Positions 1 through 32,044 of a DNA stretch of 32,044 bases are shown piece after piece. Under the pieces are notes generated by a model. The model made no database searches and was not told where the DNA came from. It saw nothing but the letters and a program-made list of their open reading frames with translations. The stretch is from an uncultured Bacteroidales bacterium (GTDB lineage Bacteria; Bacteroidota; Bacteroidia; Bacteroidales; FEN-979). Numbering within the stretch: the stretch's first letter is position 1; each line of letters begins with the position of its first letter. The stretch covers positions 1-32,044 of the forward strand of contig CAIKNA010000227.1 of NCBI GenBank assembly GCA_903828645.1, in the 5' to 3' direction. The translations under genes were made by a program, and so were the position numbers.

Positions 1-84
1 GAACTTGTTACCGGGCCCCACCTGCATTTTGAGTTGTGGAGCGATGGCAACCCGGTGGATCCTAAAGAATACATCACCTTTTAA
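1..84 (+). CDS. M23 (LytM-type) peptidase, 3' end only
   Basis: Only the last 27 codons are in the window; reading frame 1 from base 1 runs to a TAA at 82-84. The peptide contains GPHLHFELW followed by NPVDPKEYI, which is the typical end of M23 zinc metallopeptidases; the HLH pair is the second metal/catalytic histidine motif. Such proteins cut or regulate cell-wall peptide cross-links in the periplasm. Whether it is an active enzyme or an EnvC-like activator cannot be told because the rest lies upstream. It ends 16 bp before the dxr start, so it probably shares a transcript with dxr and rseP. An overlapping longer reading of dxr hides this fragment. Confidence 0.82.
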   Translation, partial: ELVTGPHLHFELWSDGNPVDPKEYITF

Positions 85-100
85 TAAAAGTCACTGGTTG

Positions 101-1267
101 TTGAAAAAAAATCTCGCAATATTAGGATCCACAGGGAGTATCGGGACCCAGACACTTGATGTGGTGCGCAGCCATCCTGATTTGTTCGGGGTGGAGGTGC
201 TCACGGCCCAGGAGAATTGCGATCTGCTGATCAGCCAGGCAATTGAATTCGGGCCCAACGCTGTTGTGATCGGAAACGAGCGCTGCTATTCAAAGGTAGC
301 GGAATCATTGAAAAATTATCCTGTCAAGGTTTTTGCTGGTCAGCAATCCATTGCCGAGATTGTTGAAATGGATTCGATCGACCTGGTACTGACGGCTTTG
401 GTCGGTTACGCCGGTCTGAAACCGACGTTAAACGCGATCAGCGCTGGAAAGCACATTGCACTGGCCAACAAGGAGACACTGGTTATCGCCGGTGATCTGG
501 TGATGGCCGAAGCGAGAAGGAACAATGTAATGATCCTGCCAGTGGATTCAGAGCATTCCGCCATTTTTCAATGCCTCGCCGGGGAAAACCCGGGCAGCGT
601 GGAGAAGATTTATCTTACCGCATCCGGCGGACCCTTTTTTGGCAAAACCCGTGACCAACTGGTCGGTATTACAAAAGAAGCCGCCTTGCAGCATCCCAAT
701 TGGAAAATGGGTCATAAGATCACCATCGATTCGGCTTCCATGATGAACAAAGGGTTGGAAGTAATTGAAGCACGCTGGCTTTTTAACCTGCTGCCGGGTC
801 AAATCGATGTGATCATCCATCCGCAATCCGTAGTTCATTCTGTGGTGCAATTCATCGATGGTTCCATGAAAGCGCAAATGGGTCTGCCTGATATGAAATT
901 GCCTATTTTCTACGCCCTGACCTATCCAAACCGTGTAAAATCAGACTTTCCGAGATTCAACTTTGCCGATTATTCCCGGCTTACCTTTGAGCCACCGGAT
1001 AAGGAACTGTTCAGAAATCTGACCCTGGCCTTTGGAGCCCTGCTGGAAGGAGGGAACATGCCCTGCGTTTTAAATGCCGCAAATGAGACAGCCGTAGGTG
1101 CCTTTCTGAATGACCGCATTGGTTTCCTTGGAATTCCGGAGGTTATTGAACATTGTCTGAGCACTGTTCCCTTTATCAGGAAACCAACCTATGATGACTA
1201 TGTCGGCTCACACAGAGAGTCCATGGTGCGCGCAGATGAATTTATCGTAAATTTAAAAAAGTATTAA
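101..1267 (+). CDS. dxr: 1-deoxy-D-xylulose 5-phosphate reductoisomerase
   Basis: Catalyses the NADPH-dependent conversion of DXP to 2-C-methyl-D-erythritol 4-phosphate, the committed step of the MEP isoprenoid pathway, in the cytoplasm. Visible motifs: the Rossmann NADPH loop GSTGSIG near the N-terminus, LANKETLV, ASGGPF, the substrate/metal region GHKITIDSASMMNKGLEVIEA, and HPQSVVHS. Length from the chosen start is 388 aa, normal for the family. The start is taken as TTG at 101, giving an N-terminus KKNLAILGSTGSIG as in other Dxr proteins. A longer in-frame reading from base 5 is rejected because its first 80 bases encode the M23 peptidase tail in another frame. A TTG at 98 is an equally possible start. 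rseP follows after 21 bp, suggesting an operon. Confidence 0.96.
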   Translation: MKKNLAILGSTGSIGTQTLDVVRSHPDLFGVEVLTAQENCDLLISQAIEFGPNAVVIGNERCYSKVAESLKNYPVKVFAGQQSIAEIVEMDSIDLVLTALVGYAGLKPTLNAISAGKHIALANKETLVIAGDLVMAEARRNNVMILPVDSEHSAIFQCLAGENPGSVEKIYLTASGGPFFGKTRDQLVGITKEAALQHPNWKMGHKITIDSASMMNKGLEVIEARWLFNLLPGQIDVIIHPQSVVHSVVQFIDGSMKAQMGLPDMKLPIFYALTYPNRVKSDFPRFNFADYSRLTFEPPDKELFRNLTLAFGALLEGGNMPCVLNAANETAVGAFLNDRIGFLGIPEVIEHCLSTVPFIRKPTYDDYVGSHRESMVRADEFIVNLKKY

Positions 1268-1288
1268 TTTGTAATTCAGGAACAACGC

Positions 1289-2611
1289 ATGGAAATTGTC
1301 ATAAAAATCGTACAGTTATTGCTCAGTTTGTCTATCCTTGTCATATTTCACGAGTTTGGCCATTTTATTGCAGCCCGGGTATTTAAAATCCGTGTAGAGA
1401 AATTCTATCTCTTTTTCGATCCCTGGTTTTCACTTTTTAAAATTAAAAGAGGAGATACTGAATATGGCGTGGGCTGGGTTCCACTGGGGGGCTATGTCAA
1501 GATTTCCGGGATGATTGATGAGTCGATGGACAAGGAGCAAATGAAACTGCCACCCCAGCCCTGGGAACTTCGTTCCAAACCGGCATGGCAGCGTTTGATT
1601 GTGATGTTGGGCGGGGTTACGGTAAATATCCTGCTGGCCATTGCCATTTATGTAATCATGCTCGCTGCCTGGGGAGAACAATATCTTCCGGCATCTCAGG
1701 TAAAGTATGGAATTGCGGTTGACACCCTGGGAAGCCAGATGGGGCTGCGCAATGGTGATTTTATTCTTTCCGTCGATAACAAGGCAGTGGAGGATTTTGC
1801 CGCCATTCCAAAAACAATTATCCTCGAGGAAGCAAAATCTGTCCAGGTCATGCGCGACAACCAGAAGATCGACGTACCCATACCCCAGGGATTTATCAGC
1901 AGGCTGATCAAGCAGAAGTCGCCCGATTTTATTGCGGTCAGGTTCCCGTTTGAAGCCGGTAAATTCACCGTCGGATCGCCGGCTGAGGCCGGGGGAATGA
2001 AAGTCAATGATAAGATTATAGGGTTGAATGATTCGATTCTGGTCTATTTTGACCAGTTCAGGGCATCTGTTCAGCAGTATAAGAATAAAACGGTGAAGGT
2101 AATGGTTCTCCGTGGCCGGGATACCCTGCGCCTGTCAGTGAATGTTCCGGCTGCCGGATTGATAGGGGTCTACCCGAAAGGACCGGCAAACTATTTTACC
2201 CTCAGGGAAAAGAATTATACTGTGTTTTCCGCAATACCGGCGGGGATGGTGAAAACTTTCGACCAGGCCGGGAATTATATCAAATCGATCAAACTTTTAT
2301 TTTCACAGGATAAGGCTTATGAATCGGTAGGGGGGTTTATCACCATCGGCAATATTTTCCCGTCAACTTGGGATTGGAGCGCCTTCTGGTCACTTACAGC
2401 TTTTCTTTCGATCATGCTTGCCATTCTGAATATTTTACCAATTCCTGCGCTTGATGGCGGGCATGTGATGTTCCTGCTTTACGAGATCATTTTCAGGCGC
2501 AAGCCCAGTGATAAATTCATGGAATACGCGCAGATAGGCGGAATGGTAATCCTGTTTGCCCTCCTGATATTTGCAAACGGGCAGGATATCTTGAAACTTT
2601 TCAAACACTGA
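1289..2611 (+). CDS. rseP: RseP-type site-2 intramembrane zinc metalloprotease (M50)
   Basis: Membrane-embedded protease that, in the family, cleaves anti-sigma factors and signal-peptide remnants during envelope stress. The first transmembrane helix carries the zinc motif HEFGH (H21, E22, H25), and the C-terminal part carries the third metal ligand motif LDGG within NILPIPALDGGH. Between them lie a hydrophobic segment around residues 105-130 and a periplasmic region of about 200 residues that fits PDZ domains (a GSPAEAGGMKVNDKI carboxylate-loop pattern is visible). Length 440 aa is normal. It lies 21 bp after dxr, the same pairing seen in many Bacteroidota, and ends 12 bp from the convergent YitT gene. 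Confidence 0.95.
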   Translation: MEIVIKIVQLLLSLSILVIFHEFGHFIAARVFKIRVEKFYLFFDPWFSLFKIKRGDTEYGVGWVPLGGYVKISGMIDESMDKEQMKLPPQPWELRSKPAWQRLIVMLGGVTVNILLAIAIYVIMLAAWGEQYLPASQVKYGIAVDTLGSQMGLRNGDFILSVDNKAVEDFAAIPKTIILEEAKSVQVMRDNQKIDVPIPQGFISRLIKQKSPDFIAVRFPFEAGKFTVGSPAEAGGMKVNDKIIGLNDSILVYFDQFRASVQQYKNKTVKVMVLRGRDTLRLSVNVPAAGLIGVYPKGPANYFTLREKNYTVFSAIPAGMVKTFDQAGNYIKSIKLLFSQDKAYESVGGFITIGNIFPSTWDWSAFWSLTAFLSIMLAILNILPIPALDGGHVMFLLYEIIFRRKPSDKFMEYAQIGGMVILFALLIFANGQDILKLFKH

Positions 2612-2623
2612 TGCTACTACCCT

Positions 2624-3520
2624 CTACTCGGTGACCTTTTCCTGGAGTGATTTGAACCCCTCTCCCAGTATTTCCGTTGCATCGGTGACGGTCAGAAAGG
2701 CTTTCGGATCGATTTCATGGATATATTCTTCGAGAATGCTTAACTCGCGGCGGTTGACAACCGTAAAAATAATGCGTTTCTCGGCCATGTTGTACATCCC
2801 TTTTCCGTCAATATAAGTCCCGCCACGGTCTAGGTTCTTGATGATTTTATCCCGGATCTCTTCATGCTTGTCGGAAATAATGAACAGGCTTTTGTCATAA
2901 CTCACACCCTGGAGCACGACATCAATCACTTTCCCGGTGATGAAAATCACGATCCAGGAATAAAGGGGTATTTTCCAGTCGCGGAATACAACCAAACCGA
3001 CCAGTACGATTACCGAATCAACATAGATCATCAGTACCCCAAGGGGAAGCCTGGTATACTTTGCAATGATCATGGCCACGATATCGCTTCCTCCTGATGT
3101 CGCTTTTGCCTTGAAGATCAGCCCGAGCCCGAGGCCGGCAAGGACTCCGCCAAAAATGGATGACAGCAGGGCATCTCCCTTCACCAGGGGCTCAAAGCCC
3201 CAGAAAAAAGTGAGGGTATCCGTGAAGATGGCTGTAAGGGAGAATCCTACAACGGTCTTCATCCCAAACCGCGGACCTAGAAATTTGATACCCAGTAAAG
3301 TCAGCGGAATGTCGAAACAAAGGGCAACCAGGCCAACAGGTGTTCCAAGCAGGTAGTGCATTACGATGGAAATGCCATATACTCCGCCAGGAACAATTTT
3401 GCATGGTGTTATGAACAGGACGAAACTGGTTGCCAGCACAGCTGCTCCAATGATGATGAGGCTATAGGAGATAAACCACTTGCGTGAAAAGGGCTTATCC
3501 TTGATCAGAAAAAGTGACAT
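2624..3520 (-). CDS. YitT family membrane protein (DUF2179 C-terminus)
   Basis: Integral membrane protein of the YitT/DUF161 family with a C-terminal DUF2179 domain; the biochemical role is not established. The N-terminal 200 residues contain about five or six hydrophobic segments with family signature patterns (PGGVYGISIV, GGSDIVAMI). The last 90 residues are soluble and include a DKGGTY-like stretch (LDRGGTYIDGKGMY) typical of DUF2179. The start is set at the ATG at 3520 (298 aa), because a Bacteroidota promoter lies at 3553-3581 and would initiate transcription downstream of the longer possible start at 3574. The gene is convergent with rseP with only 12 bp between the stops and no clear terminator there. 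Confidence 0.88.
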   Translation of the reverse strand: MSLFLIKDKPFSRKWFISYSLIIIGAAVLATSFVLFITPCKIVPGGVYGISIVMHYLLGTPVGLVALCFDIPLTLLGIKFLGPRFGMKTVVGFSLTAIFTDTLTFFWGFEPLVKGDALLSSIFGGVLAGLGLGLIFKAKATSGGSDIVAMIIAKYTRLPLGVLMIYVDSVIVLVGLVVFRDWKIPLYSWIVIFITGKVIDVVLQGVSYDKSLFIISDKHEEIRDKIIKNLDRGGTYIDGKGMYNMAEKRIIFTVVNRRELSILEEYIHEIDPKAFLTVTDATEILGEGFKSLQEKVTE

Positions 3521-3552
3521 ATTTTTGTTTGTGTGTATGGTTAACCGTGATG

Positions 3553-3581
3553 CAAAGATATTTGATTGCAGCACAATGCAA
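3553..3581 (-). promoter_or_regulatory. Promoter of the YitT gene
   Basis: On the minus strand the -7 element reads TATCTTTG (3553-3560), a perfect match to TAnnTTTG, with a TTGC -33 box at 3578-3581 and a 17-bp spacer. Transcription should begin near 3546, about 25 bases before the chosen ATG. The rest of the 3521-3762 gap is AT-rich and shows no further gene. Confidence 0.65.
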
Positions 3582-3762
3582 GCAGGGAATATACGTTATT
3601 ATTCGTAACATTTTATTAAAAACCCCAGTATAAATAAACGGATATCCCTTTTTGAAGTCCTGCAGATTTGACAGAGTTTAAATTGGGCTCCTGATGGTGG
3701 TAGTAACAAAAAATAATGTACTTTTACCCGTTTTTAATTGAACCCGACAACCCGTTTCTGAT

Positions 3763-4737
3763 TTGAATACATCGATTTATCTCAATAAACTTAGAATAAG
3801 AGTTTTATCTCTCATTGTTATTCTTGGTTTTCAGGCAGGGGTCACCATATATGCCCAGCAATCGCCGCTCATTACCCATTATATGTTTACCAACATGTTT
3901 ACAAATCCTGCATTCGCAGGCGGAAGCGGAGGCATAAACCTTACCGGTCTTGTCCGCCAGCAGTGGATGGGATGGAAGGATTCAGACGGAACCAAATCTA
4001 CACCTCAAACTTTTTTGCTAACGGTCGATTCACCCATCAGGAAACTTCACGGAGGGCTTGGAGGGTCCATCTCACAGGATCAGATTGGCGCATTCAAGAA
4101 TGTTGTCCTGAAACTGGGATATGCCTATAAGATGGAGGCCTGGAACGGCGACCTGTCATTCGGGTTGCAGGGCAGCCTTGTCAACATCAGCTATGATGCT
4201 TCAAAATTCAACCCGATTGAAGACAATGATCCCGTTCTCGGCCAGCTTGATGGGAAGAAAAACGACATGCTGGTCGACTTTGGACTTGGATTGTTCTATA
4301 AAGTCCCGGATAAGTACTATCTCGGTTTATCCGCCGAAAATATTTTACAAACCCAGGGTAAAAAAACTTCTTACCAGCTTCGCCGTACCTTTTTCCTGAA
4401 TGGAGGTTATCAGTGGACAATCCCCAGCCATCCTGTTTTTGAACTGCTGCCATCGGCACAGATTATGTTTGACGGTGCTGTTTTACAGCTCAATGCAAGT
4501 GCATTGCTGATGTATAACAATAAGTTTTACGGCGGGCTCGGTTATCGCCTTCAGGATGCTGTTTCGGTGCTTGCAGGGGTTGTCGTCAAAGGTTTGCGCA
4601 TAGGCGTTGCCTATGACATCAGCACCTCAGCGATGACTAAATACAACAGTGGCAGCATGGAAATCATGGTCAATTATTGCTTTAAAATTGACACTGACAA
4701 ATTCCGGAAAAGTTACAGGAACACACGTTTCTTATAA
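3763..4737 (+). CDS. porP: PorP/SprF family type IX secretion membrane protein
   Basis: Outer-membrane beta-barrel of the PorP/SprF family, which in the T9SS anchors or links secreted adhesins to the secretion machinery. After a hydrophobic signal peptide (residues about 14-30, cleavage likely after IYA) the mature protein begins QQSPLITHYMFTN and shows the family pattern NPAFAGG, RQQWMGWK, and beta-rich repeats to the end. Length 324 aa is typical. The only in-frame start that preserves the signal peptide is TTG at 3763, because an in-frame stop lies at 3739. It is the first gene of a porP-gldK-gldL-gldM-gldN cluster, matching the order in Porphyromonas gingivalis. A weak -7-like TACTTTTA (3719-3726) lies upstream. 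Confidence 0.9.
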   Translation: MNTSIYLNKLRIRVLSLIVILGFQAGVTIYAQQSPLITHYMFTNMFTNPAFAGGSGGINLTGLVRQQWMGWKDSDGTKSTPQTFLLTVDSPIRKLHGGLGGSISQDQIGAFKNVVLKLGYAYKMEAWNGDLSFGLQGSLVNISYDASKFNPIEDNDPVLGQLDGKKNDMLVDFGLGLFYKVPDKYYLGLSAENILQTQGKKTSYQLRRTFFLNGGYQWTIPSHPVFELLPSAQIMFDGAVLQLNASALLMYNNKFYGGLGYRLQDAVSVLAGVVVKGLRIGVAYDISTSAMTKYNSGSMEIMVNYCFKIDTDKFRKSYRNTRFL

Positions 4738-4756
4738 AATAAAAAGAGTAAATTTG
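4728..4756 (+). promoter_or_regulatory. Candidate promoter for gldKLMN
   Basis: The -7 element TAAATTTG (4749-4756) matches TAnnTTTG exactly and follows a TTTC -33-like box (4728-4731) by 17 bp. It overlaps the end of porP and would give a leader of about 75 bases before gldK. This would let gldKLMN be transcribed separately from porP. Confidence 0.5.
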
Positions 4757-4839
4757 CCGTTTTGTATTGAAAAACTGAATTTTACCAATAATAAACTTCA
4801 ATACGTAGCGTTATTTTTCATCTATTAATCGGCCAGCAA

Positions 4840-6207
4840 ATGAAAAAACTGCTCATTTATTCCGCACTGCTCATCTTTTTAGGAAGCTGCGGTAACTCAG
4901 GAAATGGTGAGCTTACGGGAGTCACACACCGAAAGCGATACTATTCACCAGATCCGTTTGGCATGGTTTACGTTCCCATGGGCTCCTACACCATGGGTGT
5001 GAGCGATGAGGATATGCCATATGCACAGTTGAATAACCCCAAAACAGTTACCGTTTCGGCTTTTTATATGGACCAGACCGAAATTACGAACAATGAATAC
5101 AGGCAGTTCGTTTACTGGGTAAGGGATTCCATTGCACGTCGCATCCTTGGAGAAACAAAGCCTGAACTCTATTTTATTTCGGAAAATAAAAAAACCGGTG
5201 AACAGTTTGATCCACCCTACCTGAACTGGCAAAGCAAGCTTGAATGGAATTCTGACCAGCAGGATGTCCGCGATGCACTGGCACAACTATATCTCCCCGA
5301 TAATGAACGCTATTTCAGGAGAAAAGAGATTGATACACGTAAACTTTATTTTGAATACTATTTTGTCGATCTGAAGGCCGCCTCCCGCAAGGATTATGGT
5401 GCTCAGCCTGATCCCAAAGAAGCCAGTCTGGCCAACCGCCCGCAGGGTCTGAAAGACCGTTCGGTATATGTGCGCAAGGAGGTGATCAATGTTTATCCCG
5501 ATACCCTTTGCTGGATACATGATTTTGCCTATTCCTTCAATGACCCGAGTACTGAAAAATATTTCTGGCATCCAGCCTACGACAACTACCCGGTGGTCGG
5601 CGTAAACTGGCGTCAGGCAAATGCCTTCTGCATCTGGCGTACACAGTTGAAGAACAGCGCCCTGAACGGGAAAAAAGGAGAGACCTTCATCAGCGATTTC
5701 CGGTTGCCGACCGAGGGCGAATGGGAGTGGGCCGCACGTGGCGGCTATGATGGAAACCCCTATCCCTGGGGAGGACCTTACACACGTAACGACAAAGGAT
5801 GCTTCCTGGCGAATTTCAAACCTTTGCGGGGCGATTATATTGCCGACGGAGGTGCAACCACTGTCATCGTAGCCCATTACCCGGCAAATGATTATGGATT
5901 GTATGACATGGCAGGCAATGTAGCCGAATGGACTGTGACTGCCTTTCATCCCGCCTCCTATAACTTCGAATGGGATTTGAATCCTGATTATAAATACAAT
6001 GCAAAGGATACTGATCCGCCCGCCTTGAAAAGAAAGGTCACCAGAGGGGGTTCCTGGAAGGATGTTGCTTATTTCCTGCGTGTTTCCACGCGTTCATACG
6101 AATACCAGGATACCTCCAAGTGCTATATCGGTTTCCGCTGTGTTCAGAATTTCCTCGGTCGCCAGCGCGATGATAATCCGGCAAGAGCATCAAAAGTTTA
6201 CAGATAG
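4840..6207 (+). CDS. gldK: GldK/PorK, T9SS ring lipoprotein
   Basis: Outer-membrane lipoprotein that with GldN forms the periplasmic ring of the type IX secretion system. The N-terminus is a lipoprotein signal peptide with lipobox LGSC (Cys17). The remainder is a formylglycine-generating-enzyme-like (SUMF1) fold: VYVPMGSYTMG near residue 45, FYMDQTEITNNEYRQF, RLPTEGEWEWAARGG, YDMAGNVAEW, and the terminal RGGSW and GFRC motifs. GldK proteins use this fold structurally and no enzymatic role is expected. Length 455 aa is close to PorK. gldL follows after 45 bp. Confidence 0.95.
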   Translation: MKKLLIYSALLIFLGSCGNSGNGELTGVTHRKRYYSPDPFGMVYVPMGSYTMGVSDEDMPYAQLNNPKTVTVSAFYMDQTEITNNEYRQFVYWVRDSIARRILGETKPELYFISENKKTGEQFDPPYLNWQSKLEWNSDQQDVRDALAQLYLPDNERYFRRKEIDTRKLYFEYYFVDLKAASRKDYGAQPDPKEASLANRPQGLKDRSVYVRKEVINVYPDTLCWIHDFAYSFNDPSTEKYFWHPAYDNYPVVGVNWRQANAFCIWRTQLKNSALNGKKGETFISDFRLPTEGEWEWAARGGYDGNPYPWGGPYTRNDKGCFLANFKPLRGDYIADGGATTVIVAHYPANDYGLYDMAGNVAEWTVTAFHPASYNFEWDLNPDYKYNAKDTDPPALKRKVTRGGSWKDVAYFLRVSTRSYEYQDTSKCYIGFRCVQNFLGRQRDDNPARASKVYR

Positions 6208-6252
6208 CAAATTAACCTTATCCACTTTATAAATACTTAATCCTTTTTAACT

Positions 6253-7290
6253 ATGGCTTTACTCGATCTTGTAAAAACTAAGGGCTATAAAAATTTCATG
6301 TCCAAGCTTTATGGCTGGGGCGCGGCAGTCGTCATCATCGGAGCATTATTCAAGATTAACCACTATACGGGAGCCAACGAAATGCTGATCATTGGCCTGG
6401 GTACGGAATCACTCATCTTCTTTTTCTCCGCCTTTGAACCACCCCATGTCGAACCAGACTGGAGCCTTGTATATCCCCAGTTAGCAGGAATTTATCACCC
6501 TGAAGATGATGCAGAAGGAAAAAAAGTTTTCGGCACAAAGGATTCTGTGACCCAGGATCTGGATAAAATGCTTGAAAAAGCAAAGATAGGCCCTGAATTG
6601 ATCGCAAGTCTCGGCAGCGGCCTGACAAAACTTTCCGAAACCACTTCGAAATTGTCGAATGTGGCCGATGCTTCCCTGGCGAACGACAAGTATGTGAGTA
6701 CGATGAAAAGTGCTACCGAATCGGCAACCGTGTTGAATGAGTCTTACCGGAAAACTGCCCAGTCACTGGATCAGAATGTGGCAGCATCCACCGAACAACT
6801 GACCCATATAAAGTCCACGGCTAAAAGTGCCGCAACCCTCTCCACCATGTTTGCCGAAGTTAGCGATTCGCTGAAAGAAGATGTGAATGCCAATAAAGCC
6901 TTCTCTGCCAGCATCGTAAATGCTGCATCGTCTGCGAACAAATTCATTGAAAAATACAATGAATCGGCCACACTGCTATCCAAAACTGCAGAAACGATTA
7001 ATGCCTCAGCAACCGGCGGAGTTGCCTATAACAAGGAACTGCAGCGGATTTCCACCAACCTTTCGGCCCTCAATGCGCTATATGAACTGCATCTTCAGGG
7101 TTCAAACCAGCAGATGGAAAATACCAACAAGTTTAACACCGTCATGAATAAGTTCTCTGCCAACCTAAGTGAATCCATGGCCAATACGGAAAAATTTAAA
7201 ACCGAAGTGGACAACCTGACCCGGAACATCGCCGCCCTGAACAAGGTTTACGGAAATATGCTTTCGGCAATGAGTGTAGGCGGAAAATAA
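6253..7290 (+). CDS. gldL: GldL/PorL, T9SS motor inner-membrane subunit
   Basis: Inner-membrane stator-like component that with GldM forms the proton-driven motor of T9SS and gliding. Two transmembrane helices lie at about residues 18-36 and 43-61. The conserved lysine in the first helix (K34 in GALFKINH) and glutamate in the second (E52 in GTESLIFFFSAFEPP) correspond, by alignment from memory, to the residues implicated in proton flow in Flavobacterium. The rest is a long cytoplasmic region rich in Ala, Ser, Thr, Asn and Lys with helical, coiled-coil character, making it 345 aa: longer than flavobacterial GldL and closer to PorL. Confidence 0.94.
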   Translation: MALLDLVKTKGYKNFMSKLYGWGAAVVIIGALFKINHYTGANEMLIIGLGTESLIFFFSAFEPPHVEPDWSLVYPQLAGIYHPEDDAEGKKVFGTKDSVTQDLDKMLEKAKIGPELIASLGSGLTKLSETTSKLSNVADASLANDKYVSTMKSATESATVLNESYRKTAQSLDQNVAASTEQLTHIKSTAKSAATLSTMFAEVSDSLKEDVNANKAFSASIVNAASSANKFIEKYNESATLLSKTAETINASATGGVAYNKELQRISTNLSALNALYELHLQGSNQQMENTNKFNTVMNKFSANLSESMANTEKFKTEVDNLTRNIAALNKVYGNMLSAMSVGGK

Positions 7291-7331
7291 TTTTAGCAGG
7301 GTTCACGGATATCAATATAATATATAACTAG

Positions 7332-8948
7332 ATGGCTGGATATAAAGAGACACCGAGGCAAAAGATGATCGGGATGATGTATCTCGTACTAACGGCATTG
7401 CTCGCACTGAACGTCTCCAAACAAATCCTTGACGCATTCATTGTTGTGAATGAGAGCATGGAAGTTACAAATAGCAATTTTTCCAAAAAACTTGATAACA
7501 CTTACTCCAAATTTCAGAAACAATACCAATCGAATCCTTCCAAGGTGGCTCCTTATTGGGAAAAGGCGGAGAAGGCCCGTAAACTGTCGCGTGATCTTGA
7601 AAATTTTATAGACAGCCTGAAGTTTACGGTCATCATGACGACCGAAAACATGAAAAGTTATGATTCTGCCAAGACCCGGCCGCTAAATCGCGTCGAAAGG
7701 GTTGATAACTTTGACATTCCAACCCATTTCTTTATCGGAAATTCGGAAGATGGTTCCAATGGACAGGCAAGAGTTCTTAAAAACAGGATTGATCTGTATA
7801 AAAAACAAATGCTGGACCTGGTTGACCCGAAAATGCGGGGTACCATTAAAATGGGACTTGAGACCGAAGGGAAATTTCTTGACTCCTATAAGCAACCGCA
7901 AAACTGGGAAATGCATAATTTCTATCATACGATTCTGGCCGCTACCGTTACCATTTTAAATAAAATCAAAGCGGAGGTATATAATGCTGAATTCGATGTT
8001 GTTAATAATCTCTATTCAGCCATCAGTGCCGAGGATTATAAATTTGACGTGATCAAAGCCAAGGTCATTCCCGAAAGCAGGTTTGTATTTTCCGGCGAGA
8101 GTTATAATGCCGAAATCATCGTTGCTGCTTATGAAACCAAAGGGAAAATAACGGGAAAATGGACTCCGGGAGCGGCGGAACTTACTCCTGCCATGGAAGC
8201 CAATGCACATTCCATTGAAGGGCCTGATGGTGTTGTTTCCCTCAGCATTCCCGCAGGCGGAGTCGGCCTCCAGAAATTTGCCGGTTTTCTCCAGGTCGTC
8301 GATCCCAACGGTCAAACGAAAAAATATCCTTTTAATGAGGAGTTTGTGGTGGCCAAGCGTGCTGTTTCAATCTCTCCAACCCAGATGCTTGTGTTTTATA
8401 AAGGGGTTCCAAATCCGTTGAAGGTTGTTGTTCCCGGTGGTGGATCTGATACCAAGGTCGAAATATCCTACGGAACAGTTACAAAAACCGATTCAAACTA
8501 CGTGGTGAACATCCCTGCATCTCTAACCGGGGGGCCGTTGCGTGCCGTTGTAACCGTCAGTGCCACTTACGGGGAAAAGCGTGTTACACTGGGATCTGAA
8601 TCGTTCAGGTTAAAATCAATCCCCGAACCTGACCTCAGCATTGCCAATGTGAAATCAGTTAATGTGAACAGGAATGTCCTGATCGGTAATCCGACCATCT
8701 ATGCATTACGCCCACCGGGATTTGATCTTCCAGCTACATTCACTGTTCAGTCTTATACTTTCGTAACGACCAGCTCTGAAGGACAGTCCATCGTTCTTCA
8801 AGGAACAGGAAGGACATTGACCTCTGACATGGTCAACCAGATCAAAAAAGCAAGACGCGACCAGGTAATCCTGATTTATGATGTTAAAGTCCAGGCTCCC
8901 GACGGGGTGCGAAAACTGGAAAAATCCATTACCTATCGAATCAGCTAG
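7332..8948 (+). CDS. gldM: GldM/PorM, T9SS motor shaft protein
   Basis: Inner-membrane protein whose single N-terminal helix (about residues 12-30, MIGMMYLVLTALLALNVS) packs in the GldL pentamer while the large periplasmic part spans the periplasm to contact the GldK/GldN ring. The N-terminal sequence is strongly family-specific. The helical first domain covers roughly residues 35-220, followed by beta-rich domains (FSGESYNAEIIVAAYE, GVPNPLKVVVPGG) typical of GldM domains D2-D4. Length 538 aa fits PorM. It lies 41 bp after gldL and 39 bp before gldN without any promoter match, consistent with one transcript. Confidence 0.95.
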   Translation: MAGYKETPRQKMIGMMYLVLTALLALNVSKQILDAFIVVNESMEVTNSNFSKKLDNTYSKFQKQYQSNPSKVAPYWEKAEKARKLSRDLENFIDSLKFTVIMTTENMKSYDSAKTRPLNRVERVDNFDIPTHFFIGNSEDGSNGQARVLKNRIDLYKKQMLDLVDPKMRGTIKMGLETEGKFLDSYKQPQNWEMHNFYHTILAATVTILNKIKAEVYNAEFDVVNNLYSAISAEDYKFDVIKAKVIPESRFVFSGESYNAEIIVAAYETKGKITGKWTPGAAELTPAMEANAHSIEGPDGVVSLSIPAGGVGLQKFAGFLQVVDPNGQTKKYPFNEEFVVAKRAVSISPTQMLVFYKGVPNPLKVVVPGGGSDTKVEISYGTVTKTDSNYVVNIPASLTGGPLRAVVTVSATYGEKRVTLGSESFRLKSIPEPDLSIANVKSVNVNRNVLIGNPTIYALRPPGFDLPATFTVQSYTFVTTSSEGQSIVLQGTGRTLTSDMVNQIKKARRDQVILIYDVKVQAPDGVRKLEKSITYRIS

Positions 8949-8987
8949 TGGGTATGTTTTATATTATAACAAGATAATAAGCGAATT

Positions 8988-9842
8988 ATGAAAAAGCTTC
9001 TGTTTATAATAATTCCGGGCCTGCTGGGGATCTTTTTCCCAATGAGTAATTTTGCCCAGATACTTGATTCACAGCCACGTGATGGTGTTTATGATAAAAT
9101 TACCCTGTCGAAAGTTGAACCAATTCCCTATCCATACCTCCGTGAGTCTGATATTATCTGGACAAAACGAATCTGGCGGGTGGTTGACCTTCGTGAAAAA
9201 ATGAACCAACCCTTCTATTTTCCCGAACAGCCTCAGAATGGCTGGAGGTCGTTTGCACAAATTTTATGGGATGGGTTAAAGGAAGGAACAATTACCGCAT
9301 ACAACGCAGATATCGATGACCAGTTTGCAAGCCCGTTGACCTTTAAGGAGATCCAGGATAAAGTTGAGCACGTCGACAGCAACCTTGTTCCTGATCCTGA
9401 AAATGAGGACAGGATGATCTACCGTAAGGTAAATTCAACCTTTGCCTCTGCAGATATTAAAAAATTCCTGATCAAGGAAGATTATTATTTCGACAAACAA
9501 CGATCCGTTTTCGAGGTAAGGATACTGGGAATCTGCCCGGTGACCAAAAACATGGTAAAAGATGTGGATATGGGCGACAAGAGGCTTTTTTGGGTCTATT
9601 TCCCCGAATGCCGGCGGTTGTTCGCCCAGAATGAAATGTTTAACCTGAAAAACGGAGTAGCAGGAAGGCTGACATATGATGATGTCTTTATGAAGCGAAT
9701 GTTCTCCAGCTATATTTATAAGGAAGAGAACGTCTATAACCGAACAATCCAGGAATATGCACTTGGTGTTGATGCACTTCTTGAATCGGAAAAGGCAAAA
9801 AACACTTTGTTTGAATTTGAATCAAATCTTTGGGAATATTAG
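8988..9842 (+). CDS. gldN: GldN/PorN, T9SS ring periplasmic protein
   Basis: Periplasmic partner of GldK in the T9SS ring. A signal peptide is visible (MKKLLFIIIPGLLGIFF, cleavage likely after NFA). The mature part contains the family patterns ESDIIWTKRIWRVVDLREKMNQP, ILWDGLKEGTITAYNA and FWVYFPECRRLF. Length is 284 aa, shorter than PorN of Porphyromonas but normal for many Bacteroidota. It is the last gene of the porPKLMN cluster and is followed by a strong intrinsic terminator at 9888-9920. No T9SS cargo with a C-terminal sorting domain is encoded in this window. Confidence 0.93.
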   Translation: MKKLLFIIIPGLLGIFFPMSNFAQILDSQPRDGVYDKITLSKVEPIPYPYLRESDIIWTKRIWRVVDLREKMNQPFYFPEQPQNGWRSFAQILWDGLKEGTITAYNADIDDQFASPLTFKEIQDKVEHVDSNLVPDPENEDRMIYRKVNSTFASADIKKFLIKEDYYFDKQRSVFEVRILGICPVTKNMVKDVDMGDKRLFWVYFPECRRLFAQNEMFNLKNGVAGRLTYDDVFMKRMFSSYIYKEENVYNRTIQEYALGVDALLESEKAKNTLFEFESNLWEY

Positions 9843-9887
9843 GCCGGGTATTAATCCCGCCGATGGATTCAGGATAATTCTTCTCGG

Positions 9888-9920
9888 AGGCTGTCTCATG
9901 GTGTTGAGGCAGCCTTTTTT
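9888..9920 (+). terminator. Intrinsic terminator after gldN
   Basis: An 11-bp stem (arms AGGCTGTCTCA and TGAGGCAGCCT, one T-G wobble) with a 6-base loop is followed by a run of six T. It ends the T9SS operon but lies only 11 bases before the recG start codon. Confidence 0.85.
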
Positions 9921-9931
9921 CGATAAATTCT

Positions 9932-12037
9932 ATGACGACATCATTTCTTGAAACCCCGATTGAGTATCTTAAAGGAGTAGGTCCGTCAAAGGCAGACCTG
10001 CTGAAAAAGGAATTGAATGTCCGCACTTTTGGAGAATTGCTTACATGTTTCCCTTTCCGTTATGTTGACCGCAGTAAATTTTATCTTATTTCCGACATCA
10101 GGGATGATAATTCCTTTATACAGATCAAGGCCAGGGTGATCCATATTCAGACGATTGGCGCCTTGCACCACCAGAGATTGGTCGCCACGGTACGCGACTC
10201 AAGCGGGGAGATTGACCTTGTGTGGTTCCAGGGATTAAAATGGGTGTTGGATATGTTAACCCCCCAGCAGGAATACATCATATTTGGCAAACCTGTTATT
10301 TTTAACGGACGCTGGAACATTCCCCATCCTGAAATGGAAATTCCGACAACTCAACCAGTCCCTTTGAGCGAGATTATCAGGCCGATCTACAATTCCACAG
10401 AGAAGTTGAAGTCCAAAGGATTGGATTATAAGGGGATAGGCAGGCTTGTGAAAACTGTTCTGCTGAATGAGAAGTTTGTCATGCCTGAAAATCTGACACC
10501 CGAAATTATTGAGCGGCTCCGGTTGATTAACCGGCAGGAAGCTTTTGTAAATATCCATTTTCCGCAGAGTCCGGAATTGTTGAAGAAAGCTCAAACCCGG
10601 CTGAAGTTTGAAGAGTTGTTCTACATTCAATTGCGGCTGGCAAAGCAGCGATACGGGAGGTTGCTTAAACACGAAGGACATCAATTCCCCGTGGTGGGCG
10701 AGTATGTCAATCAGTTTTACCATCATCACCTCACTTTTGAACTTACGAAAGCGCAAAAACGCGTGATCAGGGAGATCAGGGCCGATCTGGGATCGGGAAA
10801 CCAGATGAATCGTCTCCTCCAGGGAGATGTCGGAAGCGGAAAGACCCTGGTTGCACTGATGACCATGCTTATTGCCCTTGATAATAAATTCCAGAGTTGC
10901 CTCATGGCCCCTACTGAAATACTCGCCCGGCAGCATTATCATACCATCACTACGATGCTTACCGGCCTGCATGTGGTCGTAAAATTGCTTACAGGTGCAA
11001 CAAAATCGGCCGAAAGGAAGGAGATACAGGAAGGATTGCAAAATGGCACCATCCACCTGCTGATCGGAACACATGCCCTGATTGAGGAAAACGTAAAGTT
11101 TCAACATCTTGGATTTGTTGTAATTGACGAACAACACCGCTTCGGCGTCGCGCAGAGGGCGAAACTTTGGGAGAAAAATGTTATCACACCTCACATTCTG
11201 GTCATGACAGCCACGCCTATCCCTCGTACCCTGGCCATGACCCTTTACGGGGATCTCGACACCTCCGTTATTGATGAAATGCCGCCCGGGAGGAAACCTG
11301 TGGTCACAAAACATATTTATGAACCCGACCGGGGAAAAGTATTCAGGTTCATCCGGGAGAAAATTCTTGAAGGCCGCCAGGTTTACATTGTTTTCCCGCT
11401 GATCCAGGAATCAGAAACCCTTGATTTGAAAAACCTGATCGACGGGTACCAGGGAATCATCAAGGAGTTTCCACTTCCACAATTTTCGGTAAGCATGGTT
11501 CATGGAAAAATGAAACAACAGGAAAAGGAAAGTGAAATGAAACGCTTTCTGGAGCGAAAAACCCAGATCCTTGTAGCAACCACTGTGATCGAAGTCGGTG
11601 TGGATGTTCCAAATGCATCTGTGATGGTTATTGAAAATGCCGAACGGTTTGGCCTTTCCCAGCTTCACCAGTTACGAGGCCGGGTGGGCCGGGGAAGTGA
11701 TCAGTCTTTTTGCATCCTGATGAGCGGTTACGAGCTTTCGGCTGAGGCCAAGAAACGACTCTCAACCATGGTACGCACGACCGATGGTTTTGAAATTGCC
11801 GAAACCGACCTTCAGCTTCGCGGGCCGGGAGACCTCCAGGGAACGCAGCAGAGCGGGATCATGGAATTACGCATCGCTGACATTGTCAAGGATGAAAAAA
11901 TATTGAAATACGCGCGGAATGTAGCTTCAGAGATTATTGGTAAAGACCCCGGGCTGGTAAAAAAAGAAAATGACATTCTGGCACTCCACTTGCTTAACAT
12001 GGACAAAAAGCAACAAAATTGGGGGCTCATCTCATAA
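9932..12037 (+). CDS. recG: ATP-dependent DNA helicase RecG
   Basis: Branched-DNA helicase that remodels stalled replication forks and Holliday junctions. The N-terminal wedge/OB domain is marked by LKGVGPSKADLLKKELNV and GRWNIPHPEME. The helicase core shows Walker A GDVGSGKT (about residues 297-304), the DEQH box (D398) in IDEQHRFGVAQR, MTATPIPRTLAMTLYGDLD, and motif VI QLRGRVGRG. The C-terminal tail LRGPGDLQGTQQSG is characteristic of RecG. Length 701 aa is normal. The start codon follows the gldN terminator so closely that its promoter must lie upstream of, or read through, that hairpin; pheT follows after 48 bp. Confidence 0.97.
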   Translation: MTTSFLETPIEYLKGVGPSKADLLKKELNVRTFGELLTCFPFRYVDRSKFYLISDIRDDNSFIQIKARVIHIQTIGALHHQRLVATVRDSSGEIDLVWFQGLKWVLDMLTPQQEYIIFGKPVIFNGRWNIPHPEMEIPTTQPVPLSEIIRPIYNSTEKLKSKGLDYKGIGRLVKTVLLNEKFVMPENLTPEIIERLRLINRQEAFVNIHFPQSPELLKKAQTRLKFEELFYIQLRLAKQRYGRLLKHEGHQFPVVGEYVNQFYHHHLTFELTKAQKRVIREIRADLGSGNQMNRLLQGDVGSGKTLVALMTMLIALDNKFQSCLMAPTEILARQHYHTITTMLTGLHVVVKLLTGATKSAERKEIQEGLQNGTIHLLIGTHALIEENVKFQHLGFVVIDEQHRFGVAQRAKLWEKNVITPHILVMTATPIPRTLAMTLYGDLDTSVIDEMPPGRKPVVTKHIYEPDRGKVFRFIREKILEGRQVYIVFPLIQESETLDLKNLIDGYQGIIKEFPLPQFSVSMVHGKMKQQEKESEMKRFLERKTQILVATTVIEVGVDVPNASVMVIENAERFGLSQLHQLRGRVGRGSDQSFCILMSGYELSAEAKKRLSTMVRTTDGFEIAETDLQLRGPGDLQGTQQSGIMELRIADIVKDEKILKYARNVASEIIGKDPGLVKKENDILALHLLNMDKKQQNWGLIS

Positions 12038-12056
12038 CGGTTACCGTTTTTATTGC

Positions 12057-12064
12057 TAATTTTG
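12057..12064 (+). promoter_or_regulatory. Candidate -7 element for pheT
   Basis: TAATTTTG matches TAnnTTTG exactly, 21 bases before the pheT ATG. No good TTG -33 box is present at the usual distance; instead a 13-bp palindrome (12036-12048) occupies that position. Confidence 0.4.
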
Positions 12065-12085
12065 TCCTTTTAATCCATAGATCAA

Positions 12086-14560
12086 ATGAAGATTTCCTAC
12101 AATTGGCTCAAGCAATATCATGATCTCGATCTCACACCTGACAAGGTGGCGGAAATGTTAACCGGGTGTGGACTGGAAGTTGAAAGCCAGGAACCTTTTC
12201 AATCGGTTAAAGGAGGATTGAAGGGGGTATTTATCGGTGAAGTCCTTACCTGTGATAAGCATCCAAATTCGGATCATCTCAGCCTGACAACAGTTAATGT
12301 CGGATCGGGTGAACCTTTGAAAATAGTATGCGGGGCAGCCAATGTCGCAAAAGGGCAGAGGGTGGCGGTTGCAACAATCGGTACAACCTTATATTTTCAG
12401 GAAAAGGAAATAACGCTTCAGCGCACCAGGATCAGGGGAGAAATCTCTGAAGGGATGATTTGTGCCGAAGATGAACTCGGACTGGGAACCTCTCACGCTG
12501 GTATCCTGGTTCTGGAACCTGGTGCACCGGTGGGTTTGCCGGCAAGTGAATATTTCAGGATTGAAGATGATGTGGCATTCACGATCGGCCTCACCCCGAA
12601 CCGTGTGGATGCAAGCTCCCACCTGGGAGTTGCACGCGACCTTGTAGCTGTAGCGAACAATTTCGGACGGGAACAGCCTCTTGCTGCCGGGGGCAGCCAA
12701 CTGCTCATCCCGGATGTTTCACAATTCCGTATTGATAATGACAACAAACATATCCAGGTAATCATCGGGGAGCCTGAAGCCTGTCCGCGTTATTCAGGAA
12801 TTACGGTTTCGGGGATTCATGTAACCGGGTCGCCAGACTGGCTGAAAAACCGGCTGTCATGCGTTGGATTGCGCCCGATCAACAACATCGTTGACATTAC
12901 CAATTTCATCCTGATGGAACTCGGGCAACCGCTTCATGCCTTTGACAGCGATCGCATCGCGGGAAACAAGGTTATTATCAGAAAATATCCGAAAGGAACC
13001 AGGTTCGTCACACTGGATCATGTTGAACACGAACTATCGGAAAATGACCTGATGATATGCAATGACGAGGAGCCAATGTGTATTGCAGGCGTTTTTGGCG
13101 GTGTCAAATCGGGAGTGACCGATGAAACCACCAGTGTATTCCTCGAAAGCGCCTATTTTGATCCGCGGCATATTCGTAAAACTTCCAGGTTCCATGGTCT
13201 TCAGACCGATGCCTCTTTCAGGTTTGAACGAGGCACAAATTGCGATATCACGGTTTATGCACTCAAGCGTGCCGCCATGATGATCAAGGAGATTGCAGGA
13301 GGTGAAATTTCATCTGAAATCGTGGATGTTTATCCAACGATTCTGCCGCCGTGTATCGTCGAACTGGCCTGGCAGAACCTGGACCGCCTGGTTGGAAAGG
13401 TCATCAACCGGGAGGTTGTAAAAAAAATACTTACAGACCTTGGAATTGTCATTCTGGAAGAGGTTGGCCCCGAAACCGGTCTCCGGATGGAAATTCCTGC
13501 ATACAAAGTGGATGTTACCCGTGAAGCCGATGTGATCGAGGAGATCCTCAGGGTTTATGGGTACAATAACATTGAAATTCACGATGAAATCAGGGCGTCG
13601 ATCTCTTACACAACAAACCCTGACCCTGAGAAAATTCAGAACCTGGTATCTGATTACCTTGCTGCCAATGGATTCAACGAGATCATGAATAATTCACTAA
13701 CCAGGTCGGCTTATTATACGGGCAATGATGACTTTCCGGTTGACCGGTGTGTGAAAATGCTCAACCCCATCAGCCGCGACCTGGATGTGATGCGGCAGAC
13801 GTTATTGTATGGGGCCATTGAGAGTGTCGTTTATAATCAGAACCGCAAAACTTCAGACCTGAAGATGTTTGAATTCGGCAGGGTTTATGCCACCGGCACC
13901 TTCAATGAGGATCCGCTTAAGGGATATCATGAAGAAAAACACCTGGCCCTGATCATGACCGGCCGGTCCAAATCAGAGAACTGGAACGCTTCCGACCGGC
14001 CTGTTGATTTTTATGACCTGAAGGGATACCTTGAAGGAGTTTGTAAAAAATTGTCTGTCTCACATGACCGGTGGAAAGTTCAGCCATTCAATTCAACCCA
14101 GATATGTGACGGTCTCCGTTATATGATTGATGATAAGAACATTTTTACCATTGGTTCCCTTGCTGGCAGTGTTTTAAAGGCATTCGATTGCAGGCAGCCT
14201 GTTTTCTATGCAGAGGTCAACTGGGACCTCCTGTTTTCATTGATCCCTGAAAAAAATCTGAAATACAAGGGGATTCCGAAATTCCCGGAAGTAAGGCGCG
14301 ACCTTGCATTGCTGGTTGACAAGGAGGTCACTTTTGGCCAGATTGAAAAGCTTGCTTTTCAGACAGAAAAGAAACTACTGAAGGAAATCGGCCTGTTTGA
14401 TGTATATGAGGGTGAAAAAATAGCTTCAGGAAAAAAATCCTACGCACTCAACCTCATTCTTCAGGATGAGGACAAAACCCTTACAGATAAAGAGATCGAA
14501 AAATCCATGGAAAAACTCCTGCGAGCCATGGTGACTAATTTTAATGCACAGCTCAGATAA
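12086..14560 (+). CDS. pheT: Phenylalanine-tRNA ligase beta subunit
   Basis: Large subunit of the (alpha-beta)2 enzyme that charges tRNA-Phe. Domains seen in order: N-terminal coiled start [19 protein letters not shown], the EMAP/tRNA-binding OB domain about residues 40-150 ([22 protein letters not shown]), the B3/B4 editing domain about 210-390 ([22 protein letters not shown]), B5 about 400-480, the catalytic-like core, and a C-terminal ferredoxin-fold anticodon-binding domain ([19 protein letters not shown]). Length 824 aa is as expected. pheS is not adjacent. The sigma-54 activator starts 7 bp after the stop. Confidence 0.97.
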
Positions 14561-14567
14561 CTTTCAT

Positions 14568-15800
14568 ATGGATATCCAGTCAATCAAACAGCGCTTTGGC
14601 ATCATCGGCAACTCACCTATTCTTGACCGGGCCATCGACATTGCCCGCCAGGTTGCCGCCACTGATATTACAGTGCTGATCAGCGGGGAAAGTGGTACAG
14701 GGAAAGAGTTTTTTCCAAAAATCATCCATCAGATGAGCGCGCGGAAACACGGCCCTTACATTGCAGTCAATTGCGGCGCCATTCCTGAAGGAACAATAGA
14801 TTCCGAACTTTTCGGACATGAGAAAGGTTCATTTACCGGCGCACACGAAGCACGCAAAGGGTACTTTGAGGTTGTCGACGGCGGCACCATTTTCCTGGAT
14901 GAAGTTGCGGAACTTCCGCTGGGAACACAGGTTAGACTGCTGAGAGTACTGGAATCGGGCGAATTCATGAGGGTCGGTTCCTCCAAAGTCTTAAAAACAA
15001 ATGTCAGGGTTGTCGGTGCAACCAATGTCAATATTCCCGATGCCATCTCCAATGGAAAATTCAGGCAGGACCTCTATTACCGTTTGAACACAGTTCCCAT
15101 TCTCGTTCCGCCTTTGCGTGAACGAAAAGAGGATATCTATCTTTTGTTCAGGAAGTTTGCCTCCGATGCTGCAGAAAAGTACCGCATGCCGGCCATCCAG
15201 CTGGATGATGATGCACAGCAGGTTCTCAGAAACTTCAGATGGCCGGGAAACATACGCCAATTAAAAAATCTGACCGAACAGATTTCGATCATCGAAAAAA
15301 ACAGGATGATCGATGGCGCAATCCTGCTAAAATATATGCCGCAGGGACAGTCAAGTGAACTTCCGGTTCTGTATAAAGGGGAGGACTCCTCGAAATTCAA
15401 TGAACGGGAGCTGCTTTACAAAGTTCTTTTCGACATGAAAAAAGACATGAATGACCTGAAGCAACTTGTGATGAACCTGATGCAGCACGATGATGAAATT
15501 GCCAGCGACCTCGGTAAAAATAACCACCTGATTCAACGGCTGTACAAGGATATGGAGGAGGTGAAGGAGCCCGTACCCCAGCCTGTCATCGTACATCGTC
15601 ATGGAAAAAGGTATGAGGAAAGTGAGTCGTTCCAGGAACCCGAAGAAGTAGAAGAATCCCTTTCACTTGAGAAAAAGGAGATCGATTTTATCAGGCGGGC
15701 TCTTACTAAACATGAAGGCAAGCGCAAGGACGCGGCAAATGAACTTGGAATTTCAGAGCGCACCCTGTATCGGAAGATAAAGGAATATGACATCGAATAA
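14568..15800 (+). CDS. Sigma-54-dependent Fis-family activator without sensor domain
   Basis: AAA+ enhancer-binding protein that remodels RNA polymerase carrying sigma-54. The AAA+ domain occupies about residues 1-240: Walker A GESGTGKE, the sigma-54 contact loop as GSFTGA (Ser instead of the more usual Ala), Walker [14 protein letters not shown], and the [11 protein letters not shown] sensor II region. A charged linker with coiled-coil character (about 260-365) leads to a Fis-type helix-turn-helix ([18 protein letters not shown]) at the C-terminus. There is no receiver, GAF or PAS domain. The start is the ATG at 14568; an in-frame ATG at 14544 would overlap pheT. Its neighbours (LptE-like, TPR-like, SecG) form a cluster often found together in Bacteroidales, by recollection. 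Confidence 0.92.
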
Positions 15801-15807
15801 TATTGCC

Positions 15808-15815
15808 TACCTTTG
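15808..15815 (+). promoter_or_regulatory. Candidate -7 element before the LptE-like gene
   Basis: TACCTTTG matches TAnnTTTG and sits 19 bases before the chosen ATG at 15835. No clear -33 box is seen, so this could be chance; the upstream gene ends only 7 bases earlier. Confidence 0.3.
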
Positions 15816-15834
15816 GCAATCAATTGAAAATGTG

Positions 15835-16377
15835 ATGAAACGACAACTTTACCGGCATCAGGGATTCTCCATGCTGAAATGGATCGCGCCATTGCTGGTT
15901 TTGCTGGGGTCGATCACCACCTCCTGCAGGATGAGTTATTCTTTTACAGGGGCGTCAATTTCTCCAAATGTTAAAACGGTTGCGATTGCTTATGTACCGA
16001 ACAATGCCAGCCTGGTTGTGTCTACTTTGTCAAGAACCTTTACGGATGCACTGAGGAATTATTTTACCTCCCAAACGAACCTGGTCCTGGTGGATCGCAA
16101 TGGAGATCTCAATGTTGATGGCACCATTACGCAATATGTTGTTGTGCCTGTGGCCATTCAGGGCAATGAAACCGCTGCGATGAACCGGCTTACCATTGCT
16201 GTGAGTGTGAAATTCACCAATAAAACTGATCCAAAACAAAATTGGGAAACAAGTTTTTCCCGCTACCAGGATTATTCAAGCTCCTACAATCTTTCTTCCG
16301 TCCAGGATGGTCTCATTAAAGATATTACGGATCAGCTTGTTCAGGATATTTTTAATAAAGCTGTAGTCAACTGGTAA
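15835..16377 (+). CDS. LptE-like LPS-assembly lipoprotein
   Basis: Probable outer-membrane lipoprotein of the Bacteroidota LptE family, the partner of LptD in lipopolysaccharide transport. The N-terminal hydrophobic stretch LKWIAPLLVLLG ends in ITTSC, a loose lipobox. The mature part begins MSYSFTGASISPNVKTVAIAYVPN, the characteristic opening of LptE/LptE-like folds, followed by alternating strands (LTIAVSVKFTN) and a C-terminal helix (DGLIKDITDQLVQDIFNKAVVNW). Length is 180 aa. An ATG at 15871 is an alternative start giving a shorter signal peptide; a longer reading from 15787 overlaps the previous gene. kdsB elsewhere in the window is also an LPS gene. Confidence 0.82.
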   Translation: MKRQLYRHQGFSMLKWIAPLLVLLGSITTSCRMSYSFTGASISPNVKTVAIAYVPNNASLVVSTLSRTFTDALRNYFTSQTNLVLVDRNGDLNVDGTITQYVVVPVAIQGNETAAMNRLTIAVSVKFTNKTDPKQNWETSFSRYQDYSSSYNLSSVQDGLIKDITDQLVQDIFNKAVVNW

Positions 16378-16403
16378 TTCATGTAAAAGATGTTTCAGAA
16401 AGT

Positions 16404-17174
16404 ATGATCAGCCGGCAATTTTCAAATTTGTTAAATGATCCGGGTATGGCAGATGACCAGGGCGTCGCGCTGCTTGAAGACCTGGTTGCCCGTTATCCTT
16501 ACTGCCAGTCTGGACAGTTACTTCTTGCCTATAATTTTTATGTAAAAGACGACCGCCAATACGCAAACCAGCTCAAAAAAGCCGCGGCTTACGCAGGTGA
16601 CCGACGGGTCCTTAAGGAACTTGTTGATCGTTCAAAAAAAGAATGGATTCAACCCGTCCGGCAGGAAGAAATCAGGCAGGAAGAAATCCGGCAGGAGGAG
16701 CGGTTTCTCCACCCCGGACCGGTAATCAGCATCATCGAGACCGCATCACCGGCATATGAGCGGATGACCCAGGAAGAGCTTCTGGAAATCGTGAAGAAAA
16801 GGCTGGGAGAAATCAAGATGGAAAAAATGCGGGAGCATATCTTTGAGGAAACCCTGGAACCTGTTTTCGATATTCCTGATCCGGTGCCTGTCAAAGAAAA
16901 CCCTGTACTTCAGGCGACCAGGGCATCGCTCATTGAAAAATTCATTGAGGATGAGCCCAGGATTTCGAAACCGAAGGCTGTCTTTTTCAGTCCTGTCGAA
17001 AGTGCCATCCGGAGCAACTCCGACGAAGAAGAAATTGTGAGTGAAACCCTTGCTCAATTATATGCACAACAAGGCAATATACCGAAGGCCATTCATATTT
17101 ATGAGAAATTATCCTTGATTAATCAAGAAAAAAGTCGTTACTTTGCAGCCCAAATTGAAAAACTCAGTATGTGA
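16404..17174 (+). CDS. TPR-like conserved protein, function unknown
   Basis: I do not recognise a specific function. The N-terminal 75 residues are helical (LLEDLVARYPYCQSGQLLLAYNFY), resembling a helical repeat. The middle is highly charged and probably disordered, with an RQEEI repeat at codons 86-99. The C-terminus contains one clear TPR-like helix pair, ETLAQLYAQQGNIPKAIHIYEKL, ending near EKSRYFAAQIEKL. There is no signal peptide or transmembrane segment, so a cytoplasmic location is likely. It sits between the LptE-like gene (26 bp gap) and secG (55 bp gap), a position similar proteins hold in other Bacteroidota, suggesting a link to the envelope or secretion, which is inference only. 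Confidence 0.85.
   Translation: MISRQFSNLLNDPGMADDQGVALLEDLVARYPYCQSGQLLLAYNFYVKDDRQYANQLKKAAAYAGDRRVLKELVDRSKKEWIQPVRQEEIRQEEIRQEERFLHPGPVISIIETASPAYERMTQEELLEIVKKRLGEIKMEKMREHIFEETLEPVFDIPDPVPVKENPVLQATRASLIEKFIEDEPRISKPKAVFFSPVESAIRSNSDEEEIVSETLAQLYAQQGNIPKAIHIYEKLSLINQEKSRYFAAQIEKLSM
16659..16700 (+). repeat. 15-bp in-frame tandem repeat encoding RQEEI
   Basis: Units begin at 16659, 16674 and 16689 and are nearly identical (CGGCAGGAAGAAATC with one base changed in the second; the third is partial). The period is a multiple of three, so copy changes keep the frame and only lengthen or shorten a charged linker. Confidence 0.85.
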
Positions 17175-17185
17175 AAGTAAATTTG
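17155..17185 (+). promoter_or_regulatory. Promoter of secG
   Basis: The -7 element TAAATTTG (17178-17185) is a perfect TAnnTTTG match, with a TTG -33 box at 17155-17157 and a 20-bp spacer. Transcription would start near 17192, so the heptamer repeat at 17197-17226 lies in the secG 5' leader. Confidence 0.6.
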
Positions 17186-17196
17186 GGATATTTAAT

Positions 17197-17226
17197 TCGT
17201 AAATCACAAATCGTAAATCGTAAATC
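17197..17226 (+). repeat. Heptamer tandem repeat in the secG leader
   Basis: Four 7-bp units begin at 17197, 17204, 17211 and 17218. Three are TCGTAAA and one is TCACAAA, followed by the start of a fifth (TCAAAA). The tract ends just before the secG ATG at 17230. Confidence 0.9.
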
Positions 17227-17229
17227 AAA

Positions 17230-17565
17230 ATGGGTATTTACATTTTAATCTCCGTTCTCATCCTGATCGTCTGTGTTTTGATGGTGTTGGTTGTGTTAGT
17301 GCAGAATTCAAAAGGTGGTGGACTGGCGTCGAATTTCGCCTCCTCCAATCAATTCATGGGTGTCAGGAAAACGGCCGATTTTCTTGAAAAAACCACATGG
17401 ACACTTGCCCTTACCCTGCTTGTACTGAGCCTCTTTTCTATTTTTGTCATTCCTAAAAGCCAGGGTAAATCGGAAACCACTAAAAGTGAGATCCAAAAGC
17501 AGATAGACGAAAGCAAAACTGCTCCGATCCAGGATTTTCAGGCCCCCCCCGCTCAAAAGAAGTAG
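17230..17565 (+). CDS. secG: Preprotein translocase subunit SecG
   Basis: Small inner-membrane subunit of the SecYEG channel. The first helix (ILISVLILIVCVLMVLVVLVQ, residues about 3-24) is followed by the diagnostic loop QNSKGGGLASNF, the MGVRKTADFLEKTTW segment and a second helix (about 54-75). The C-terminal 35 residues are hydrophilic and rich in Lys, Gln and Pro, a common extension in Bacteroidota. Length 111 aa is normal. It has its own promoter and an unusual heptamer-repeat leader, and is followed by an intrinsic terminator at 17596-17626. Confidence 0.95.
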   Translation: MGIYILISVLILIVCVLMVLVVLVQNSKGGGLASNFASSNQFMGVRKTADFLEKTTWTLALTLLVLSLFSIFVIPKSQGKSETTKSEIQKQIDESKTAPIQDFQAPPAQKK

Positions 17566-17595
17566 CCTGCCCGCTTCCATTTTCCAGTTTATTCG

Positions 17596-17626
17596 TGTCA
17601 GATTGTCAGCACAGTCTGACATTTTT
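17596..17626 (+). terminator. Intrinsic terminator after secG
   Basis: An 11-bp stem (TGTCAGATTGT with ACAGTCTGACA, one T-G wobble) with a CAGC loop is followed by TTTTT. It separates secG from groES. Confidence 0.85.
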
Positions 17627-17763
17627 ATTTGCTGACCGGCGGAAACTGAAAAAATGTCCAGATTTATTCACCTGATTTGGTTTGGCATAAATTGTGACTA
17701 TGTTGCTTTACCTGCATCAAAAGGTAAAAAATTGTATTGTTTAACTTTAAATTATAACGTAAA

Positions 17764-18042
17764 ATGGCAAATGTGAAGATTAAACCGTTGGCTGACCGCG
17801 TCTTGGTTGAAGCTGCCGCGGCTGAAGACAAGACAGCTGGTGGAATTATCATTCCTGATACAGCGAAAGAAAAACCCCAGAAAGGAACTGTTGTTGCAGT
17901 TGGTCCCGGTAAAAAGGACGAACCCATGACCGTTAAAATTGGCGACAATGTGCTCTATGGCAAGTATGCCGGCACCGAGATCACCATTGATGGCGAAAAT
18001 TACCTTATCATGCGCGAATCAGACATCGTAGCGGTAATCTAA
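17764..18042 (+). CDS. groES: Co-chaperonin GroES
   Basis: Heptameric lid of the GroEL folding chamber, in the cytoplasm. The N-terminus [22 protein letters not shown], including the mobile loop around [16 protein letters not shown], and the C-terminal half ([27 protein letters not shown]) are diagnostic. Length 92 aa is typical. groEL begins 53 bp downstream. The upstream 17627-17763 region contains no CIRCE inverted repeat that I can see; the nearest promoter-like string is a one-mismatch TAACTTTA at 17742-17749. Confidence 0.98.
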
Positions 18043-18095
18043 TCAACGTAACACAGGTAAGAAATTAAGAACCAATATTATAAAAATTATAGACC

Positions 18096-19733
18096 ATGGC
18101 AAAAGATATTATCTTTAGCATAAAAGCAAGAGAAGCGTTGAAGAAAGGTGTAGATGAACTTTCGAACGCCGTGAAAGTGACATTGGGGCCAAAAGGCCGG
18201 AATGTCATCATCGATAAATCATATGGATCCCCCATTGTTACCAAGGATGGTGTAACTGTTGCAAAGGAAGTTGAACTGAAAGACCCTGTTGAAAACATGG
18301 GTGCCCAGATGGTTAAGGAAGTTGCTTCCAAGACCAGTGATCTTGCCGGCGACGGAACGACCACCGCAACTGTTCTTGCCCAGGCTATCTTTACAACCGG
18401 GTTGAAGAATGTCACTGCAGGTGCCAACCCAATGGACCTGAAACGTGGCATCGACAAAGCTGTTGCTGAAGTTATCAAATCGCTGAAGGCCCAGACCAAG
18501 CAGGTTGGCGACAGCATGGAAAAAATCGAGCAGGTTGCTTCGATCTCTGCAAATAATGATAACTTCATCGGCAAAATGATTGCCCAGGCAATGGATAAAG
18601 TTAAAAAAGAAGGTGTAATCACCATTGAAGAGGCAAAGGGCATCGAAACCACCGTAAAAGTGGTTGAAGGCATGCAATTCGACCGTGGTTATATCAGCCC
18701 TTATTTTGTAACTGATACCGATAAAATGGAAGTTGTTTACGAAACTCCTTACATCCTGATTTATGACAAAAAGGTCAGTGTGATGAAGGATCTTCTTCCG
18801 GTTCTGGAAAAAGTTGTTCAAACCGGCCGTCCGCTCATCATCGTCAGCGAAGATGTTGAAGGTGAAGCTCTAGCAACACTGGTTGTGAACAAGATCCGCG
18901 GTACACTGAAAGTTGCTGCCGTAAAAGCCCCTGGATTCGGCGACCGTCGCAAGGAGATGCTGGAAGATATCGCCGTTCTTACCGGTGGTACAGTGATCAG
19001 CGAAGAAAAAGGATATAAACTGGAAGACGCAACACTGCAATATCTTGGCCAGGCTGAAAAAATAACCATTGACAAGGAAAATACAACCATTATCAATGGA
19101 AGTGGTCAGAAAGCAGACATCACTGCACGTATCAACCAGATCAAGACCCAGATCGGAACAACCACCTCTGATTATGATAAGGAAAAACTTCAGGAGCGTC
19201 TTGCTAAGTTAGCCGGCGGTGTTGCTGTAATTTATGTTGGTGCTGCTTCTGAAATTGAAATGAAGGAGAAAAAAGACCGTTTCGACGATGCCCTGCACGC
19301 CACCCGTGCAGCCATTGAAGAGGGGATCATCCCCGGGGGCGGTGTTGCCTACATCCGCGCTCAGAAATCAATTGAGCATTTAAAAGGTGAAAACGAAGAT
19401 GAAACCACCGGGATCGCAATCATCAAGCGCGCTCTCGAGGAACCTCTTCGCCAGATCGTCGAAAATGCAGGCCTCGAAGGTTCAGTAGTCATCCAAAAGG
19501 TAAAAGAAGGCAAAGATGACTTTGGTTTCAACGCCCGTACGGATGAATATGAAAACCTTTACCAGGCCGGTGTAATCGATCCCACCAAGGTTGCCCGCGT
19601 GGCACTGGAAAATGCTGCTTCAATTGCAAGCATGCTACTTACAACCGAATGTGTTCTTGCAACCCATAAGGAAGAAAAACCTTCTATGCCACCAATGAAC
19701 CCTGGAATGGGCGGAATGGGTGACATGTACTAA
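18096..19733 (+). CDS. groEL: Chaperonin GroEL
   Basis: Tetradecameric chaperonin that folds proteins with ATP and GroES. Visible hallmarks: [31 protein letters not shown] (nucleotide site), the apical-domain substrate region around [35 protein letters not shown], and a short Gly-Met tail ending GGMGDMY. Length 545 aa is standard and there is a single copy in the window. The groES-groEL pair is closed by a perfect terminator hairpin at 19752-19781. Confidence 0.99.
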
Positions 19734-19751
19734 ACGTTGACAACACTGTTC

Positions 19752-19781
19752 AAAAAAGCCCTGGGAGATCAGGGCTTTTTT
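19752..19781 (+). terminator. Intrinsic terminator after groEL
   Basis: A perfect 12-bp stem (AAAAAAGCCCTG with CAGGGCTTTTTT) and a GGAGAT loop. The A-run and T-run on the two sides make it able to work in both directions. Confidence 0.92.
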
Positions 19782-19823
19782 GTTATAATTTGCCTAATAT
19801 TGTAATGATCAAAAATTCCTGAT

Positions 19824-20384
19824 ATGAAACAATGTTTTTATATGCTCAGCCGTGTATTGCTAATGGGTATGCTTGGTTTACCTCTGTTTGCACAAAAACA
19901 AGCCCAACCCTATAACCTTCCCATCGATCCCGAAACCAAAAAAATCGTGTACCGGGAAGTTGTCGAACAAAAAGGAACACCAGCATATCTTTATGATAAG
20001 GCCATAGAATGGTTTGGTTACTATTATCTGAATCCACAGGCTGTATATACGGTTCAGAGTAAGGAAAACGGAAAAATCGAAGGAGTCGGACGCATGAAAA
20101 TCTATTATACCGACGAAGCTTCGGGGGTGAAAAGAGACGGGGGACTGATTCTCTACCAGATAAAAATGGAATTGAAAGAGAACAAGTTCAGGTATACACT
20201 GATGGATTTCAACCTGAAGGGGCCATCACGGTTCTCAATTGAAAAATGGATGGATAAATCCGACCCGGCCTATAATTCCAATTGGGATTCATACCTCTAC
20301 CAGGTTGATACCACCATGCAACGGCTCATCTCGACCATGAAGGAAAAAATGAAACCTAGCGTAGTCAAGAAAGATGAGTGGTAG
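19824..20384 (+). CDS. DUF4468-type exported protein
   Basis: Probable periplasmic protein with a signal peptide (LSRVLLMGMLGLPLFA, cleavage after FAQ or nearby). The mature N-terminus NLPIDPETKKIVYREVVEQKGT and the following helix (AYLYDKAIEWFGYYY) match the DUF4468 pattern of Bacteroidota, a domain with a TBP-like fold and no known function. Length is 186 aa. The gene overlaps rlmN by 11 bp, indicating co-translation, yet nothing in the sequence explains a link to an rRNA methylase. It follows the groEL terminator; only a mismatched -7 string (TAATATTG, 19795-19802) is seen upstream. Confidence 0.78.
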   Translation: MKQCFYMLSRVLLMGMLGLPLFAQKQAQPYNLPIDPETKKIVYREVVEQKGTPAYLYDKAIEWFGYYYLNPQAVYTVQSKENGKIEGVGRMKIYYTDEASGVKRDGGLILYQIKMELKENKFRYTLMDFNLKGPSRFSIEKWMDKSDPAYNSNWDSYLYQVDTTMQRLISTMKEKMKPSVVKKDEW

Positions 20385-21450
20385 TCCCCGGCAAGATATC
20401 AGGTCATTGACAAAAGCGGACCTGGAAGATTTTTTCCTTGTGCGCGGTGAAAAAAAATTCCGGGCAAGCCAGGTTTATGAATGGCTATGGAGAAAATCCA
20501 TCCGTTCATTCGATGAGATGACCAGTCTCTCCAAACCTGTCAGGCAACTGCTGGAAAATCACTTTTCATTTTGTGCAGCTGTTCCTGAAATTCGACAAAA
20601 CAGCGGGGATGGGACTGTGAAAACCGCATTCAGGCTGCATGACGGCTTGTTGGTTGAAAGTGTACTAATCCCGTCACGGGAGCGTGCAACGGTCTGTATC
20701 TCCTCCCAAGTAGGATGCGCCCTGGGTTGTCTGTTTTGTGCCACCGGACAACTTGGTTTCACCCGAAACCTTACTGTCGGGGAGATTTTAGACCAGGTAA
20801 CCGGGATGCGGGATGCAGGATCCAGAATGCAAAATCCGGACTTCGTAAACCCCGAACAGGAATTCATCATCTCAAACCTTGTCTTCATGGGGATGGGGGA
20901 ACCCTATTTGAATTACGAAAATGTGACCGGAGCCATTGAAAAAATCACATCATCCGACGGGCTTGGAATGTCGCCGCAGCGGGTCACTGTTTCCAGCGTT
21001 GGAATCCCGAAAATGATTAAAAAGATGGCGGATGATGATCCGAAATACCACTTTGCACTCTCCCTGCATGCTGCAACAGATGCCAAACGCGACCAGATTA
21101 TTCCGTTCAACAAGAAACATCCGTTGGCCGAATTAACAGAGGCCCTCAAATATTACCACAAAAAAACGGCCAGGCGGTTTACCATAGAGTACATCCTTTT
21201 TGGCAATTTCAATGATTCTGTTGCTGATGCAAAGGATCTTGCTTTGTTTTGCAGGAATTTCCCGGTCAAACTCAATATCATCGAATACAATCCGGTAACA
21301 GGGTCAGGTTTTACAAAATCCGATCCTGACAGAACCCGGGCTTTCATTGATTTTCTGGAGCACCGAAACCTGGTTGTCAATGTCAGACAAAGCCGCGGAA
21401 AGGACATCGACGCCGCCTGCGGACAGCTTCACTTAAAACTTAAAACTTAA
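20374..21450 (+). CDS. rlmN: 23S rRNA/tRNA adenine-C2 methyltransferase RlmN
   Basis: Radical-SAM enzyme that methylates C2 of A2503 in 23S rRNA (and A37 in some tRNAs). The cluster motif CALGCLFC provides C115, C119 and C122, followed by ATGQLGFTRNL; MGMGEPYLNYENV and the SLHAATDAKRDQIIP region bind SAM and substrate; the methyl-carrying cysteine is C349 in DAACGQL. Length is 358 aa. Two oddities: an insertion made of 7-bp repeats (20803-20837) in the loop before MGMGEP, and a second heptamer tract forming the last residues after C349. It overlaps the DUF4468 gene by 11 bp and precedes ade by 16 bp. Confidence 0.96.
   Translation: MSGSPRQDIRSLTKADLEDFFLVRGEKKFRASQVYEWLWRKSIRSFDEMTSLSKPVRQLLENHFSFCAAVPEIRQNSGDGTVKTAFRLHDGLLVESVLIPSRERATVCISSQVGCALGCLFCATGQLGFTRNLTVGEILDQVTGMRDAGSRMQNPDFVNPEQEFIISNLVFMGMGEPYLNYENVTGAIEKITSSDGLGMSPQRVTVSSVGIPKMIKKMADDDPKYHFALSLHAATDAKRDQIIPFNKKHPLAELTEALKYYHKKTARRFTIEYILFGNFNDSVADAKDLALFCRNFPVKLNIIEYNPVTGSGFTKSDPDRTRAFIDFLEHRNLVVNVRQSRGKDIDAACGQLHLKLKT
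20803..20837 (+). repeat. Heptamer tandem repeat inside rlmN
   Basis: Five consecutive 7-bp units: GGGATGC twice, then AGGATCC, AGAATGC and AAAATCC, increasingly degenerate. It encodes part of the stretch TGMRDAGSRMQNPDF, which lies in a loop that is variable between RlmN proteins. Confidence 0.8.
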
Positions 21451-21458
21451 CACTCATT
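21431..21458 (+). repeat. Heptamer tandem repeat at the rlmN 3' end
   Basis: Units start at 21431, 21438, 21445 and 21452: ACTTAAA twice, then ACTTAAC and ACTCATT. The tract supplies the last codons and the stop of rlmN and most of the 16-bp gap before ade. Confidence 0.85.
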
Positions 21459-21466
21459 CTAACCCT

Positions 21467-23104
21467 ATGGACCGGACTAATTTTGAAATTCAGGGAAATA
21501 TCGTAGATGTGGTCGCCAAAACCATTTTTCAGGGAACAGTCGTGGTGAGGGATGGAAAGATCGCAGCCATACGTAAAGAACAGGTTGCATCAGGCTTGTA
21601 TGTTCTCCCGGGACTTGTTGACGCCCACATTCATGTAGAAAGTTCAATGCTGATCCCTTCTGAATTTGCCAGGCTTGCGGTGATTCATGGAACGGTGGGG
21701 TCAGTTTCCGACCCGCATGAAATTGCCAACGTACTTGGTGTTCCGGGGGTGAAATTTATGATTTCAAACGGGAATAAGGTTCCATTTAAATTTTATTTTG
21801 GTGCCCCATCCTGCGTGCCAGCTACCGCTTTCGAAACATCCGGGGCCCGGTTGGGGGTGGAGGAGGTAAGGGAACTTTTGCAAATGCCTGAAATTAAATA
21901 CCTGTCGGAAATGATGAATTTTCCGGGAGTACTTTATAACGATCCGGAGGTGATTGCCAAACTGGATCTGGCACATCAGGCGGGCAAACCAGTGGATGGA
22001 CATGCTCCAGGGCTAACCGGAGGGGATGTTGAAAAGTACATCGGGGCAGGGATTTCCACAGACCATGAGTGTTTTACCATTGAAGAAGCCTATGAAAAAA
22101 TAAAGTTCGGAATGCATATCCTGATCCGGGAAGGCAGTGCTGCGAAAAATTTTGACACACTGTACCCGTTGATCGATGAGTTTCCTGACCAGGTGATGTT
22201 GTGTTCAGATGACAAGCATCCCAATGATCTTGCAGCCGGACATATGAACCTTTTAGTGAAACGTGCGCTCAATCTGGGACTCGACAGGATGAACGTACTG
22301 CGCAGTTGTACCTGTAATCCGGTGAAGCATTACAAACTTGATATCGGGTTGCTCCAGACCGGGGATCCTGCTGATTTTATCTGCGTGGATAATCTAACCG
22401 ATTTCAATGTACTTGCTACCTATGTTAATGGAAATATAGTCGCAGAAAGGGGTAGGACACTTATTCCCGAAGTCCCTGAAAGCCCTTTTAATAATTTCAA
22501 TATCAATCCTGTTAAAGCATCCGAAATCCGGGTTATAACCGGTGAGGGTCAGATAAAGGTTCTGACCGTATCCGACGGACAGCTGATTACGGGTTTGTAC
22601 AGGGCCGATCCTTTAATTGCCGGAGACAACGTGGTGAGTGATATCACCAGGGATATCCTTAAAATAGTGGTTAAAAACCGGTATAGCGAAACCCCTGCAT
22701 CCGTGGGATTTATTAAAAATATCGGGTTAAAAAGAGGGGCAATTGCCTCTTGTGTCGCTCACGACAGTCACAACATCGTTGCTGCAGGAGTGGATGATGA
22801 TTCTATTACAGAGGCGATCAATCTGATCATTGCAGAAAAGGGGGGCATCTCGCTGGTAGATGGAGCCATAAAACGGATCCTTCCATTGCCTTTCGCCGGG
22901 ATCATGTCAGGACTTGACGGCTTTGAGGTTGCCCGGCAGTATGATGAGATGGATCAAAAAGCAAAGGAGATGGGGGCGACGTTATCAGCGCCTTATATGA
23001 CACTCTCTTTCATGGCTCTGCTGGTTATCCCTGAAATTAAACTGAGTGACCGTGGCTTGTTTGACGGAACACATTTTAAATTCACCGGTGTATTCGGGAA
23101 ATAA
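21467..23104 (+). CDS. ade: Adenine deaminase
   Basis: Amidohydrolase-superfamily enzyme converting adenine to hypoxanthine and ammonia in purine salvage. The metal site motif DAHIHVESSML, followed by SDPHEIANVLG, is specific to the Ade family. Further motifs are DGHAPGLTGGDVEKYIGAGISTDHE (metal ligand histidines) and CSDDKHPNDL (catalytic aspartate region). The C-terminal half (HDSHNIVAAGVDD and GGISLVDGAI) is the Ade-specific domain. Length 545 aa is typical. It follows rlmN by 16 bp and is probably in the same transcript. Confidence 0.96.
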   Translation: MDRTNFEIQGNIVDVVAKTIFQGTVVVRDGKIAAIRKEQVASGLYVLPGLVDAHIHVESSMLIPSEFARLAVIHGTVGSVSDPHEIANVLGVPGVKFMISNGNKVPFKFYFGAPSCVPATAFETSGARLGVEEVRELLQMPEIKYLSEMMNFPGVLYNDPEVIAKLDLAHQAGKPVDGHAPGLTGGDVEKYIGAGISTDHECFTIEEAYEKIKFGMHILIREGSAAKNFDTLYPLIDEFPDQVMLCSDDKHPNDLAAGHMNLLVKRALNLGLDRMNVLRSCTCNPVKHYKLDIGLLQTGDPADFICVDNLTDFNVLATYVNGNIVAERGRTLIPEVPESPFNNFNINPVKASEIRVITGEGQIKVLTVSDGQLITGLYRADPLIAGDNVVSDITRDILKIVVKNRYSETPASVGFIKNIGLKRGAIASCVAHDSHNIVAAGVDDDSITEAINLIIAEKGGISLVDGAIKRILPLPFAGIMSGLDGFEVARQYDEMDQKAKEMGATLSAPYMTLSFMALLVIPEIKLSDRGLFDGTHFKFTGVFGK

Positions 23105-23119
23105 ACTTATATAGCTATG

Positions 23120-23150
23120 TACATTTGTAACATCTATTTGATTAGCTTTG
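23120..23150 (+). promoter_or_regulatory. Promoter region of the ArsR-type regulator
   Basis: Two perfect TAnnTTTG strings occur in tandem: TACATTTG (23120-23127) and TAGCTTTG (23143-23150). The TTTG of the first can act as the -33 box of the second (15-bp spacer). Transcription would start near 23157, 20 bases before the ATG. Confidence 0.6.
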
Positions 23151-23176
23151 TAGAATAACTTCAAATATATCGCGCT

Positions 23177-23479
23177 ATGACTAATAAAACCGTACTCGAC
23201 ATTCAAAAACTTGAACTCGCTGCCAGCAAACTGCGTGCAATGGCTCACCCTATGCGAATTGCCATCATCGACCTGCTCACAGAAAATAAAAAACTCACTG
23301 TTACAGAAATTTATGAAAGATTGAGCATTGAGCAGGCATCGGCATCACACCACCTGAATATTTTAAAGAACAAAGGATTGCTGGAATCAAAGCGCGACGG
23401 CAAGATGATTTTGTATTCGCTGAAGACGAATGTGCTGGCAAACGTGATCGATTGTATCAATCAGTGTGTTACACACTAG
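23177..23479 (+). CDS. ArsR-family winged-helix regulator
   Basis: Small DNA-binding repressor of the ArsR/SmtB type, 100 aa. The winged helix-turn-helix is clear: MAHPMRIAIIDLL, LTVTEIYERLSIEQASASHHLNILKNKGLLESKRDGKMILYSL. The metal-sensing ELCVCDL motif of classical ArsR is absent from helix alpha-3. Two cysteines near the C-terminus (CINQC) could form a different sensing site, but this is inference. No transporter or resistance gene is adjacent, so the target is unknown; a tandem promoter upstream suggests autoregulation. Its stop codon shares the tetranucleotide CTAG with the stop of the convergent lipoprotein gene. Confidence 0.9.
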   Translation: MTNKTVLDIQKLELAASKLRAMAHPMRIAIIDLLTENKKLTVTEIYERLSIEQASASHHLNILKNKGLLESKRDGKMILYSLKTNVLANVIDCINQCVTH

Positions 23480-25269
23480 TTCCACACCTCTTCCACGTCC
23501 CAGTTGGCCCTGATGGTAACCGTTTTTGGTAAATAGATGACCTCTTCAGGTTGAATTTTTAATTTGTAATTTCCTGTATCCCAATGGCCATTCCTGTTGC
23601 GGTCGTAAATGGCCTTGAGTTTGTATTTTCCGGGGGGCATGAAATCAAAATGGATTTTTTCTGAGCCTGTAATGATTTTCTCCTCAAAAACCGCTGATTC
23701 ATTCTCATTCATCAGTTGAACAATGTATTGTCCCGGTCTCTTTTCCATGTTCATGGAAACGATCAGGTTGCCGAAATCCTTCTCTGCCCTGGTTTTGAAT
23801 TCCAAAAAGACCGAGTCGTGTGTAAAGTTCTGGATTCCGAAAAAGACGGAATCAGGGATGATGATTTTATAAGTTTTTTCCTCATCCCATTTGTGTTGGA
23901 TGATAATTTCCCTTTTCAGGCTGTCGGAGAATGAAATATCCGGATGAATTGTGTCTTTTGCTGAAACCAGTAAAACCTTCGAAAAGTTCCAGCGAATCAG
24001 CGGATATGAAAAATTCAGTGTCAGTTTGTTTTTATACTGGTTCAGCCCGGAATGGGAGGCAGCATTCGAAATGCCAAGCTGGACTTGTTTCTCCTTGCCG
24101 GATGATTTTTTTCGGATCTCTTTTTTCGTGACTTCGAGGCGCACCGTGTCAATAGTCTTATTGCCAAGGATAACTTTGGCAACCAGTGAATCAACATTCG
24201 GACGTGTAATCCAGAGAGTCACTGAATCTCCTTGTTTGGATAACTCTTCAATATACCAGGGGGATATCGAATCAAAATTCAATGGTACCACACGCAGGTT
24301 TTTAACCGGGAAACGGAACACCACCAGGGCCTTGCCCTCCATTGGGAACGAAGCATGCTTAATGCGTTGAACAGAATCGGTTGATTCAAAAAGAAAAAGG
24401 GAAGCGGATGGATAGTTCAACAAATTTTGCCTGGTGGAATTAATTTTATTCATCGAATCGGCAACTTTCAGGGAATCTGCTGATTTTTTCCTTACCGGGA
24501 CAACATTATGATGATCAGGATGTACGGAATCATTTGCTAAGGTATCGGGCTTCGGTACGCGAATGTAATAGGGTTTGACCAGGCTGTCGTTAAAAGCAAT
24601 TTTTTCAGATGGTTGATTAAAAATCAGATCCCCATTCTGATCTGCAAGCGCAAACAGCAGAAATTCTCCTTGTTTAAGGTTGTGGAACATGAAATTCCCC
24701 TGTTCATCAGTTTTGGTAACATAATAAGGTGCCACATGAAGCGGCAGGGAATCCAAAGGAAGCGTGTCGTTGTTGCTGATGTATAATTCAATGAAAACAT
24801 CCTTCTGAAGTTTGTGATCAAATGCAGTTTGAAGGGTTCCCTGCAGGGAGAGGGAGTCAACATAATGCCCTGTTGAAAATACGTAATTAAATCCCTTCAG
24901 CACATTCCCCTCGGTCAGATCAAGGATGGCGTTGCCAAAGGTGACGGAGTAAGTGGTGTTTGCGGCCAGGCTGTCGTCAAGTCTGACGATCAGTGATTTT
25001 CCCCTAACCCTTGTGTCTATCGGGCTTTTTAAAGGTGGTGAGATGAAAATTTCATTTACGGGGTTTTTGAGGTTGATGAACTCATTAAAATCGATCCGGA
25101 AACTTCCTCCTTTGAATTCAGTTGCTGAATTTGGCGGGTCACAGGATATGACTCTGGGAGGGTTTACATCTTTTGGCCCTCCCTCGGGGCTTATCGGATG
25201 TGCACAACCATAGAGCAACAATGCAGTTAAGATGAGAAAAAAGTAAAATAAAATTGTTGATCGTAGCAC
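23476..25269 (-). CDS. Ig-like (SbsA-type) domain lipoprotein
   Basis: Large exported lipoprotein conserved in Bacteroidota, function unknown. The signal peptide (FYFFLILTALLLYGC) ends in a lipobox-like LYGC with Cys22. The next segment, PISPEGGPKDVNPPRVISCDPPNSATEF, opens an SbsA-like Ig domain (about residues 35-135; FNEFINLKNPVNEIFISPP, NTTYSVTFGNAILDLTEGN). A prealbumin-like beta domain follows around 140-235 (TDEQGNFMFHNLKQGEFLLFALAD). The C-terminus, PPGKYKLKAIYDRNRNGHWDTG, is typical of this family. Length is 597 aa. It is divergent from yebC, with its own good promoter, and convergent with the ArsR gene. Confidence 0.87.
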   Translation of the reverse strand: MLRSTILFYFFLILTALLLYGCAHPISPEGGPKDVNPPRVISCDPPNSATEFKGGSFRIDFNEFINLKNPVNEIFISPPLKSPIDTRVRGKSLIVRLDDSLAANTTYSVTFGNAILDLTEGNVLKGFNYVFSTGHYVDSLSLQGTLQTAFDHKLQKDVFIELYISNNDTLPLDSLPLHVAPYYVTKTDEQGNFMFHNLKQGEFLLFALADQNGDLIFNQPSEKIAFNDSLVKPYYIRVPKPDTLANDSVHPDHHNVVPVRKKSADSLKVADSMNKINSTRQNLLNYPSASLFLFESTDSVQRIKHASFPMEGKALVVFRFPVKNLRVVPLNFDSISPWYIEELSKQGDSVTLWITRPNVDSLVAKVILGNKTIDTVRLEVTKKEIRKKSSGKEKQVQLGISNAASHSGLNQYKNKLTLNFSYPLIRWNFSKVLLVSAKDTIHPDISFSDSLKREIIIQHKWDEEKTYKIIIPDSVFFGIQNFTHDSVFLEFKTRAEKDFGNLIVSMNMEKRPGQYIVQLMNENESAVFEEKIITGSEKIHFDFMPPGKYKLKAIYDRNRNGHWDTGNYKLKIQPEEVIYLPKTVTIRANWDVEEVWN

Positions 25270-25286
25270 CCAGCAAAGGATTTTCG

Positions 25287-25294
25287 TAAGTTTG
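25287..25294 (+). promoter_or_regulatory. Candidate -7 element for yebC
   Basis: TAAGTTTG matches TAnnTTTG on the plus strand, 81 bases before the yebC ATG, but no -33 box is found at the right distance. It overlaps the expected start point of the divergent lipoprotein promoter. Confidence 0.3.
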
Positions 25295-25300
25295 CGACCC

Positions 25301-25328
25301 CAAATTTACCAATCGTTTCAATAACAAA
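25301..25328 (-). promoter_or_regulatory. Promoter of the Ig-like lipoprotein gene
   Basis: On the minus strand: -33 TTTG (25325-25328), 16-bp spacer, -7 TAAATTTG (25301-25308), both perfect. The expected start point near 25294 leaves a leader of about 25 bases. Confidence 0.7.
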
Positions 25329-25350
25329 CCCTTTTTTTATTAATTTTACA

Positions 25351-25364
25351 TTGTTAATTAACAA
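25351..25364. promoter_or_regulatory. 14-bp perfect palindrome before yebC
   Basis: TTGTTAATTAACAA is identical to its reverse complement and ends 11 bases before the yebC ATG. The position suits an operator or leader element; it is AT-rich, so chance is possible. Confidence 0.4.
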
Positions 25365-25375
25365 ACAACAATCAT

Positions 25376-26116
25376 ATGTCAGGTCACAATAAATGGTCCA
25401 CCATTAAGCGAAAGAAAGGTGCGCTCGACGCCAAGCGTTCGAAAATCTTCTCAAAGATTATCAAAGATATTACGATTGCAGTAAAAGAGGGAGGAGCTGA
25501 CCCCGACGGCAACCCGCGCCTGCGTCTTGCAATTTCCAACGCCAAGGGTGCTTCCATGCCAAAAGACAACATTCAAAGGGCTATCAGCAAAGGGGCTGAA
25601 AAGGATGCTGCGGTATTGCTTGAAACTACTTATGAAGGCAAGGGGCCTCATGGAGTGGCGATTTTTGTTGAATGTACCACAGACAACCTGCAGCGTACTG
25701 TTTCCAATGTGAGGGCTTATTTTAACAAGTATGGGGGAGAATTGGGTCAGAATGGTATGCTTAATTACCTGTTCGATCGCAAAGGTGTATTTGTGGTCCC
25801 AAAAGGAGATTTGAACCGGGATGAATTTGAGATGGAGCTAATTGATGCAGGTGCCGAGGATATTTCACTGGAAGATGATGTTTACAACATCACCACGGCC
25901 ATGGAGGACTTTGGAAGCATGATCAAGAAACTTGAAAAGCTCAACATTGAACCTGAAAGCGCCGCATTGCAGCGCATCCCCAAGACGACGGTTTCACTTG
26001 ACGAAGATGCAACGCGGAAAGTACTTCGGCTCATCGATATCATTGAAGAAGATGATGATGTGCAGAATGTTTTCCACACCCTCGAGATTAGTGATGAAAT
26101 GGCCGAAAAACTGTAA
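25376..26116 (+). CDS. yebC: YebC/TACO1-family protein
   Basis: Cytoplasmic protein of the YebC/PmpR family, long annotated as a transcription regulator and more recently linked to ribosome rescue at proline-rich stretches. The N-terminus GHNKWSTIKRKKGALDAKRSKIFSKI is the family signature; PRLRLAISNAKGASMPKDNIQRAI, YEGKGPHGVAIFVECTTDN and KYGGELGQNGMLNYLFDRKGVF follow. Length 246 aa is standard. A 14-bp palindrome precedes the start, and the stop codon is embedded in a terminator hairpin shared with the convergent response regulator gene. Confidence 0.95.
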   Translation: MSGHNKWSTIKRKKGALDAKRSKIFSKIIKDITIAVKEGGADPDGNPRLRLAISNAKGASMPKDNIQRAISKGAEKDAAVLLETTYEGKGPHGVAIFVECTTDNLQRTVSNVRAYFNKYGGELGQNGMLNYLFDRKGVFVVPKGDLNRDEFEMELIDAGAEDISLEDDVYNITTAMEDFGSMIKKLEKLNIEPESAALQRIPKTTVSLDEDATRKVLRLIDIIEEDDDVQNVFHTLEISDEMAEKL

Positions 26117-26150
26117 ATGAAAAACGCGGCGACTGCCGCGTTTTTCATTT
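26115..26150. terminator. Bidirectional terminator shared by yebC and the response regulator
   Basis: A perfect 16-bp stem: AAATGAAAAACGCGGC (26115-26130), GACT loop, GCCGCGTTTTTCATTT (26135-26150). Its outer bases overlap the stop codons of both convergent genes (26114-26116 and 26149-26151), so it serves both directions. Confidence 0.95.
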
Positions 26151-27120
26151 ATGCCTCACAGATGAACTGTGTAAGGTTGACGCCTTTGGGCAGTTCGAGT
26201 TTCTTACGCAAACGGATACGTGAAATTTCAGTACTTGGGGCGGTAATCTTCAGGATATGTGAAATTTCCTTGGTGTTCAGGTTCATGCGTAACAAAGCGC
26301 ACAGCTTGTGGTCGTTGGGCGTGAGTTGCGGGAAGTTTTTCCTCAGGCGGTCGAAAAAGCCAGGATGTATTTTTTCAAAATGGGCCTTGATACGATACCA
26401 GTCGTTGTCGAATTTGATGTTCTCATCAATCGTTTTCAGCACTTTCCCGATTTCTACTTTTGTAATGCTTTTATCATTTCGCACCAACCGGTTGATGTCT
26501 TTTTTTATCAGTCCGATGATTTTATTTTTTTGCGAGATAAAGATCGAGGAGGTGGCAAGTTCCCTGTTGATAAGGTCAAGCTCCATGTGGTGCTTCTGTT
26601 TCAGCAGCTGATTCACCTTTTGCTCAGCGTGAATGCGCTCCTGCAAACGAAGGTTGCGTTCTTTCTCAACCTTTTTACGGTGTTCGATCTCTTTTTTCAG
26701 TTCGGAGATGATCCGTTCATTTGTGATCTCCAGGTTGCGCTGGTAATTGGCAACTTCGATTGCTGCGCGAATCTGATCAATATCAACAGGTTTAAACAGA
26801 TAGGCGTAGGGTTTAAGTGAAAATGATTTTGAAAAGATTTCACTTTTATTCATGGAGGTGAGGAAAATGATTCCGCAATTGTAATTTTCGGTCAGAATAC
26901 GGGCCGCCTCAATGCCATCCATTTTCCCGGCCAGACCAACATCCATGATTACGATGTCTGGTTCCAGGTTGGATTCCTGCAGCGTGGCAATGCTTTCAAT
27001 CGCGCTTTCTCCTTTTGTATCAATTCCCAGCACTTCATAACCAAAATCAGTCAGTTTGGCTTTAAGGTCGTGGGCGATGATCAATTCATCTTCTACAATA
27101 TACAAACTAATAGGTGCCAT
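26149..27120 (-). CDS. Orphan response regulator, receiver plus LuxR-like HTH
   Basis: Cytoplasmic regulator. The receiver domain (residues 1-125) has the acidic pair in VEDE (E10, D11), phospho-acceptor D60 in VIMDVGLAG, T88 and K110 in LFKPV. A strongly charged coiled-coil (about 130-195) links to a C-terminal helix-turn-helix of the Bacteroidota LuxR-like kind: FPQLTPNDHKLCALLRMNLNTKEISHILKITAPSTEISRIRLRKKL. No histidine kinase is encoded nearby. It lies 11 bp after ackA on the same strand, with no promoter in the gap, so the two genes are probably one operon. Confidence 0.9.
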   Translation of the reverse strand: MAPISLYIVEDELIIAHDLKAKLTDFGYEVLGIDTKGESAIESIATLQESNLEPDIVIMDVGLAGKMDGIEAARILTENYNCGIIFLTSMNKSEIFSKSFSLKPYAYLFKPVDIDQIRAAIEVANYQRNLEITNERIISELKKEIEHRKKVEKERNLRLQERIHAEQKVNQLLKQKHHMELDLINRELATSSIFISQKNKIIGLIKKDINRLVRNDKSITKVEIGKVLKTIDENIKFDNDWYRIKAHFEKIHPGFFDRLRKNFPQLTPNDHKLCALLRMNLNTKEISHILKITAPSTEISRIRLRKKLELPKGVNLTQFICEA

Positions 27121-27131
27121 AATTTAATGAT

Positions 27132-28346
27132 TTAAAATTTGAACTCTGAATTTGTAACAATATTATATGTGTCAACGGCAATTACCAGTTCTTCGTTGGT
27201 GGGCATCACCATCGACACTACGCTTGACCCCGGGCGGGTAACAATGGCTTCTTTTCCCCTAACTGCATTTCGTTCATTGTCATAATCAACTCCCAGGAAA
27301 CCAAGGCCTTCCAGGATGCGTCTGCGTGTGTCAATGTCATTTTCACCAATGCCCCCTGCAAAGACAATCAGGTCAACACCACTCATGGCGGCTGCATAGG
27401 CACCGATGTATTTTTTAACCCGGTAAGCATACATGTCAAGCGATAACTGGGCACGCGAATTTCCGTTTCCGGCTGCCTGTTCAACATCGCGCATATCAAA
27501 GGAGATGCCGGAGATGCCGCATACGCCGCTTCTTTTATTGAACATTGCATTGGTATCTGCAATGCTGAGGTTCTCTTTTTCAGCCAGGAATAACAGCACG
27601 CCCAGGTCCACATCGCCGCTGCGCGTACCCATCATCAATCCTTCCAGCGGGGTAAAGCCCATGGAGGTGTCGAGTGATTTACCGTTCCGGATCGCAGCAA
27701 CAGAGGATCCGTTTCCCAGGTGGCAGGTAATGATTCGGAGATTGTTGAAGTCTTTACCGAGAAAACGACAGGCCTTCTGAGCAACATATTTATGAGATGT
27801 TCCGTGAAATCCATATCGGCGGATCTTGTATTTTTCATAGAACTCATAGGGGATGGCATACAGGTATGAATATGCCGGCATGGATTGATGGAAAGAGGTA
27901 TCGAAAACGGCAACCTGCGGAATGTCAGGAAGAATGGCTTCGATCGAGAGTATTCCTTTCAGGTTGGCAGGATTGTGAAGGGGGGCGAGTTCAATGCATT
28001 TTTCAATGTCTTTTTTGACATCTCCTGTAATGAGCGCGCTGGTTTTGAAATTTTCACCGCCATGTGCAACGCGGTGGCCGACAGCCACAATTTCGTTTAC
28101 ATCCTTAATAACCCCGTAAACAGGATCTTTAAGTGTTTCCAGGATAAGGTTTATCCCAACCTGATGATCAGGAATTTCCCGGATAACTTTATACTTCTCT
28201 TTCCCGGTAACCTGGTGCGTCAGTTCACTGGTGGGTAATCCGATGCGGTCGAGCAGTCCCTTGGCTTTGAGATCAGCTTCTTCAGAAAGCTCGATCAGCT
28301 GATACTTGATGGACGAACTGCCGCAGTTTAAAACAAGGATTTTCAT
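27132..28346 (-). CDS. ackA: Acetate kinase
   Basis: Reversibly phosphorylates acetate with ATP to acetyl-phosphate; in fermentation it makes ATP. Signatures: the N-terminal VLNCGSSSIKYQL (phosphate-binding N7, S10 and S12), GHRVAHGGE, the catalytic aspartate region FDTSFHQSMP, RRYGFHGTSHKYV, MMGTRSGDVDLG and GGIGEN. Length 404 aa is normal. The usual partner pta is not adjacent; instead a response regulator follows. A strong promoter at 28425-28455 gives a leader of about 70 bases. Confidence 0.98.
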   Translation of the reverse strand: MKILVLNCGSSSIKYQLIELSEEADLKAKGLLDRIGLPTSELTHQVTGKEKYKVIREIPDHQVGINLILETLKDPVYGVIKDVNEIVAVGHRVAHGGENFKTSALITGDVKKDIEKCIELAPLHNPANLKGILSIEAILPDIPQVAVFDTSFHQSMPAYSYLYAIPYEFYEKYKIRRYGFHGTSHKYVAQKACRFLGKDFNNLRIITCHLGNGSSVAAIRNGKSLDTSMGFTPLEGLMMGTRSGDVDLGVLLFLAEKENLSIADTNAMFNKRSGVCGISGISFDMRDVEQAAGNGNSRAQLSLDMYAYRVKKYIGAYAAAMSGVDLIVFAGGIGENDIDTRRRILEGLGFLGVDYDNERNAVRGKEAIVTRPGSSVVSMVMPTNEELVIAVDTYNIVTNSEFKF

Positions 28347-28424
28347 TGATTTGAAAATGTTTAGTTCAGGAGGTTCATTTAGATATTTCAGATCTGGTTA
28401 TCAAGGAGCCCTTGTTAGGGTATG

Positions 28425-28455
28425 CAAAGTTACGACAAAATAATCTTTTTACAAA
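28425..28455 (-). promoter_or_regulatory. Promoter of ackA
   Basis: On the minus strand: -33 TTTG (28452-28455), 19-bp spacer, -7 TAACTTTG (28425-28432), both perfect. An inverted repeat CAAGG-AGC-CCTTG (28402-28414) lies just downstream of the expected start point. Confidence 0.75.
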
Positions 28456-28547
28456 TGAAAACATTAAAATTAACGTAACATCTTCTTTTTTTTTAAATTA
28501 TAGACTATTTTCTGTGAAGTTCAAGGATGACTTAATTTATTTAATAG

Positions 28548-28555
28548 TATTTTTG
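28548..28555 (+). promoter_or_regulatory. Candidate -7 element for the GH3 gene
   Basis: TATTTTTG fits TAnnTTTG and ends 24 bases before the ATG at 28580. No convincing -33 box is seen. It supports the shorter start of the GH3 gene. Confidence 0.45.
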
Positions 28556-28579
28556 GACACCCTAACCAAGCGCTTTACT

Positions 28580-30100
28580 ATGGCTCTGATTAATTCTGTG
28601 ATTGCATGGCTGATGAAAAAGCGTATTCACCAGATTGAACTGTTTATGCAATACCCGGATGAGGTTCAAACGGAATGGTTGCGCAAACTATTGTCTACGG
28701 CCCGGAACACTGAATGGGGCCGTCAATATGACTTTAAATCAATATCCACACCCGAACAGTTTAAAAATCGCCTCCCGGTTCATGACTATGATTCAATGAA
28801 GGGGGCTATTGACAGGCTGCGCCAGGGAGAGCAAAATATCCTCTGGCCATCTGAAATAAAATGGTTTGCCAAGTCGTCGGGCACTACGAATGATAAGAGT
28901 AAATTTATTCCCGTGAGCCAGGAAGCACTGGAAGAGTGCCACTTCAAAGGGGGTAAGGACCTGCTGTCAATTTATTTCAACATGCATTCGGAGACAAAGC
29001 TTTTCGATGGAAAGTCGATTGCCATGGGGGGGTCGCACCAAATCATGGAGGTAAACAATGAATCATACATCCAGGGCGACCTTTCGGCCATCCTGATTCA
29101 AAACCTGCCTGGCTGGATTGAGTTTATGCGGACGCCAAACTTATCCATCGCCCTGATGGATGAGTGGGAGAGTAAAATAATAAAGATGGCCGAAGCGACG
29201 ATTCAGCATGATGTGACCAGTATTTCCGGTGTTCCTTCGTGGACCCTGCTACTGTTTAAACACATCCTGGAGATTACCGGCAAGTCGAATCTCCTTGAAA
29301 TATGGCCTAACTTTGAGTTATTCATTCATGGCGGGGTAAACTTTTCCCCATACCAGGAGCAGTTCCGGCAGATACTTCCCTCCTCAAAGGTAAATTATCT
29401 CGAAACATACAATGCCTCGGAGGGTTTTTTTGGCATCCAGGACCGGAATCTTGCTGACGACATGTTGCTGATGCTGGATTATGGAATTTATTATGAATTT
29501 ATCCCGGTTGAAGAGGTCGAAACGGACCACCCTGCGGCATACAGCCTTGACCAGGTAGAATTAAATACCAATTATGCCATGGTCATTACAACCAATGCCG
29601 GTTTGTGGCGATATATGATCGGAGATACCATACAATTTACCTCACGCCGCCCTTACAGGATCAGAATCTCAGGACGGACGCGGAATTTTATTAACGCCTT
29701 TGGAGAGGAACTGATCATCGACAATGCTGAGAAAGCCATGGCCATTGCCTGCGAACGCAGTCATGCCATTGTAACCGAGTACACTGCAGCACCAATATAT
29801 ATATCCGGTCATCAAAAGGGGGCCCATGAATGGCTCATTGAATTTGAGCGGCCACCCGGAGATATTTCATTTTTCACCGCAGCCCTCGATACTGCACTGA
29901 AGTCGCTCAATTCTGATTACGAGGCGAAACGTCACCATGGCCTTATGCTCGAAGAACCGCGGATAAGACCCCTCCCCCAGGGAACATTCTACAATTGGCT
30001 TAAATCGAAGGGGAAGCTGGGAGGGCAGCATAAAGTTCCAAGGCTATCCAACAACCGAAAATATATTGATGAAATCCTTCAATTGATAGCGCCGGGTTAA
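28580..30100 (+). CDS. GH3 superfamily acyl-adenylate ligase
   Basis: Member of the bacterial branch of the GH3 (plant auxin-conjugating) superfamily, ANL-type enzymes expected to adenylate a carboxylic acid and transfer it to an amine; the bacterial substrate is unknown. The ATP/phosphate motif SSGTTNDKSKFIPVS starts at S99; motif II is LETYNASEGFFG; motif III is GLWRYMIGDTIQF. Length from the chosen ATG is 506 aa. A longer reading from 28412 is rejected because its first 56 codons look non-coding, AT-rich and contain the -7 element. It is divergent from ackA and followed after 35 bp by a deoxynucleoside kinase. Confidence 0.88.
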   Translation: MALINSVIAWLMKKRIHQIELFMQYPDEVQTEWLRKLLSTARNTEWGRQYDFKSISTPEQFKNRLPVHDYDSMKGAIDRLRQGEQNILWPSEIKWFAKSSGTTNDKSKFIPVSQEALEECHFKGGKDLLSIYFNMHSETKLFDGKSIAMGGSHQIMEVNNESYIQGDLSAILIQNLPGWIEFMRTPNLSIALMDEWESKIIKMAEATIQHDVTSISGVPSWTLLLFKHILEITGKSNLLEIWPNFELFIHGGVNFSPYQEQFRQILPSSKVNYLETYNASEGFFGIQDRNLADDMLLMLDYGIYYEFIPVEEVETDHPAAYSLDQVELNTNYAMVITTNAGLWRYMIGDTIQFTSRRPYRIRISGRTRNFINAFGEELIIDNAEKAMAIACERSHAIVTEYTAAPIYISGHQKGAHEWLIEFERPPGDISFFTAALDTALKSLNSDYEAKRHHGLMLEEPRIRPLPQGTFYNWLKSKGKLGGQHKVPRLSNNRKYIDEILQLIAPG

Positions 30101-30110
30101 TTCCTTTTTA

Positions 30111-30118
30111 TAATTTTG
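30111..30118 (+). promoter_or_regulatory. Candidate -7 element for the deoxynucleoside kinase
   Basis: TAATTTTG matches TAnnTTTG and lies 17 bases before the ATG at 30136. The nearest TTG is 25 bp upstream, longer than usual spacing. Confidence 0.4.
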
Positions 30119-30135
30119 ATCGCAAATATAAACTT

Positions 30136-30750
30136 ATGCATATCGCAATCGCCGGAAACATCGGCTCCGGAAAAACAACACTGACAGGTTTGCTTGCCAG
30201 GCATTTCGGATGGGATCCGCATTATGAAGATGTGGACACGAATCCATACCTGGGCAGTTTTTATGAAGACATGCAGCGATGGTCGTTTAACCTTCAGATA
30301 TATTTTTTAAACAGCCGCTTCAGACAGGTGGTTGACATCCGGAATTCAGGGAAAACAGTGATACAGGATCGCACAATATATGAAGATGCCTATATTTTCG
30401 CACCCAACCTGCATACCATGAACCTCATGAGTACACGCGACTACGAAAACTACCGTTCGCTGTTCGACCTGATGAGTACATTTATCCTGCCTCCTGATCT
30501 GCTGATCTACCTGAGAGCCAGTGTTCCCACGCTGGTCAGCCAGATTCAAAAACGGGGACGGGAGTACGAAAACTCCATTCGTCTCGATTACCTGAAAAAT
30601 CTGAATGAGATGTACGAGGAATGGATCGAAGGCTACAAGTTCGGCAAACTCCTGATCATCGATGCAGATACGCTTAAAGTCAGTGAAAATCCGGAAGACC
30701 TGGGGCAGGTGATTGAAAACATCAATGCACAACTTCATGGGCTCTTCTAG
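30136..30750 (+). CDS. Deoxynucleoside kinase
   Basis: Phosphorylates deoxynucleosides with ATP in the salvage pathway; exact specificity cannot be read from the sequence. The P-loop GNIGSGKTT is at residues 7-15, the acidic/base-recognition segment is HYEDVDTNPYL, the DR motif appears in QDRTIYEDAYIFA, and the LID arginines appear in QKRGREYENSI. Length 204 aa fits bacterial dNKs. The gene precedes kdsB by 28 bp and probably shares its transcript. Confidence 0.92.
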   Translation: MHIAIAGNIGSGKTTLTGLLARHFGWDPHYEDVDTNPYLGSFYEDMQRWSFNLQIYFLNSRFRQVVDIRNSGKTVIQDRTIYEDAYIFAPNLHTMNLMSTRDYENYRSLFDLMSTFILPPDLLIYLRASVPTLVSQIQKRGREYENSIRLDYLKNLNEMYEEWIEGYKFGKLLIIDADTLKVSENPEDLGQVIENINAQLHGLF

Positions 30751-30778
30751 TCCTGTAAGCCGGGAAAAATCAAACAGG

Positions 30779-31540
30779 ATGAAGATTTTGGGTGTTATTC
30801 CTGCGCGTTATGCCTCCTCACGTTTCCCGGGTAAGCCCCTAGTGGTGATTGACGGGAAAACCATGATCCGGCGGGTATATGAACAGGCAGTAAAGTGCAA
30901 TAAACTGATTAAGGTAATCGTGGCAACTGACAGTGAAACAATCGCCAGTCATGTCCGTTTATTTCATGGAAATGTGATGATGACCGCTGAGCATCACAAC
31001 AGCGGAACGGAACGTTGCGCTGAAGTTCTTGAGAAACTTCGCATGGAAGGAGAGGTTTTCGATTATGTGATCAACATCCAGGGGGATGAACCTTACATCG
31101 AACCTGATCAAATCAGCCAGGTAGCAGAATGCTTCAATAACCCACAGACCCAGCTTGCAACCCTTATCAAAAGAATCACTTCACCTGAGGAATTATCCAG
31201 TGCCAATGTTGTAAAGGTTGTGGCGGACAAAATGGGATATGCGTTGCTTTTCAGCCGTTCGATAATCCCATTTATCCGTGGGAGGGACCAACAGGAGTGG
31301 TTGTCGGCTGCAGCTTTTTACAAACATGTCGGAATTTATGGATACCAGGCTTCGGTCCTGGCGAAAATTGTCACCCTGCCGGTTTCTGAACTCGAACACG
31401 CCGAATCGCTGGAGCAACTGCGCTGGCTTGATCACGGATACAGGATTATAACACAAGTAACGGAATATGAAAGTGTTGCAATCGATTCTCCTGCCGACTT
31501 ATTAAAAATTACCAACAATACCGGAACCTTTCTTCATTAA
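30779..31540 (+). CDS. kdsB: 3-deoxy-manno-octulosonate cytidylyltransferase
   Basis: Activates Kdo as CMP-Kdo for inner-core lipopolysaccharide synthesis, in the cytoplasm. The nucleotide-binding N-terminus IPARYASSRFPGKPL, ATDSE, and YVINIQGDEPYIEP are diagnostic, followed by FSRSIIPF and YKHVGIYGY. The start is the ATG at 30779 (253 aa, the usual size); an in-frame ATG at 30713 would overlap the kinase gene and add 22 unrelated residues. Shows the organism makes Kdo-containing LPS, consistent with the LptE-like gene upstream. Confidence 0.96.
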   Translation: MKILGVIPARYASSRFPGKPLVVIDGKTMIRRVYEQAVKCNKLIKVIVATDSETIASHVRLFHGNVMMTAEHHNSGTERCAEVLEKLRMEGEVFDYVINIQGDEPYIEPDQISQVAECFNNPQTQLATLIKRITSPEELSSANVVKVVADKMGYALLFSRSIIPFIRGRDQQEWLSAAAFYKHVGIYGYQASVLAKIVTLPVSELEHAESLEQLRWLDHGYRIITQVTEYESVAIDSPADLLKITNNTGTFLH

Positions 31541-31575
31541 TTCCGTATATTTACACGTTGAAAAACAGCAGATAT

Positions 31576-32044
31576 ATGGATATCCGTAATTGTATTGCAG
31601 AATTGATGTCGCTGCACGACTGCGTGATCATCCCGGGGTTTGGCGGGTTCATCGGGAATTATGCCCCTGCCCGGATTGATCCGGTATATCACACCTTTCA
31701 ACCTCCCGCTAAAAAGCTTCTCTTCAACATCAACCTCAGGCAAAATGACGGGTTGCTGGCAAATGCCGCCGCGGCCGCCTTTGGAATATCCTATGGGGAT
31801 GCGTGTAAAATGATTGATGAATTTTCGGATGAATGCCGCACGCTGCTGAAAAACGGAAAAACATTCATACTTCCCGGGATAGGCCAACTCCATGCAGGCA
31901 AAGAAGGGATCATCTATTTTGAACAGGACCAAAATGCCAATCTACTCCCGGATGCATTCGGGTTGACGCCTTTCATCTCCCCGCCTGTCATAAGGCAGTC
32001 TTCTGTATTAAAACACGAGTGGAATCCTTCAAGCCGGGAAACCA
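31576..32044 (+). CDS. CCDC81-like HU-domain protein, 5' part
   Basis: An open frame starting MDIRNCIAELMSLHDCVIIPGFGGFIGNY runs to the window edge (156 codons) without a stop. This N-terminus and the following LRQNDGLLANAAAAAFGISYGDA and GIGQLHAGKEGIIYFEQD match the tandem HU-like domains found at the start of Bacteroidota proteins that often end in a SPOR peptidoglycan-binding domain and act at the division site. The SPOR part would lie beyond the window and is not seen. It follows kdsB by 35 bp; a one-mismatch -7 string TATATTTA is at 31546-31553. Confidence 0.8.
   Translation, partial: MDIRNCIAELMSLHDCVIIPGFGGFIGNYAPARIDPVYHTFQPPAKKLLFNINLRQNDGLLANAAAAAFGISYGDACKMIDEFSDECRTLLKNGKTFILPGIGQLHAGKEGIIYFEQDQNANLLPDAFGLTPFISPPVIRQSSVLKHEWNPSSRET

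Follow-up and report, generated by a model that had tools for sequence, protein, structure and literature searches.

Three tandem repeats with different units and the same period of seven bases lie within 4.3 kb of a single contig of an uncultured Bacteroidales bacterium. What accounts for a shared period without a shared sequence? The window analysed here is a stretch of 32,044 nucleotides and corresponds to contig C227 of the source genome (5,104,608 bases in 409 contigs). A sequence-only reading of it had attributed the three tracts to one repeat-generating or repeat-spreading process and had ranked them as its best candidate for an undescribed element.

Results

The three tracts and their genes

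The features concerned are as follows.

17193..17226, + strand: tract 1, from TRF and the lag scan, with AAATC cores read by eye
17230..17565, + strand: secG (Pfam PF03840), immediately 3' of tract 1
20374..21450, + strand: rlmN (Pfam PF21016 and PF04055, ORF call), containing tract 2 and ending within tract 3
20802..20837, + strand: tract 2, GGGATGC-type heptamers within the rlmN frame, encoding a variable RlmN loop
21431..21456, + strand: tract 3, ACTTA cores with spacers AA, AA and AC, then ACTCA (cores read by eye)

TRF reported period-7 arrays at 17193-17226, 20802-20821 and 21431-21454, and a lag scan over periods 5-12 gave the three tracts the same score of 14.5 (at 17193-17226, 20802-20835 and 21431-21454), confirming that all three exist. 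The coordinates first assigned to them hold overall, except that tract 1 starts near 17193 and the clear periodicity of tract 3 stops near 21454. The secG start codon follows three bases past the end of tract 1, and the rlmN stop codon (21448-21450) lies inside tract 3. By eye, tract 1 reads AAATC-AC-AAATC-GT-AAATC-GT-AAATC, with its four cores at 17201-17205, 17208-17212, 17215-17219 and 17222-17226, while tract 3 reads ACTTA-AA-ACTTA-AA-ACTTA-AC-ACTCA. Both fit a layout of cores and spacers; what had been described as units degenerating outward is here mainly a matter of variable spacers separating constant cores. At least 10 consecutive lag-7 matches occur in tracts 1 and 3 and not in tract 2. 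Tract 2 is the weakest case when taken alone: the other 960,566 sampled coding bases hold 8 period-7 tracts scoring at least 13.5.

Two other tracts of the window scored at least 10 in the lag scan, one of period 7 at 23551-23572 (10.0) and one of period 9 at 27501-27529 (12.5). The former is A+T-rich, weaker, and situated near the 3' end of a minus-strand ORF (23476-25269). An in-frame 15-base repeat encoding RQEEI at 16660-16696, in the ORF upstream of secG, is a protein-level repeat, unlike the heptamers. Pfam domains around the tracts were those of SecG, Cpn10 (GroES), RlmN, adenine deaminase, LptE and the phenylalanyl-tRNA synthetase beta chain. The closest named relative by RlmN in one scan, from which records very near the window may be missing, was an uncultured Bacteroidales bacterium (74% identical). 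No Rfam family matched the window at gathering score, and an RNA family was rejected as the identity of the tracts.

Period 7 across the genome and its relatives

In order to sample the source genome regardless of repeats, contigs were taken at intervals of five between C100 and C325 (665,605 bases). This unbiased sample held 31 period-7 arrays, against 0, 2, 3, 4, 6, 1, 2, 5 and 0 arrays at periods 4, 5, 6, 8, 9, 10, 11, 12 and 13, respectively; period 14 gave 10. First-order Markov simulation of 437,926 source-genome bases produced no array at any period from 4 to 16, where the real sequence had 21 at period 7. A degenerate detector found 128 period-7 arrays, versus at most 20 at any other period from 5 to 12, in a 1.29 Mb source sample that is biased by the inclusion of contigs picked for carrying the AAATCGT pattern. 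The sequence-only reading had named the lack of a genome-wide excess of period 7 as grounds for its refutation, and since a clear excess exists that check does not refute it. Its remark that heptamers favour gaps also agrees with the genome: 27 of the 31 unbiased arrays were mostly intergenic, versus a coding fraction of 0.878 in the source sample, which is a non-coding bias. Period 7 dominates the tandem repeats of this genome, and the three tracts are local examples of many arrays, not an isolated element. Once clear arrays had been masked, the lag-7 excess in source intergenic DNA was not significant (0.278 vs 0.273), and the idea that gaps are generally made of decayed heptamers was rejected.

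Among five family relatives (100 kb each) the degenerate detector found 19 period-7 arrays, the next period being 8 with 10 arrays, and in three outgroups (260 kb) it found 2. Density was uneven among relatives. Strict arrays per 100 kb numbered 3 in G018, 2 in G002, 7 in G025, 0 in G029 and 2 in G017, and there were none of period 7 in 40 kb of G024. In the G002 stretch, period 8 outnumbered period 7 by 4 to 2.

Unit families

The 74 strict arrays of a partly biased 1.09 Mb source sample fell into 21 unit classes, a few of which recur: AAATCGT, the unit of tract 1, made up 39 arrays, AAAATGC 6 and AAAACTT, the unit of tract 3, 3, with 18 further classes of 1-3 arrays each. The unit of tract 2 was absent from these classes. 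The AAATCGT search pattern, TCGTAAATCGTAAATC, allowed at most one mismatch and matched the source genome 571 times (overlaps within one array counted), its reversed control 0 times. It was present in 36 of the 37 family genomes searched, the exception being G024. Outside the family but within the order, 6 of 24 genomes carried 1-2 matches. A second pattern, GTGACNNGTGACNNGTGAC (GTGACNN), gave 144 source-genome matches and none for its control; it occurred in 27 of the 37 family genomes and in one of the 24 others (G058, 23 matches). The phenomenon of the tracts is thus found across the family. The two families vary separately, with 412 AAATCGT and 0 GTGAC matches in G006 and 40 and 894 in G013.

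The reversed GTGACNN control, CAGTGNNCAGTGNNCAGTG, matched in 11 of the 61 genomes. Its 21 matches in G021, the highest count, and 10 in G060 come from genomes where GTGAC has none, which hints at further heptamer cores.

At the scale of the phylum, the AAATC array pattern AAATCNNAAATCNNAAATC had matches in 80 of 296 genomes, with 499 in the source genome and 3 for the reversed control. Phylum-wide use of AAATC arrays was rejected, as some match-rich genomes were nearly equal on the reversed control. Three of the genomes concerned, from one genus of another family of the class, gave 60 matches to 49 (G091), 51 to 38 (G236) and 126 to 90 (G272), similar rates hinting at other A+T-rich heptamers there. 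Genomes of lower density with a clean control were G321 (42 to 1), G121 (34 to 0) and G165 (26 to 0).

It had been suggested that the first two tracts can both be written as ATC plus four bases. This formula anticipated the AAATC core and fell short for (G)TGAC, ACTTA and GCAAA-type units, which also occur. What the unit families have in common is the period and the layout of core and spacer.

Cores, spacers and array ends

Within arrays, AAATC or (G)TGAC is constant and about two bases vary. Mismatches by position were 57, 13, 15, 7, 27, 62 and 84 over 185 GTGACAA-type units, and 63, 12, 29, 17, 55, 79 and 88 over 455 AAATCGT-type units; the units of one array are copies of one another, which makes these counts dependent. 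The least variable bases were 2-5 in the former and 2-4 in the latter, and the last two were the most variable in both. A further search took each possible 5-base core in turn, requiring at least three copies separated by two free bases. AAATC (18) and GTCAC, the complement of GTGAC (14), ranked highest among the mixed-spacer arrays, and first-order Markov simulation yielded none. In the two best sampled unit families, units are shown to combine four to five conserved core bases with two to three variable ones.

A preference in where AAATCGT arrays end was first noticed on 43 runs. Over 60 perfect runs of at least 16 bases in the source sample, starts by unit position numbered 29, 15, 0, 4, 0, 4 and 8, and ends 1, 5, 0, 17, 23, 5 and 9. 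A stricter count, limited to ends where the next seven bases leave register, gave 15, 10, 0, 1, 0, 2 and 7 for starts (35 in all) and 0, 2, 0, 14, 17, 1 and 4 for ends (38 in all); compared with random-phase arrays placed in real intergenic flanks, p was about 1e-6 and 1e-8, respectively. In 43 genomes family-wide, 318 runs (47 in the source genome) ended in AAATC versus 12 (source 0) in AAA, and 368 (source 75) started with AAATC versus 58 (source 0) with ATCGT. These patterns of 19 or 20 letters compare two of the seven phases per side, and since they also count arrays continuing with a variant unit, layout and ends are measured together. G006 accounts for 36 of the 58 ATCGT starts, and the preceding base is mostly T, a unit variant. 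Starts of 27 GTGAC runs were 9, 5, 1, 1, 2, 3 and 6; for these, as for 9 ACTTA and 18 GCAAA runs, the preference was weak or the sample small. The tendency of arrays to begin and stop at the core is thus shown clearly for AAATC only.

Placement and inverted pairs

Co-directional gaps held 15 AAATCGT arrays in sense and 11 in antisense. By gap type, arrays numbered 24 (++), 17 (--), 8 (+-) and 7 (-+), against a background of 233, 152, 71 and 111 gaps of 20 or more bases, with genes taken from a simple caller whose starts are sometimes wrong. The upstream stop codon was the nearer gene boundary for 27 of 41 arrays and the start for 14 (p 0.06). No bias of orientation or gene arrangement was found in the source sample, the proximity to stop codons was not significant, and regulatory placement was rejected on these figures.

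In the source sample, nine pairs of neighbouring AAATCGT arrays were separated by less than 150 bases. Eight were inverted in the order (GATTTAC)n-spacer-(GTAAATC)n and one was direct; none had the opposite inverted order. Three more pairs within 150 bases were seen by eye in G018, in the same order. Taking all units together, neighbouring pairs were 8 inverted, 2 direct and 2 other in the source sample, and 2 inverted and 1 other in relatives. The spacers of inverted arrays look unrelated by eye, and the notion that arrays are the ends of one mobile element was rejected. A single pair of related spacers was found, in a paralogous duplication on contig C26 (L026, 3145-3238 and 15701-15777), where the flanks of the two paralogous gaps align directly and the arrays with their spacer are inverted. 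This one case suggests that DNA between paired arrays may flip. Among the pairs counted in relatives, one in G025 (L122, 12255-12306) is a palindrome of GAAAAGC-like heptamers, perfect over 25 bases and with a loop of 2 bases.

Turnover at matching sites

Pairs of AAATC seven bases apart were found at most 70 bases before secG in 8 of 16 genus genomes (G000, G001, G002, G003, G006, G007, G011 and G014, the pair of G007 reaching into the end of the preceding gene) and in none of the 9 genomes from other families. The rlmN end was usable at 28 of 30 loci, G014 and G021 being broken by contig ends. Repeats of ACTTAAA or ACTTAAC type occurred there in G000, G001, G002 and G012, ATTAAAA in G008 and G018, and AGCGAAA in G020; by eye, the other 21 of the 28 loci had no clear repeat. 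Copy number differs among relatives at both of these matching sites, few sites having been compared. Of 74 orthologous gaps in fetched stretches, 65 were arrayless in both species, 3 had an array in the relative only, 5 in the source genome only and 1 in both. The last carries ACTTAAC-type units in G018 and ACTTAAA-type units in the source genome, and two of the one-sided gaps hold degenerate heptamers, seen by eye, in the other species too. With most array-bearing gaps one-sided and one carrying different units, arrays turn over fast, and a single gap can carry different units. Amid this turnover, the secG leader may be a place where arrays persist from one species to another.

Tract 2 and the RlmN loop

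The RlmN loop that holds tract 2 falls into three length groups across 19 genus genomes: 12 have 33, 54 or 75 bases, 5 have 45, 66 or 108, and 2 have 105. Within each group, division by 21 leaves an equal remainder. In 10 other genomes the loop was 48 bases (9 genomes) or 72 (1 genome). Three heptamers make 21 bases, which allows heptamers to remain in frame, and the earlier statement that they cannot is contradicted by a loop that varies within the genus mostly by multiples of 21 bases. Across all 19 loops, identity was 0.326 at lag 7 and 0.312 at lag 14, with every other lag between 2 and 16 at 0.22-0.27; leaving out the source genome gave 0.314 and 0.300. These genomes are related, and neither lags nor lengths are independent. 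Period 7 throughout the loop set was rejected, since the value of 0.364 at lag 7 (0.360 at lag 14) came from 11 loops picked by length, fell to 0.326 in all 19 and stood at 0.290 in the remaining 8, which had no clear signal (0.268 at lag 14, 0.288 at lag 10). We infer that the loop may be an old heptamer array turned protein loop, changing three units at a time.

Discussion

We hypothesize, with a probability of roughly 0.65, that the three tracts are part of a bloom of heptanucleotide arrays across the family, produced by slippage or template switching, with a core that is recognised by something. Slippage-type duplication is the most likely origin of the arrays. Under this hypothesis, arrays would grow and shrink in whole heptamers; gaps and gene ends would accept any number of units, and a reading frame such as that of RlmN would accept them in threes only. 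Arrays would turn over fast between species and persist in the secG leader. Changes by whole units and a preference for tolerant places follow from slippage or template switching. The sparing of the core by variation and the placement of ends on it are left unexplained by plain slippage. Together, the uneven conservation and the preferred ends imply that the core is recognised, through selection for a putative bound protein or RNA or through a requirement of the copying step itself. Also weighing against the hypothesis are the dependence among unit counts, an end preference that is clear for AAATC only and was compared family-wide at two of seven phases per side, and the uneven densities among relatives, with no strict array in 100 kb of G029 and more arrays of period 8 than of period 7 in the G002 stretch.

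How much of this could be due to binding alone? The cores may be tandem sites, seven bases apart, for putative DNA- or RNA-binding proteins, preserved by selection as the spacers drift, in a regulatory or chromosome-organising network. Such an origin is possible and, in our judgement, unlikely. It would fit the uneven conservation within units, array ends that fall on the core at both sides, the AAATC pairs before secG in half of the genus genomes and none of those from other families, and the single inverted order of eight of nine neighbouring pairs. It sits poorly with the near balance of sense and antisense arrays, gene arrangements close to background, stop-codon hugging short of significance, and the presence of an array in one species only at 8 of the 9 array-bearing orthologous gaps under the strict detector. 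A classical regulatory role is disfavoured by the fast turnover and by the missing orientation preference; the secG leader speaks for one at that site.

Another candidate is an enzyme or template-switching step that would pair anew with the core and extend the array by seven bases each cycle to give core-(spacer-core)n. The AAATC(GTAAATC)n layout with its preferred ends is what such sequence-guided addition would leave; identical units stand at many loci with no common flank visible by eye, and lineages differ in the core that is amplified. Spacers vary within arrays, which one guide would not yield, and we regard this candidate as quite improbable. A hypothetical repeat-adding activity of this kind, re-annealing a 5-base core and extending by seven, would by analogy bring a logic like that of telomere synthesis inside a bacterial chromosome, and is very improbable. 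If true, several guides would give rise to the AAATC, GTGAC and other families, and the fixed period, core-placed ends, lineage-specific units and spread of one unit over many loci would be explained. The odds that all three tracts reflect chance or assembly error are close to negligible. Tract 2 alone, with its 8 equals in coding DNA, lends itself to such a view, against which stand the genome-wide excess, the occurrence in many separate genomes and the arrays at matching sites in relatives; for tracts 1 and 3 the counts refute it.

The favoured reading, a bloom of arrays with a recognised core, places the tracts in a class that has precedents, so the proposal of an undescribed element is not supported: heptameric tandem repeats have already been described in bacteria (PMC4692102, PMC4679880). 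The heptameric simple repeats of bacteria show an excess of period 7, a non-coding bias and variation in copy number, and all three are observed here. A 2007 survey, as cited in PMC4692102, found an excess of heptameric repeats in many bacterial genomes, the proposed cause being slippage tied to the stretch of DNA in the grip of the polymerase. The excess of period 7 is common to that survey and to our data; as cited there, the survey does not extend to unit anatomy, array ends or a protein loop.

TAACTGA heptamers have been described from marine Beggiatoaceae, some cyanobacteria and five Bacteroidetes, with 169 sets in one draft genome (PMC4679880). They resemble the present arrays in being direct heptamer repeats that are mostly intergenic, occur in many sets per genome, are patchy across lineages and have no proven function. 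They differ in their unit, which is absent from the 21 unit classes of the 74 source-genome arrays, and here several unit families coexist. The forward orientation just before start codons ascribed to them (PMC4679880) was not encountered among the 15 sense and 11 antisense AAATCGT arrays. The heptamers GGGAATC and GGGGA(C/T)T of Xanthomonas and Nostoc, over 180 per genome in Xanthomonas, likewise combine fixed with free positions (GGGANTN) and a non-coding bias and often lie between identical gene pairs in two species with varying length, which is similar to the situation here (PMC4692102). Those units are G-rich and quadruplex-capable (PMC4692102), whereas the units here lack G runs: none of the 21 classes has three or more consecutive G except AAGGGAC, a single array.

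Titles and abstracts in the literature searched, in which subscription journals are thinly covered, held no description of these unit families. The case is strong that what is new here is a core-plus-spacer variant of the described heptamer class, with a fixed short core and a variable two-base spacer. In this family, dozens of related genomes bear arrays that follow a measurable rule of core and spacer, have preferred ends and pair in a single inverted order, and a protein loop varies by 21 bases. The family thus makes the bacterial preference for seven-base repeats testable through comparison, simple reporters and mutation accumulation.
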